The position numbers were made by a program, and so were the translations under genes. A stretch of 64,000 nt of DNA from Massilibacteroides sp. (GTDB lineage: Bacteria > Bacteroidota > Bacteroidia > Bacteroidales > Tannerellaceae). The DNA is taken from positions 39,738 through 103,737 of the forward strand of contig NZ_JAQWCQ010000004.1 in NCBI RefSeq assembly GCF_028705895.1. Reading direction: 5' to 3'. Below the pieces are notes generated by a model that saw only the letters and a program-made list of their open reading frames with translations, ran no database searches and was not told where the DNA came from. Below are positions 1 through 64,000 of this stretch, one piece after another. Each line of letters opens with the position of its first letter. The stretch's first letter is position 1.

Positions 1-1143
1 TAAGGCTATATGTCCCATCGAAAAGTAAACATCACTAAGCAAAGCTGAAATATAAGGTGTTTTATTCCCTGTTACATAGATGCTTCGTATATCTACACAC
101 GGATAAGAAAATAAATTATCAGCCAGTACGCCCTTTTCTGCCAAAGCAACGTTCAGATAGTTCTGATACAGCAGGTTTGTCATCGGAGTTTTATCGCATT
201 TGTTAACGATTTTATCCCATGCATTATGACGTGCATAGTGATTTAGTTCTTTGAAAAACTCATTATTCGTGTCCATGTATTTAGTCGTCCCGGCAAAAAT
301 AAAATAACTTACGGCTACAAATTGAAGCGCTACAAACAGACCCTTTGTCCAAGTCTTTTTGAAAGGTCTTATTTTATAGATACACGCTATCGAAAATACG
401 ATTAAGAATAAAACCCAAGGCAGGTATATGATAAATCCCGGATGAAGTCTTAACGTAAAATATCCATCCGGCAGAATCGCATGTTTTAAGTTCCCGAAAA
501 GTCCAAACCACATAGCTGTTTTACCAAATAGAAAAACGAAGAGAGGCAGAAGGACAAACCAGAATGCTTTTTTCGGATTTTGAAACAGTTCTATGATAAA
601 TAAAAGACAGCTATACAAAAGAGCTACCGGACCGGCGGCAATAAACAAGAAAAAAGTACTCAGGAGTGAATAGATGAAACGTGATCTGAACTTACGGAAA
701 TAGGATTGCAGACAGATACATAGTAACATCAATAAAAGAGCAATTGTTCCCGTGTAAAGATAGTTGACATTAAAGTGGAGGAAAAGTAAAGAGACAACAG
801 GGAAAAATGATAGAAATAAAAGGGTGTTACTGTGTGTAAGCTTGTATAAAATACGCGTAGTAAAAAAACTGATCAGCGTGAGTAGTAGCGCTGTAATCAG
901 TACTCCGACTATAGGATAAACAAAAAATTGAATCAGAAAATTAGCAATAAGCTGCGCAAGTCCTCCGGGGTATGCCAGAATATTCCGGATATAATGAGCG
1001 TCATAAAAAAAAGTGTTCCATTCTTCAACGTAACAAAAGTTGTATGCTCCTGTTGTTTGAATAAAAAAGAAGAACAGAATCAACAGGATTACCCATCCTG
1101 AAGTCTGTAATAGATTGTTCGTATAGATTGTTCGTTTATCCAT
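1..1143 (-). CDS. Multi-pass membrane protein (DUF6057-like), C-terminus truncated by window edge
   Basis: Open reading frame of 381 codons on the minus strand from ATG at 1143 (MDKRTIYTNNLLQTSGWVILLILFFFF...) running off the left edge; many hydrophobic segments. Not in the ORF track because it has no stop inside the window. Family name is from memory. Confidence 0.75.
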   Translation of the reverse strand, partial: MDKRTIYTNNLLQTSGWVILLILFFFFIQTTGAYNFCYVEEWNTFFYDAHYIRNILAYPGGLAQLIANFLIQFFVYPIVGVLITALLLTLISFFTTRILYKLTHSNTLLFLSFFPVVSLLFLHFNVNYLYTGTIALLLMLLCICLQSYFRKFRSRFIYSLLSTFFLFIAAGPVALLYSCLLFIIELFQNPKKAFWFVLLPLFVFLFGKTAMWFGLFGNLKHAILPDGYFTLRLHPGFIIYLPWVLFLIVFSIACIYKIRPFKKTWTKGLFVALQFVAVSYFIFAGTTKYMDTNNEFFKELNHYARHNAWDKIVNKCDKTPMTNLLYQNYLNVALAEKGVLADNLFSYPCVDIRSIYVTGNKTPYISALLSDVYFSMGHIAL

Positions 1144-1372
1144 CGATTGTGGCTTTATTCTCAAAATTATGTAGAATAAATGATAGAAAACAGTTCCTGC
1201 CGGAGGTTTTTCTCCAAATGTAACATAGGGAGAAAATTTTGTAACATCAGTGCTGAAGACAATGATATTATTGCCCTAAGCGTAATACATAATAAAGTGT
1301 TTGTAACGTATTTTCTTGGGAAGAAGTAGCCGGTCGGATAACTTTGAGCATACATCTTAAATCCGACCAATC

Positions 1373-3898
1373 ATGAACAGTAAACAAGCTCTTTTAATTC
1401 TTTTTTTATCATTAGTTACACACGTGGTATTTGCACAAAATCCCATTATACGAGACCAATATTCCGCCGATCCCACGGCTAAGGTTTTTGAGGGGAAAAT
1501 ATATGTTTATCCTTCTCACGACATACCCAGTCCTATAGAACGTTTGAAAGAATGGTTTTGTATGGCCGATTACCATGTTTTTTCCTCTGAAGATATGATA
1601 GATTGGACAGATCATGGAGTTATAGTCAGTCAAGAACGTGTGCCCTGGATACAGCCGGAGTCTTATTCCATGTGGGCTCCCGATTGCGTTTATAAGGATG
1701 GAAGGTATTATTTCTATTATCCTTCTACTCCGCGTGGAGAAGAGAAACGCGGATTTGCCATAGGTGTTGCTATCGCAGAGAAGCCCTACGGCCCTTTTAT
1801 GCCGCAATTCAAACCTATTGAAGGAATACATGGAATTGATCCCTGTGTTTTGGTCGATACCGATGGCCAAAGTTATATCTACTGGGCAGGACGCAGAATG
1901 TTCATGGCAAAACTGAAGGATAATATGACGGAATTGGCTACGGAACCGTTACAGATAGAAGGCTTGCCGGAAGGATTCAAAGAAGGTCCTTTTGTTTTTG
2001 AGCGCAGTGGAAAATATTATTTTACTTTTCCCTGGATTCAGGATAAAACGGAAACCTTAGCCTATGCCATGGGAGATAGTCCGATGGGACCATTTGAGTT
2101 TAAAGGATTAATTATGGATCAGTCGCCTACGAGCTGTTGGACAAATCATCATTCTATCATAGAATACAAAGACCAATGGTACTTGTTTTATCATCACAAT
2201 GATTACTCTCCGGAGTTCGATAAGAACAGATCCGTACGCGTAGATTCACTTTTCTTTAATGCGGACGGTACGATTCAGAAAGTTGCTCCTACTTTGCGTG
2301 GCGTGGGCGTGTCCGACGCGCGGGCGAGAATTCAGATAGACCGTTATACTGCTATAAGTTCTACAGGTGCATCGATCTCTTTTTTAGATGAAAGTGATAA
2401 ATTCAACGGATGGAAAACCGTTTTCAGTAAAAAGAACGCCTGGGTTCAATACAATCGTGTAGATTTCGGCAATGAAAAAGTTCAGAAAATAAAAATCAAG
2501 CTTAATTCGAAATCGGGAGGTATATTAAAAATACAAACGGCCGGTGAAGACGGAGATGTGATTGCATCGGTCAATATACCGCAGAGTAAAGATTGGACTG
2601 TCGTAACTGCTCCCGTTGGTTTTGCACCGGAAGGAGTACAGGATTTGTCTGTCTCTCTTCAAAAAGGAAGTAATGTAGAGATAGATTGGATAGGCTTTGA
2701 TGAATTACCTTGGGAAAAAGGCGCTTTTGAAACGAGAGAATACCGCAATCTATTTGCCGAAATGGGCTATAAGCAGGCAGATATCGACGCCAAACTGAAA
2801 GAGGTGTTCGATGGAGTGTTTTTCGGCCCGGACAAAGTTTATTTTGAAGTTGGTGATTCGATGGCCTATATAAGTGACATTAAAAATCAGGATGCGCGCA
2901 GTGAAGGGATGTCCTACGGAATGATGATTGCCGTGCAGTTCGACAGGAAAGATCTATTCGATCGTTTGTGGCGGTGGAGTAAAAAATATATGCAGCATAA
3001 GGATGGCCCTTTGAAGGGCTACTTTGCCTGGAGTTGTAAAACCGATGGTACACGTCTTGCGCAAGGCCCAGCTTCCGATGGAGAATTGTATTTTATAACC
3101 TCACTCATCTTTGCATCCAACCGTTGGGGTAACGACACGGGGATAAATTATCTTGCCGAAGCACAGCATATTCTGGATTGTTCCATGCAAAAAGCAGGAA
3201 TGAATCGAGTTGCTCCCCTCATTAATCTGGAACATAAATTGATCACATTCGTTCCCGATATCTGGGGTGGACGATTTACTGATCCTTCCTATCATCTACC
3301 GGCCTTTTACGAAGTCTGGGCACGATGGGCAAAGGATGAAAGATCGGAGTTCTGGCAGGAATGTGCAGAGAAAAGTCGGGAATATTTACGTAAAAGCATT
3401 CATCCGGTAACCGGCCTAAATCCGGATTATAACAACTACGATGGAACGTTGTTAGGTTATAACAGACTTATAGGAGATGCCTTTCGCTTTGACTCCTGGC
3501 GGGTACCGATGAATATTGCGCTGGATTATTCCTGGTCGTGCGCAGACAAGAAGTGGCAGCAAGATTATGGTAATAAGATACAAAACTTCCTTTACAGTCA
3601 GGGGGTTGAAACTTTTGTGGATCAATATAATGTAGATGGAACACAGGTGGCGGATACATTGGATGCCGGTGGCTACAAAGAACTGAGGCACTCGTTAGGA
3701 TTGGTGGCTACATCTGCTGCCGTATCGTTGAATTGTACACATCCGAAAAGCCGGGAGTTTGTAGATCAATTGTGGAATGCAAAACATCTCCCTTATGAAG
3801 ACGGATACTTTGATGCTTATTTTGATGGTTTGCTTCGTTTATTCTCTTTTATGCATCTGAGTGGAAATTACAGGATTATCTTTCCCGAAAAGAATTGA
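1373..3898 (+). CDS. Secreted bifunctional glycoside hydrolase: N-terminal GH43-like, central CBM6-like, C-terminal GH8-like (Rex-type)
   Basis: 841 aa; signal peptide ending VVFAQ; GH43 beta-propeller signatures (NPIIRDQYSADPTAKVFEGKIYVYPSHD, MWAPDCVYKDGRYYFYYP); GH8 signatures (DARSEGMSYGMMIAVQ, GPASDGELYFITSLIFA). Confidence 0.85.
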   Translation: MNSKQALLILFLSLVTHVVFAQNPIIRDQYSADPTAKVFEGKIYVYPSHDIPSPIERLKEWFCMADYHVFSSEDMIDWTDHGVIVSQERVPWIQPESYSMWAPDCVYKDGRYYFYYPSTPRGEEKRGFAIGVAIAEKPYGPFMPQFKPIEGIHGIDPCVLVDTDGQSYIYWAGRRMFMAKLKDNMTELATEPLQIEGLPEGFKEGPFVFERSGKYYFTFPWIQDKTETLAYAMGDSPMGPFEFKGLIMDQSPTSCWTNHHSIIEYKDQWYLFYHHNDYSPEFDKNRSVRVDSLFFNADGTIQKVAPTLRGVGVSDARARIQIDRYTAISSTGASISFLDESDKFNGWKTVFSKKNAWVQYNRVDFGNEKVQKIKIKLNSKSGGILKIQTAGEDGDVIASVNIPQSKDWTVVTAPVGFAPEGVQDLSVSLQKGSNVEIDWIGFDELPWEKGAFETREYRNLFAEMGYKQADIDAKLKEVFDGVFFGPDKVYFEVGDSMAYISDIKNQDARSEGMSYGMMIAVQFDRKDLFDRLWRWSKKYMQHKDGPLKGYFAWSCKTDGTRLAQGPASDGELYFITSLIFASNRWGNDTGINYLAEAQHILDCSMQKAGMNRVAPLINLEHKLITFVPDIWGGRFTDPSYHLPAFYEVWARWAKDERSEFWQECAEKSREYLRKSIHPVTGLNPDYNNYDGTLLGYNRLIGDAFRFDSWRVPMNIALDYSWSCADKKWQQDYGNKIQNFLYSQGVETFVDQYNVDGTQVADTLDAGGYKELRHSLGLVATSAAVSLNCTHPKSREFVDQLWNAKHLPYEDGYFDAYFDGLLRLFSFMHLSGNYRIIFPEKN

Positions 3899-4011
3899 GC
3901 CCTGTTTTTCAGTAAACATATCAGTGCCTTTTGGGGATATTGTAATAAAACAGGAATGCTGTAGAGCTATATCCTCAGAGAAATCGTTATTTTTGCAGAA
4001 ATATCGAGTTT

Positions 4012-5031
4012 ATGAGTATTACAATATTAGGTATTGAATCTTCTTGCGACGATACGTCATCGTCAGTTATCCGTGACGGTGTATTGCTGTCCAATGTTAT
4101 AGCCAGTCAGTCAGTACATGAAGCATACGGTGGCGTTGTTCCCGAATTGGCCTCGCGTGCACATCAGCAAAATATTATTCCGGTGGTAAGTGAAGCGATT
4201 AAACGCGCAGGTATTGATAAATCCGAATTGGATGCGATCGCTTTTACGCGCGGCCCGGGATTGATGGGATCTTTATTGGTGGGTACTTCTTTTGCGAAAG
4301 GGCTTTCCATGTCGTTGGGTATTCCTATGATTGAAGTGAACCATTTACAGGCGCATGTCTTGGCTCATTTTATTAAAGATACGCCCGAAGATACAGATCA
4401 GCCGTCTTATCCTTTCCTGTGTCTGCTTGTTTCAGGCGGAAATTCTCAGATCATAAAGGTAAAAGCGTATAACGATATGGAAGTGATCGGACAAACGATT
4501 GACGATGCTGCGGGAGAGGCATTTGACAAATGTGCGAAAGTCATGGGATTGGGATATCCCGGAGGTCCGGTTGTTAACCGTCTGGCTAATGAAGGCAATC
4601 CGAAGGCATTTACATTCAGCAAACCGAATATAGCAGGATATGATTATAGTTTCAGCGGACTAAAAACCTCTTTTCTTTATACTCTCCGTGATCGATTGAA
4701 GGAAGATCCGGATTTTATCGAAAAAAACAAAGCCGATCTATGTGCGTCTTTACAAGTAACCGTAGTCGATATTCTGATGAATAAATTGCGCAAAGCAGCA
4801 AAAGACCTGAATATAAAAGAGGTGGCTATTGCAGGCGGTGTTTCGGCTAATACCGGACTTCGTGATGCCTTCCACGATCATGCGAAACGTTTTGGCTGGA
4901 AAATACATATACCCAAGTTTGCTTACACAACCGATAATGCCGCCATGGTGGCTATTACGGGCTATTATAAATATATGGATAAGGAATTTTGTCCAATGGA
5001 TGCCGCTCCTTTTTCACGCGTTGTATTATAA
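4012..5031 (+). CDS. tsaD: tRNA N6-adenosine threonylcarbamoyltransferase TsaD
   Basis: MSITILGIESSCDDTSSSVIRDG..., ASRAHQQNI, GGVSANTGLR motifs; 339 aa. Confidence 0.97.
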   Translation: MSITILGIESSCDDTSSSVIRDGVLLSNVIASQSVHEAYGGVVPELASRAHQQNIIPVVSEAIKRAGIDKSELDAIAFTRGPGLMGSLLVGTSFAKGLSMSLGIPMIEVNHLQAHVLAHFIKDTPEDTDQPSYPFLCLLVSGGNSQIIKVKAYNDMEVIGQTIDDAAGEAFDKCAKVMGLGYPGGPVVNRLANEGNPKAFTFSKPNIAGYDYSFSGLKTSFLYTLRDRLKEDPDFIEKNKADLCASLQVTVVDILMNKLRKAAKDLNIKEVAIAGGVSANTGLRDAFHDHAKRFGWKIHIPKFAYTTDNAAMVAITGYYKYMDKEFCPMDAAPFSRVVL

Positions 5032-5044
5032 AAAAAAAGAAATT

Positions 5045-5602
5045 ATGGAAAAAACACGTTGTGGTTGGTGTGGTACGGATCCGCTTTATGTAAAATACCA
5101 CGATGAAGAATGGGGAAAAGAAGTGACCGACGATCATAAAATGTTTGAATTTCTCGTTCTTGAAAATGCACAAGCCGGATTGAGTTGGATTACCATCCTT
5201 AGAAAGCGTGAAGGTTATCGCAACGCTTTTCACAATTTTGACGTAGAAAAGGTGGCTAAGATGACAGAGGCAGACGTGGAACGCCTGATGCAAGATACCG
5301 GAATCATTCGTAACCGGAATAAAATCAAATCGACAATTACTAATGCCATTCATTTTATAGAAGTACAAAAGGAATTCGGCTCGTTTTGCGCCTATATGCG
5401 TTCATTTTTGCCCGAAGGCAAACCCATAATTAATCATTGGCAAACCATAGCAGAAGTACCCGCTTTCACCCCATTGTCCGATGCAATCAGTAAAGACATG
5501 AAAAAGCGTGGATTCAAATTCTTCGGAACAACCATCTGTTATGCCCATTTACAGGCCGTAGGATACGTGAATGATCATTTGATCGCGTGTCATTGTCGAT
5601 AA
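5045..5602 (+). CDS. tag: DNA-3-methyladenine glycosylase I
   Basis: RCGWCGTDPLYVKYHDEEWG, FEFLVLENAQAGLSWITILRKRE. Start set to internal ATG 5045, in frame with ORF 4829..5602. Confidence 0.95.
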   Translation: MEKTRCGWCGTDPLYVKYHDEEWGKEVTDDHKMFEFLVLENAQAGLSWITILRKREGYRNAFHNFDVEKVAKMTEADVERLMQDTGIIRNRNKIKSTITNAIHFIEVQKEFGSFCAYMRSFLPEGKPIINHWQTIAEVPAFTPLSDAISKDMKKRGFKFFGTTICYAHLQAVGYVNDHLIACHCR

Positions 5603-5739
5603 ATTTGCCTTTATTACCTTGCTGAATTTAAGGGGTTGATTATTAGATTGGTATATGTTGGTAATATTACCTTTTTTGTCTTTCTCCATGCAAAGATCCT
5701 TTACTTTTGTCTTCATGTTTAACTCTAAAAAAAAATAAT

Positions 5740-6125
5740 ATGAAAAGAAGCTATTTCTAATAGTTGTTTTGTTTTTGTCTTTAAATGCTATAATGAAGGC
5801 GCAGGAAATACAAGGTACTTGGAATTTGGTAGAAAGTAGTGGTATCCCGGTTGCTAAAGATTATACACAACAAAAGCCTATTACTGCAACTCATTTTATC
5901 TGGGTGAAAGCAGACCCTAAGGGGAATATTATTTCCGGTGCCTCCGGTACTTATACATTAAAAAATGGGGTATATACAGAAACTATCTTATATACGCTTT
6001 CGGGAATGGTGCCTTTTAAGGGGAAAAAGGCTACTTATAAAGTGTCTTTTGATAATACAAGATTAAAACTGGATGGAGTACTGGAATTAGACAGTGATAA
6101 TAAAATTCAGAATGTTGAAGTTTGA
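5740..6125 (+). pseudogene. Lipocalin-like secreted protein with a 1-nt frameshift in the signal peptide
   Basis: ATG AAA AGA AGC TAT TTC TAA terminates at once. One frame over, from 5751, reads LFLIVVLFLSLNAIMKAQ|EIQGTWNLVESSGIP..., a normal signal peptide plus lipocalin-like body. Confidence 0.6.
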
Positions 6126-6182
6126 GAAAATAGTAAGTGATTTTGATTGGAATTGTTGAAAAAAATGACTGTTTGAGAAATC

Positions 6183-6926
6183 TTGTCGAAATACTATTTA
6201 TATCTGAATTTTATAGGAACCCGACTTGAGAACTATACGGTTGCTCTGGCTTATCTTGAAGAATATCACAAGAATGCGATGCTTCTTTATAAAAAGTCAC
6301 AGGAAATAGAGGCTGAAACCCGAAATCATAAAGACTTTGTTGATAAAAGAATAGCGACTTTTGAAGATCGATCTAATTCAAGAGAAAAAACACTCGTTGA
6401 CTTTCTCTGTTCTTTATTACTTGTCGGACTTTTCTGGGCTTATCTACGACACAAAAAGAATCATTTATTCTATAAAAGAGGGGAAAATAAACTCAAAAGT
6501 CTTGATTCTGAGATTTATTCTAAAACGAAAGAAATTAAAGAAATTGAATATTCTTCTTTTCTTTTACAAGCTGATATTTTTGTACAAACTGCATTGTTTG
6601 CAGAACTAAAAGAACTGGAAGCACAACCAAGAACAAAAGATGCTAAAGTCTTGAGTTATGAGAAACAGAAAATGCTACAAAACGAAATCGACCGGATATT
6701 CAATAAGTTTTGTGAAATGCTTTATAGTATTGATCTAAAACTGACTCTAAACGATATAAAATTATGTTGCCTTTCTCTTTTGCCGTTGGATTCTTATGCA
6801 AAGGCGCTATGTTTTGTCTCAACAGAAATAAGTGTTGTAAAGCAAAGAAAGCATTATATCAAGAAGAAGATGCTCAGTTCTCCTGAGAATAAAGAGTTAT
6901 TTGATTTTATCTTTGCTAAAAGATAG
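6183..6926 (+). pseudogene. C-terminal part of a TPR/transmembrane/coiled-coil transcriptional regulator, N-terminal TPR region missing
   Basis: Opens from a TTG; contains one TM segment (TLVDFLCSLLLVGLFWAYL), a coiled coil and a C-terminal region like Bacteroidota HTH-like regulators (LTLNDIKLCCLSLLPLDSYAKALCFVSTEISVVKQRKHYIKKKM...LFDFIFAKR). Confidence 0.5.
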
Positions 6927-6941
6927 AAATAGCAAGAGAAA

Positions 6942-7082
6942 TTACTTCTTTATGCTATAGCCTTTCTTTTGAGCGATGATAAGGACGGATTCGGCAATGG
7001 CATCCCCTAAGTCGTCCGAATTTTCTTCTTTTGCCATTACTGCATTGATGTATGCTTGTCGTTTTGTTGCTAATCTTTCCAT
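6942..7082 (-). CDS. Small hypothetical protein (46 aa)
   Basis: ATG at 7082 to TAA at 6942: MERLATKRQAYINAVMAKEENSDDLGDAIAESVLIIAQKKGYSIKK. Below the ORF-track size cutoff. Confidence 0.4.
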   Translation of the reverse strand: MERLATKRQAYINAVMAKEENSDDLGDAIAESVLIIAQKKGYSIKK

Positions 7083-7153
7083 ATCCGATATAAGTATAAT
7101 TGGCAAAATGAACGGTACACTTTTTTTAAACGAAAAGTAAAAAATACATTTTG

Positions 7154-7172
7154 ATTTAAACGATGTTTAAAT
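7154..7172. promoter_or_regulatory. 19-bp palindrome ATTTAAAC-GAT-GTTTAAAT (candidate operator)
   Basis: Perfect 8-bp arms, 3-bp spacer; half-site ATTTAAAC recurs at 7190-7197. Lies 72 bp upstream of the 46-aa minus ORF. Confidence 0.4.
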
Positions 7173-7665
7173 ACCTGTCAAGCAGTACCATTTAAACTGG
7201 ATGGTAGAAATTAGGTGTAGTGTCTAAACAAAAACAATACACGCTGAAAATCATTCGTTTTCGAAAATAAACCGTCAAAGTCAGGAGTGATGAGGATATG
7301 ATATCAAGTTTTTCAATCTCTTCTACTCCGATAGCTAAATATAAACAAAAGAAATTCAATTATTATTAGAAAAGATAAATGAAGATTTACCTTCAGGTAT
7401 TTTCCATATTGATAATAAAACTTGTTGCATTGCTTTAGTTAACCAATATCCTATCTCGTCTCAGGACGAATTGAAGGTAAATGATTTTACTTTTTTTTGT
7501 CAGTGGACGTATAGAGCATTTATGCGTTATGGCGTAAAGTTTAATTCCTGTGGTGTGAATTAATATACAAATGATTATTGACTGAGAAGTCAAGAATTGT
7601 AAACAATAGTTTGGTTAAATGTAGATGGGCGGAATTCGTTGGGAAACACATTCTGCCCTTTTGAT

Positions 7666-9051
7666 TTAAGATTTAGTCTGTACGTTTTTATAGTAAGTAA
7701 ATCGTTTCATAACTTCTTTTACGTAATTTGCTGTTTCCGATCCACGTAAATAACCATGTCGGCATACGGAATCATTGTAAAAGGTCGGTTCGCTTTTTAG
7801 CCGGATATAATCTACAACATTATTCTCCCAGAGAGTTGGACTTTTACCGTATTTAATGGCTAATCTTTGTGCATCATATATATGTCCTATACCGGCATTA
7901 TAAGCAGCTAACGTGAATTTTATTTTTTCTTCAGGATCAGTTATATTCTTCAATCCTTTTCGAAATTCAAGCAGACAGCGTACTGCTGTGTGAATAGCAA
8001 TGTCCGGATCTTGTAGTTCATGCGGACTTATTCCAAAGCCTCTCGCGGTTCCCGGCATTATCCCCATTAATCCTTCTGCTCCTGCCCAGGATACAACATT
8101 CGGATTGAATCTGGACTCCTGATATGCTATTGATGCTAATAATCGCCAGTCCCATCCGATGGATTTTGCATGTTTCTTGAAAGACTCATCAAAACGGGAG
8201 ATGTGTCCGTTTTTGATTTCGGGTGTTTCGGTTATATCCGGCATTTTGCTAAGTTCGAAATATCGTTTCATGGCCGATCTGTAAGCACGTTTACTTGTAT
8301 TATTTGACGACCATTCGTCAATAGCATCAGCCAGACCGTTGTTTTCTTTATTTACCATCCATGAAGATCGTTGCATAAAGCTGATCTTTAATCCAATATT
8401 AATATTCCAGTAGTACGTTTTGTTTAATCGGGCTAAGTTATCGTCACTTACTGTATAAGCTATTTCACCTTTTGATACCATCTCAATCAAATCTTCGGTT
8501 GTAACAGAGTCTTCGTAAACCTCACGAATGATCAGATCTCCTCCCAATTCTTCATTTAAATTTTGCAGGCGTTCGGAATATTTGGAATTTGCTTTTACGT
8601 GTATTTCTTTGCCAATCAGTTCTGTTACATCTTTTAATATCTTATCACCTTTGTTTGCCCGTTGTATTAAAACCTGACTGGTCAATTCTTCGTATCCGCA
8701 TGAAAGCACATCCTTCTTTAATTCATTATTGATAAAAATAGGATAAGCTGCCACATCTGCTTTTCCTGTCTTTATCATCTCGATTAGCTCGGGAACACTT
8801 TCTGCAATAAGGATTGTTAATTTAAGATCTTGAGATTTGGCAAAGTCATGAATCAGGTCATATTCATACCCCATTTCCTGCATTTTATATTGGAAATAGG
8901 AGGTGGAGCCATATAACGTAACCGCTTTGATTTCTCCGGATTCCTTAATCTGATCAAAGGATCGGATACTGATCATTTCAGTATCTTTTCGACCAATGCA
9001 ACCAAACAAAATACTGAAAATGAATAAACAGAGTAATTCCTTCTTTATCAT
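7666..9051 (-). CDS. mltF: Membrane-bound lytic murein transglycosylase F-like lipoprotein (SBP_bac_3 + SLT domains)
   Basis: Lipoprotein-like N-terminus (LFGCIGRKD), periplasmic binding domain, SLT motif (LLASIAYQESRFNPNVVSWAGAEGLMGIMPGTA...AAYNAG). Confidence 0.9.
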   Translation of the reverse strand: MIKKELLCLFIFSILFGCIGRKDTEMISIRSFDQIKESGEIKAVTLYGSTSYFQYKMQEMGYEYDLIHDFAKSQDLKLTILIAESVPELIEMIKTGKADVAAYPIFINNELKKDVLSCGYEELTSQVLIQRANKGDKILKDVTELIGKEIHVKANSKYSERLQNLNEELGGDLIIREVYEDSVTTEDLIEMVSKGEIAYTVSDDNLARLNKTYYWNINIGLKISFMQRSSWMVNKENNGLADAIDEWSSNNTSKRAYRSAMKRYFELSKMPDITETPEIKNGHISRFDESFKKHAKSIGWDWRLLASIAYQESRFNPNVVSWAGAEGLMGIMPGTARGFGISPHELQDPDIAIHTAVRCLLEFRKGLKNITDPEEKIKFTLAAYNAGIGHIYDAQRLAIKYGKSPTLWENNVVDYIRLKSEPTFYNDSVCRHGYLRGSETANYVKEVMKRFTYYKNVQTKS

Positions 9052-9063
9052 GAGAGAGAATTC

Positions 9064-10506
9064 TTATTTTTTTACCAAAAGCACTACATTTTCCACGTGA
9101 TGGGTATGAGGAAACATATCTACAGGTCTTACTTTCTTAACAGAATATTTTACGCTAAGAAGATTCAGGTCACGGGCTTGTGTTGCCGGGTTACAACTTA
9201 CATAGACAATCCTTTCCGGTTCTGCGTTTAGGATCGTATTTATTACATCATCGTGCATTCCGGCGCGTGGAGGGTCTGTAATAATAACATCGGGTTGTCC
9301 GTTTTGTTTGATAAAATCTTCTACTAAGATATCTTTCATGTCTCCTGCGTAAAAAGATGTATTTTCTATTCCGTTTATGGATGAATTAACTTTAGCATCT
9401 TCTATCGCTTCCGGGACATATTCTATTCCGATTACCTTCTTTGCCTGGCGAGAGACGAAATTCGCAATAGTTCCGGTTCCTGTATAAAGGTCATATACGA
9501 TTTCATTACCGGTTAGACCGGCAAATTCACGGGCTATCTTATATAAATTATAAGCTTGTTCACTGTTTGTCTGGTAGAATGATTTGGCACCGACCTTAAA
9601 TTTTAGCCCTTCCATTTCTTCAAGCATGTGATCCCTTCCGGCAAAAACATGTATTTCCTGATCTGTGATTGTGTCATTGCATTTCTCGTTTATGACATAT
9701 AATAACGAGGTGATTTCCGGGAATTGTTCTTGTATATAAGATAATAAAGCTTCCCGTTTCTCTTTGTCTTCATAATAAAAGACTACAACAACCATTAAAT
9801 CCCCTGTAGAGGAGTTTCGTATCATCAGCGTGCGAATGAATCCTTCCTGATTGCGAAGATCGAAGAATGGATATCCTTCATGCGAGAGACAGAAGGCCTT
9901 AATTGCCAAACGTACTCTATTGGATACCTCACTCTGTAGCCAACACTTATTAATATCTAAGACCTTATCAAACATACCGGGTATATGGAATCCGGCAGCA
10001 TTCATGCAATCAAACGTAGCGCCTGATCTTACTTCTTCATCTGTCAGCCATTTCTTATTTGAAAAGGTAAACTCCAGTTTATTCCGATAGAAGGTGGTGC
10101 GTTCTGAACCGAGGATCGGTAAAACTTCTTCCATTTCAACTTTTCCGATTCGGGTGAGGTTGTCAAGCACCTGTTGGTTTTTATATTTTAATTGTTCTGA
10201 GTAGGGTAGGTGCTGCCATTTGCAACCGCCGCAAACTCCAAAATGTTCACAAAAAGGCTCAACTCGTTGAGGTGAATATTCATGAAAATGGACTACGCGC
10301 CCTTCGGCATAACTGTTTTTCTTTCTTGTTAATTGGATATCAACTACATCTCCGGGTGCGACATAGGGAATAAATACCACATAATCATTTACTTTCGCTA
10401 TTGCTTTACCTTCAGCTGCAACACCCGTAATCATTACCTTCTCTAACAGAGGTAATTGCTTCTTTCTCTTTGCCAATTTGTTTACATTTAAATTTTCGCC
10501 ACACAA
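9064..10506 (-). CDS. rlmD: 23S rRNA (uracil-5-)-methyltransferase, RumA/RlmD family
   Basis: TRAM domain (VAAEGKAIAKVNDYVVFIPYVAPGD), CGGCKWQHL Fe-S motif, DLYTGTGTI SAM motif, DPPRAGM, SCNPAT. Track start is TTG; true start uncertain. Confidence 0.92.
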   Translation of the reverse strand: MCGENLNVNKLAKRKKQLPLLEKVMITGVAAEGKAIAKVNDYVVFIPYVAPGDVVDIQLTRKKNSYAEGRVVHFHEYSPQRVEPFCEHFGVCGGCKWQHLPYSEQLKYKNQQVLDNLTRIGKVEMEEVLPILGSERTTFYRNKLEFTFSNKKWLTDEEVRSGATFDCMNAAGFHIPGMFDKVLDINKCWLQSEVSNRVRLAIKAFCLSHEGYPFFDLRNQEGFIRTLMIRNSSTGDLMVVVVFYYEDKEKREALLSYIQEQFPEITSLLYVINEKCNDTITDQEIHVFAGRDHMLEEMEGLKFKVGAKSFYQTNSEQAYNLYKIAREFAGLTGNEIVYDLYTGTGTIANFVSRQAKKVIGIEYVPEAIEDAKVNSSINGIENTSFYAGDMKDILVEDFIKQNGQPDVIITDPPRAGMHDDVINTILNAEPERIVYVSCNPATQARDLNLLSVKYSVKKVRPVDMFPHTHHVENVVLLVKK

Positions 10507-10658
10507 ATGTACATATTTAGTTTATAACATAATACAGGATAGTTGTAAAACACAAATTTTCAGCTTCATTCCCTATTCCTAATAAACATTAAATAGCATA
10601 TATTTGCGCAAGTGTAATGTCGAGATTGCAAAATGAATCTAATAATAACTGTTTGATT

Positions 10659-13376
10659 ATGGAAAAGAAAAGAGTGTACACCTTTGGGAATGGAAAGGCC
10701 GAAGGGAAAGCGGATATGAAAAATCTGCTGGGTGGCAAAGGGGCAAATCTTGCCGAAATGAATTTGATAGGAGTACCGGTTCCTCCGGGTTTTACAATTA
10801 CCACTGATGTTTGCGCGGAGTATTTTGATCTTGGTAAGGATAAAGTTGTAGAATTATTGACCAATGAAGTTGAAAATGCTGTAACCAATATAGAACAATT
10901 AATGAATTCTAAATTCGGTGACGTTGACAATCCTCTATTAGTCTCTGTACGCTCTGGTGCACGTGCATCCATGCCCGGTATGATGGATACAATCCTGAAC
11001 TTAGGATTGAATGATGAGGTAGTGGAAGGTCTGATTCGTAAAACCGGTAACGCTCGTTTCGCATGGGATTCGTACCGTCGTTTTGTACAAATGTATGGTG
11101 ACGTAGTTCTGGGAATGAAACCAGAAGATAAAGAAGCGATTGATCCGTTTGAAGAAATTATTGAAGAGGTTAAGGAAGAAAAAGGAGTAAAGTTAGACAA
11201 TGAATTAACTGTTGACGACCTGAAAGAATTGGTTGTAAGATTCAAAGCGGCAGTAAAGAAACAAACAGGTCAGGATTTTCCTACTTGTGCTTATGAGCAA
11301 CTTTGGGGAGCTATCTGTGCCGTGTTTGATTCCTGGATGAATGATCGTGCTATTTTGTATCGTAAAATGGAAGGAATACCTGCAGAATGGGGTACGGCAG
11401 TTAATGTTCAGGCGATGGTATTTGGTAATATGGGAGATTCTTCTGCCACGGGGGTTTGTTTTTCTCGGGATGCCGGTAATGGTGAGGATCTGTTTAATGG
11501 TGAATACCTGATTAATGCGCAAGGGGAGGATGTTGTGGCCGGAATCCGTACTCCTCAGCAGATTACTAAAATCGGTTCACAACGTTGGGCTGAGCGTGCA
11601 AGTATTTCTGAAGAAGAACGTGCCGCTAAATATCCGTCCATGGAAGAGGCTATGCCGGCAGTATATAAGGAATTAGATGCAATTCAGACAAAACTGGAAA
11701 ACCATTATCGGGATATGCAGGATATGGAATTTACGGTTCAGGAAGGAAAACTTTGGTTCTTGCAGACTCGTAGTGGTAAACGTACCGGGTTTGCTATGGT
11801 GAAAATTGCCATGGATTTATTGAAACAGGGTATGATTGATGAGAAAACAGCGCTTAATCGTGTTGAACCTAATAAGTTGGATGAACTACTACACCCTGTT
11901 TTCGATAAAAAAGCTTTATCAAAAGCCAAAGTTCTGGTAAAAGGATTACCTGCTTCTCCGGGTGCTGCAACGGGACAGATCGTGTTTTTTGCGCATGATG
12001 CTACGGAATGGGCGGAAGATGGACGTAAGGTTGTGTTAGTACGTATTGAGACCTCTCCTGAAGATTTGGCCGGTATGGCGGTTGCAGAGGGTATTCTGAC
12101 TGCTCGTGGAGGTATGACTTCTCACGCGGCTGTTGTTGCTCGCGGTATGGGTAAATGCTGTGTGTCGGGAGCCGGAGGGTTAAATATAGATTATAAGAAG
12201 AAAACAATAGAGATAGATGGTAAAGTTCTGAAGGAAGGTGACTTTATTTCTATCAATGGTACAACCGGAGAGGTGTATGACGGAAAAGTCGAAACGATAG
12301 CGGCTGAAGTGTCAGGTGATTTCGATGATCTGATGAAATTGGCCGACAAATATACTAAGCTACAGGTAAGAACAAATGCAGACACGCCGCATGACGCAGA
12401 AATTGCCCGTAAGTTTGGCGCAGTAGGTATCGGATTGTGCCGTACGGAGCATATGTTCTTTGAAGGTGAAAAGATTAAAGCTATGCGTGAGATGATCTTG
12501 GCTGAAAATGCGGAAGGTCGTAAGAAAGCATTAGCAAAGATTCTACCTTACCAACAAGCCGACTTTAAAGGTATATTTAAGGCAATGGGTGGTTTCCCTG
12601 TGACTGTTCGTCTTCTTGATCCTCCCTTGCACGAGTTTGTTCCCCACGATCTGAAAGGTCAGGAAGATATGGCTAAAGCGATGGGCGTGTCTATCGAAGT
12701 GATTCAACAACGTGTTAATTCGTTGAGCGAACAAAATCCTATGTTAGGTCATCGTGGTTGTCGTTTGGGGAATACATATCCTGAAATAACTGAAATGCAG
12801 ACGCGTGCTATATTGGGAGCTGCACTTGAGCTGAAGAAGGAAGGTATAGTGTCTAAACCTGAAATAATGGTTCCTTTGACGGGTATTCTATATGAGTTTA
12901 AGGAACAGGAAGCTGTCATTCGTAAAACGGCCGAAACCTTATTTGCTGAAAAGGGAGATCGTATTGAATACCATGTTGGAACAATGATTGAAATTCCTCG
13001 TGCAGCCTTGACAGCTGATCGTATTGCTTCTTCTGCAGAGTTCTTCTCTTTCGGAACGAACGACTTAACTCAGATGACTTTCGGTTATTCACGTGATGAT
13101 ATTGCGTCCTTCTTGCCTGTATATCTGGAAAAGAAGATTCTGAAAGTCGATCCATTCCAGGTTTTAGATCAAAAAGGGGTAGGGCAATTGGTTCGTATGG
13201 CTACAGAAAAAGGCCGATCAATCCGTCCTGATCTGAAATGTGGTATTTGTGGCGAACATGGAGGTGAACCATCTTCTGTTAAGTTCTGCCATCGCGTTGG
13301 TCTGAACTACGTATCTTGTTCTCCCTTCCGTGTGCCTATTGCTCGCTTGGCGGCAGCGCAAGCAGCTATTGAATAA
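10659..13376 (+). CDS. ppdK: Pyruvate, phosphate dikinase
   Basis: MEKKRVYTFGNGKAEGKADMKNLLGGKGANLAEM...; GGMTSHAAVVARGMGKCCVSG phosphohistidine motif. Start moved to ATG 10659 in the same frame. Confidence 0.97.
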   Translation: MEKKRVYTFGNGKAEGKADMKNLLGGKGANLAEMNLIGVPVPPGFTITTDVCAEYFDLGKDKVVELLTNEVENAVTNIEQLMNSKFGDVDNPLLVSVRSGARASMPGMMDTILNLGLNDEVVEGLIRKTGNARFAWDSYRRFVQMYGDVVLGMKPEDKEAIDPFEEIIEEVKEEKGVKLDNELTVDDLKELVVRFKAAVKKQTGQDFPTCAYEQLWGAICAVFDSWMNDRAILYRKMEGIPAEWGTAVNVQAMVFGNMGDSSATGVCFSRDAGNGEDLFNGEYLINAQGEDVVAGIRTPQQITKIGSQRWAERASISEEERAAKYPSMEEAMPAVYKELDAIQTKLENHYRDMQDMEFTVQEGKLWFLQTRSGKRTGFAMVKIAMDLLKQGMIDEKTALNRVEPNKLDELLHPVFDKKALSKAKVLVKGLPASPGAATGQIVFFAHDATEWAEDGRKVVLVRIETSPEDLAGMAVAEGILTARGGMTSHAAVVARGMGKCCVSGAGGLNIDYKKKTIEIDGKVLKEGDFISINGTTGEVYDGKVETIAAEVSGDFDDLMKLADKYTKLQVRTNADTPHDAEIARKFGAVGIGLCRTEHMFFEGEKIKAMREMILAENAEGRKKALAKILPYQQADFKGIFKAMGGFPVTVRLLDPPLHEFVPHDLKGQEDMAKAMGVSIEVIQQRVNSLSEQNPMLGHRGCRLGNTYPEITEMQTRAILGAALELKKEGIVSKPEIMVPLTGILYEFKEQEAVIRKTAETLFAEKGDRIEYHVGTMIEIPRAALTADRIASSAEFFSFGTNDLTQMTFGYSRDDIASFLPVYLEKKILKVDPFQVLDQKGVGQLVRMATEKGRSIRPDLKCGICGEHGGEPSSVKFCHRVGLNYVSCSPFRVPIARLAAAQAAIE

Positions 13377-13423
13377 TATATTGGTTGACACAGAGATAAT
13401 ATACTCTGCAATATTCTAATTAT

Positions 13424-13455
13424 ACAAAATCCCGGTGTTGAATCCGGGATTTTGT
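13424..13455 (+). terminator. Rho-independent terminator after ppdK
   Basis: ACAAAATCCCGG-tgttgaat-CCGGGATTTTGT followed by T-rich sequence. Confidence 0.8.
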
Positions 13456-13561
13456 GTTTTTAAGATCTTCATTAATTGTATTGTTATCGCAAATTAACGT
13501 TGACTATACTTTTATTAACTCAAACAGCATTTAAGTTTGTTTTTCAATAATAAATGACTCG

Positions 13562-16000
13562 ATGATGACGAAGCGTCAAATTCTTTTCTCCATTTGTTTT
13601 TTAATCTCAGTATTTCCTCTTTTCGCCCAAAAAATTAAAGGACGTATTACGGATCTATCCGGACAACCTATCCCTGGTAGTACAGTATATATTCGTGAGA
13701 CCATGCAGGGTATTGTTTGTAATGAAGACGGAGCATTCCAGATTAATATGGAGGTGGGAGATTATTGGGTTGAATTTCGTTCTTTGGGTTATGAAACGGA
13801 GCAAAAGAAAATTCATGTTTCTGATAGCGAAGAGGTTGTTGTGGAAGTAATACTGAAAGAAAAATCGTTTTCTTTAGGAGAAGTAGTCGTGACCGGTGAT
13901 GAGGATCCCGCTTATGAAATTATGCGACAGGCCATCGCCAAAGCTCCATTCCACGCCCAACAAATCAAATCATACCATTCTGAGGTTTATCAGAAAGTGA
14001 AGCTTAAGTTGCTTGCACTACCTAAAATACCCGGGATGAAAATGGAAACGGATGACGGAATAAATCTGAATGACTATAAGAATAAGTTGTTTATGCAGGA
14101 GTCATTTAATGAAATCCGGTTTACCACACCGGATAAATATGAACAGACGGTAAAGGGTTTTAGCAGTACTATCCCGGATAATATGAATCCAGAAGAAGTA
14201 TTTCGGATAACGAAGAGTTCCTTGTATCAGCCTACTTTTGCCGGATTGACTTCCCCCTTACATCCTAAAGCTTTTTCTTATTATCGTTTTCGTTACGACG
14301 GTTTTCTTGAAGAAGATGGCCAGGTGATTAATAAAATCCGGATCATTCCGAAATTAAACGACCCCTTATTTGTTTCCGGTTATATCTATATTGCCGATGA
14401 TGAATGGAATATTCGTTTTGCAGAACTTCATCAAAAAGTGATGGGTTCTACTCAGATTTACACGATTACATATGATCCTGTGGCTGAATCGATTTATTTG
14501 CCAACTACTTATCAGATAGAGTCGGCTATCAGCCTGATGGGAGTGAAAGCAGAAGCAAGTTATCTTTCTTCCACTAAATTTATCGACGTATTGCAGAACG
14601 ATTCGATTATCCTCCAGGAGAAAAAGAAGAAAGAAAAACGCAGTTTGGAAATAAAACCGGATACAGCTTATGTCGTAAAATCGGATTCTTTGGCAAAATC
14701 CCGCGATTCTATTTTCTGGGACGAAATAAGAACACTGCCGCTTTCAAAAGACGAACTGTTGAGCTACAAGAGAAAAGATTCTATTCAGGCTTTTACTGAT
14801 TCAATACGGAAGAATTATCATAACACTAAGTTTGAATTAAAGAGTTTGCTGGACGGGGGAAAGATAGGAGGAGACTCAACTCTTTTCTCTCTTAATTACG
14901 GTGGTTTACTTCGTATTATACCGGAATATAATTTTGTGGACGGCTTCTGGCTTGGGCAACGCTTTGATTTGGGTATCAATATTAATAAACACCGGCCGCT
15001 TCATTTTATTCCTTCAATTTACTATGTTACTTCTCGTAAACGTGTTCTTTGGGAAGGGGTGTTAACATTGGGTTATGCACCGCGACGTTTAGGAAAGGTA
15101 GAATTGTCGGCAGGAAGTACAACGAGCGATTATAATCCGGAAGGTGCATTGCGGATTGAGAATGCATTAAACTCCTTTTTATGGGGTAGGAATCGTTCTA
15201 TGTTGTACCAGAACGATTATATTCGAATGAAAAATAAAATAGAATTAGCGCATGCCCTACGTTTAACAGTAGAAGTGGATCTGTCTAAAAGGCGCAGTCT
15301 GGAGAATACAACTTCGAATGTCCTGTTCGCAAAGAAAGATAGAATAACTTCTAATTTAGTGACAGATTCACATTTTGACCGTGTCCGTTACGATCTTGGT
15401 TTGGAATATACCTTTAATCAATATTACGAATTTTATGATGGACGAAAAATTTATCGACGAACCAACTCTCCGACAATAGGTCTCTCTTTCAGTCAGAATC
15501 ATCCGATGAACAATTCAGATAATAAAAGATCCCAATTTCTGGAAGCCAACATAAAGCAGTCTGTGAAAACCGGACTGTTCAGTACTTTTCTCTACTCTTT
15601 GAACGCCGGAACTTTTCTTGGTTCTCGTCAACAAATGAATTTTGCCGATTATAAACATTTCAATACTTCTGATCTGATGTTTACCGGTAAAAATAGTTTT
15701 GATTCGTATATGTTGCTGGACTACTACACCCATTCCACTAACGAGCATTGGGTAGCAGGCAACGTAAATTACTATAGTCAATATATCCTGTTAAAACGTC
15801 TTCCTTTTTTGCAGGGAAAAGTTTTTGGTGAAACCATTGGTGCTAAATATTTATATACTCCCAATAAAAAAAATTATATGGAAGTAGGCTATTCGGTTGG
15901 CTTGGGGAAGTTGTTGAATATTGGTGTTTTCAGCTCGTTTAATGATTTGAAATATGACAAAATCGGTGTGAGATTTGCAATAGACCTTAGTGCTTTTTAG
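13562..16000 (+). CDS. Outer membrane protein with carboxypeptidase-regulatory-like domain and DUF5686
   Basis: Signal peptide (FPLFAQ), KIKGRITDLSGQPIPGSTVYIRETMQGI CarboxypepD_reg-like domain, C-terminal beta-barrel pattern ending in F. Confidence 0.85.
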   Translation: MMTKRQILFSICFLISVFPLFAQKIKGRITDLSGQPIPGSTVYIRETMQGIVCNEDGAFQINMEVGDYWVEFRSLGYETEQKKIHVSDSEEVVVEVILKEKSFSLGEVVVTGDEDPAYEIMRQAIAKAPFHAQQIKSYHSEVYQKVKLKLLALPKIPGMKMETDDGINLNDYKNKLFMQESFNEIRFTTPDKYEQTVKGFSSTIPDNMNPEEVFRITKSSLYQPTFAGLTSPLHPKAFSYYRFRYDGFLEEDGQVINKIRIIPKLNDPLFVSGYIYIADDEWNIRFAELHQKVMGSTQIYTITYDPVAESIYLPTTYQIESAISLMGVKAEASYLSSTKFIDVLQNDSIILQEKKKKEKRSLEIKPDTAYVVKSDSLAKSRDSIFWDEIRTLPLSKDELLSYKRKDSIQAFTDSIRKNYHNTKFELKSLLDGGKIGGDSTLFSLNYGGLLRIIPEYNFVDGFWLGQRFDLGININKHRPLHFIPSIYYVTSRKRVLWEGVLTLGYAPRRLGKVELSAGSTTSDYNPEGALRIENALNSFLWGRNRSMLYQNDYIRMKNKIELAHALRLTVEVDLSKRRSLENTTSNVLFAKKDRITSNLVTDSHFDRVRYDLGLEYTFNQYYEFYDGRKIYRRTNSPTIGLSFSQNHPMNNSDNKRSQFLEANIKQSVKTGLFSTFLYSLNAGTFLGSRQQMNFADYKHFNTSDLMFTGKNSFDSYMLLDYYTHSTNEHWVAGNVNYYSQYILLKRLPFLQGKVFGETIGAKYLYTPNKKNYMEVGYSVGLGKLLNIGVFSSFNDLKYDKIGVRFAIDLSAF

Positions 16001-16037
16001 AAAAATAACCATGGGGTAAAAGCAAAAAAGTAGTCTT

Positions 16038-16487
16038 TCAAACCTGCGGATGAACAACGCAAAAAGTGCCGGAGGCCTTGCACACAAGTTTCCCGTCACA
16101 ATAAATTTCACATTCACTGAAGTGAATATTTCTTCCCGGTTTGATCACAAATCCTTTCGCTATCAGTTCGTCTCCCCAAGCTGCACGGAGAAAGGATGTC
16201 TTTAATTCAGCTGTTAAAACGTCTTTCTCTGTTGGAGTCATCGTATAAGCTGCAAAACCGGCAACCGTATCTGCTAAAGAAGCCAATACTCCGCCATGAA
16301 TAACTCCGCTATATTGCTTGAATTCAGGTTTTAGTGTCATCTTTGCTTCGATAGCTCCATCTTCAATGGAGGTAAACTTTACGCCTAAATGACGTACAAA
16401 AGGATTACTTTCAGCGCGTGAGATTATCTTTTCTTTTATTTCTTCGTTCATGTTTATTTTTTGAATCATGATTTTACAATCCGGCAT
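16038..16487 (-). CDS. PaaI-family hotdog-fold thioesterase
   Basis: YSGVIHGGVLASLADTVAGFAAYT hotdog motif. Confidence 0.88.
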   Translation of the reverse strand: MPDCKIMIQKINMNEEIKEKIISRAESNPFVRHLGVKFTSIEDGAIEAKMTLKPEFKQYSGVIHGGVLASLADTVAGFAAYTMTPTEKDVLTAELKTSFLRAAWGDELIAKGFVIKPGRNIHFSECEIYCDGKLVCKASGTFCVVHPQV

Positions 16488-16611
16488 TATTAGTCGAATT
16501 GTCTAATTAAGCTCCGAATTTAGCAAAAAACGTGTGGAAAAGAGTATATCGGCCCCAAAAAAGGTCAGCATTCTAATCTGGATTAAAGGTCACCCCAGAG
16601 GCATTTTTTGC

Positions 16612-16671
16612 AAAGAGTATAGTCTTTGAAGAAAAAGAGTATAGTCTTTCCCTCCAAAGACTCTACTCTTG
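16612..16671. repeat. Three 16-bp quasi-palindromes at exact 22-bp spacing
   Basis: AAAGAGTATAGTCTTT at 16612 and 16634; inverted variant AAAGACTCTACTCTTG at 16656. Confidence 0.8.
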
Positions 16672-16723
16672 TCTTTGGTGAGTGCTTTAGTCTTCTTGAT
16701 ATGATCGTTGTCAAAAAACTATA

Positions 16724-16752
16724 CAATAGTGTCAAAAAAATGGACACTATTG
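16724..16752. promoter_or_regulatory. Perfect 10-bp inverted repeat, candidate enhancer/operator site
   Basis: CAATAGTGTC-aaaaaaatg-GACACTATTG, centred about 100 bp upstream of the tolC-like ATG. Confidence 0.65.
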
Positions 16753-16801
16753 AAATTTTGCTGTTTTGTTAATTATTTGATTTATAGATGCTTTGTCGTT
16801 T

Positions 16802-16817
16802 TGGCACGGGCTTTGGA
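16802..16817 (+). promoter_or_regulatory. Candidate sigma-54 (-24/-12) promoter
   Basis: TGGCACGggctTTGGA against TGGCACGNNNNTTGCW: all consensus positions match except C to G in the -12 GC; correct 10-nt gap between GG and G. Confidence 0.6.
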
Positions 16818-16837
16818 TTAAATAAGGAGTAAGGCAA

Positions 16838-18181
16838 ATGGATATGAAAAAGAAAATATATATAGTAATGGTTTTGGTGGGCTTAAGAAGTCTTTCTTTT
16901 GCTCAGGAAAAAGTCTGGACGCTGGATGAGTGTATGAAATATGCGGTGGAGAATAGTACGAAAGTAAAGAAAGCGCTTCATACGAATGATACGTATAAGG
17001 CGGAACAACTTTCGGCTTTCGGTTCTTTTCTTCCTTCATTGACTGCAAATGTCGGGGCGCAATTAAACTATGGTCGTTCCATTGATCCGGAGACAAATAC
17101 ATATAGTAACACTTCAACCTTTAATAACGGTTATTCTATCTCTTCTTCTCTTCCCATATTTTATGGTGGTCGTCTTATTAATCAGTGGAAATTATCCAAA
17201 GTAAATCGTTTGCTGGGGAAACAGACTGTACGTCAGACGGAAGATGAATTAGCAATCAATACGATGCAGGCGTATATTGATGTGGTGTTTTATCAGGGAA
17301 CGGCGAAATTGGCCGCTGAAAAATTAGAAGAAAGTTCACGATTACTCTATAAAACGAAACGCCAGGAAGAACTTGGATTGAAAGGTAAAGCCGATGTTGC
17401 GCAGATCGAAGCGCAGGTTGCTTCGGATGATTATGACCTTACGCATCAGGAAAACATGTATAATACGGCATTGCTAACGCTGAAAGAATATATGAATTAT
17501 GATGCAGGTCTTTCATTGGAACTGGATACGACTCTTACCACTCAGGAATATACATTTCAACCTGAATCAACCGATGCTATTTTTGCTTATGCTTCAGAGA
17601 ATAATCCTTTGGCGCAACAGGCGGCACTTACTTTAAAGAATAATAAGTTGCAGCATCTTATAGCGAAAGGGCGTTTGTTTCCAACGATTTCTTTGTCGGC
17701 AGGTGTCTCAACTAATTACTTTGAGAATCTATCTTCCGGAGCAGCCGATCCGGCAGCTTTCAAGTCGCAGTTCAAAAATAACCGTGGGGAATATATTAGT
17801 TTGAATATCAGTATCCCGCTATTTGATGGTTTTGAGAATCGAACTACTATACGTCGCGCCCGTAATAACATGCGGATTGCTGCCGAACAACAAACGGAAA
17901 CTTTACGTCAGCTGCAAATTACGATCGAAAAAGCAGTTGCTGATCGTGATGGCTATCTGAAAGAAATGATCCAGATGGAGAAGCAAGTCAATGCAAACCA
18001 ATTGGCGTATCAGTTGACCTTGAGAAAATTCGAAGAAGGACTGATGAGCTCGCTTGATTTGCAGACAAGTGCGAATCAACTGATTCAATCCAAAGTAAAC
18101 CTCTTACAAAGACGCTTGCTGTACATTGTCAAAGTACGACAGGTCGATTATTATAAAGGGGGTGAATTAGTACAGAAATAA
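16838..18181 (+). CDS. TolC-family outer membrane efflux protein
   Basis: Signal peptide (LRSLSFAQ), WTLDECMKYAVENSTKVKKA, two OEP-type repeats. Start could also be ATG 16844. Confidence 0.93.
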   Translation: MDMKKKIYIVMVLVGLRSLSFAQEKVWTLDECMKYAVENSTKVKKALHTNDTYKAEQLSAFGSFLPSLTANVGAQLNYGRSIDPETNTYSNTSTFNNGYSISSSLPIFYGGRLINQWKLSKVNRLLGKQTVRQTEDELAINTMQAYIDVVFYQGTAKLAAEKLEESSRLLYKTKRQEELGLKGKADVAQIEAQVASDDYDLTHQENMYNTALLTLKEYMNYDAGLSLELDTTLTTQEYTFQPESTDAIFAYASENNPLAQQAALTLKNNKLQHLIAKGRLFPTISLSAGVSTNYFENLSSGAADPAAFKSQFKNNRGEYISLNISIPLFDGFENRTTIRRARNNMRIAAEQQTETLRQLQITIEKAVADRDGYLKEMIQMEKQVNANQLAYQLTLRKFEEGLMSSLDLQTSANQLIQSKVNLLQRRLLYIVKVRQVDYYKGGELVQK

Positions 18182-18214
18182 CAAACGGATAAGAAAAATA
18201 TAAAAAATACAATC

Positions 18215-19465
18215 ATGGATATACAATTAGAAAAAAAGAAAGGTATTCAGAAGAAACACATTCCTTATGTTGTCGGAGGTGCATTATTCCTGATATTAGT
18301 GGGATGGATAATTTTCGGGGATCATTCGTCTACCCTAAAAGTCGATTCCAGAAACGTAAATATCGGAGATGTAACGAAATCGGAATTTAATGATTTCGTG
18401 CGTGTGGACGGACAGGTACAGCCAATCACTGTTGTACAACTTAGTCCCGAAGAGGGGGGGATTGTGCAGGAAAAAGTAGTGGAAGAAGGTGCGCAGGTAA
18501 AGAAAGGAGACGTGATCGTTCGTCTGAGTAATTCCGGATTGGATTTGCAGATTCTGAACGCGGAAGCCGACTTAGCTGAAAAGCAAAACTTCCTAAGAAA
18601 TACACAGGTGACCATGGAACAGGATAAGCTGAATAATAAGACTGAAAAACTGCAATTAGATTTGGATATTCAGCGTAAGCTGAGGGCTTTTAAACAACAG
18701 GAACAATTGTATAAAGAGAGTCTGATTGCTAAGGAAGAATATTTGCAGGCCAAAGAAGATTATGATCTCGCCAAACAAAAACATGCGCTTATTATTGAGC
18801 GGCTTCGTCAGGATTCTATCTATCGTTCTATACAGATGGATCAGATGGAAGACAACTTATCTAATATGCGCCAGAATGTATTACTGATTCGTGAACGTAA
18901 GGAACACCTGAACATTCGTTCGCAAATAGATGGTGAGTTAGGTCTGTTGGATGTCGTATTGGGACAAAATGTCTCTACCGGACAAAAGATTGGTCAGATC
19001 AATGACTTGTCTGATTATAAGATCGAGGCTATGATAGACGAACATTATATTGATCGTGTAAAACAAGGTCTGGATGCCGCTTTTGAACGTCAGGATAAGA
19101 AATATGCGTTGACTGTACGCAAGGTATTCCCTGAAGTACGTGATGGCAAGTTTCGTACCGAGTTGGTCTTTGCCGGCGAACGTCCGGATAATATTCGTAG
19201 CGGTCAGACCTATTATATCAATTTACAATTGGGGTTACCTACAGAAAGTGTGATTATTCCTCGCGGAACATTCTTCCAGACTACGGGAGGAAGCTGGATA
19301 TTTGTTGTTGATAAAGATGGCAAAAAAGCAACTCGTCGTAAAATCAAAATCGGTCGTCAGAACCCACAATTCTATGAAGTGCTGGACGGACTTGAACCGG
19401 GCGAACGTGTTGTTATCTCTAACTATGAAAATTACAAAGACAATGAGGTGCTGATCCTTCAATAA
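18215..19465 (+). CDS. HlyD/MacA-family periplasmic adaptor
   Basis: One N-terminal TM, biotinyl-lipoyl-like segment (GGIVQEKVVEEGAQVKKGDVIVRLSNSGLDLQIL), coiled-coil hairpin, barrel domain. Confidence 0.92.
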   Translation: MDIQLEKKKGIQKKHIPYVVGGALFLILVGWIIFGDHSSTLKVDSRNVNIGDVTKSEFNDFVRVDGQVQPITVVQLSPEEGGIVQEKVVEEGAQVKKGDVIVRLSNSGLDLQILNAEADLAEKQNFLRNTQVTMEQDKLNNKTEKLQLDLDIQRKLRAFKQQEQLYKESLIAKEEYLQAKEDYDLAKQKHALIIERLRQDSIYRSIQMDQMEDNLSNMRQNVLLIRERKEHLNIRSQIDGELGLLDVVLGQNVSTGQKIGQINDLSDYKIEAMIDEHYIDRVKQGLDAAFERQDKKYALTVRKVFPEVRDGKFRTELVFAGERPDNIRSGQTYYINLQLGLPTESVIIPRGTFFQTTGGSWIFVVDKDGKKATRRKIKIGRQNPQFYEVLDGLEPGERVVISNYENYKDNEVLILQ

Positions 19466-19473
19466 ATTCTAGT

Positions 19474-21804
19474 ATGAATATTTTCAGATTATATAAAAAA
19501 ACAGGTCTTTTCTTATGGATAAACATTATCGGTTTATCCATAGGGTTGGCTGTTTCTATTTTGCTTATACTATTTGTTGTTAACGAATTAAGTTATGATA
19601 AACATATCGCGAATAATGAACGTATCGTTTGGCTGACTACTCAAATTGAAACGGCCGACAGATCGGAGAAATATCCGATAAACCTGCGTAAAGCCTATAC
19701 CGAATTGCCGGAAAAAGTACCAGCTGTAGAAGCTGCTGTACAACTTTATAATTGGGGAGCTTCTGAATTTACTAATGGTCAGGAGCGTTATCCCAATATT
19801 CAGACGAAATTAGCTGATGCTGATTATTTCGACGTTTTTCAGATGAAATTTTTAGAAGGTACTCCGCAAACAGCTTTGACAGATCTTCGTTCACTTGTGT
19901 TGACAAAAGAAAAGGCAGAAGCAATATTTGGAGATATCCACGAAGCAATGGGTAAGGAGCTAAGAACAGATCGGGACACTTTTGTTGTTTCCGGAGTTGT
20001 TGAAGCCTATCCTTATAATACCTCTTTGAACTTTGAGGCGTTGGGAAATATCAAGCGAATGAATTGGATTGATGGTGCGGGGTTGGAGTTCTATACCTAT
20101 TACTTAGTTAATGAATCAGTTTCTGTTTCTGAAGCAAGAAAAGCTATTGTCGCAGAATATGAAAAAATACTTGAACCATTCGGAGCACAGTTTGGAGCAG
20201 AAATAAACGCTAAAACATTTTTACTTACAGATATTTACCTGAAATCGGATGTGCAAAATTTCTGGGGCAAGCAAAGCAATATGAAATTTGTTTGGCTACT
20301 TACGGTTTTGGCTGTATTTATTTTGATTCTGGCCGTGACGAACTTTATCAATCTGTTTATGGCACAGGGAGAAACACGCATGAAAGAGATTGGTGTACGT
20401 AAAACCTTAGGTGCGCAGATCCCGAATATTGTGAAACAATTCTTTTCAGAAATAACGGTTGTTGTAAGTCTTGCTTTTGTTATTGGCTTTTTATTGATGC
20501 TTTACCTGATGCCTTATTTCTCAGAATTGGTTAACAGGGAAATAGATTCAAGCCAGCTTCTTACTCCATTGTTTATGTTTGGAGGAATCTTACTTTTCCT
20601 TTTAACGATTGTGTTGGCGGCTTTCTATCCTTCCTTTTATTTGAGCCGATTTAATCCGTTGGCTATTCTGAATAAGCAAATCCGTTTTTCAAAACAACGA
20701 TTAAATGTGGTAGTGGTGGTTTTCCAATCGTTTCTTTCCATTATTTTAATCTCATTTATTCTGATCTTTTACCAACAGATAATGTTTCTGCAGAATTTAC
20801 CATTAGGTTATTCCCCTGAAAATGTAGTGATGGTCTATGGTAATCGGGCGGTTTCCGGAAGTTATGCTGCTGTTAAACAGGAGTTATTGGCTAATCCTGA
20901 TATAATAATGGTAAGTGGAGGATCGCATCAGGTAGGTGGAGGAACAAGTGGACAAGGTATAAAGCTTTTGGAGTCAGATCCTTCTTCTTTAGCTGTAAAT
21001 GAATACAGGATGTTGCCGGGATTATGCGAGTTGATGAATTTTCAATTAGCAGAAGGCGAATTTTATAAGGAAACGACGCACGACAGTATTCCGCAGATCG
21101 TGCTTAATGAAGAGGCAATTAAAGCTTTAGGTTTGGAATCGCCGGTTGTCGGACAAGATATTTATTATAGAAGAAAGATGAAAATAATCGGTGTGGTAAA
21201 GGACTTTTACTATGGCAATCCGGTGAATAAGATCGAACCGATTATGCTTACGCGAGTAGGATATCCGTCTTTACTGTATCTGAAAGTAAGGGAAGGCATT
21301 AACCGAATGGATGCGGAACAAACAATCGCAAATGTGTTGAAAGAGTTCGATCCGAACTTCACACTCAATGCGGTATGGAGTGCCGATTTGTATGCCGATA
21401 AATTCAAAGAAATGAAGATCAATGAACGGATCATATTGATAGCCTCTGTTCTCTCTGTTTTTATAGCGATGTTGGGGTTGATGGCGATGCATCTTTATTC
21501 CACAATACGGCGCACGAAGGAAATCGGGTTGAGGCGTATCAACGGAGCCAGCCGCAGTTCTATATTCAAGTTGCTGTCTATAAATGTAATCAAGTGGGTA
21601 TTTATTGCCGGCGTTCTGGCTGCACCTGTAACTTATCTGATAGCGCATGATTTATTTAAACAATACGATAACGCGATAACGCTGAACTGGGTGATATTTG
21701 TTGTTCCTGTTTTGATTCAGGCGATAACCGCTTTACTGACCACTTCAGGAGTAACCTTGCGGGCATTATCCGTAAATCCGGTAACGATCTTAAAACAAGA
21801 TTGA
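19474..21804 (+). CDS. ABC transporter permease, FtsX/MacB type (permease 1)
   Basis: MacB_PCD + FtsX architecture; RMKEIGVRKTLGAQ, RRTKEIGLRRINGAS, SVNPVTILKQD C-terminus. Confidence 0.92.
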   Translation: MNIFRLYKKTGLFLWINIIGLSIGLAVSILLILFVVNELSYDKHIANNERIVWLTTQIETADRSEKYPINLRKAYTELPEKVPAVEAAVQLYNWGASEFTNGQERYPNIQTKLADADYFDVFQMKFLEGTPQTALTDLRSLVLTKEKAEAIFGDIHEAMGKELRTDRDTFVVSGVVEAYPYNTSLNFEALGNIKRMNWIDGAGLEFYTYYLVNESVSVSEARKAIVAEYEKILEPFGAQFGAEINAKTFLLTDIYLKSDVQNFWGKQSNMKFVWLLTVLAVFILILAVTNFINLFMAQGETRMKEIGVRKTLGAQIPNIVKQFFSEITVVVSLAFVIGFLLMLYLMPYFSELVNREIDSSQLLTPLFMFGGILLFLLTIVLAAFYPSFYLSRFNPLAILNKQIRFSKQRLNVVVVVFQSFLSIILISFILIFYQQIMFLQNLPLGYSPENVVMVYGNRAVSGSYAAVKQELLANPDIIMVSGGSHQVGGGTSGQGIKLLESDPSSLAVNEYRMLPGLCELMNFQLAEGEFYKETTHDSIPQIVLNEEAIKALGLESPVVGQDIYYRRKMKIIGVVKDFYYGNPVNKIEPIMLTRVGYPSLLYLKVREGINRMDAEQTIANVLKEFDPNFTLNAVWSADLYADKFKEMKINERIILIASVLSVFIAMLGLMAMHLYSTIRRTKEIGLRRINGASRSSIFKLLSINVIKWVFIAGVLAAPVTYLIAHDLFKQYDNAITLNWVIFVVPVLIQAITALLTTSGVTLRALSVNPVTILKQD

Positions 21805-21808
21805 TAAG

Positions 21809-24175
21809 ATGAATAAAGAATTAGTATTAGCATTTCGCTCCCTGTTTAAGAAAGGACGTAACAATCATATCAAGATACTGTCATTAGCCGTAGGCTTGGC
21901 GATGGGCTTGGTACTGATCGCTAAAGTCTATTTTGAGCAGACGTTTGATAATTTCTATCCGGATGGAGACCGGGTTTATCATCTGACTGAGAATTTTACA
22001 AAGGCAGATGATGATGAGCCCGGGTGGCATAACCGTGTTAGCGGTGCCATAGCCGTTGGAATGCGTGAAGAATTACCGGAAGTAGAAGCCGGAACTCGCT
22101 TTACTAATCTTGGATTACAAGATGCGATCTTCTATACAACAGACGATAAACGCAATTATTCCGGCAATTTTATTCTTGCTGATTCCTGTCTGTTTGATGT
22201 GCTTCCGCGTCCTGTTCTCGCCGGTGATGTGAAGCAAACATTGTCTCGTCCGATGTATGTGATCGTATCTAAAAGTATTGCCGATAAGATCGGTTCGGAT
22301 GTGATCGGGAAAACAATAGAAATGGATACGTATCCCGGTAAGATCATGACTATCGGAGCTATCTTTGACGATATACCCGAAAACTCGCACTATCGTTATG
22401 ATGTGGCAATTTCTATGTCTTCGATCGGTGAGTTTATGTGGGACGGCTCGATGAATTGGTTGGGTAATGACCGTTATTCGGCTTATGTCCGTTTATCAAA
22501 AGGGGTAACACCTGAGTCTATAGCCGCGTCAATGCATGAAATGCAAACCAGACATCAACCGATGGAAAAGTTGAAAAAATTGGGTATGGATATTTATTAT
22601 ACGCTAAATCCCTTGCTAACCATCCATTCCGCAGATCAGAATGTGAAACGTATGTCTCTTTTATTAGGATTACTTGCCTTTGCCTTGTTGTTTACTGCAG
22701 TAATGAACTATATTCTGATTGTTATTTCCACATTGGTTGGTCGTTCAAAAGAAGTGGCGGTTTATAAATGTTATGGTGCTTCGGGTAAAAATATCACATC
22801 TCTGATGTTGGCCGAAACCACAGTACATCTTACGATCTCCATAATAACGGCTGTTTTACTTGTTGCTGCTTGCCAGCCTATTGTAAAAGAATTATTGGGT
22901 ACATCCTTAATCGCCTTGTTGTCTTGGGAGGCTTGCTTACTGCTGTTGGGTGTATGTGTACTTGTTTATCTGTTAGCAGGATTAATTCCGGCCCAATTAT
23001 TTGCACGTATCCCTGTTGCTGTTGCGTTTCGTAATTACCGCGAGTCCCGTCGGAACTGGAAATTGGGATTGTTGTTTATCCAGTTTATTGCTTGTGCATT
23101 TCTGGTTACTCTGCTTGTGATTATTGGTCGTCAATATACCCTGATGGTCAATGATAATCCCGGATATAATTACGAGAACGTGGTTTATTGTGAAACCTTT
23201 GGTACTAACAAGGAAAGACGACAACAGGCAATTAATGAATTAAGTCGTATTCCGGGTGTAGATATGGTAGCTACCTCATCGACTTTGCCTTTTCAGGGAA
23301 TGTCAGGAAATAATGTTTCTCTTCCCGGTAGAGATGAAGAACTGTTCAATTTTGCAGATATGGAAGATGCGGACATAAATTACTTTAAGTTATTGCAAAT
23401 CCCCATTATGTCAGGAAAGGCATTCGATGAAAATAGTGCAGAAGGAGATATTGTAGTCAGTAAATCCTTTGAAGAAAAGATGGCACTTATGTGTGGTTGG
23501 ACTGATGGAGCCGTAGGAAAAGAAGTAAGATTGAGTCAATGGGAATTACGCCGTATTGTGGGTGTATATAATGATATTCGTGTTTCTTCTATAGCCAATA
23601 TGGACGAGCGTCCGAGTGTATTGCTTTATACTAAAGAACCTCAGAATATTATTACTGTTCGTCTGCATCAGATGAATTCGGAGTTAATACAGCAGGTAAC
23701 GTCAGTTTTGGAAAACTCTATGCCGGACAAGCATCTTGTAGTCATACCATACAGTGAAGAGATGATAAATCTGTATAAAGACTCCCGCGTATTTCGTGAT
23801 TCAGTCATGATCGGAGGTATTGTAACACTGCTTATTTCCCTGATCGGATTGGTTGGATATACGAATGACGAAATAAACCGTCGCAGAGCCGAAATTGCTG
23901 TCAGGCGGATAAACGGCGCAACTTTACTGGATATTTTACGTATTTTCTTAATAGATATATTGAAAATTGCTATACCCGCTATTGTACTGGGAGGTATTGC
24001 GGCTTACTTCACTGCAGTAAAATGGCAGGAGCAATTTGCCGAAAAAAGTTCGCTGACTATTTTCTTGTTTATCGCTTGCGGTTTGGCGGTACTTTCAATC
24101 ATCTTAACTTTAGTAAGTATCAATGGATATCGGGTAGCCAATCAAAATCCGGTAGAAAGTCTAAGAAATCAATAA
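21809..24175 (+). CDS. ABC transporter permease, FtsX/MacB type (permease 2)
   Basis: RSKEVAVYKCYGASG, RRAEIAVRRINGAT, NQNPVESLRNQ. Confidence 0.92.
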   Translation: MNKELVLAFRSLFKKGRNNHIKILSLAVGLAMGLVLIAKVYFEQTFDNFYPDGDRVYHLTENFTKADDDEPGWHNRVSGAIAVGMREELPEVEAGTRFTNLGLQDAIFYTTDDKRNYSGNFILADSCLFDVLPRPVLAGDVKQTLSRPMYVIVSKSIADKIGSDVIGKTIEMDTYPGKIMTIGAIFDDIPENSHYRYDVAISMSSIGEFMWDGSMNWLGNDRYSAYVRLSKGVTPESIAASMHEMQTRHQPMEKLKKLGMDIYYTLNPLLTIHSADQNVKRMSLLLGLLAFALLFTAVMNYILIVISTLVGRSKEVAVYKCYGASGKNITSLMLAETTVHLTISIITAVLLVAACQPIVKELLGTSLIALLSWEACLLLLGVCVLVYLLAGLIPAQLFARIPVAVAFRNYRESRRNWKLGLLFIQFIACAFLVTLLVIIGRQYTLMVNDNPGYNYENVVYCETFGTNKERRQQAINELSRIPGVDMVATSSTLPFQGMSGNNVSLPGRDEELFNFADMEDADINYFKLLQIPIMSGKAFDENSAEGDIVVSKSFEEKMALMCGWTDGAVGKEVRLSQWELRRIVGVYNDIRVSSIANMDERPSVLLYTKEPQNIITVRLHQMNSELIQQVTSVLENSMPDKHLVVIPYSEEMINLYKDSRVFRDSVMIGGIVTLLISLIGLVGYTNDEINRRRAEIAVRRINGATLLDILRIFLIDILKIAIPAIVLGGIAAYFTAVKWQEQFAEKSSLTIFLFIACGLAVLSIILTLVSINGYRVANQNPVESLRNQ

Positions 24176-24186
24176 TCATATATAGT

Positions 24187-26511
24187 ATGAATAATTTGTT
24201 GAATATAAAATTCTTTTTGAAGTTTCTCAGCAGAAACAAAGTCTATACACTGATTAATGTGTTCGGACTGTCGTTGTCGCTGATGTTTGTGATCCTGATC
24301 ACGGTCTATGTGAAACAGGAATTATCCGTAGATAAGTTTCAGGAAAACGCGGAACAGATTTATATGTTAGGGAATGAAGAAGGAATTGGAAGCGCCTTCC
24401 GGTTGGCTTATCGGATAAAAGACCGGTACCCGGAAATCGAGAAAGTTTGTCCTTTAGTTCCTACCTGGTATAAACAACCGGTAACTGTCAATGATGTAAA
24501 ACACAATGCAGACGTATTATTCGCTGATTCTACTTTCTTCAATATGTTCTCTTTTCCGTTAGTGGAGGGAACAAAAGAGGGAGTATTGCAAAGCCGGGAT
24601 TATGCCGTTGTTTCCGAATCTTTTGTGCGCAAAGTTTTTCCTAATGTTGATCCGATCGGCAAAACTATCTTTCTGAATGATTCTGTCAATGTAACTGTCA
24701 GTGGAATTATGAAGGATATTAAAAACTCCTCCATACCCTATGCCGATGTGTTGATCCGGATCGATAATATAAAGTTCTTTAACAGCAGCATGGACAGTGA
24801 GCATTTTAATAATGCAGGGAGCTGTGTTGTTTTTATTCAAAAACGAAAAGAGGCAGACTTAAATGCAAAGGCAGAGGATATGAAATCTTTCTTTAAAGAA
24901 ATTTTCTGGCTCTACAAAAACGGATTGTGTGACCAAGTTCGTTTTGTGCCTTTGAAAGAGTTTTATTTCTCAGATTATGAATCGCCCGGATTGATGCAGG
25001 GGGATAAAAGTTTTGTTCTGATATTACTGTCTGTGGGTATTCTGATTCTTGTTTTTGCAATTATCAATTATATCAACTTAACGGTAGCACAGGCCGGATT
25101 CAGAGCAAAGGAAATGTCGATCCGTCGTTTAAATGGAGCTTCACGAGGAGAGTTATTCATGCGGCTGATTATGGAATCTACTTTAGTAACTTTTATCTCT
25201 TTTTTCATTGGTTTACTTCTGGCTATGGCTGTGGTTCCATTTGCCAATGATCTGTTGCAAACAAAAATTCTTATAGGAGAAAGTCTTTCTACAGGAGCAG
25301 TTCTGCTTTCCTTAGGATTAATTCTCGTGATCGGTGCTTTATCCGGAATCTTGCCGGCTTATATCATATCCAACTCAAAACCAATCGATGTAGTACGTGG
25401 TGAGTTCAGGCAAAAGACTAAGATGCGCTTTAGTAAAGTTTTTATAACTTTCCAGAATGTGATTACTATCGTCATGATTGCGGCCTCAATAACCATGATT
25501 ATGCAGGTGGATCATCTGATTAAAGCACCCTTAGGTTATCAATCCACGAATCTGATGGATATTCCTTTGTTCGAGAGTAAAGAGAAATTGGTCACCCTTG
25601 GCAACGAATTGCAAAAACTATCATCCGTCAAAAGAGTGGCTTATTCGCAAGGAACTCCTTTTAGCCGGGGAAATAATCACACCATGCAATACAAAGAGAA
25701 AAATAAGAATATCAGTTTTCAGTCGATTGTCAGTGATCAGACTTTCTTTGATATGTTAGGCTTGCAGATCATCAGGGATAATCATTATACAGGAACTGGC
25801 GGTTTTTATCTGTCGGAACAAGCCCTTCGCGAATTAGAGATCAGCGAAGATGCCGAAACCTTTACCTTTTATGATAATAAACCTTCTATTGCCGGTATTT
25901 TAAAAGATTTCCAGCTATACAATATCACTTATCGGGTAGCACCAATACTTTACCGTATAAATAAATTAGAGGACTTTTATCCTTGGGATTTAATTGTAGA
26001 AGTACAAGGGGATCCGTTTGTCGCAAACAAAGATATAAAAGCTGTTTACGAAAAGTTTACCGGACTGGAGTTTAATGGTGAGTACTTTGATGAGCAAATT
26101 CAGAAATCATTTGAAGCGCAACAACGGACTTCAAAAATTGTCATGCTTTTTGCTATCATAGCAATCATTATATCCTTGCTTGGATTGGTTGCCATGTCAA
26201 CTTATTTTATTCTGCAGCGGTCCCGTGAGATAGCTGTCCGGAAAGTGTTCGGTTCATCGAGTATGCAGATTTTAAAGCGTTTAGTTTTAACTTTTTTGAA
26301 TTATGTATTGATCGCTTTTGTAATCGCAAGTCCGATTATTTGGTATGCGATGAACAAATGGTTGTCTGACTATGATTACCGGATCGAATTAAGTCCGCTT
26401 ATATTCATCGGAGCCGGTTTGTTCTGTCTGTTGATCTCATTTGTGGCAGTTGTCGTACAAAGTTATTACGCGGCAAATGGCAATCCGGTTAAACGATTAA
26501 AGGCGGAATAA
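24187..26511 (+). CDS. ABC transporter permease, FtsX/MacB type (permease 3)
   Basis: FRAKEMSIRRLNGAS, SREIAVRKVFGSS, NGNPVKRLKAE. Start moved from 24022 to ATG 24187 in frame, avoiding overlap with permease 2. Confidence 0.92.
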   Translation: MNNLLNIKFFLKFLSRNKVYTLINVFGLSLSLMFVILITVYVKQELSVDKFQENAEQIYMLGNEEGIGSAFRLAYRIKDRYPEIEKVCPLVPTWYKQPVTVNDVKHNADVLFADSTFFNMFSFPLVEGTKEGVLQSRDYAVVSESFVRKVFPNVDPIGKTIFLNDSVNVTVSGIMKDIKNSSIPYADVLIRIDNIKFFNSSMDSEHFNNAGSCVVFIQKRKEADLNAKAEDMKSFFKEIFWLYKNGLCDQVRFVPLKEFYFSDYESPGLMQGDKSFVLILLSVGILILVFAIINYINLTVAQAGFRAKEMSIRRLNGASRGELFMRLIMESTLVTFISFFIGLLLAMAVVPFANDLLQTKILIGESLSTGAVLLSLGLILVIGALSGILPAYIISNSKPIDVVRGEFRQKTKMRFSKVFITFQNVITIVMIAASITMIMQVDHLIKAPLGYQSTNLMDIPLFESKEKLVTLGNELQKLSSVKRVAYSQGTPFSRGNNHTMQYKEKNKNISFQSIVSDQTFFDMLGLQIIRDNHYTGTGGFYLSEQALRELEISEDAETFTFYDNKPSIAGILKDFQLYNITYRVAPILYRINKLEDFYPWDLIVEVQGDPFVANKDIKAVYEKFTGLEFNGEYFDEQIQKSFEAQQRTSKIVMLFAIIAIIISLLGLVAMSTYFILQRSREIAVRKVFGSSSMQILKRLVLTFLNYVLIAFVIASPIIWYAMNKWLSDYDYRIELSPLIFIGAGLFCLLISFVAVVVQSYYAANGNPVKRLKAE

Positions 26512-26534
26512 AATCGATACAATACGTTTGTTTT

Positions 26535-26600
26535 TTTAGAGGTAGGTCTAAATTAATTTAGAGGTAGGTGTAAATCGATTTAGAGGTAGGTGTAAATTGT
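26535..26600. repeat. Three tandem 22-bp repeats (TTTAGAGGTAGGTSTAAATnnn)
   Basis: TTTAGAGGTAGGTCTAAATTAA / TTTAGAGGTAGGTGTAAATCGA / TTTAGAGGTAGGTGTAAATTGT starting at 26535, 26557, 26579. Confidence 0.9.
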
Positions 26601-26649
26601 TTTTTCTTATAATTAAAATTTGAAGTAATAATAATAAAATTATAGAGTC

Positions 26650-27330
26650 ATGATTAAGATTGAAAATTTAAGTAAGTTTTTTCGTACAGAAGAAGTACAG
26701 ACCATTGCGTTGAATAAAGTGTCTTTAGAAGTTAAAGACGGCGAATTTGTGGCTGTGATGGGACCTTCGGGTTGTGGTAAATCCACGTTGTTGAATATTC
26801 TCGGGCTGTTAGACAATCCAACGGAAGGAAATTATTATCTGGGAGATCAGGAAGTGGGACATCTGAAAGAAAAAGAGCGTACCAATGTGCGTAAGGGAAA
26901 TATCGGTTTCGTATTCCAGAGCTTTAACCTGATTGATGAACTGAATGTGTTTGAGAATGTGGAGCTGCCGTTGACCTACCTGAACATGAAACCGGCGGAA
27001 CGTAAAGAAAAGGTGAACGAAATATTAAAACGAATGAATATCAGTCACCGCGCCAAACACTTCCCGCAACAATTATCCGGAGGACAGCAACAACGTGTTG
27101 CTATAGCCCGTGCGGTTGTTTCCGATCCAAAGATTATCCTTGCCGATGAGCCTACGGGTAACTTAGACAGTAAGAATGGAGCGGAAGTGATGGACTTACT
27201 TACGGAATTGAATAAAGAAGGAACTACGATTATCATGGTAACACACTCCAAGCATGATGCCAGTTTTGCTCACCGTGTGATTAATCTGTTTGACGGACAA
27301 GTGGTTTCTTCTGTGAGTGAATTTGTATAA
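26650..27330 (+). CDS. ABC transporter ATP-binding protein (LolD/MacB-type)
   Basis: Walker A GPSGCGKST, signature LSGGQQQRVAIARA, Walker B IILADEPTGNLDS. Confidence 0.96.
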   Translation: MIKIENLSKFFRTEEVQTIALNKVSLEVKDGEFVAVMGPSGCGKSTLLNILGLLDNPTEGNYYLGDQEVGHLKEKERTNVRKGNIGFVFQSFNLIDELNVFENVELPLTYLNMKPAERKEKVNEILKRMNISHRAKHFPQQLSGGQQQRVAIARAVVSDPKIILADEPTGNLDSKNGAEVMDLLTELNKEGTTIIMVTHSKHDASFAHRVINLFDGQVVSSVSEFV

Positions 27331-27422
27331 TGTTTTTATGGTGTGAACAAATTTTAAGTCAACTAAAGTACTTCCCATCTGTGAAGAGCGGGAGTATTGC
27401 TTTTTCCAAAAACAGATGAAAA

Positions 27423-29768
27423 ATGAAAACAATATTACGGAATTTTATATACGTCTTGCGTCGCTTTAAAATGGCTACAATATTGAATATATTGGGCTTG
27501 TCGATTGCTTTTGCCGCTTTTCTGATCATCATGATGCAGGTCGGTTATGATCAGAATTTTGATGCCTCGCATCCCAACGCGGATCGTATCTTTCGCGTAG
27601 AACTGGTTAACGAAGGAACAAAACAAGCTATTATTGCCCGACCATTCGCCGAAAAAATAATAGCATCTTCTCCACACGTCAAGGAAGGAGCGATTTTGAA
27701 TACGGGGGGGGATCGCACTGATGTATCTGTTTTGAAAGACGGGCAGAAGCAATTCTATAAGGAGAAAATGCGCACGGTTAGCCCTTCATTGCCACGCGTT
27801 TTCGGATTTGAAATGCTTGAAGGTGATGTGAATAGTCTGGAAGAACCTGAGAGCGCCTTGATTCCGGAGAGTCTGGCTCATAAACTATTTCCGGGAGAGT
27901 CTGGCTTAGGAAAACAGATTTTCATGAAGTACGGAGAGGTTACTGTGAAAGGTGTATATAAAGATATGGCAAAAAACTCTTCTTTGAGTAATGCTATCTA
28001 TTGTGCGATGAATCCAAAGGAGAATGCGACTAATTGGGGAAACTGGAACTATGAATTCTATCTGCTCTTAGATGATCCGTCGTCGGCTCGGGAAGTACAT
28101 GAAACATTTACGAAAAATTTTGATCCTCAGACTGTTTTTGGTGAAGGAGCTAATTGGGACCTTCTGAATATCCGGTTCACACCCTTGCGGGATCTGCATT
28201 ATACGACTGATGTAACCTATGACTATACCCCTAAATCTACTCGCCAGATTGTAATGGTTTTGTTTGCCATCGCTTTACTTATTATCGTAATCGGAGGAAT
28301 CAACTTTACTAATTTCAGTACGGCTTTAACACCTATGCGAATCAAAAGTATTAATACACAAAAGGTGCTGGGAGGAACGAACCGGATGTTGCGGACGGCT
28401 TTGCTGATTGAGGCCGTGTGTGTTACTTTTACTTCTTTTTTGATTGCGTTGGGGTTGGTTACTTTGTTCTCTGCATCTTCGTTGTCAGAATTGGTTAGTG
28501 CGGACACTTCCTTATTGCTGCACAAAGAATTGGTGCTTATTGCTGCTGTTATTTCTTTAGCCTTAGGAATTGTCGCCGGCTTGTATCCTGCTTTTTATGT
28601 TACTTCTTTCTCGCCTGCATTGGTATTGAAGGGGAGTTTCGGCTTGAGTCCCAAGGGACGTTTATTACGTAACGGATTGATTGGTATTCAGTTCTTTGCC
28701 TCTTTCGCGTTGATCTCTGGCGCACTCTTTATGTATCTTCAGAACCAGTTTATGCACAATTCTCCTTTGGGATATAATAAAGACGAACTGATTGTCTGTA
28801 ATTTCAGCAACCCGTTGTTGGAGAGTTGGGATGCTGTGACAAGTGAATTGAAAAGTTTTTCAGGGATAGAAAATGTTTCAAACGCGCAATCTTTGCTTTC
28901 CAGTGGTGATCAGTATATGGGATGGGGTAGAAAGTATAAAGGCGAAGACATCAACTATCAATGCCTTCCTGTAGATCCGACTTTTCTGGATGTGATAGGA
29001 GTGAAGGTTACCGAAGGACGAAATTTCCGGAAAGAGGATGTTTTGACACGACATGGGGCATATGTCTTTAATGAAACGGCACGATTCAAATACAATCTGG
29101 AATTGAATTCAATGATTGATTCTGCAGAAATAATTGGCTTCATTCCGGATATCAAATTTGCGTCCTTCCGTACGGAAGTATCTCCGATGGCGTTTTATGT
29201 TTGGGGTACACAAAACTGGGGAACGATTCCCAGCTATCTGTATGTAAAAGTAAAAGCCGGAACCGATTTACGTGCAGCTATGCAACACGTAAAAGCTACG
29301 GTTCATAAGTTTGATGAAGAAACACTTTTTGATGCATTTTTCTATGACAAAGTGTTGGATAACTTATATAAAGCCGAAGACCGTCTGACGCAACAAATCA
29401 CGTTGTTTAGTCTTGTTGCCGTATTTATCTCCATCGTCGGTGTGTTCGGCTTGGTTGTATTCGACTGTGAATACCGGAAAAAAGAAATAGGACTGCGTAA
29501 AGTGATGGGATCGACCGTCGGTATGATCTTATCCATGTTCAACCTTACTTATCTGAAGATATTGGGTATCTGCTTTGTGCTTTCATTACCTGTAACCTGG
29601 TATCTGATACACGCCTGGTTGGAAAGTTTTGTATATAAAACGCCTATGTACTGGTGGGTATTCCTTGTCGCTTTTTTAGTTGTTTCCCTCATTACCATGG
29701 CTACCGTTTCTTTCCAAAGCTGGAAGGCTGCCAATGAGAATCCGGTAAATAGTATTAAAACCGAGTAA
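27423..29768 (+). CDS. ABC transporter permease, FtsX/MacB type (permease 4)
   Basis: RRFKMATILNILGLSIAFAAFLIIMMQVGYDQNFD; YRKKEIGLRKVMGSTVG; NENPVNSIKTE. Confidence 0.92.
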   Translation: MKTILRNFIYVLRRFKMATILNILGLSIAFAAFLIIMMQVGYDQNFDASHPNADRIFRVELVNEGTKQAIIARPFAEKIIASSPHVKEGAILNTGGDRTDVSVLKDGQKQFYKEKMRTVSPSLPRVFGFEMLEGDVNSLEEPESALIPESLAHKLFPGESGLGKQIFMKYGEVTVKGVYKDMAKNSSLSNAIYCAMNPKENATNWGNWNYEFYLLLDDPSSAREVHETFTKNFDPQTVFGEGANWDLLNIRFTPLRDLHYTTDVTYDYTPKSTRQIVMVLFAIALLIIVIGGINFTNFSTALTPMRIKSINTQKVLGGTNRMLRTALLIEAVCVTFTSFLIALGLVTLFSASSLSELVSADTSLLLHKELVLIAAVISLALGIVAGLYPAFYVTSFSPALVLKGSFGLSPKGRLLRNGLIGIQFFASFALISGALFMYLQNQFMHNSPLGYNKDELIVCNFSNPLLESWDAVTSELKSFSGIENVSNAQSLLSSGDQYMGWGRKYKGEDINYQCLPVDPTFLDVIGVKVTEGRNFRKEDVLTRHGAYVFNETARFKYNLELNSMIDSAEIIGFIPDIKFASFRTEVSPMAFYVWGTQNWGTIPSYLYVKVKAGTDLRAAMQHVKATVHKFDEETLFDAFFYDKVLDNLYKAEDRLTQQITLFSLVAVFISIVGVFGLVVFDCEYRKKEIGLRKVMGSTVGMILSMFNLTYLKILGICFVLSLPVTWYLIHAWLESFVYKTPMYWWVFLVAFLVVSLITMATVSFQSWKAANENPVNSIKTE

Positions 29769-29782
29769 AAAAACAGAATCAA

Positions 29783-32143
29783 ATGAAAACAAGACTACGA
29801 AATTTGCTAAGTATTGTGAGGCGTTTCAAAATGGCAACTTTCCTGAACGTTGTGGGATTGTCTGTCGCTTTCGCTGCTTTTATCATTATTTTGATGCAAG
29901 TCAGTTATGAACGGAATTTTGATCGTAACTATGCTACATCAGATCGGGTCTATCGCGTGACCTTCAATAACGAGGGTGTGTTTTCATTTATTCTCCCCCG
30001 CGCTTTTGTGGAAGCTATAATTCAATCTTCTCCGCATATTGAGGCCGGAACACTTATTAATCCGTTTGTGAATAAGATTTATTTTACGACAAAGGACGCT
30101 GACAATAAAAAGGGATTTACTGAAGCCGTAGTGCCGGTTCATCCGGATATGACGAAAGTTTTCGGATTGGAAATTCAGGAAGGTAACCCGGATTGTTTAC
30201 ATGAACCGGGGGAAGTCGCAATTCCGGAAAGTATAGCGACAAAGTTGTTTGGTGACAAAAATCCTATCGGTCAACCCCTACATGCCGAAGAATCAATTTG
30301 GACTATAGATCGTACCGACTTTATTGTCGGTGCAGTCTATAAAGATTTTCCGGCTAATGCACAATTAAACAATGCTCTCTATATAGCAATTGACCCCGAA
30401 TACGATAAGAACAACTGGGGATCGAGTAATTATTTTTGTTATCTATTACTCGATTCTCCGGAATCAGCTTCGGTCGTTATGGAAAACTTCAACAACAATT
30501 TTGATTTTACAAAAATCTATAGTAAGCAAGAAGCAAAAGGAATAAAACTGACTCCGATAACAGACTTATATTATCTGAATGAAACGCCTGACGGACGACT
30601 TCTGAAAGGCGGAGATAAAACTACGACCGGTTTACTTGTCTTTGTCGCCATCTTGGTTGTCGTTATTGCCGGAATCAATTATACCAATTTCAGTACCGCT
30701 CTTGCACCACTTCGTATCCGGAGCATCAATACACAGAAAGTGTTGGGGAGTAGTGGCACGTTTTTACGTATATCCTTATTGGCTGAGGCAATGATTATAG
30801 CGTTTCTCTCGTTTCTGATCTCACTACTTTTTGTTTATGTATTAGGTGAAATTGATGCTCTGTCTTTTATTTCTGTCAGTTTGAGTCTGACAGATCATCT
30901 GCCTTTACTTTTCTTAACGGCTGGCGTTTCATTAATTCTCGGTTTGATAGCCGGACTTTATCCGTCCTACTACATGACCTCCTTTCAGCCGGCATTGGTA
31001 CTCAAGGGAAGTTTCGGACTTTCCCCATCCGGTCAGCTGCTTCGTAAAGCCTTGATCGGTTTTCAGTTTGTCATCTCTATTGTTCTGATTATTGTTGCCG
31101 TGTTTATCCAACTACAGAATAGCTATATGCGTGATTATTCGGTCGGCTTTGATAAAGACAGGGTGGCTGTAGTCAAGATCAACGGTGATATTTATGAGAA
31201 TAGCAAAGATGCTTACCGCGAAAAACTACGGAGTTTCCCGGAAATAGAAGATGTGGCATTCTCGGCAGAAAAATTAGGCGGACAAGATTCGTATGCTACA
31301 TGGACATTAAACTACAAAGAACAGGAAATATCCATTTACGGACTAAATGTGTCTCGAAATTTCCTGTCTGTTATGGGAATTGATGTGGTGGAAGGAATGG
31401 ATGTAAATAGTATATCCAAACAAGATTCTTCCTTTTACTTGATTCCTACCCATCATATGCAACAAGCCTATACTATGGAAACCGGAAGTCTGGATTTCTG
31501 GGGAAGAAGAGCAATAATTCCGGCCTTTACAACAGATGTCAAATTAACTTCGCTTCGGAATAAAGACAGCAACCTGACCTTTCTGATGGGTGTAAACCGC
31601 GATCTGCTGTACTCTTACATTCGTTTCAACGAAGGAACCGATCATAAGACAATAACAGAGTATATACAGCAAGTTTTGGTAGATATTGATCCGACCTATC
31701 CTGTAGATGTAGAGTTTTACAGCACAATCTACGACCAGTTGTATAAAAAAGAACTTTCAGTCAGCAAGATGATTACCTATTTCAGTCTTCTGGCAATATT
31801 ATTATCGATTGTCGGTGTATTCGGATTAGTCGTCTTCGAAGCCGGTTACCGTCGAAAAGAAATAGGTATCCGTAAAATCATGGGTGCAACAGCCACCGAA
31901 CTCCTGTATATGTTTAATAAAAACTACCTGTATATTGTCGGTGTTTGCTTTATCATAGCCGTTCCCGTCGCATATGTCGGTGTTGTTAACTGGTTGTCCG
32001 GATTCGCTTACCGCGTTCCCATTTATTGGTGGGTATTTCTGATGGCTTTCACCGTCGTCAGCCTGATAACAGTAGCCACAGTCTCGTTCCAGAGCTGGAA
32101 AGTCGCCAATGAAAATCCGGTGAATAGTGTTAAGACGGAGTGA
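29783..32143 (+). CDS. ABC transporter permease, FtsX/MacB type (permease 5)
   Basis: RRFKMATFLNVVGLSVAFAAFIIILMQVSYERNFD; YRRKEIGIRKIMGATATE; NENPVNSVKTE. Confidence 0.92.
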   Translation: MKTRLRNLLSIVRRFKMATFLNVVGLSVAFAAFIIILMQVSYERNFDRNYATSDRVYRVTFNNEGVFSFILPRAFVEAIIQSSPHIEAGTLINPFVNKIYFTTKDADNKKGFTEAVVPVHPDMTKVFGLEIQEGNPDCLHEPGEVAIPESIATKLFGDKNPIGQPLHAEESIWTIDRTDFIVGAVYKDFPANAQLNNALYIAIDPEYDKNNWGSSNYFCYLLLDSPESASVVMENFNNNFDFTKIYSKQEAKGIKLTPITDLYYLNETPDGRLLKGGDKTTTGLLVFVAILVVVIAGINYTNFSTALAPLRIRSINTQKVLGSSGTFLRISLLAEAMIIAFLSFLISLLFVYVLGEIDALSFISVSLSLTDHLPLLFLTAGVSLILGLIAGLYPSYYMTSFQPALVLKGSFGLSPSGQLLRKALIGFQFVISIVLIIVAVFIQLQNSYMRDYSVGFDKDRVAVVKINGDIYENSKDAYREKLRSFPEIEDVAFSAEKLGGQDSYATWTLNYKEQEISIYGLNVSRNFLSVMGIDVVEGMDVNSISKQDSSFYLIPTHHMQQAYTMETGSLDFWGRRAIIPAFTTDVKLTSLRNKDSNLTFLMGVNRDLLYSYIRFNEGTDHKTITEYIQQVLVDIDPTYPVDVEFYSTIYDQLYKKELSVSKMITYFSLLAILLSIVGVFGLVVFEAGYRRKEIGIRKIMGATATELLYMFNKNYLYIVGVCFIIAVPVAYVGVVNWLSGFAYRVPIYWWVFLMAFTVVSLITVATVSFQSWKVANENPVNSVKTE

Positions 32144-32163
32144 AAAAGTCACAGAACTATGGT

Positions 32164-33348
32164 CTATGGATTAAAAACAAGCATCACATATATAATAAAC
32201 AGGGCAAGGTGCATTGCTCCTGTCATAGAGGTGGTACGCTTGCCTAAGAAAGTGGTTATACTTAATAGCATTGTAATAATGAACAGGATTGTTTCTGCGG
32301 CCGTCAGACCGAATAATACGGTTTTTCCAGTGATCAGTCCTATGATAAGCACGCAGGGTACTGTTAATCCTACGGTGGAGAGAAAGGCTCCGTGACAAAG
32401 ATTAATTGTGCGTTGAAACTCATTGTTGTAGGCTGCTTTGATGGCGGTCATGGATTCGGGAGTGAAGACAATAATCGCAATAATAACTCCACCCAAGGAT
32501 ACTGGAAGATTTGCTGCGTTAATGCCGTAATCTACTACCACAGCCATGTTGTGAGACAACAAAACAATCGGCAGGATCATCAGTAATAACGAGACTGAGC
32601 GCATTATAATTTCTTTCTTTTCTGATATTGTTTGCTTGTTGTTTTCTCTGGCAGGTAAATCTGTCGTTGTTCTTTCTTCGAAACGAATGGACATCTGTCC
32701 TTTAGGCGGCTGTACATATAAATGTTTGTAGCTTTTTATTTGAAAGAAAAGAAATACTCCATAAAGAATAATAATAACAAATGAAAGCGTAATTGCTTGT
32801 AAGCTGCTGAACATGCCACCGCCTGCTCCTTCAATGAAATTCGGTAAGATCATAGAAATGCTACCTAATAAGATAATCATGGCTATGTAAGACATGGTCC
32901 CTTGCGCATTATATTCTTGTTCTCCGTAACGAAGTCCTCCAACTAAAATACAGATACCGACGATAAGGTTCATAATAATCATCATGACCGAAAAGATAGA
33001 ATCTTTTCCGATAGTTGGCGATTCGCCCGGTCCCACCATGACGGCTGCAATCAGGATTACTTCTATGGCTACGATAGACAAGGTCAGGATTAACGTACCG
33101 TAAGGTTCGCCCAGTTTATGTGCCAATTGATCGGCTTCTTTTACGACACCGAAAGCTGCCCCGATAATTGTGAAGAGTAGTATAAGAAATGCAAATAGGG
33201 CGATGGGTGCTGTGATGGAACTTTCCAATAACGACTCTCCCCATACTTTAAATAGCACGACAATGCTCCAGACAATAGCTAAACGAAGGCGCGTAGTGTT
33301 GGGTATAACTTGGTGTATAATAGATTGATTATCCTTTTGTGGAGACAT
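32164..33348 (-). CDS. chaA: Calcium/sodium:proton antiporter ChaA family
   Basis: GEPYGTLILTLSIVAIEVILIAAVM and IIAIIVFTPESMTAIKAA duplicated CaCA motifs; ~11 TM pattern. Confidence 0.88.
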   Translation of the reverse strand: MSPQKDNQSIIHQVIPNTTRLRLAIVWSIVVLFKVWGESLLESSITAPIALFAFLILLFTIIGAAFGVVKEADQLAHKLGEPYGTLILTLSIVAIEVILIAAVMVGPGESPTIGKDSIFSVMMIIMNLIVGICILVGGLRYGEQEYNAQGTMSYIAMIILLGSISMILPNFIEGAGGGMFSSLQAITLSFVIIILYGVFLFFQIKSYKHLYVQPPKGQMSIRFEERTTTDLPARENNKQTISEKKEIIMRSVSLLLMILPIVLLSHNMAVVVDYGINAANLPVSLGGVIIAIIVFTPESMTAIKAAYNNEFQRTINLCHGAFLSTVGLTVPCVLIIGLITGKTVLFGLTAAETILFIITMLLSITTFLGKRTTSMTGAMHLALFIIYVMLVFNP

Positions 33349-33470
33349 ATGTTTCTGAAATTTGATAAGATTTAAACGACAAAAATAAACAAGAATAAAC
33401 CAAAAAGATAAACATATCGTGTTTATTATTAATTTCGCACTAATTTATAATTAGTTTACAGTGTAAGATA

Positions 33471-35363
33471 ATGAGAAAATGGCGAATTGAAGACTCGGCC
33501 GAGTTGTATAATATAAACGGTTGGGGATTGGATTATTTTTCTATTAACGAAAAAGGACATATTGTAGTAACACCCAAAAAAGGGGCGGCGGCAGTCGATT
33601 TGAAAGAGTTGATGGATGAGTTGGTTTTGAGGGATGTGGCAGCTCCTCTTTTAGTGCGTTTCTCGGATATTTTGGACAACAGGATTGAAAAAATATCGAA
33701 TTGCTTTAAGGTTGCAGCTAAAGAATATAATTATGAGGCTCAAAACTTTATAATCTATCCGATCAAAGTAAATCAAATGCGCCAGGTCGTAGAAGAGATC
33801 GTTAGTCATGGTAAAAAGTTTAATATTGGTCTTGAGGCAGGATCTAAACCTGAATTACATGCTGTGTTGGCGATCAATACAAGCAATGACTCATTGATTA
33901 TCTGTAATGGCTATAAGGATGAACCTTATATTCAGTTAGCTCTTCTTGCTCAGAAGATGGGTAAGCGCATTTTCCTTGTTGTGGAAAAAATGAACGAGTT
34001 GAAGTTGATTGCCGAATTATCCAAAAAACTAAAGATCAGACCCAATATCGGTATCCGTATTAAACTTGCCAGTTCGGGAAGCGGAAAATGGGAAGAATCC
34101 GGAGGGGATGTAAGTAAATTCGGGCTGTCATCCAGTGAATTGTTGGAAGCCTTGGATTTCCTTCAAAAGAACAAGATGGAAGATTGTCTTCGTTTGATTC
34201 ATTTCCATATCGGCAGCCAGATCACTAAAATCCGTCGTATTAAAAATGCTTTACGTGAAGCGTCACAATTTTACGTGCAACTTCGCCAAATGGGCTATAA
34301 TGTTGATTTCGTTGATATAGGCGGTGGTTTAGGAGTTGATTATGACGGAACGCGTTCATCCGGTAGTGAGAGCAGTATGAACTATTCAATTCAGGAGTAT
34401 GTGAACGACTCTATTTCTGCTTTAGTGGATGCCAGTGTAAAGAATGAAATACCTCAACCCAATATTATCACGGAATCAGGTCGTTCCTTAACAGCTCATC
34501 ATTCTATTCTCATTTTTGAAGTACTTGAAACGGCAACCTTGCCTGAATGGGACGAAAATCAGGAATTACCTGATGATGCCCATGAATTAGTCTGTGAACT
34601 CTACAAACTGTGGGATGAAATGAATCAACCCCGTTTGATTGAGACATGGCATGATGCGCAACAGATTCGCGAAGAGGCTTTAGATTTGTTTAGTCTCGGG
34701 ATGCTGGATTTAGTGACAAGAGCGCAGGTTGAACGATTGTATTGGTCGATTGCCCGTGAAGTATATCAGATTGCTTCTGAAATGAAACATGCGCCTGAAG
34801 AACTCCGCAAAATATCTAAAATGTTGCCGGATAAATACTTCTGTAACTTTTCTCTTTTCCAGTCTTTACCAGACTCTTGGGCTATAGATCAGGTTTTTCC
34901 GATTGTTCCGCTGACGCGTTTGGATGAAAGACCATCAAAGACTGCTACTTTACAGGATATTACCTGTGATTCGGATGGGAAAATAGATAACTTTATCAAC
35001 TCCAAAAACTATGCTTACCACCTTCCCGTACACCCATTGAAGAATAAAGAACCTTATTATATGGGGGTATTCTTGGTCGGTGCTTATCAGGAAATTCTGG
35101 GAGACTTGCATAATTTATTCGGAGATACGAATGCAGTACATATCTCGGTTAATGAAGATAATTATAAGATAGAACAAGTAATTGACGGAGAAACCATAGC
35201 TGATGTGTTAGACTATGTGCAATATAACCCGAAAAAATTAGTAAGAACCGTTGAATCATGGGTGACATCTTCTATGAAAGCCGGAGTGATCTCCGTAGAA
35301 GAAGGACGGGAGTTTCTTTCTAACTATCGTTCGGGATTGTACGGCTACACATATTTGGAATAA
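33471..35363 (+). CDS. speA: Biosynthetic arginine decarboxylase
   Basis: 630 aa; YPIKVNQMRQVVEEI PLP-lysine region, LIHFHIGSQITKI, VDIGGGLGVDYDG, GRSLTAHHSILIFEV. Confidence 0.96.
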   Translation: MRKWRIEDSAELYNINGWGLDYFSINEKGHIVVTPKKGAAAVDLKELMDELVLRDVAAPLLVRFSDILDNRIEKISNCFKVAAKEYNYEAQNFIIYPIKVNQMRQVVEEIVSHGKKFNIGLEAGSKPELHAVLAINTSNDSLIICNGYKDEPYIQLALLAQKMGKRIFLVVEKMNELKLIAELSKKLKIRPNIGIRIKLASSGSGKWEESGGDVSKFGLSSSELLEALDFLQKNKMEDCLRLIHFHIGSQITKIRRIKNALREASQFYVQLRQMGYNVDFVDIGGGLGVDYDGTRSSGSESSMNYSIQEYVNDSISALVDASVKNEIPQPNIITESGRSLTAHHSILIFEVLETATLPEWDENQELPDDAHELVCELYKLWDEMNQPRLIETWHDAQQIREEALDLFSLGMLDLVTRAQVERLYWSIAREVYQIASEMKHAPEELRKISKMLPDKYFCNFSLFQSLPDSWAIDQVFPIVPLTRLDERPSKTATLQDITCDSDGKIDNFINSKNYAYHLPVHPLKNKEPYYMGVFLVGAYQEILGDLHNLFGDTNAVHISVNEDNYKIEQVIDGETIADVLDYVQYNPKKLVRTVESWVTSSMKAGVISVEEGREFLSNYRSGLYGYTYLE

Positions 35364-35384
35364 GAATCGTATTATAAATAGAGA

Positions 35385-35425
35385 CAGAGGCCATCTTTAA
35401 TTTTTTAAGGTGGCCTCTGTTTTGT
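35385..35425 (+). terminator. Rho-independent terminator after speA
   Basis: CAGAGGCCATCTTTAA-tttt-TTAAGGTGGCCTCTG followed by TTTTGTTTTT. Confidence 0.85.
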
Positions 35426-35482
35426 TTTTACATATGGAAGAATTATATATTTGTCTTATCTTAGTGACGAAAAGAGAGAGTA

Positions 35483-36037
35483 ATGGATGTGACTACGGAG
35501 ACAAAAAAATTTAATAAACTTTTTGCAGATTATCATGGTTTGTTTGTTCGTTTTGCTAATACTTATATAAATGATGAGGCAACAGCGGAAGACATAGCCA
35601 TTGAAGCAATCATGTATTATTGGAAAAATCGTCATAATCTTACTCATGAATCTAATATCCCGGCATATATACTTGAGGTAATCAAGCATAAATGTCTTAA
35701 TTATCTCCGTCATATTCGTGTTCGTGAGGATGTGGAACAGCATCTTCTGAAACATATGCAACGAGTAAACAACCTTCGTATAGCTACACTTGAAGCTTGT
35801 GATCCACAAGAATTATTTAGTCTTGAAGCTCAGGAACTAATTGATCAGGCGCTGGCCATGATGCCGGAAAAGACAAGACAAATTTTTATGATGAGTCGAT
35901 ATGAAAATAAAACGTATCAGGAAATTGCAGAACACTTTTCTTTATCTGTTAAAAGTGTAGAATTTCATATCTCAAAAGCTTTGAAAATATTAAGATATAA
36001 GTTGAAGGATTATATAACGCTTATATTATTTCTGTAA
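35483..36037 (+). CDS. RNA polymerase ECF sigma factor (Bacteroidota PUL type)
   Basis: Sigma70 region 2/4 pattern; MMPEKTRQIFMMSRYENKTYQEIAEHFSLSVKSVEFHISKALKILR. Confidence 0.92.
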   Translation: MDVTTETKKFNKLFADYHGLFVRFANTYINDEATAEDIAIEAIMYYWKNRHNLTHESNIPAYILEVIKHKCLNYLRHIRVREDVEQHLLKHMQRVNNLRIATLEACDPQELFSLEAQELIDQALAMMPEKTRQIFMMSRYENKTYQEIAEHFSLSVKSVEFHISKALKILRYKLKDYITLILFL

Positions 36038-36094
36038 AATAATTATTTCTATACTTTATTAGGGGGTATATCTTCTGAGGTGCTTATATTGTAT

Positions 36095-37045
36095 ATGGAT
36101 AGAAAAATCTTATATCGTTTTTTCTCTGGGACAGCTTCTTTTGAAGAGGAAGCTGCCGTTTGTGATTGGGCAGATGGCTCCGATGAGAATAAAAAAGAAA
36201 TAATAAGAGAGAGAAAATATTTTGATCTCCTGTTGTTTCGAAAACAAGAACATCTTTATCCAGTTAAGAAATCCAATCGGACTAATCTACCTTATATTTT
36301 ATATAAGTCTTTGATGATTGCTGCTGCTATCTCCGTTTTATTTGTTTCTCTTCTTTATATATATGATAATATAAACGAAAAACTTATAGAAGCCGAGATT
36401 ACAGATAATAAGATAACTGTCCCTCCCGGTCAGCGGGTTAATTTGACATTGTCTGATGGTACGAATATCTGGTTGAATGCTTGTAGTGAGATGATATACC
36501 CGTCATCTTTCAGAGGAGAGAAACGTATTGTTTCTTTAAAAGGAGAAGCTTATTTTGATGTAGCCAAAAATGAAGAACATCCTTTTATAGTAGAAACAAA
36601 TAAATGTGATATTAAAGTTTTAGGCACTAAATTTAATGTGCAGGTAGATGAAATTAATTGTGACTTTGCTGTCGCACTCCTTGAAGGAGCGATCGAATTA
36701 ACCAATAAATTAAATGACGAACCGATAGTTTTACTTTCTCCTATGCAAAAAGTAGAATTGAAAAATGGCCGCTTTTTCGTTGACTCTATTCGTGACTTTG
36801 ATAGTTTCAGATGGAAAGAAGGGTTGATTTGTTTTGAAAATATTCAGTTCACAGAGTTGATGAAACGATTCGAAAAAATATATGACATACGTATTATTGT
36901 ACAGAATAAAGCACTCAAAGATTATGTATGTAGTGGGAAATGTCGTGTAGCTGATGGCGTTGATTTTATCTTACATGTTTTACGTAGAAACAGGGATTTC
37001 TCCTTTGAAAGAAATGAGGATAATACGATTATCTATATAGAATAA
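36095..37045 (+). CDS. FecR-family anti-sigma factor
   Basis: VPPGQRVNLTLSDGTNIWLNACSEMIYPSSF, GEAYFDVAKNEEHPFIVETN. Start set to ATG 36095. Confidence 0.93.
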   Translation: MDRKILYRFFSGTASFEEEAAVCDWADGSDENKKEIIRERKYFDLLLFRKQEHLYPVKKSNRTNLPYILYKSLMIAAAISVLFVSLLYIYDNINEKLIEAEITDNKITVPPGQRVNLTLSDGTNIWLNACSEMIYPSSFRGEKRIVSLKGEAYFDVAKNEEHPFIVETNKCDIKVLGTKFNVQVDEINCDFAVALLEGAIELTNKLNDEPIVLLSPMQKVELKNGRFFVDSIRDFDSFRWKEGLICFENIQFTELMKRFEKIYDIRIIVQNKALKDYVCSGKCRVADGVDFILHVLRRNRDFSFERNEDNTIIYIE

Positions 37046-37107
37046 ATGTCTAACCTTAAATTTAAAAGAACATGCCTATGACATAGAATATGCCTTAATC
37101 ACAAAAC

Positions 37108-37178
37108 TAAAAAAGGCGATGAATCTCGACCATTCACCGCCTGATGATTAACACTCTTAAAAAAATGTATTAACCTTA
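37108..37178 (-). ncRNA. Candidate antisense sRNA in susC leader (DonS-like)
   Basis: Minus strand GGCGGTGAAT-ggtcgag-ATTCATCGCC-TTTTTT is a complete intrinsic terminator (one G-U pair); on the plus strand the stem has an A/C mismatch and no T run. A TAACTTTG -7-like box on the minus strand (plus 37185-37192) would start a ~70-nt RNA; no clear -33 box seen. Confidence 0.45.
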
Positions 37179-37179
37179 T

Positions 37180-40100
37180 ATGTACAAAGTTATGAATAAA
37201 ATCTCTTTGTCGCGATTTTGCTGTGTACCGAAATCACGACGTAAACAATTATTCAGGATTATGAAGATAACCTATCTTTTATTATTTGTCGGCATTTTCT
37301 GTTTACATGCCGAAAACACAATGTCCCAGAATATTACCCTGCGAGGTAATAACTTGTCAGTGAAAAACTATTTGAATACTATTGAAGAACAAACAGAGTT
37401 CCTATTCATTTATGATGCTGATGTTAATGTAAACGAAAAAATCTCAGTAGATATGGTCGGTAAACCAATCCTTGAGGTTTTGGATAATCTCTCATCCCGA
37501 TTAGGCCTGACTTATTATCAGGAGGGAACGTATATTGTTTTGTCAAAACGAAAGAAACCCTCCGGGAATGTACTTCCAATCGTAGCGCAACAAAAGAAAA
37601 CAATTACAGGTATTGTTACTGATGCTTTAGGCGAACCTATTATTGGGGCCAATGTAATTGAAAAAGGGACAACCAATGGTCTTGTGACGGATTTTGATGG
37701 AAATTTCTCTATAGAAGTTGACGCGGATGCTATAATTCAGGTTTCTTATATCGGCTATAATACGCAGGAAGTAAAAGTTGGGAGTCAATTGTCTCTGATA
37801 ATTAAACTTGTAGAGGATACGCAGGCTTTGAGCGAAATCGTAATCGTTGGATACGGAACGCAGACTAAAGTTAACTTAACTGGTGCAGTTGGTACTATAG
37901 CCAAAGATGATTTGCTTGACCGTCCTGTGACGAACGTTTCTTCTGCTATTCAAGGCCTGACTCCCGGGGTTACCGTCACTTCCGGAACAGGTCGTCCTGG
38001 TCAGGATGGTTCTACCATTCGCATACGTGGGGTAGGGACATTAAATACGGCTGATCCGTATATCCTTGTTGACGGTATCGAAACAGGAACAATTAATCAG
38101 ATTGACCCGAATGATATAGAATCTATGTCTATATTGAAGGATGCGGCTTCTGCTGCAATTTATGGTTCGAAAGCGGCCAACGGAGTAATTCTTATAACGA
38201 CAAAACGTGGAAAGATAGGTAAGCCTACTGTTTCATATAGTGGCAATGTGAGTCTGTCGAACGTGGCAACATTGATTGACCGTCTGAATTCTTACGATCA
38301 TGCACGCTTATATAACTATGCGTTGACGCAGGATGGATCAGCACCTCGTTTTACAGAAGAAGATATTCAATTATTTAAGGATGGTACAGATCCCTATGGT
38401 CACCCGAATACGGTTTGGACAGATTATATTTACAGAACAGGATTTATGCATAAACATAACCTGAATGTGAGTGGAGGTTCGGAAGATGTGAAATATATGG
38501 CTTCAACCGGATTTTTAGGACAGGAAGGAACCTTGAAAAATTCAGATAGACAACAATTTAATATGCGTACGAATCTGGATATCAAACTGTCTGAGAAATT
38601 TAATATGCGTACCAATATGGCCTTTATTCATAACAATTACTCTGATCCTAATGCTTCTTATGGTGGGGGATATTCAGGATTTATATGGCAGGCAGATCGT
38701 ATTGCTCCCTGGATTCCGTATAAAAAAGAAGATGGTACATATGGATCTATCTCTGACGGAAACCCGGCTGCATGGATTGATATTGATAGTAGAATAAACT
38801 ATACACAACAGAACTTTTCAGGAGCGTTGGCCTTTGATTATAATATTCTTAAAGATTTGACCTTTACACTTCAAGGTGCATACGTGACAGATATTAAAGA
38901 AACAAAGGATTTCCGTAAAGAATGCTGGTATGATGATGTAAACTATCATGGGCCTGATCAATTAACAGAAACAATAGCACGATGGAGTCGTTATACGCTT
39001 GATGCGTTGATGAACTATAGTAAAACTTTCAATCAGGATCATAACTTTAAGGTTATGACAGGTTATAAGATTGAAAAATATAACAGCCGGGAACTTAAAG
39101 CGTTCAGGAAAAGTTTTCCGAATAGTTCGTTAACTGACCTGAATGCCGGCGATGCTTCCACACAGACAAATAGTGGTTATTCAAGGGAATTAGCAATGAT
39201 GTCTTATTTTGGTCGTATAAATTATGACTATCAAGGAAAGTATTTGTTTGAAGCGGATTTCCGTGCTGATGCTTCTTCTCGTTTTGCCAAAGGATATCGT
39301 TGGGGATATTTTCCTGCATTCTCTGCGGGATGGCGTATTTCTGAAGAAGGTTTTATGGAAAAATCGAAAGACTGGTTGCAATCATTAAAGATAAGAGCTT
39401 CTTGGGGGCAATTAGGAAATCAGGAGGCTTTGTCTGATTATTATCCATCTTTGACGACTCTGTATATTGGAAAAAACTTCCCGTTCAATGACGTATTGCA
39501 TCAAGGAATTACTCAGACAGCCCACAAAATTTCAAGTATTTCATGGGAGAAAGCCACAAACTGGGGAGTCGGTTTTGATGCCAGCTTTTTGGATGAGTTT
39601 ACTTTCACCGCTGAATATTATGATCGTAAGACAACAGGGATTATTATGAATGTTCCTGTTCCTAAAACGTTTGGAACTACAAGTGCTTATCAAGATAATG
39701 TCGGGGCATTACGTAATAGTGGTATTGAAATGAGCTTTAGTTGGAATCACCCGTTTAATAAAGATTGGAGAATGGGTATTCATGCTAATTTCGCTTACAA
39801 TAAAAATAAATTATTGGATTTGGGAGGTGTTGATGAAACGATTGATGGTTATATGATTAACCGTGTTGGTGAGCCTTACCAATCATTCTATGTATATGTT
39901 GCTGATGGCTTGTTCCAAAGTGATGATGAAGCTGCTGCTTATGAGTCAGAATATGGCAATCCATGGTCTTTGCCGTTCAAAGGCGGTGACCTTAAAATAA
40001 AAGATGTGGATGGCGATAAAAAGCTGACGGAGGATGATCGCGTAGTAAGAGGTTCGCAACAGCCGAAAGGCACATACGGTCTAACTCTGGCTGGAGGTTG

Positions 40101-40548
40101 GAAAAACTTTGATGTGTCAGTCTTTATGCAAGGGATAACAGGAACAAACCGTTACTTCGATTATACCGTTAGTGGTTTGTTTGAAGGAGAAACATCCCAC
40201 CCGAGTTCAAATTGGTTGAATGCCTGGACACCCGAAAATAAAAATACGGACTGGCCGCGTGTTTTTTTAGATGATAGATCTGTTAGTGCGCCCAATAAAG
40301 CCAGAACAACTTTCTGGTGTATGAATACTAATTACTTGCGTATAAAGAATATTAATTTCAGCTACACTTTGCCTAAATCGATTCTTGGTAAATTAGGTAT
40401 CGCTAATGCTAAAGTCTATTATACGGGTGAAAATCTCTTTACAATTGATGATCTGCCATTCAATGTTGATCCTGAATCAGCTTCGGGTAACCTGAATGTT
40501 TATCCAATCAGTAAAAGTCATTCTTTCGGTATTAATGTAACGTTCTAA
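37180..40548 (+). CDS. SusC/RagA-family TonB-dependent outer membrane protein with N-terminal STN domain
   Basis: STN domain (LSVKNYLNTIEEQTEFLFIYDADV), CarboxypepD_reg (GIVTDALGEPIIGANVIEKGTTNG), TonB box/plug (EIVIVGYGTQTKVNLTGAV), SusC barrel. Confidence 0.97.
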   Translation: MYKVMNKISLSRFCCVPKSRRKQLFRIMKITYLLLFVGIFCLHAENTMSQNITLRGNNLSVKNYLNTIEEQTEFLFIYDADVNVNEKISVDMVGKPILEVLDNLSSRLGLTYYQEGTYIVLSKRKKPSGNVLPIVAQQKKTITGIVTDALGEPIIGANVIEKGTTNGLVTDFDGNFSIEVDADAIIQVSYIGYNTQEVKVGSQLSLIIKLVEDTQALSEIVIVGYGTQTKVNLTGAVGTIAKDDLLDRPVTNVSSAIQGLTPGVTVTSGTGRPGQDGSTIRIRGVGTLNTADPYILVDGIETGTINQIDPNDIESMSILKDAASAAIYGSKAANGVILITTKRGKIGKPTVSYSGNVSLSNVATLIDRLNSYDHARLYNYALTQDGSAPRFTEEDIQLFKDGTDPYGHPNTVWTDYIYRTGFMHKHNLNVSGGSEDVKYMASTGFLGQEGTLKNSDRQQFNMRTNLDIKLSEKFNMRTNMAFIHNNYSDPNASYGGGYSGFIWQADRIAPWIPYKKEDGTYGSISDGNPAAWIDIDSRINYTQQNFSGALAFDYNILKDLTFTLQGAYVTDIKETKDFRKECWYDDVNYHGPDQLTETIARWSRYTLDALMNYSKTFNQDHNFKVMTGYKIEKYNSRELKAFRKSFPNSSLTDLNAGDASTQTNSGYSRELAMMSYFGRINYDYQGKYLFEADFRADASSRFAKGYRWGYFPAFSAGWRISEEGFMEKSKDWLQSLKIRASWGQLGNQEALSDYYPSLTTLYIGKNFPFNDVLHQGITQTAHKISSISWEKATNWGVGFDASFLDEFTFTAEYYDRKTTGIIMNVPVPKTFGTTSAYQDNVGALRNSGIEMSFSWNHPFNKDWRMGIHANFAYNKNKLLDLGGVDETIDGYMINRVGEPYQSFYVYVADGLFQSDDEAAAYESEYGNPWSLPFKGGDLKIKDVDGDKKLTEDDRVVRGSQQPKGTYGLTLAGGWKNFDVSVFMQGITGTNRYFDYTVSGLFEGETSHPSSNWLNAWTPENKNTDWPRVFLDDRSVSAPNKARTTFWCMNTNYLRIKNINFSYTLPKSILGKLGIANAKVYYTGENLFTIDDLPFNVDPESASGNLNVYPISKSHSFGINVTF

Positions 40549-40560
40549 TTGTAACCAGAT

Positions 40561-42255
40561 ATGAAACTAACAAAAATAATAGGCCTGGCCTTATGCCTGG
40601 CCGGAACAGGAGTTCTGAGTTCCTGTGATGATTTCTTTGATGTCTATCCTAAAGATCAATTAACGCCTTCTACTTTTTGGAAGACGAAAAGTGACGCGGA
40701 TGCAGCTGTAACTGCGGCCTACGAATGGTGGGTAAATAACTTGTTGGGCTCAAAATTTATCTTTTATGAAGATTGTATGTCCGATATCGGATTTAACTAT
40801 ACAAATGCATCACAATATAAGATGGCGGGAAATGGAGCCATATCTCCATTCTCTACTCCCAATTATTACCAATACGAAAATATTCGCCGTTGTAATTTTG
40901 TAATTGAAAATATAGATAAAATTCCTGTTTCGGAACTTTCTGAAACAGAGAAAAAGGAATTTTTAGCACAAGTACGTACAATTCGTGCTTATCACCATGC
41001 TTATTTAGCAACATGGTACGGTGATGCGGTGATTGTGGACTTTCTTCCTCAGTCGGCAGAAGAAGCAAAACTTCCAAGAGAACCGGAAGCAAAGGTGAAA
41101 GAATATGCCATGACTGAATTGTATTGGTGTGCAGAAAATATTTCTGAAAAGCCAGCAGAAAAAGGACGTATTGGAAGAGGAACCGTATTGTCTATGATTG
41201 CTCGTTTCAATCTTCTGTGGGGAAATTATGCGGAAGCGTTGGATGCAGCAAATAAGATAATTGCCTTAGGGCAATATTCGTTGGATAGTGATTTCCTTAA
41301 GATGTTTTCAATGACAGGACAAGATTCAAAGGAAGTTATTTATTCCTATCAACATTTAAAAACTACATTCAAATATTCCGATGTAATTCGTTTTTACAAT
41401 AATGCAGATGGTGGATGGGCAAGTTTTGTCCCTACACAAAATCTGGTTGATATGTTCGAGATGAGTAATGGAAAAACGATTGATGAAAGTGATTCCGGTT
41501 ATGATCCTGTTCATCCATTTTATAATCGTGATCCACGCTTGAAAAATACAGTGATTTACTCCGGTCAGGATTGGATAGGCCGTAATAATGTTCCTCGAAT
41601 TTTTAACACTCTTGACAAGTCACTTCCTAACGGATCTTTGAATAATGATTACTATATTGCGGCTAATAATGCTTCCCATACGGGGATGTTGTGGGCAAAA
41701 TATTTGTATCCTAATCAATCGCAGTATTCTACATCTATGAATGATGATGCTTTGTGTCCTATCATTTTCCGTTATGCTGAAGTATTACTTACCAAGGCAG
41801 AGTGTTTGGTGGAGTTGAATCAGAGTTTGTCTGAAGCTCTGGATATCATTGACCAATTACGCTTGCGTGGCGGACATGTTGCTCTTGACCGTACAAAATA
41901 TACGACACAAGCCAAAGTACGCGAGTTGGTAAGGAAAGAACGTACAATTGAGTTGGCCGGTGAAGGTTTCCGTTATGAAGATATTGTTCGTTGGGACGAA
42001 TATGACGCAAACGGAGCCAAAACCGGCAGAAAGGTGGCAGAATCGGTTATGCCGGGAGACCTTCTTCGTCTCTGTGGAACTGTGGACTATGAAGAGCCGG
42101 ATCCTGACCGTCGTGCTATCATTAATTTGAATGCTGCCCGTGAAGACCGCTTGGTGGAAGTTCGCTATTTTGATAAGAAACAATTCCACTTACCGATTCC
42201 ACAGGCCGAAATGGATGCTAACCCTCAATTGGTGCAAAATGCTGGTTATAATTAA
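40561..42255 (+). CDS. SusD/RagB-family surface lipoprotein
   Basis: Lipobox LSSCDDFFDV, DQLTPSTFWKTKSDADAAVTAAY, LRLRGGH, ERTIELAGEGFRYEDIVRW. Confidence 0.96.
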   Translation: MKLTKIIGLALCLAGTGVLSSCDDFFDVYPKDQLTPSTFWKTKSDADAAVTAAYEWWVNNLLGSKFIFYEDCMSDIGFNYTNASQYKMAGNGAISPFSTPNYYQYENIRRCNFVIENIDKIPVSELSETEKKEFLAQVRTIRAYHHAYLATWYGDAVIVDFLPQSAEEAKLPREPEAKVKEYAMTELYWCAENISEKPAEKGRIGRGTVLSMIARFNLLWGNYAEALDAANKIIALGQYSLDSDFLKMFSMTGQDSKEVIYSYQHLKTTFKYSDVIRFYNNADGGWASFVPTQNLVDMFEMSNGKTIDESDSGYDPVHPFYNRDPRLKNTVIYSGQDWIGRNNVPRIFNTLDKSLPNGSLNNDYYIAANNASHTGMLWAKYLYPNQSQYSTSMNDDALCPIIFRYAEVLLTKAECLVELNQSLSEALDIIDQLRLRGGHVALDRTKYTTQAKVRELVRKERTIELAGEGFRYEDIVRWDEYDANGAKTGRKVAESVMPGDLLRLCGTVDYEEPDPDRRAIINLNAAREDRLVEVRYFDKKQFHLPIPQAEMDANPQLVQNAGYN

Positions 42256-42264
42256 TCCTATAGT

Positions 42265-43434
42265 TTGATGAAGAAGATTGTTTTATTATTATTTCTTGCA
42301 GTTGCCGCTCAAGTGGCAACTGCGCAGATAAAGATTCTGTACGGTCCTTATCTGCAAAATGTGAAAGACGCAGAGGCTACGATTGTCTGGGAAGCTGATA
42401 AACCATCTGTCGGATGGGTAGAATTAGCCCCTGATGACGGGACACATTTCTATGGTGAAGAGAGGCCGAAGTTTTTCGATACGACCAATGGCGTTAAGAA
42501 TACGTCTTTGCTTCACTCCGTAAAGATAAAGGGACTAAAACCGGCTACGACCTACCGTTATCGTATCTATTCTCAGGAGGTGTTGTCGCACGAAGGTATT
42601 TCCGTAATATACGGACGTGTAGCTGCATCTGATGTTTATAAGAAGAAACCGTTGACTTTTACGACCTGTGATCCCGATAAACCGGATATGTCTTTTCTTA
42701 TGATCAATGATATTCATGGACGTGAAAATATTATCACTAAACTTTTGAACGCTGCGGATTATAAGAAAAAAGATCTGATAATCTTCAATGGAGACATGGT
42801 TTCGGAGTTTAAAGACCGGGAAACGATCTTTAATGGGTTTATGAAAGAAAGCATAGACTTGTTTGCTTCCGAGCAACCGATGTATTATGCGCGCGGCAAC
42901 CATGAAACCCGTGGGGAATTTGCCACTTCGTTTCAGAACTATTTTTCTCCTAAAGAACCATTCTTGTATTATGTATTCAAGCAAGGACCTGTTTGTTTTA
43001 TCATGTTAGATACAGGAGAAGACAAACCTGATTCGGATATCGAATACAGTGGTATTACCGACTACGACGGTTATCGTACCGAACAGATGGAATGGATGAA
43101 GACTCTTCGTGATAATAAAGATTTCCAACAAGCCCGATTTAAGGTGGTAATTGCGCATATGCCGCCCTCTAAAGAACCGGGAATATGGCACGGACAAAAA
43201 GACGTTTTGGATAAATTCGTCCCTATCCTGAACGAAATCGGGGTTGACTTAATGCTGTGCGGACATCTTCACCGTAATGTGTATGAAGAACCCAGTTCAT
43301 TAATTAAATTCCCGGTATTGGTTAATTCTAACAACAGTGTTGTTTCTGTAAAAACAGAGGGCAATCAACTGAATTTAGAGGTGCTGGATCTGGATGGTAA
43401 AGTTGTAACAAAGAAATCTTATTCAGCAAAATAG
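42265..43434 (+). CDS. Secreted metallophosphoesterase (calcineurin-like, purple-acid-phosphatase-like N-domain)
   Basis: Signal peptide (AAQVATAQ), MINDIHGR, IIFNGDMV, ARGNHETRG, IAHMPP, LCGHLHRN metal-binding motifs. Confidence 0.9.
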   Translation: MMKKIVLLLFLAVAAQVATAQIKILYGPYLQNVKDAEATIVWEADKPSVGWVELAPDDGTHFYGEERPKFFDTTNGVKNTSLLHSVKIKGLKPATTYRYRIYSQEVLSHEGISVIYGRVAASDVYKKKPLTFTTCDPDKPDMSFLMINDIHGRENIITKLLNAADYKKKDLIIFNGDMVSEFKDRETIFNGFMKESIDLFASEQPMYYARGNHETRGEFATSFQNYFSPKEPFLYYVFKQGPVCFIMLDTGEDKPDSDIEYSGITDYDGYRTEQMEWMKTLRDNKDFQQARFKVVIAHMPPSKEPGIWHGQKDVLDKFVPILNEIGVDLMLCGHLHRNVYEEPSSLIKFPVLVNSNNSVVSVKTEGNQLNLEVLDLDGKVVTKKSYSAK

Positions 43435-43462
43435 TTTTATCAGAAGAAAGAGAAATTGTGCT

Positions 43463-43509
43463 AAAAAGCCACGTTATTTCGGAACAAGTCCGGGATAACG
43501 TGGCTTTTT
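43463..43509. terminator. Bidirectional rho-independent terminator
   Basis: AAAAAGCCACGTTAT...ATAACGTGGCTTTTT between convergent genes. Confidence 0.9.
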
Positions 43510-43543
43510 ATCTGTTTGTCCTCTCTTGGAGGAATCGTCCAAA

Positions 43544-45883
43544 TTATTCTTCGCTTAACGAGTAAGGACGATCTGTTCCTTTAAATACCCGTTGTTTATT
43601 GGGCTTGGAAGACATGGTAAATTCCAATATGCCTCCGTTCATTATGTCTTCTTGGGTAATATAACCTTTGGTATAAGGCTTGCCGTTTAGTTTAACCGCT
43701 TTGACATAGCGGTTTTTATCGCTGACTTTGTCGGCTTTGATCGTTAGCGAGTTGCCGTTTTCCAATTGAACTTTCATGTAGGGTAGGTAAGGAGCTCCTA
43801 ATACGTATTGGTTTGTTCCCGGACAAACGGGATAGAATCCCATGGCAGAAAGGATATACCACGCCGACATCTGCCCACAGTCATCATTTCCACACAATCC
43901 ATCAATGTTGTTCTTATACATACGGTTCATGATTTCGCGTTGCCAGTATTGTGTTTTCCATGGAGCCGAAGTCCAGGCATAAAGGAAAGCCACATGATGA
44001 CTTGGCTCGTTACCATGTACATAACCTCCTAAAAGACCTTCCTTGGTTACATCTTCCGTATGGGCGAAAAACTCATCAGGCAAATGCATATCGAACAAAG
44101 AATCCAAGCGGTTCACGAAAACTTTATCTCCTCCTGTCAGTTCAATCAGCGAATTGACATCGTGGGGAACGTATAACGAATAATTCAACGCATTACCCTC
44201 AATAAAGCCCTGTCCATGCGTACTCATCACATCGAAGTTTTCTTTCCACTCCCCGTTAGTATAACGTGGACGGGCAATTCCCAGTTTCGTGTCAAAAATA
44301 TTCTTGAAAGAATTCGCTCTCTTCTTGTAGGTAGCAGCCGTTTCAGTATTACCGGCTGATTGAGCCGTTTTGTAAATAGTCCAGTCGTCATAAGCATATT
44401 CGAGCGTCAGAGAAGCTGAACTTCCGCTTCTTTCAATAGGAACATAACCAAGTTTCATATATTCTCCTGTCCCTTCATAATAAGGAATCGTAGAACTGTT
44501 AACCATCGCTTTCAATGCCTCTTTCTTGTTGATCGGTAGCCCTTTGGCAATCGCATCAGCTAATACGGATACCGAATGGTAGCCAATCATACACCAGTTC
44601 TCATTTGCCATATGGCTCCATACCGGAAGTGCTTTATGTACACTTTGTTCTCCATGTTTCATCATTGAGTTTACAATATCTGTATTGACCTGACGATTGA
44701 TGATATTGAATAGCGGATGCAAAGAACGATAGGTATCCCAAACGGAAAATACCGTATAATTAGTGAAGTCTTTTGCCTGATGAATATTCTGATCTACTCC
44801 TCTGTATTGACCGTCCACGTCAGTATAGATACTCGGATTGATCATCGTATGGTATAGCGAAGTATAGAGCATAGCTAATTGATCATCCGTTCCCTTTGCA
44901 TCGATCAGAGCTAAAGCATCACTCCAATCCTTATTGGCCGCAACAGCTAACTCATCAAAAGATTTACCTGCCGTTTCAGCCTGGAGATTCATCACAGCGC
45001 CTGCGCTACTTACCCCGGAAAGAGCAACTTTTATTTCAAGATCAGCAGATGCGTTCGGATCAAAATCAAAATAAGCCACTATTCTTCTGCCACCGATTTC
45101 AGGGAAATTATGCTTCTGGTCGAATTTCCGGTAGAATCCGCTATATTTCACTTCTCCTTTTTCTTCAAATCCATAATTTTTTATTGGTTTGGAGAAGGAA
45201 ACAGCGAAATAGGTATAATTCGTTCTTGCCCATCCATTGGTTATACGATAACCCGTTAACAACGTGTCGTTTTCAACACGGATACTTGCCCAAAGCACTT
45301 TGCCGTCATAATTGTAAATGCCATGAATCAGATCAAGAAGTATCCGTTGGTTTGTCTCTTTGGGATAAGTATATTTATGCACCCCTGCACGTTTGGTTGC
45401 GGTAAGTTGAGCTTTAACTCCATAATCGGCAAGCATCACTTCATAATAACCCGGACGGGAGATCTCTGTATCATGCGAAAAGCGCGAACGATAACCATGA
45501 TCCGGATCAGTCATTGTTCCCGGGTTGAGGCGTAACTCTCCGGTGGTCGGCATAATCAATATATCACCCAGATCGGAATGCCCTGTTCCACTGAAATGCG
45601 TATGACTGAACCCTACAATCGTACTGTCTTTGTGTTGATAACCGGCACAATACTCATAAACGCGAGCTTGATATTTTCCATCTACATTATGAGGGATCGT
45701 ATCCGTATCCGGACTTAATTGTACTAAACCAAAAGGAACACAGGCCCCGGGAAAAGTATGCCCCATTCCATTTGTCCCGATAATCGGATTTACGCGTTCT
45801 ACATTGGTTACCTGAGCGCTAAGCGTATTGGTTAAACTACCTGCTATTGTCAAACAGAAAATGAGTTTTCTTACATTTATCAT
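43544..45883 (-). CDS. GH92 family alpha-mannosidase
   Basis: VNPIIGTNGMGHTFPGACVPFGLVQLSPDT, GFSHTHFSGTGHSDLGDILIMPT, EPSHHVAFLYAWTSAPWKTQYWQREI, CGNDDCGQMSAWYILSAMGFYPVCPG. Confidence 0.95.
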   Translation of the reverse strand: MINVRKLIFCLTIAGSLTNTLSAQVTNVERVNPIIGTNGMGHTFPGACVPFGLVQLSPDTDTIPHNVDGKYQARVYEYCAGYQHKDSTIVGFSHTHFSGTGHSDLGDILIMPTTGELRLNPGTMTDPDHGYRSRFSHDTEISRPGYYEVMLADYGVKAQLTATKRAGVHKYTYPKETNQRILLDLIHGIYNYDGKVLWASIRVENDTLLTGYRITNGWARTNYTYFAVSFSKPIKNYGFEEKGEVKYSGFYRKFDQKHNFPEIGGRRIVAYFDFDPNASADLEIKVALSGVSSAGAVMNLQAETAGKSFDELAVAANKDWSDALALIDAKGTDDQLAMLYTSLYHTMINPSIYTDVDGQYRGVDQNIHQAKDFTNYTVFSVWDTYRSLHPLFNIINRQVNTDIVNSMMKHGEQSVHKALPVWSHMANENWCMIGYHSVSVLADAIAKGLPINKKEALKAMVNSSTIPYYEGTGEYMKLGYVPIERSGSSASLTLEYAYDDWTIYKTAQSAGNTETAATYKKRANSFKNIFDTKLGIARPRYTNGEWKENFDVMSTHGQGFIEGNALNYSLYVPHDVNSLIELTGGDKVFVNRLDSLFDMHLPDEFFAHTEDVTKEGLLGGYVHGNEPSHHVAFLYAWTSAPWKTQYWQREIMNRMYKNNIDGLCGNDDCGQMSAWYILSAMGFYPVCPGTNQYVLGAPYLPYMKVQLENGNSLTIKADKVSDKNRYVKAVKLNGKPYTKGYITQEDIMNGGILEFTMSSKPNKQRVFKGTDRPYSLSEE

Positions 45884-46211
45884 TCGTATCGTATTTTATT
45901 ATTTGTTATGTTTCAGTCCTGCATCCTTGCTTAGGGTTTCTAACTACAAAGAAACAATTTTTTTAGAGATTTATTTGTGCTTTATTCCGTGTTGTAATCA
46001 TTATCTGTTTAATTTAATTAGGGAATTCTGTTAATTTGAAGAGCTTGGGGTATTTGGCGAAACACATGAAGACAAGACAAAAAGAAACTATTTTAACCAT
46101 TTTGCTTACGCACTTCAAAAGCACTTAACCTCATTTTTCTTTCGTTTATATAGTTTCAAACCAATAAATATTCCATAATGACAAAAAAGACCGTTTTTTT
46201 GCCAAAAAAAC

Positions 46212-46295
46212 AAAGGTTGTATTCCAAAATATAAAGATTATTTTCCGAGATATAAAGGTTATCTTTCGAAATATATCCTTTATCTTCAAAAAAGA
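46212..46295. repeat. Four tandem 21-bp degenerate repeats
   Basis: AAAGGTTGTATTCCAAAATAT / AAAGATTATTTTCCGAGATAT / AAAGGTTATCTTTCGAAATAT / ATCCTTTATCTTCAAAAAAGA with starts at 46212, 46233, 46254, 46275. Confidence 0.8.
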
Positions 46296-46737
46296 GTAGC
46301 GTAATTTTGATTTTTTTTCTTTTTACAAATCTTGAAAAAACGGACATGCCGGATAATGCAATTTAAACAACATCTCCCGAATTCTGCTCTTCAGGCGCAC
46401 ACTTCGTTATTTTGTTAGAGAAGTCAGCCCAAAAAGCCTTATTTGCGATCGGTGTCAATCCGACACAAAAACAGGTGATTTGCCAACATTTTGATTTTTT
46501 TTTTTTAAACCAATAGCTCAGACCGAAACAAGCCCTCAAGAAATATCCTATAAAAATTAAAACAGGCTCTTACAAACAATATAAAAAAGATTCGTAAAAT
46601 TCAAAACAGCCTCTGAAAGGATATTATTTCCAAAAGCCTCTGTTTTTTATAATAATGTAATGAAATCTTGTTTTCAAACTCAATGCGTTTTTTTAATTTG
46701 ATAAAAGCATTACTTTTGTCGTTCAAAAAAAGGGAAT

Positions 46738-47727
46738 ATGGGTATGCATAGTAGTGAAATAAAAGTTCAGGCGATAATCAATCCAATTTCGGGGGTAGGA
46801 TCGAAACGGAAAATACCGCAATTGTTGGAAAAAATGTGTACTGAAAAAGGCTTTTTTTTCTCTATAGCCTTTACTGAATATGCTGGACATGCAAGTGAGC
46901 TTACCCAGAAAGCCTTAGACGAAGGATATACTTGTATAATTGCAGTTGGAGGTGATGGCACTGTGAATGAAATCGCCAGAACGATGATTCATTCCGATGC
47001 GGTATTGGGGATAATACCCAAAGGTTCGGGAAACGGGCTGGCAAGAGAATTACATATACCGATGGATGTAAGGCGTTCGATCGATTTATTATCGAAAGGT
47101 CACGTAAGTGTAATTGACGCATGTCGTGCAAACGAACGGATTTTCTTTTGTACCTGTGGCGTTGGATTTGATGCCAAAGTAAGTGAATCTTTTGCTCAGG
47201 AAAAACATCGTGGTTCGCTGACTTATATCAAAAACACCATAGAGGAATATCTGAATTACAAACCCGAACCCTATGAATTGCTGGTTGACGATCAGACAAT
47301 AAAAGAAAAAGCATTTCTTGTAGCTTGCGGTAATGCTTCCCAATACGGAAATAATGCCTTTATTGCTCCCCACGCCAATATACAAGATGGAGAAATGGAT
47401 ATAACGATCCTTTCTCCTTTTACTCCGCTGGATATCGCACCATTAGCCATACAGCTCTTCACGAAGCAGATTGATCGCAACAGTAAGATTAAGATGCTGA
47501 AGGCTAAGAATGTTTCTATCATACGTCAGAAGCCGGGATTAATGCATCTGGATGGTGATCCTGTAATGGCAGAAAACAGAATCGATATTGCCGTAATACC
47601 CAAAGCCTTGAAGGTGATAACACCGGAAGTCGTTTCTCTTACGGCAGAAATGAAAAATCTTTTTGATGATTTTACTCGTTTTTTTGAAAGAAAGCTACCT
47701 ACATTTTTAAATAAAAATCTTTTGTAA
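46738..47727 (+). CDS. Diacylglycerol/lipid kinase family protein (YegS/DgkB type)
   Basis: INPISGVGSKRKIP, IIAVGGDGTVNEIA, GIIPKGSGNGLARELHIP. Confidence 0.92.
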   Translation: MGMHSSEIKVQAIINPISGVGSKRKIPQLLEKMCTEKGFFFSIAFTEYAGHASELTQKALDEGYTCIIAVGGDGTVNEIARTMIHSDAVLGIIPKGSGNGLARELHIPMDVRRSIDLLSKGHVSVIDACRANERIFFCTCGVGFDAKVSESFAQEKHRGSLTYIKNTIEEYLNYKPEPYELLVDDQTIKEKAFLVACGNASQYGNNAFIAPHANIQDGEMDITILSPFTPLDIAPLAIQLFTKQIDRNSKIKMLKAKNVSIIRQKPGLMHLDGDPVMAENRIDIAVIPKALKVITPEVVSLTAEMKNLFDDFTRFFERKLPTFLNKNLL

Positions 47728-48409
47728 GAGCTATATATTCTTGTGTATAGTTATGTCGGGACTCTTCGATTATTAATTCGTCGGATTGACAAGTGGTCTT
47801 GTTTGTTGTCAGTGTGACTAATATTCTTTTACAGGCAGTTTCAGGAATGGGTCTGACGTAGGTTTTCCGTGAAAAATATAAATGAAACGAAACCGCTAGA
47901 GTGTCTAAATCCTGTTCCTGATCATAGGGTAATATTAAGGATAAGCTTCCTTGAGGAGCCAGTATCTTTAAACTATCCTCTATCAGAGATTTCAATGTAA
48001 GGCTGTCATTATGGCGTGCAAGATTCCTCTCCTGAACAGGCGATCGTAACGAATTCTTGAAATAAGGTGGATTAGAAACAATTAAGTCATACCGTTCCGT
48101 CGTTTGTGCTGCGTATTCATTTAATGAAGACTGAAACACATGAATACGTTCGCTGAATATGGACTCGGAGATATTTTCTTTAGCTTGTATCCAGGCCTGA
48201 TGGTCAATGTCTATTGCATGAATCAGAGCCTCAGAGCGTTGGGCTAACATTAAAGCAATCAGACCGCTTCCTGTGCCTATGTCTAAAACCCGTTGACTTC
48301 TTTCAGCCGAAGTCCAGGCTCCGAGAAGAACACCATCCGTGCCGACTTTCATTGCACATTTATCATGGTGAACGATGAATTTTTTAAACTGGAAAAATGA
48401 AGCAGCCAT
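47699..48409 (-). CDS. tRNA1(Val) (adenine(37)-N6)-methyltransferase-like
   Basis: MKVGTDGVLLGAW, VLDIGTGSGLIALMLAQR, DLIVSNPPYF. Start moved to ATG 48409. Confidence 0.9.
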   Translation of the reverse strand: MAASFFQFKKFIVHHDKCAMKVGTDGVLLGAWTSAERSQRVLDIGTGSGLIALMLAQRSEALIHAIDIDHQAWIQAKENISESIFSERIHVFQSSLNEYAAQTTERYDLIVSNPPYFKNSLRSPVQERNLARHNDSLTLKSLIEDSLKILAPQGSLSLILPYDQEQDLDTLAVSFHLYFSRKTYVRPIPETACKRILVTLTTNKTTCQSDELIIEESRHNYTQEYIALTKDFYLKM

Positions 48410-48463
48410 AACGAATATGTAGATTAGAAAAGGCAAAAATAATAGATTCTGATCTAAAAGGTG

Positions 48464-48471
48464 TACCTTTG
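48464..48471 (+). promoter_or_regulatory. Candidate Bacteroidota -7 box for lon
   Basis: TACCTTTG (TAnnTTTG), about 44 bp upstream of lon ATG. Confidence 0.4.
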
Positions 48472-48511
48472 GCACATTTATTGTACTTCGTTGGTACAAT
48501 GGATATCCAAT

Positions 48512-50974
48512 ATGATGAAAAAGAGAACGAAACTATTTACAGAAGAAGTGTACGACGATTTAGAAGATAATATTGGTGTTGTTATGCCAATACTAACAGA
48601 TTGTGATGTGGACGAAGATTTTATGGAGGGTATGGACACGGTTGGCAAAACAGTGCCTGTCTTGCCGCTTCGTAATATGGTGCTTTTCCCGGGTGTTGCT
48701 ATACCTGTAGTTGTGGGAAGACCGAAGTCCATGAAATTAATCAAAGAAGCCGCACAAAAGAAATTCTTGATAGGCGTTGTCTGTCAGAAAGATATGGAGA
48801 TAGATGATCCCCAGATTGAGGATTTATATTCGGTAGGTGTGATTGGTGAGATCGTTCGCGTGCTGGAAATGCCGGATGGAGCGACTACGGTTATTATACA
48901 AGGGAAAAAACGGTTTAAATTAGACGAGATAACAGAAACGGAACCTTTTCTGAAAGGTCAGATTACCCTGTTGGATGATAAACTTCCCGGGAAGAATGAT
49001 CGCGAGTTTGAAGCGCTGACATCTACGATTAAGGATTTAACAACGAAAATGTTAAGTGCGCTTCCAAATCCGCCGCGTGACTTGATCTTCTCAATAAAGA
49101 ATAATAAGAATCTACAATACCTGATTAATTTTTCAGCCAGTAATATTCCAAGTGGAGCTTCAGAAAAACAACAACTCTTGTTGATTGATAATCTCAAAGA
49201 ACGGGCTTATCGTTTGCTGTTTATCTTGAATAGGGAGTATCAGTTGATTGAACTTAAGGCGTCTATTCAGATGAAAACGCATGAAGACATTAATCAGCAA
49301 CAGAAAGAGTATTTTCTTCAGCAACAAATAAAGACCATACAAGAAGAACTGGGTGGAAACATCAATGAACTTGAGATTAAAGAGCTGAGAGATAAGGCTG
49401 CAAAAAAGAAATGGTCAAAAGAGGTCGCAGAGATTTTTGAGAAGGAAATCCGTAAATTGGAACGGTTGCACCCGCAATCGCCCGACTTTTCGATACAAAC
49501 ACAATATGTGCAGATGATTGTAAATTTACCTTGGGGTGAATATAGCAAGGATAATTTCAACTTGAAGCGTGCAGAGAAGGTGCTGAACCGGGATCATTAT
49601 GGACTTGAAAAGGTGAAAGAACGTATTATCGAGCATCTCGCCGTTCTGAAATTGAAAGGAGATATGAAGTCGCCTATTATTTGCCTTTACGGTCCTCCGG
49701 GAGTAGGAAAGACCTCACTCGGAAAGTCGATAGCAGAGGCGCTGAACAGGAAATACGTGCGTGTATCCTTAGGCGGTTTACACGATGAAGCAGAAATAAG
49801 AGGGCACCGTCGTACGTATATCGGCGCTATGTCCGGACGTATTATTCAAAATATACAGAAGGCCGGTACTTCCAATCCTGTTTTTGTATTGGATGAAGTA
49901 GATAAAATTACGAGTGATTTTAAAGGTGATCCATCTTCTGCTTTGCTTGAGGTGCTTGATCCCGAACAAAATACAACTTTTCATGATAACTACTTGGATA
50001 TTGACTATGATTTGAGCCGGGTTATGTTTATTGCCACGGCAAATAATCTGAATACGATTTCTCAACCGCTGTTGGATCGTATGGAGTTGATTGAGGTAAG
50101 TGGCTATATATTGGAAGAAAAAGTGGAAATTGCAGCCCGTCATCTGGTGCCGAAACAATTGGAATCGCATGGTATTCCTAAAGGAAAGGTCTCTTTTCCG
50201 AAGAAATCCCTACAACTGATTGTCGAATCTTATACGCGCGAGAGTGGAGTGCGTGAATTGGATAAAAAGATAGCAAAAGTGGTGCGTAAGATTGCTAAAC
50301 GATTTGCTATGGGTGACGATTCTCAAGTACAGGTTACGGCTGATCTGGTGAAGGAATTTCTTGGTGCAGTTGAATATACGCGTGATAAATATCAGGGTAA
50401 TGAATATGCCGGTGTTGTTACAGGCTTGGCGTGGACGGCTGTAGGAGGGGAGATCCTTTTTGTCGAATCAAGCCTGAGTAAAGGAAAAGGTGAAAAGCTC
50501 ACCTTGACCGGCAATTTAGGTGATGTTATGAAAGAGTCGGCTATGCTGGCACTTGAATATATTCGTTCGCACGCAAATCTGTTTGGTATTAAAGGAGAAA
50601 TGTTTGAAAACTGGAACGTACATATTCACGTGCCCGAAGGAGCAATTCCCAAAGACGGACCAAGTGCCGGTGTTACAATGGTTACTTCGCTTGTTTCGGC
50701 CTTCACACAACGGAAGGTAAAACCGAATCTGGCTATGACCGGAGAAATTACATTAAGAGGCAAGGTGTTGCCTGTAGGCGGAATCAAGGAGAAGATACTT
50801 GCTGCTAAACGTGCCGGAATTAAAGATCTCATTCTCTGTGAGGAAAACCGAAAGGATGTAGATGAGATCAAATCGGATTATCTGAAAGGTTTATCTTTCC
50901 ATTATGTAAAAGACATTGCAGATGTGATTGCTTTTGCTCTGACTGATGAAGTCGTTAAAAATCCTCAGTTCTGA
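48512..50974 (+). CDS. lon: ATP-dependent endopeptidase Lon
   Basis: LPLRNMVLFPGV N-domain, GPPGVGKTSLGKSIAEAL, PKDGPSAGVTMVTSLVSA catalytic Ser motif. Start set to ATG 48512/48515. Confidence 0.98.
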   Translation: MMKKRTKLFTEEVYDDLEDNIGVVMPILTDCDVDEDFMEGMDTVGKTVPVLPLRNMVLFPGVAIPVVVGRPKSMKLIKEAAQKKFLIGVVCQKDMEIDDPQIEDLYSVGVIGEIVRVLEMPDGATTVIIQGKKRFKLDEITETEPFLKGQITLLDDKLPGKNDREFEALTSTIKDLTTKMLSALPNPPRDLIFSIKNNKNLQYLINFSASNIPSGASEKQQLLLIDNLKERAYRLLFILNREYQLIELKASIQMKTHEDINQQQKEYFLQQQIKTIQEELGGNINELEIKELRDKAAKKKWSKEVAEIFEKEIRKLERLHPQSPDFSIQTQYVQMIVNLPWGEYSKDNFNLKRAEKVLNRDHYGLEKVKERIIEHLAVLKLKGDMKSPIICLYGPPGVGKTSLGKSIAEALNRKYVRVSLGGLHDEAEIRGHRRTYIGAMSGRIIQNIQKAGTSNPVFVLDEVDKITSDFKGDPSSALLEVLDPEQNTTFHDNYLDIDYDLSRVMFIATANNLNTISQPLLDRMELIEVSGYILEEKVEIAARHLVPKQLESHGIPKGKVSFPKKSLQLIVESYTRESGVRELDKKIAKVVRKIAKRFAMGDDSQVQVTADLVKEFLGAVEYTRDKYQGNEYAGVVTGLAWTAVGGEILFVESSLSKGKGEKLTLTGNLGDVMKESAMLALEYIRSHANLFGIKGEMFENWNVHIHVPEGAIPKDGPSAGVTMVTSLVSAFTQRKVKPNLAMTGEITLRGKVLPVGGIKEKILAAKRAGIKDLILCEENRKDVDEIKSDYLKGLSFHYVKDIADVIAFALTDEVVKNPQF

Positions 50975-51002
50975 GTAGATAAATAGCATACATTCAGAAA
51001 AT

Positions 51003-51046
51003 AAAAAAGGTCTAAATTTCCAATGCCGGAATTTTAGACCTTTTTT
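51003..51046. terminator. Bidirectional rho-independent terminator between lon and DUF5606 gene
   Basis: AAAAAAGGTCTAAA...TTTAGACCTTTTTT. Confidence 0.85.
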
Positions 51047-51064
51047 AAATCGTTATAATTTGAT

Positions 51065-51517
51065 TTATTCTTTTTCAGAGTCGGTTGTCTTTTCTTCTGT
51101 TGACTCTTCTTTTGTTTCTTCCGGTTTAGGCGAAAAATCCGTAATTCCCGCTCCGATTAATATATTATACCAACCGATAAGTTTCTTTATATCACTTGGG
51201 TAAACGCGGTCACGATCAAAATCGGGAAGGATTTCTTCAAAAAACTTACGTAGTTCGTCAGGATAGGAGCTTAGTTGTTTTGTATCTACTTTTTCTCCGT
51301 TTTTCTTGTCTCTTAAGGTCGTAAGAACTTCATGCAATGGCACCTCTTCACTATTGGTATAAATAGCAATATCACCTAATGATATTACTTTGTCCTTAGC
51401 GTACGCCGGTATTCTTTTTTTATCTACTAAAGATTCGATAATCAACATGTTTTTCCCGTGGGAAACCAATTGATATAATCCGGGTTTCCCCGAAACAGAC
51501 AAAATAGTCTTCAACAT
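51065..51517 (-). CDS. DUF5606-like conserved Bacteroidota protein
   Basis: MLKTILSVSGKPGLYQLVSHGKNMLIIESL; acidic/Ser-Thr-rich C-terminal tail. Confidence 0.8.
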   Translation of the reverse strand: MLKTILSVSGKPGLYQLVSHGKNMLIIESLVDKKRIPAYAKDKVISLGDIAIYTNSEEVPLHEVLTTLRDKKNGEKVDTKQLSSYPDELRKFFEEILPDFDRDRVYPSDIKKLIGWYNILIGAGITDFSPKPEETKEESTEEKTTDSEKE

Positions 51518-51643
51518 AATACTTTCCTTTTCTTCTTAGCGTTAAACTTTAAAGTTACAAATGTACGATAAGGAGTGGGAATAAGAAACATCTTATAGTA
51601 TAAAAAACGTTTCTCTATTAAAAGTCAACTGATTTGTGATGTC

Positions 51644-52222
51644 TTAAGAATGTAAAGAGGTAAGTAGGGCATAGATCTGAGGAATGAGGGCTTTCTGATC
51701 GTCATTATAGATGACAAAATCCGAACGTTCTTTTTTTATTTCTTCAGGTAGTTGATGTTTTATTCGTTGTCTGATGTTATCTTCTGTTGTATAATCCCTG
51801 CTGCATGCTCGTTTGATACGTATGGCTTCAGGAGCATAGACGGTTACCGTTTTATCCACTAATGAATCAAATCCTGATTCGAATAATATTGCAGATTCAA
51901 TTGCACAGAGATCACCTTTCTGTTCTTGTACCCATTTTATGAAAGCTCTTCCCACTTCCGGGTGAACGATGTTATTTACTGTTTGCAATCTTTTAGGATC
52001 ATTGAAAATGATAGAAGCCAACCTTTTTTTATCTAATCCCTGGTCTGTGTAAAGGTCGTTCCCGAATAACTCACAAAGGGCTTTTCGTATATTCTGAGAC
52101 GTATTTATCAATAATTTAGCTTCTGTATCTGCAATAAATACCGGAACGCCGGATAACGAGAGTATCTCTGATACAACCGATTTTCCACTTCCTATGCCGC
52201 CGGTGATACCTATCCTGATCAT
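51644..52222 (-). CDS. coaE: Dephospho-CoA kinase
   Basis: IGITGGIGSGKSVVSEIL P-loop, FIADTEAK, HPEVGRAF. Confidence 0.96.
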   Translation of the reverse strand: MIRIGITGGIGSGKSVVSEILSLSGVPVFIADTEAKLLINTSQNIRKALCELFGNDLYTDQGLDKKRLASIIFNDPKRLQTVNNIVHPEVGRAFIKWVQEQKGDLCAIESAILFESGFDSLVDKTVTVYAPEAIRIKRACSRDYTTEDNIRQRIKHQLPEEIKKERSDFVIYNDDQKALIPQIYALLTSLHS

Positions 52223-53229
52223 TTTGATGTAATCGCTTGTTCAATGATAAATTCAACTTTACTGGGAACGAGACTGTAATTCTGTATCCAGTCCGGTTGT
52301 TGCTCTAACCGGATTGGGATTGATCCGGACACGTATTGCTCCAAGTCGGTATATTTTATGCGGATAGTAAAATTGTCCTCGTTCAGGTTTTTGTATTTGC
52401 TAAGGGGTATATTGCAATTAACCTTAACTGTCGGTGGAAATATCCTTACACTGTAATTTTGCGGGATGCCAACGCAGACGACCGGTATTTCGAGCGTTTT
52501 TTCCGTAAACTCTTCAATCGGAATCGCTATGGATACATAGGCCTGTCCGAAGGTAACGCCCGGAATAGTCTCTAACGCTATACTTTTTGAAATGGACTTC
52601 TTTACATTTTTCACCTCTAAATATTCCGTTTTTATTTCAGAAATGGAGTCAAGAATGTTTTGAGTCGAGAAGATGTCTATCATGGTAGGAGCAATGGTTA
52701 TTTCTCCGGAAATTCCGTATCCGTCATTTGGAAGAACGGAACCGTTAAATTTAATGGGGACTTTCTTCTGTTTTCTTTTGCTTGTCTGGATTTCAATAGA
52801 GGTGGGAGAAAATCTGTGAAGTTGAGTTGTGTTGAATAGTTGTTTTTGTATATGGCTTTCAATCTCTTCCTGGCTAACAACTAATACTCCGTTTTTATTA
52901 CGTGCTTTTTTATATTCAACCTCAATAGGAGCAATAATCCTTCCTATGGAATAGTTTAGTAACACATTCCCTTTGTCTTTTACAAACACAATAATCTCCT
53001 TTGGCGGAGTTTGCGTAAAGGCTACATCCGCCGGAATATCTTTGTATCTGACCGGAATTGTTATTTCTATTTCATATTCTTCATTCATGCTCTGTAAAAT
53101 CCAAAAGCCGAATGATAACATTAGAAAAGAAAAAAAGATTAAAACTTCTTTCCAACTTTGACGATGTAAAAAAGCTTTAATCTTTCTCTGGACAGACTTG
53201 ATACTTTCGTTTTCCTCAAGTCGCGGCAT
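52219..53229 (-). CDS. YbbR-like domain-containing protein
   Basis: One N-terminal TM then YbbR-like repeats; overlaps coaE by 4 nt. Confidence 0.8.
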   Translation of the reverse strand: MPRLEENESIKSVQRKIKAFLHRQSWKEVLIFFSFLMLSFGFWILQSMNEEYEIEITIPVRYKDIPADVAFTQTPPKEIIVFVKDKGNVLLNYSIGRIIAPIEVEYKKARNKNGVLVVSQEEIESHIQKQLFNTTQLHRFSPTSIEIQTSKRKQKKVPIKFNGSVLPNDGYGISGEITIAPTMIDIFSTQNILDSISEIKTEYLEVKNVKKSISKSIALETIPGVTFGQAYVSIAIPIEEFTEKTLEIPVVCVGIPQNYSVRIFPPTVKVNCNIPLSKYKNLNEDNFTIRIKYTDLEQYVSGSIPIRLEQQPDWIQNYSLVPSKVEFIIEQAITSK

Positions 53230-53240
53230 ATTCGTTTGTA

Positions 53241-53543
53241 TTATTTTGCGTCTTCAGAAGAAGCGAAGACTGAGGTTTTATCTACTTTTATTTTTACACC
53301 ATCAGCAATTTCTATAATCATATAAACATCACCGATTTCTTTTATTTTACCATAGATTCCACCAGATGTGATCACTCGATCACCAGTCTGTAATGCTTCA
53401 CGCGCTTTTTGAATTTCTTTTTGCTTTTTTTGTTGCGGACGAATCATGAAAAAATAGAAGATTGCAACCATTGCTACAATCATAATAATTCCAGGTATCT
53501 GAGATTGTCCCCCAGCAGCTTGTAAGATAATTAATAAGTTCAT
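53241..53543 (-). CDS. yajC: Preprotein translocase subunit YajC
   Basis: FYFFMIRPQQKKQKEIQKAREALQTGDRVITSGGIYGKI. Confidence 0.96.
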   Translation of the reverse strand: MNLLIILQAAGGQSQIPGIIMIVAMVAIFYFFMIRPQQKKQKEIQKAREALQTGDRVITSGGIYGKIKEIGDVYMIIEIADGVKIKVDKTSVFASSEDAK

Positions 53544-53599
53544 ATTTACTTGTTTATTGTTTTATCAAATTCAGATATTTGCAAATGTAATGATAATAA

Positions 53600-54526
53600 T
53601 TAATCTTTAAATAACAAGTTCTCCTTTTTTAACTCGGAGACAATTGAATCAAGAATACCATTGATAAAGACACCACTCTTTGGAGTGCTGTAGTATTTAG
53701 CAATGTCTATGTACTCATTTAGCGTAACGTTAATTGGGATCGAGGGGAAAGACGTGATTTCTGCCAGAGCCACCTGCATTATTATTAGGTCCATATTTGC
53801 GATTCGTTCTGTTTCCCAGTTTTTCATATGACGACTTATACGTTCGCGGTACTCAACCCCTTTCAACAAGGTTTGTCTGAATAATAATACGGCAAATTCG
53901 CGATCTTCTTCATCCTTGAACATGGGAAGAAGTGGTTGATTTGCTCCATTGCTCTCTTCAAACTTTTTTATTGTTTTCAAAGTGAAGGTCTGGACTATTT
54001 CTATATCATCATTCCAGTAGATGCTTTTGTCTTCCAGGTAATCTTCTACCATTTCGTTTGTACAGATAATCTTTTTAAATACCTGTCTCCAGAACTCTTT
54101 ATCTACCTCATACGAATCTTCTTCGTTGGATATATATTCCTGATAAATATCCGAATTAAGAATAAGCTCTAATGCATCCTTAATAAAATCGGCATCGTTA
54201 CTCCACGATATTCCATTCTCGGATATCTGCGCTTTAAGATCTGTGTTTTCTTCAAGCTGCGCAATAAATCGGTTGTTGATAAATCGCGTGTTAGGATTCA
54301 ACTCTTCTTCTGTCGGCATATATTTATGCCTGCGATTGTCTAAAATACGTTTTTGAAGATTCGTGATGTCTATGAGCAGGAGAAGAAAATAATGATATAA
54401 GTCGTACGACTTTTGTAAACTGAATAGTAATTCTTTTTCCGCAGTTTTCAGGTCTTTGTTTCCGTTTTGATAATAAGCGTATATTATCTGTAAAACTTTA
54501 ATACGGATTAAAATTCTGTTGATCAT
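53600..54526 (-). CDS. nusB: Transcription antitermination factor NusB
   Basis: NusB C-terminal signature (ANMDLIIMQVALAEITSFPSIPINVTLNEYIDIAKYYSTPKSGVFINGILD), long Bacteroidota form. Confidence 0.93.
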   Translation of the reverse strand: MINRILIRIKVLQIIYAYYQNGNKDLKTAEKELLFSLQKSYDLYHYFLLLLIDITNLQKRILDNRRHKYMPTEEELNPNTRFINNRFIAQLEENTDLKAQISENGISWSNDADFIKDALELILNSDIYQEYISNEEDSYEVDKEFWRQVFKKIICTNEMVEDYLEDKSIYWNDDIEIVQTFTLKTIKKFEESNGANQPLLPMFKDEEDREFAVLLFRQTLLKGVEYRERISRHMKNWETERIANMDLIIMQVALAEITSFPSIPINVTLNEYIDIAKYYSTPKSGVFINGILDSIVSELKKENLLFKD

Positions 54527-54758
54527 TGTTTGAAGGAGCTTCTTTTAATTTATTAAATAAGGCTGCAAATTTAATTATTCTTTTGTGAATAAGGCTGTTT
54601 ATAGGATTAAATAAATATATATAGTTCTGTAATTTTTTAATTTTGTGTGTGTTATGTATTATTTTACTCATCTAAAATAGTGTATATTTTAAAAAAAATG
54701 TACATATTTGAACCAGTATTTAGTAAATGAGAGAGTGTTTACAGTAATTTTTGCAGAT

Positions 54759-55115
54759 ATGGAAGATTCAATTAAGAAAACTTATGTTGAAAGTGGGGAT
54801 AAGGAAATAGTTTATTCTAAAGCCATAAAGGCAGGGAAACGGATTTACTATTTGGATGTTAAGAAGAATCTTAAGAATGATTTGTTTTTAGCTATAACGG
54901 AAAGCAAAAAGATACAATCCCGTGATGGAGGGAATGTTTCTTTTGAAAAGCATAAAATCTTTTTGTATAAAGAAGATTTTCAGAAATTTATGGATGGGAT
55001 GACGGATGTTATCTCTTTTATAAAAGAACACGGTATAGAAAAGGAAGACGAAAAAAAACCGACTGATAAGAAAACAGAAGAAGACGGAGATATTAAGCTT
55101 GATATCGAATTTTGA
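54759..55115 (+). CDS. DUF3276 / PUR-alpha-like nucleic-acid-binding protein
   Basis: VYSKAIKAGKRIYYLDVKKNLKNDLFLAITESKK; start set to ATG 54759. Confidence 0.85.
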   Translation: MEDSIKKTYVESGDKEIVYSKAIKAGKRIYYLDVKKNLKNDLFLAITESKKIQSRDGGNVSFEKHKIFLYKEDFQKFMDGMTDVISFIKEHGIEKEDEKKPTDKKTEEDGDIKLDIEF

Positions 55116-55130
55116 GTTTAACTAAAAATA

Positions 55131-55176
55131 AAACAACAAGCGGCTTGTTCTATAAAGAGTAAGCCGCTTGTTGTTT
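55131..55176. terminator. Bidirectional rho-independent terminator
   Basis: AAACAACAAGCGGCTT...AAGCCGCTTGTTGTTT between convergent genes. Confidence 0.9.
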
Positions 55177-55201
55177 ACATTGATAATGTACTTTTTCAAT
55201 T

Positions 55202-55372
55202 TTAATCTGCAGGGTGGATTGCTTCAGTTGGACATACATCCGCGCAAGTTCCACAATCAGTACACATTTCAGGATCAATATGATAAATATCCCCTTCTGA
55301 TATTGCAGATACAGGACACTCGTCTATGCAAGTTCCACACGCAATACAATCTTCGCTAATTACGTAAGCCAT
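55202..55372 (-). CDS. 2[4Fe-4S] ferredoxin
   Basis: 56 aa, absent from ORF track: MAYVISEDCIACGTCIDECPVSAISEGDIYHIDPEMCTDCGTCADVCPTEAIHPAD; two CxxCxxCxxxCP motifs. Confidence 0.96.
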   Translation of the reverse strand: MAYVISEDCIACGTCIDECPVSAISEGDIYHIDPEMCTDCGTCADVCPTEAIHPAD

Positions 55373-55517
55373 TTTCTAAACGTTTAAATTAAACACCATT
55401 AGTTCCTGCAAAAATATTATAAATATTTGTAGTAAAAAAACATAAACCTTTTAATTTTCGCATACTTCCGAGTTATTGCAATAAGTTTATTCGTTCTTCG
55501 TTATAGTAATAAAAATA

Positions 55518-56228
55518 GTGGGAAAATTGAAACGTCTGTTTTTATTCATAAGTTTAGGTTGTTTGGTTTCAGTATTGGCTTTGGCTCAACGAGAACGACC
55601 TAAAAATCAGCCATACGCTGATTTTAAAATGTTTCATCTTGGCTTTCATGTCGGAATCCATGCTCAGGATCTTATCCTGACGAATACGGGTGTATCCGAA
55701 AATGGTGAGATTCTTTTTGCCGAAGTACCTTCGTATTCTCCCGGATTTAGTGTCGGTGTGATAGGAGATATGTTCATGAATCCGTATATGAACCTTCGCT
55801 TTACTCCCTCTTTGCATTTTGGAGATAAAAAAATAACATATATCGAACAGAGCACACAAGAGACTTTTACTACGGATGTCCGTTCCAGTTATCTTAGTTT
55901 TCCGTTAGGTGTGAAATATACTGCGGTAAGATTGAATAATTACAGGCCTTATCTTTATGGAGGTGTTTACGGGGCTTTTGATCTGGGCAGAAAGAAAGGA
56001 AATCCGATATTGTTGAAAGGAGCAGACTTTGGTGTTGAGATCGGTTTTGGATGTGATCTTTATTTGCCGTACTTTAAGTTATGTCCGGAATTGAAGTTTA
56101 GCTTTGGTCTTGTTGACTTGCTGGAGAAGAATCGTGAAGATTTAAATGATACGGAAACGATCAAATATACCAATGCTCTTTCGAAAGCTACATCACGAAT
56201 GATTGTGCTTACTTTTAATTTCGAATAA
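55518..56228 (+). CDS. porT: Outer membrane beta-barrel protein, PorT-like
   Basis: Signal peptide, FKMFHLGFHVGIHAQDLILTNTG, barrel strands ending VLTFNFE; PorT assignment by resemblance. Start is GTG. Confidence 0.65.
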   Translation: MGKLKRLFLFISLGCLVSVLALAQRERPKNQPYADFKMFHLGFHVGIHAQDLILTNTGVSENGEILFAEVPSYSPGFSVGVIGDMFMNPYMNLRFTPSLHFGDKKITYIEQSTQETFTTDVRSSYLSFPLGVKYTAVRLNNYRPYLYGGVYGAFDLGRKKGNPILLKGADFGVEIGFGCDLYLPYFKLCPELKFSFGLVDLLEKNREDLNDTETIKYTNALSKATSRMIVLTFNFE

Positions 56229-57033
56229 ATAGCTCTAAATAAATATAGGCGGCAGGAACTGCCATGATGATACTGTCAAATCTGTCAAGAATTCCGCCAT
56301 GACCTGGCAGTATATTGCCCGAATCCTTCACTTTTAATGTTCTTTTCAATAAAGATTCCGTCAGATCTCCCCAAGTTGCAAATACAACAATGGTTGAAGC
56401 AAGACCTAACCAATTGTACCATGAAATCTCTACAAAATAACACGATGCCCAATAGGCGACTAATAATACAAATGTTATTCCTCCCAAAAAGCCTTCCCAT
56501 GATTTCTTTGGAGAAATGCGTTCGAACAACCGTCTTTTCCCAATAGTGGAACCTACTAAATAAGCTCCGGTATCATTAATCCATACAAAAACGAATATGG
56601 CAAATAATGGAATTACAGAATAGTTTCCACCTTCTATAGCGACTAAATTCAATAATGAAAATGATCCGGCTGCGTAAATTTGAATGAAAAGAAGGTTTGC
56701 CCAGTTGCTGATAGGGTTCTCTGCTTTGTAATAAAGTTCCATAATAAAGATACTCAGGACGAATAACAAATAGGGCAGAAATATATCTTCATTAGCAATT
56801 CCGTAATTATACATAAAAGTGGAAGCAAAAAGATATACTCCTCCTAAAACCTGTGTACTGCGTTTAATCAGGTTTGTTCCTTTTCCATATAATAATCCGT
56901 ACAATTCCCATACAGTAAGCCCGGTGATTATACCGAATAGCACGAGAAAAGTATATGCACTATACCATATGCCACTAATGATGACGACTACGAATATTAG
57001 CCCGGTAAATGCACGGATTATCAGATTTTTCAA
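56215..57033 (-). CDS. cdsA: Phosphatidate cytidylyltransferase
   Basis: SPKKSWEGFLGG, GDLTESLLKRTLKVKDSGNILPGHGGILDRFDSI. Confidence 0.97.
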   Translation of the reverse strand: MKNLIIRAFTGLIFVVVIISGIWYSAYTFLVLFGIITGLTVWELYGLLYGKGTNLIKRSTQVLGGVYLFASTFMYNYGIANEDIFLPYLLFVLSIFIMELYYKAENPISNWANLLFIQIYAAGSFSLLNLVAIEGGNYSVIPLFAIFVFVWINDTGAYLVGSTIGKRRLFERISPKKSWEGFLGGITFVLLVAYWASCYFVEISWYNWLGLASTIVVFATWGDLTESLLKRTLKVKDSGNILPGHGGILDRFDSIIMAVPAAYIYLELFIRN

Positions 57034-57058
57034 GGTTACTGAGTTTTATGGATGAAAC

Positions 57059-59086
57059 TTATTCTTCTTTTTCCTCTACGGTTGTTTCCGCAGCTTTTTC
57101 TTCAACAGGATGGTCTGGCTGCTCTTCCTTGGGAGCGTTGGTTTTCTTTTCTTGTTGTTCTAATATTTCTTCGCTGCGGGATACCCAAAGACGTTTTCCG
57201 AAAATATGTTCTACATCTTCTGTATAGATCACTTCTCGTTCTAACAGTACTGTCGCAAGCTTATTATGTCCTTCTGAATTTTCCGACAAAATTTGTTTTG
57301 CCCGTGCGTATTGTTCATTGATGATCTTTTGTACTTCGGTATCGATCAGTCTGGCTGTTTCTTCACTATATGGTTTTGTGAACCCCCATTCCTGACCTGT
57401 AGAATCATAATAATTAATATTAGGTAAAGCTTCGCTCATGCCAAAGTAAATAACCATAGCTAAAGCTTGTTTGGTTACTCTTTCCAAATCATTGGATGCA
57501 CCTGTCGAAATTTTACCAAGAAAGATTTCTTCAGCAGCACGTCCGCCTAAGGTCGCACACATTTCATCCAACAACTGTTCTTTCGTTGTTATCTGTCGCT
57601 CTTCAGGCAGATACCAAGCTGCACCTAAAGCTTTTCCACGCGGTACGATCGTAACCTTTACCAATGGATTGGCGTGTTCCAGTAACCAGCTAAGAGTTGC
57701 ATGCCCTGCTTCGTGAAAGGCTATACTTCTTCGCTCTTCCGCAGTTGTAATCTTAGTCCGTTTTTCCAAACCGCCGACTATACGATCTACTGCATTCATA
57801 AAATCTTCCTTTTGAACAAAACTTTTGCCATTACGTGCGGCTATTAACGCGGCTTCATTACATACATTGGCTATGTCGGCTCCGGAGAATCCCGGGGTTT
57901 GTCTTGCCATGAATTCCGCATCAACGCTATTGTCTATTTTGATTGGACGTAAATGTACTCCGAAGATTTCTTTTCGTTCATTTAAATCGGGCAGTTCTAC
58001 ATGTATCTGACGGTCAAAACGTCCTGCGCGGAGAAGTGCCTTGTCCAAGACATCCGCACGGTTTGTTGCCGCAAGGATGATTACGCCACTGTTAGAACCA
58101 AATCCATCCATTTCTGTCAGTAATTGATTCAGTGTATTTTCTCGCTCGTCGTTGCTGTTCATATTCGCATTTTTACCACGCGCACGTCCAACAGCGTCGA
58201 TCTCATCGATAAAGACAATACAAGGGGCTTTCTCCTTTGCCTGACGGAATAAATCACGTACACGCGATGCTCCAACACCAACAAACATTTCAACAAAATC
58301 CGAACCGGATAGAGAGAAGAACGGCACATTTGCCTCACCTGCCACAGCTTTAGCAAGCAGCGTTTTACCTGTTCCCGGAGGTCCTACAAGTAAGGCTCCT
58401 TTCGGTATTTTACCTCCAAGTTCTGTGTATTTTCCGGGATTTTTAAGGAAAGAGACGATTTCTTCAACTTCCTGTTTGGCTTCTGATAACCCGGCGACAT
58501 CCTGGAAAGTAACCTTATGATCATTATCTTTATCAAACAGTTGAGCTTTCGCCTTTCCTACATTAAATACACCACCGGGGCCGCCTCCTGCGTTACCGGA
58601 CATACGTTTCATAATAAATATCCAGAGGAATATGAATAGTATCCAAGGCGCTAATGATATAAAGAAATTAAGAAAAGCATCTTCTCCCTCTTCATATCTT
58701 ATTTGTGTGTCGATATTGTTTTCCTTAACCGTTCTGTCATAAAAATCCGAGAATTTGTCTGATGAAGGGATCTTTACTAATATTTTAGGAGAAGAACCAA
58801 GCTTGTCTGCATTTTCAGAAAAGACTTCTTTGACCTTATCGCTTTTTACAGTAGCCTCCAATAAGTTTTTTTTGTTGAAAACTGTAATCTTTTCAAAGGA
58901 ATTCTCCTGAGCAAACTTTTGAAACTCTGTCCAGCCTATTTCTTTAGTCACTGAAGAGTCACTTATAAAATAAAGTGCTCCTAACATTATAAATATAAGC
59001 CCATACATCCAATAGATGTTGAAGCGAAACATTTTTTGTTTATTATCTTTTGAAGGCTTATTAAACATATTCTTATTTTTATTCAT
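57059..59086 (-). CDS. ftsH: ATP-dependent zinc metalloprotease FtsH
   Basis: [42 protein letters not shown] zinc motif. Confidence 0.98.
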
Positions 59087-59115
59087 AAACGTATCAACGA
59101 TGTATTATGAGAAAA

Positions 59116-59475
59116 TCAGTCCAAATCAGGAATGCTGGTGACTTTTGAGTCAGACCATAATGTTTCCAAATTATAGAACTCCCGTTTTTCCGGCAGAAAG
59201 ATATGAACAAGAACTGTGCCATAATCCATACCGATCCATTCCGCCTGCTGTTTCCCATCTACGGATAATGGTTTTTCTCCTGCTTCTTTGCGTGCGAAAT
59301 CCCAGGCCGAGTCTGATAATGCCGCAACTTGTGTAGGCGTATTTCCTTCACAGATAATCATGAATTGACATATGGCACCGGAGAGGTGGCTCATATCTAC
59401 TGTTACAATCTTCTTGCCTTTCTTTTCCTGCAAGCCGTTTATCAATGTTTTAACTAAATTTTTTGTTTGATTCAT
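59116..59475 (-). CDS. rsfS: Ribosome silencing factor RsfS
   Basis: VDMSHLSGAICQFMIICEGNTPTQV, EAEWIGMDYGTVLVHIF-type motif; start set to ATG 59475. Confidence 0.94.
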   Translation of the reverse strand: MNQTKNLVKTLINGLQEKKGKKIVTVDMSHLSGAICQFMIICEGNTPTQVAALSDSAWDFARKEAGEKPLSVDGKQQAEWIGMDYGTVLVHIFLPEKREFYNLETLWSDSKVTSIPDLD

Positions 59476-59653
59476 TCCTATTCTAATGGGTCTGTTTGAA
59501 TTGGCAAATATACTTCTTAAATTTATGACGAACACTGTCGTTACGAAAATTAATTGTTCTGTATAGAAACAATATAGCTTTCATAAAGTTTACAAGGGGT
59601 GGAAGGAGAGGGGGGGATATGAAAAAAGCCATCCGTGTCGGACAGCTTTTCTG

Positions 59654-59727
59654 AGCCTCTTGTCGGATTCGAACCAACGACCCCGAGATTACAAATCACG
59701 TGCTCTGGCCAACTGAGCTAAAGAGGC
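59654..59727 (-). tRNA. tRNA-Thr (anticodon TGT)
   Basis: GCCTCTTTAGCTCAGTTGGCCAGAGCACGTGATTTGTAATCTCGGGGTCGTTGGTTCGAATCCGACAAGAGGCT: 7-bp acceptor stem, GGTTCGAATCC T-arm, TGT anticodon. Confidence 0.95.
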
Positions 59728-59729
59728 AG

Positions 59730-59832
59730 GTGGGTAAGCTTGCTACATCGCGCCGCTACAACCAAGTACCCTTGCTGCGGTCAAGCCCTGGGGGATTCCG
59801 AGGGAGCATGCCGTGTAGGACTTACCCGGCTG
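59730..59832 (-). ncRNA. ffs: Signal recognition particle RNA (small bacterial type)
   Basis: Minus strand GGGTAAGTCCTACACGGCATG...CCCCCAGGGCTTGACCGCAGCAAGGGT...GGCGCGATGTAGCAAGCTTACCC; terminal GGGTAAG/CTTACCC pairing and SRP-like CAGG...GCAGCA core. Ends approximate. Confidence 0.85.
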
Positions 59833-60036
59833 CAAAAGTAGATATTTTTCTTTACAATGCAAATGAAAAATCATCAGGAACCTCATAGTTTTTTCTAAGT
59901 GTCTGGATTTCTTTCATATTCTTGTTGTTAAAAAATGTAATTTAAGGAAAAAGTGAAGATAAAGATCGGTAAGAAAAGGTAATACGTATCCGATTGCTTT
60001 GTCTTTAATTGGTATTAAAGCATAGAATATTCTGTT

Positions 60037-60044
60037 AACTTTGT
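60037..60044 (+). promoter_or_regulatory. Candidate -7 box upstream of purF-like gene
   Basis: TAACTTTG with TTGG at 60010; spacing slightly long. Confidence 0.35.
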
Positions 60045-60078
60045 GAATAATTAATTACATAATATATAAACAACAACA

Positions 60079-61482
60079 ATGGGCGGTTTTTTCGGTACGA
60101 TTTCTAAATCTCCTTGTTCTATCGACCTGTTTTATGGTACGGATTACAATTCTCACTTAGGAACAAAAAAAGGAGGTTTAGTTACACTTCACAAGGGCGT
60201 TTTTAATAGATCTATTCACAATTTGGAAAATTCGTATTTCAGACCTCGTTTCGAAAGTGAATTAGATAAGTTTAAAGGTAATTCCGGAATAGGTATTATT
60301 AGTGACACTGATCCTCAACCAATTTTTATTAATTCTCATTTGGGTAAGTATGCAGTTGTTACAGTTGCAAAGGTTAATAATCTGGGAGAGCTTGAAAAAG
60401 AACTTTTAGAGAAAGGAAAGCATTTTTCGGAAATGAGTTCGGGTAATATTAACCAAACGGAATTGATCTCTTTGCTGATATCTGAGGGGAAGACGTTTAA
60501 GGAAGGAATAGAGATTGTGCATGAGAAAATAAAAGGTTCATGTTCCATGTTGGTTCTAACGGAAGACGGAATTATTGCCGCTCGGGATAAATACGGAAGA
60601 ACACCCTTGGTTATTGGAAAAAAAGAAGATGCTTTTGCGGCATCAAGTGAACCTTGCAGCTTTCCTAATTTAGGATACGAACATTATTATAATGTAGGGC
60701 CGGGCGAAATTGTTCATTTAACGTCTGAGAAGATGACGCAACTGCGTGAACCGGGAAAGAAGATGCAGGTTTGTTCTTTTCTTTGGGTTTATTACGGCTA
60801 TCCGGTTTCTGAATATGAAGGAGTAAACGTGGATGCCGCACGTTATGCCAGTGGTATGGCGATGGCGCGACGGGATGATGTGGATGCTGATTTTGCATCG
60901 GGTATTCCGGATTCCGGTATTGGGATGGCTTTGGGATATGCAGAGCAGAAAAAGATACCTTACCGCAGAGCGATTGTGAAATATACTCCAACCTGGCCAC
61001 GTAGTTTTACTCCATCCAATCAGGAAGTACGTAACCTTGTAGCCCGTATGAAGTTAATTCCGAATAAACATTTGTTGCGTGAGAAGCGTGTGGTCTTTTG
61101 TGATGATTCAATTGTTCGTGGAACTCAATTACGGGATAATGTGAATATTCTCTATGGTTATGGGGCGAAAGAAGTACATATGCGTATCGGCTGTCCTCCT
61201 ATCCTTCATGCTTGTCCGTTTATCGGATTCTCTGCTTCTAAGTCTGCATTGGAACTAATCGCCCGTCGTATTGTTAAAGAATTGGAGGGTGATGATGAGA
61301 AAAATCTGGAAAAATATGCGACTACCGGTACAACGGAGTACCGCAATATGGTGGAGTGTATTCGGAAAAAGTTAAATATCACTACCTTGAGGTTTAATAC
61401 AGTAGAGGATTTGATTGAGTCTATTGGTTTGCCGTCCGAATGTGTTTGTACACATTGTTATAATGCAAATAGTTATTTTTAA
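60079..61482 (+). CDS. purF: Amidophosphoribosyltransferase-like protein (PurF homologue lacking N-terminal Cys nucleophile)
   Basis: PRTase motif VVFCDDSIVRGTQLRDNV and glutaminase-like N-domain; starts MGGFFGTISK rather than MCGI. Confidence 0.8.
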   Translation: MGGFFGTISKSPCSIDLFYGTDYNSHLGTKKGGLVTLHKGVFNRSIHNLENSYFRPRFESELDKFKGNSGIGIISDTDPQPIFINSHLGKYAVVTVAKVNNLGELEKELLEKGKHFSEMSSGNINQTELISLLISEGKTFKEGIEIVHEKIKGSCSMLVLTEDGIIAARDKYGRTPLVIGKKEDAFAASSEPCSFPNLGYEHYYNVGPGEIVHLTSEKMTQLREPGKKMQVCSFLWVYYGYPVSEYEGVNVDAARYASGMAMARRDDVDADFASGIPDSGIGMALGYAEQKKIPYRRAIVKYTPTWPRSFTPSNQEVRNLVARMKLIPNKHLLREKRVVFCDDSIVRGTQLRDNVNILYGYGAKEVHMRIGCPPILHACPFIGFSASKSALELIARRIVKELEGDDEKNLEKYATTGTTEYRNMVECIRKKLNITTLRFNTVEDLIESIGLPSECVCTHCYNANSYF

Positions 61483-61494
61483 TAGGATAAAGCT

Positions 61495-62715
61495 ATGAAC
61501 CCTTTAGAAAGATTTTTAAGATATGTGAAGTTCGATACTGAATCGAATGAAGAAAGCGGTGTAACGCCGAGTACTCCCGGGCAACTTATTCTTGCCAGGC
61601 AAATAGTGAAAGAATTAGAAGAAATAGGCTTGGAAGATATTTCGTTGGACGAACGTTCCTATATTATGGCTACTCTTCCGGCTAATACAACAAAACAAGT
61701 TCCGGTGATTGGTTTTATTGCTCATTTAGATACCAGTCCGGATTTATCGGGAAAGAATGTGAACCCGAAGGTGGTGAACTATACCGGCGGAGATATTTTA
61801 TTAAATGAAACGGATCATATCGTATTGTCTCCGAATATGTTTCCGGAACTAAACGATTATATCGGACAGGATATTGTTGTTACCGATGGCAAAACATTAC
61901 TTGGTGCAGATGATAAAGCGGGTGTTTCTGCTATTATTTCAGCTATGGCCTATCTCAGGAATCATCCGGAAATAGAACATGGAAAGATAAGAATTGGTTT
62001 TACGCCGGATGAAGAAATAGGACAAGGAGCCAATCACTTTGACGTGGAAAAGTTTGGTTGCGAATGGGCTTATACAATTGACGGTGGACAAATCGGCGAA
62101 TTGGAATATGAGAATTTTAATGCCGCCGCCGCAAAGATTAGTTTTAAGGGATTGAATGTGCACCCCGGAACAGCAAAAGACAAGATGATAAATGCCTCTT
62201 TGCTTGCTCTTGAATATGCTTCTTTATTGCCTGCCGACCAACGACCGGAGCATACGACAAAATATGAGGGCTTCTTCCATCTGATACAAATGAACGGCTC
62301 GGTGGAATCAGCCTCTCTGTCTTATATTGTGCGTGACCATGATCGCGCGTTATTTGAAGACAAAAAAGAACTTCTGCAATCTTTGGTTGATAAGCTCAAT
62401 ACAAAATATCCGAATAGTACGACTTTGGAATTGCGTGATCAATATTATAATATGAAAGAGAAGGTCGAACCTAAAAAATATATCGTAGATTTGGCTTTTG
62501 AAGCAATGACGGCAGTAGGGGTAAAGCCGATTGTAAAACCAATTCGCGGAGGAACAGACGGCGCCCGATTGTCTTTTATGGGGTTACCTTGTCCGAATAT
62601 CTTTGCCGGAGGGCATAATTTTCACGGACGGTATGAATTTCTACCGGTTCCTTCATTGCGTAAGAGCATGGAAACAATCATAAAAATAGCAGAGCTATTA
62701 ACACATAAATCTTAA
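61495..62715 (+). CDS. pepT: Peptidase T (tripeptidase)
   Basis: [80 protein letters not shown]. Confidence 0.97.
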
Positions 62716-62725
62716 ACAAAAGAAC

Positions 62726-63811
62726 ATGAAGACTACACCGTTTACCGATGTGCATATTTCCTTAGGAGCTAAGATGCACGAGTTTGCCGGCTTTAATATG
62801 CCGATTGAATACAGTGGTATTATTGACGAACATCTGACCGTATGTAATAGTGTGGGGGTGTTTGATGTGTCGCATATGGGAGAATTCTGGGTGAAAGGCC
62901 CTAATGCCCTTGCCTTCATTCAGTCAATAACATCAAATGATGCATCTGTTGTTCCTCTTGGAAAAGCGCAATATACTTGTTTTCCAAATGAAAAAGGAGG
63001 TATTGTAGATGATTTATTGGTCTATCACTACGAATCGGAAAAGTATTTACTGGTAGTTAATGCCGGAAATATCGCTAAAGATTGGGATTGGTGTGTGAGC
63101 CATAATAAGGTTGGTGCAATATTGGAAAATGCTTCTGATAAAACAGGACAGTTGGCTATTCAGGGCCCTAAAGCTCAGGAAGTGCTTCAACGGCTTACCT
63201 CGGTTGATTTATCTTCTATACCTTATTATTCCTTTGTGACGGGCGATTTTGCCGGTTGTAAAGAGGTGATAATTTCCAACACAGGCTATACCGGTGCAGG
63301 AGGCTTTGAACTCTATTTCTATAACGCCGATGCAATGACGATCTGGAATGCTGTTTTCGAGGCTGGAAAACCGGAAGGTATTAAGCCTATTGGACTTGGA
63401 GCCCGTGATACTCTTCGTCTGGAGATGGGATTCTGTTTGTATGGAAATGATTTGGATGATACGACATCTCCGATAGAAGCCGGATTAGGCTGGATCACCA
63501 AATTTGTGGATGGAAAAGATTTCCCAAGTCGCGCAGAGTTAGAACGTCAGAAGAAAGAGGGCGTAACGCGCAAACTATGTGCCTTTGAATTGGTAGAAAA
63601 AGGGATTCCTCGTCATGGTTATGAAATAGTGGATACGAATGATACGGTGATTGGCACGGTTACTTCCGGAACGATGTCTCCTGTTCTTAAACAAGGTATC
63701 GGCATGGGATACGTAAAGCCTGAATTTGCTAAAATCGGAACAGAAATAATGATTAAAGTAAGAAATAAATCATTGAAAGCGCAGGTCGTAAAACCTCCTT
63801 TCCGAAAATAG
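62726..63811 (+). CDS. gcvT: Glycine cleavage system aminomethyltransferase
   Basis: [67 protein letters not shown]. Confidence 0.97.
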
Positions 63812-63821
63812 AATGAATAAA

Positions 63822-63861
63822 AAAAATAACCTTTATTCTTCCAGAAATAAAGGTTATTTTT
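63822..63861. terminator. Hairpin with 16-bp arms after gcvT
   Basis: AAAAATAACCTTTATT-cttccaga-AATAAAGGTTATTTTT; A-run on the left and T-run on the right. Confidence 0.8.
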
Positions 63862-63893
63862 AAAATTATATCCTTTATTTAAGTTTCGCAAGT

Positions 63894-64000
63894 TCAACTT
63901 GCCAGTTTTAATTTGTAAATATCAAAAACATGCTTGATCTCTTCAGACCTGTTTATAATAGCATCATAGATATCCTCGTCTGTCAATCCGAAGAGGTTGG
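63894..64000 (-). CDS. C-terminal end of an unidentified protein, truncated by window edge
   Basis: Minus strand ...NLFGLTDEDIYDAIINRSEEIKHVFDIYKLKLAS*; family not identifiable from this fragment. Confidence 0.5.
   Translation of the reverse strand, partial: NLFGLTDEDIYDAIINRSEEIKHVFDIYKLKLAS

Follow-up and report, generated by a model that had tools for sequence, protein, structure and literature searches.

The closest described systems are the DonS-like RNAs, which according to PMC7366714 measure 78–128 nt and are cis-antisense to susC homologues. DonS and the PUL-associated cis-antisense RNAs of Bacteroides go back to Cao et al. 2016, as cited in PMC7366714 and PMC10994844, and such PUL-linked antisense RNAs have so far been known by transcriptomics from a few Bacteroides species. 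For B. thetaiotaomicron, both negative and positive correlations within antisense RNA/susC pairs are reported in PMC10994844, so that repression is not universal. A further system is FopS, a set of paralogous, mostly intergenic sRNAs with trans-acting copies that share a seed (PMC11697453).

In the window (i.e., the whole stretch of 64,000 nucleotides that was analysed, part of contig 46 of a 3.6-Mb genome), a 146-bp gap with a FecR anti-sigma gene on its 5′ side and an STN-type susC on its 3′ side harbors an element that we read, with a probability of roughly 0.8, as a DonS-like cis-antisense sRNA of ~70 nt, predicted to be transcribed and to repress its own susC (Table 1). The PUL that it would control is best read as the GH92/phosphatase PUL under ECF sigma/FecR. 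Like DonS, the window RNA is short, divergent to a PUL susC homologue and opposite its 5′ end, with a predicted promoter and terminator of its own, and the GH92 gene beside the PUL fits a mannose-containing glycan. Indeed, the sequence-only reading had proposed a probable DonS-like sRNA, and this assignment stands, since the RNA is cis-antisense to a susC homologue as published (PMC7366714), although it is slightly shorter (~70 nt, with 70–111 nt and a median of 81 nt in the family, as counted from box-derived starts) than the DonS-like RNAs. In contrast to DonS of Bacteroides, the host is Massilibacteroides (Tannerellaceae) and the RNA is known here from sequence alone; note that the likeness relies on published descriptions of DonS and not on its sequence. 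As in FopS, the window RNA is small, has an intrinsic terminator and faces the translation initiation region of a susC, but it is one copy and is encoded opposite its own target. A FopS-type trans sRNA was rejected because of this single copy and because non-cognate pairing stays mostly at shuffle level. No Rfam family was found at the gathering threshold for the window RNA or for the susC leaders of 17 further loci, in a search that recovered GibS and a tRNA as positive controls. GibS (RF04182), likewise a Bacteroides sRNA with a terminator hairpin, was the only Bacteroides Rfam family that aligned, and membership was rejected since its 19.8 bits are far below the gathering value of 115. The kind of element is already known, the putative member in the window is new and is assigned to it by its architecture, and the definition of an architecture common to its members may add something useful.

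Table 1. Features of the predicted antisense element and of the surrounding PUL (positions in the window)
Feature	Position	Strand	Basis
ECF sigma factor	35483..36037	+	Pfam Sigma70_r2 and Sigma70_r4_2
FecR-type anti-sigma factor, immediately 5′ of susC	36080..37045	+	Pfam FecR and FecR_C
Candidate sense promoter, orthologue-conserved block TAACCTTAAAT ... GCCTATG, just 5′ of the antisense element	37051..37080	+	Orthologue alignment; tentative
Predicted cis-antisense sRNA, ~70 nt	37109..37178	-	-7 box position and terminator; start near 37178, end in U run
Terminator T run (TTTTTT)	37109..37114	-	Sequence; first T closes the stem
Terminator hairpin AGGCGGTGAAT-GGTCGAG-ATTCATCGCCT	37114..37142	-	Sequence, terminator scan, covariation
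5′ hairpin of the sRNA, arms GGUUAAUAC / GUGUUAAUC	37146..37175	-	RNA fold, covariation, strand stability
-7 promoter box TAACTTTG, overlaps susC ATG	37185..37192	-	Exact fit to Bacteroides consensus TAnnTTTG
susC homologue with N-terminal STN extension (antisense target)	37192..40548	+	Pfam Plug, TonB_dep_Rec and CarbopepD_reg_2 above cut-off
susD homologue	40561..42255	+	Annotated in PUL
Calcineurin-like phosphoesterase of the PUL	42265..43434	+	Annotated in PUL
GH92 glycosidase (alpha-mannosidase family), adjoins PUL	43544..45883	-	Annotated beside PUL

The terminator reads AGGCGGTGAATGGTCGAGATTCATCGCCT from 37142 to 37114 on the minus strand, with an 11-bp stem, one G-U pair and a 7-nt loop, and the minus-strand site 37142–37109 was by far the best terminator-like site of the scan within 35.4–38.4 kb. 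Both the sequence and the scan agree with the earlier claim of a minus-strand terminator with one G-U pair and a T run in the susC leader; the plus strand, as also claimed, shows an A/C mismatch in the same stem, then CTGATGATTAAC and no T run. Since both flanking genes lie on the plus strand, the minus-strand terminator serves no mRNA, and a bidirectional terminator for FecR was discarded because of the absent plus-strand T run. A small protein encoded by the RNA was discarded as well, no useful ORF being present within the ~70 nt. At -24.5 kcal/mol (z = -5.9), the fold of the 77-nt segment lies below those of all 200 shuffles, and covariance model R1 matches minus 37186–37107 at 67.7 bits, a score to be read with this locus belonging to the R1 training set. 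The susC start is given as 37180 in the ORF list, and the family-wide pattern puts the real start at 37192 (ATG 37192–37194), where the -7-like box, read from 37192 to 37185, overlaps the start codon as the sequence-only reading had it. No recognisable conserved -33 element was found 5′ of this box among the family loci. The STN domain of the window susC scores 21.0 bits, below the Pfam cut-off of 28.4. The block in front of the antisense element was rejected as a strict ECF promoter, its spacing being different among orthologues, and is kept as a tentative candidate. Around the susC ATG, an inverted repeat was also observed on the plus strand (CAAAG at 37185–37189 and CTTTG at 37205–37209), of which the first half falls in the -7 box and the second, on the coding side, is 56–71% conserved per base over 55 loci; it could be a regulator site, a promoter part or a leader stem.

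In the mechanism that we propose, the housekeeping RNA polymerase would start from a promoter of the TAnnTTTG type with its -7 box embedded in the start codon of susC, and antisense transcription would run away from susC across the leader and stop at the intrinsic terminator, short of both the anti-sigma gene and the putative sense promoter. With a start ~13 nt before the ATG, the leader would be covered and the start codon spared, by a two-hairpin RNA whose complementarity to the susC 5′ leader is perfect up to this point. Once transcribed, the RNA would pair with the leader and lower susC translation or stability while the glycan is absent, and ECF sigma-driven sense transcription would overcome it on induction. 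The lower susC output without glycan is suggested by analogy with DonS (PMC7366714).

Using the own genome of the window, we found that each of the 26 STN-susC genes examined has a FecR homologue in front of it. When minus-strand terminators (≤ -14.8 kcal/mol) were scanned 50–200 bp upstream of the start, they were present in 16/26 STN-susC leaders compared to 0/26 non-STN susC (Fisher p about 1e-6) and 3/157 other ORFs (p about 1e-13), with a comparable plus-strand terminator in only one of the STN-susC leaders. A 17th locus (L016), identified by covariance model, shows the box together with a stem whose T tail is poorer. This recurrence of the antisense arrangement is not due to chance. Allowing one mismatch, we found the -7 box at the start codon of 15 of the 16 terminator-bearing STN-susC genes versus 2/10 without terminator and 9/157 ORFs, and its rarity on ordinary ORF starts makes a general translation signal a poor explanation of the box. 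The ~70-nt RNA covering the leader, as proposed earlier, therefore holds as a prediction, since its elements recur at 17/26 STN-susC and covary across species; the 5′ hairpin (37175–37146) and the recurrence at 16 other loci of the genome are additions to the sequence-only reading.

Models R1–R3, built without the susC coding sequence and without the promoter box, extended this arrangement to relatives. R2 matches occurred in 47/67 genomes of the family, with at most 15 per genome. All 32 best loci of the family and class searches that were examined, of which four are not independent (L103 and L110 being training loci, L104 and L105 their orthologues), lie opposite an STN-susC, with FecR upstream in 30 (the other two are cut by contig ends) and the exact start-codon box in 30. 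The box, at most slightly relaxed, is on the start codon at 55 of the 57 family loci. An R1 match at L099 was rejected as a false positive, since it is the normal terminator of a SufD-like gene. In a sister genus (probably Parabacteroides), the direct orthologues of four genomes retain the box and the hairpins, with a change from G-U to A-U and different loops, whereas the terminator hairpin is weak or lost in the orthologous leaders (L037 and L038) of both congeners, two genomes matched to Massilibacteroides vaginae and to a Massilibacteroides MAG. Thus, gain and loss both occur, and the antisense element is dispensable at the window locus.

On the minus strand, compensatory changes maintain the structure itself. 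Although fitting to the structure biases the 11- and 57-locus alignments towards it, standard pairs made up 99.0% and 97.7% of their cells, with 13/19 and 17/19 pairs changed on both sides, respectively; no shuffle was as high, slid partners paired at only about 34–51%, and the MAFFT alignment A1, which was not structure-fitted, agrees (98.8% paired). Over the 57 loci, all pairs of the terminator hairpin vary with compensation (98.8% of cells paired), and G-U pairs are found on the minus strand at many positions. The region of the 5′ hairpin, just 5′ of the start codon, played no part in choosing the loci, and its minus-strand fold is the more stable one in 16/16 terminator-bearing leaders versus 6/10 without terminator and 15/26 non-STN ones. 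For the whole element including the terminator, the minus strand likewise has the more stable fold in 16/16, with similar z-scores on both strands at L012 and L022, and the earlier claim that the structure serves the minus strand is confirmed by this stability together with the lack of a plus-strand T run.

Such conservation of the 5′ hairpin bears directly on a rather unlikely reading, in which transcription itself limits susC, through RNA polymerase that loads on the start codon's promoter or collides with sense polymerase, and the RNA is a by-product. The position of the promoter exactly on the start codon at nearly all loci would fit, as would an antisense unit that ends before the presumed sense promoter, but interference needs no minus-strand 5′ hairpin kept by compensatory change. 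RNA pairing and promoter interference become directly distinguishable by silent mutations.

Predicted pairing energies bear on another, improbable reading, according to which the RNA also acts in trans on further susC leaders, as FopS RNAs do in B. thetaiotaomicron (PMC11697453). Some sister RNAs are indeed predicted to pair strongly with each other's leaders, down to -69 kcal/mol; for the window RNA, however, the best non-cognate pairing reaches -41.8 kcal/mol (L006) compared to -123.8 for its own leader, and most others remain within the range of shuffled leaders. As a separate observation, the antisense RNAs of four loci of the own genome (L014, L011, L009 and L007) are predicted to pair at -50 to -69 kcal/mol with the leaders of one another's susC genes, so that cross-regulation among PULs is possible.

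The orientation of the terminator and its location between FecR and susC would also suit an insulator that merely keeps stray antisense transcription from susC out of the sense promoter or the sigma and anti-sigma genes. We regard this as quite improbable, given that a -7 box at a fixed place and a second hairpin are conserved with the terminator and are mostly missing where it is missing. Finally, a plus-strand cis-regulatory element of the susC mRNA (attenuator or leader fold) is very improbable and a plus-strand terminator or attenuator was ruled out: inverted repeats fold somewhat on both strands, as the like z-scores of L012 and L022 illustrate, but the mismatch, the absent T run, the many minus-strand G-U pairs and the folding advantage of the minus strand, found in 16/16 loci whether the whole element or only its 5′ part is folded, all argue against it.

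Chances are about even, in our view, that a single structured RNA family, uncatalogued so far and spread across Bacteroidales, unites the antisense RNAs of the sigma/anti-sigma/STN-susC cassettes, with the start codon of susC serving at the same time as the -7 box of the antisense promoter. If so, each such PUL would inherit a three-layer switch (ECF sigma, anti-sigma and antisense RNA) moving as a unit. The predicted antisense RNAs are tied to one susC class, i.e., the STN-type behind ECF sigma/FecR, with the promoter fixed on the start codon, and this helps to explain which PULs carry an antisense RNA. Recognisable by sequence alone, PUL antisense RNAs can be found across a family with a covariance model, so that any genome of the Bacteroidales can be surveyed for them.

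At the order level, 23/26 loci face a susC and 22 have the box. R2 matches outside the family were found in few genomes; the absences carry little weight, since the searches at phylum and order level were strictly filtered and covered only ~22 scored candidates per genome. In the Bacteroidaceae genome G444, recognised as such by its GibS, the terminator is present at 3/5 STN-susC versus 0/17 others, with the exact box in one. The same genome displays weak R3 matches (L168 and L174–L178) to a set of closely similar copies that resemble FopS, and FopS may be derived from susC antisense RNAs or convergent with them. A comparable RNA with two hairpins, a CATATnTTTG box and no susC (L165/L166) is kept in both G444 and another Bacteroidaceae genome, G366, and is possibly a trans-acting relative.
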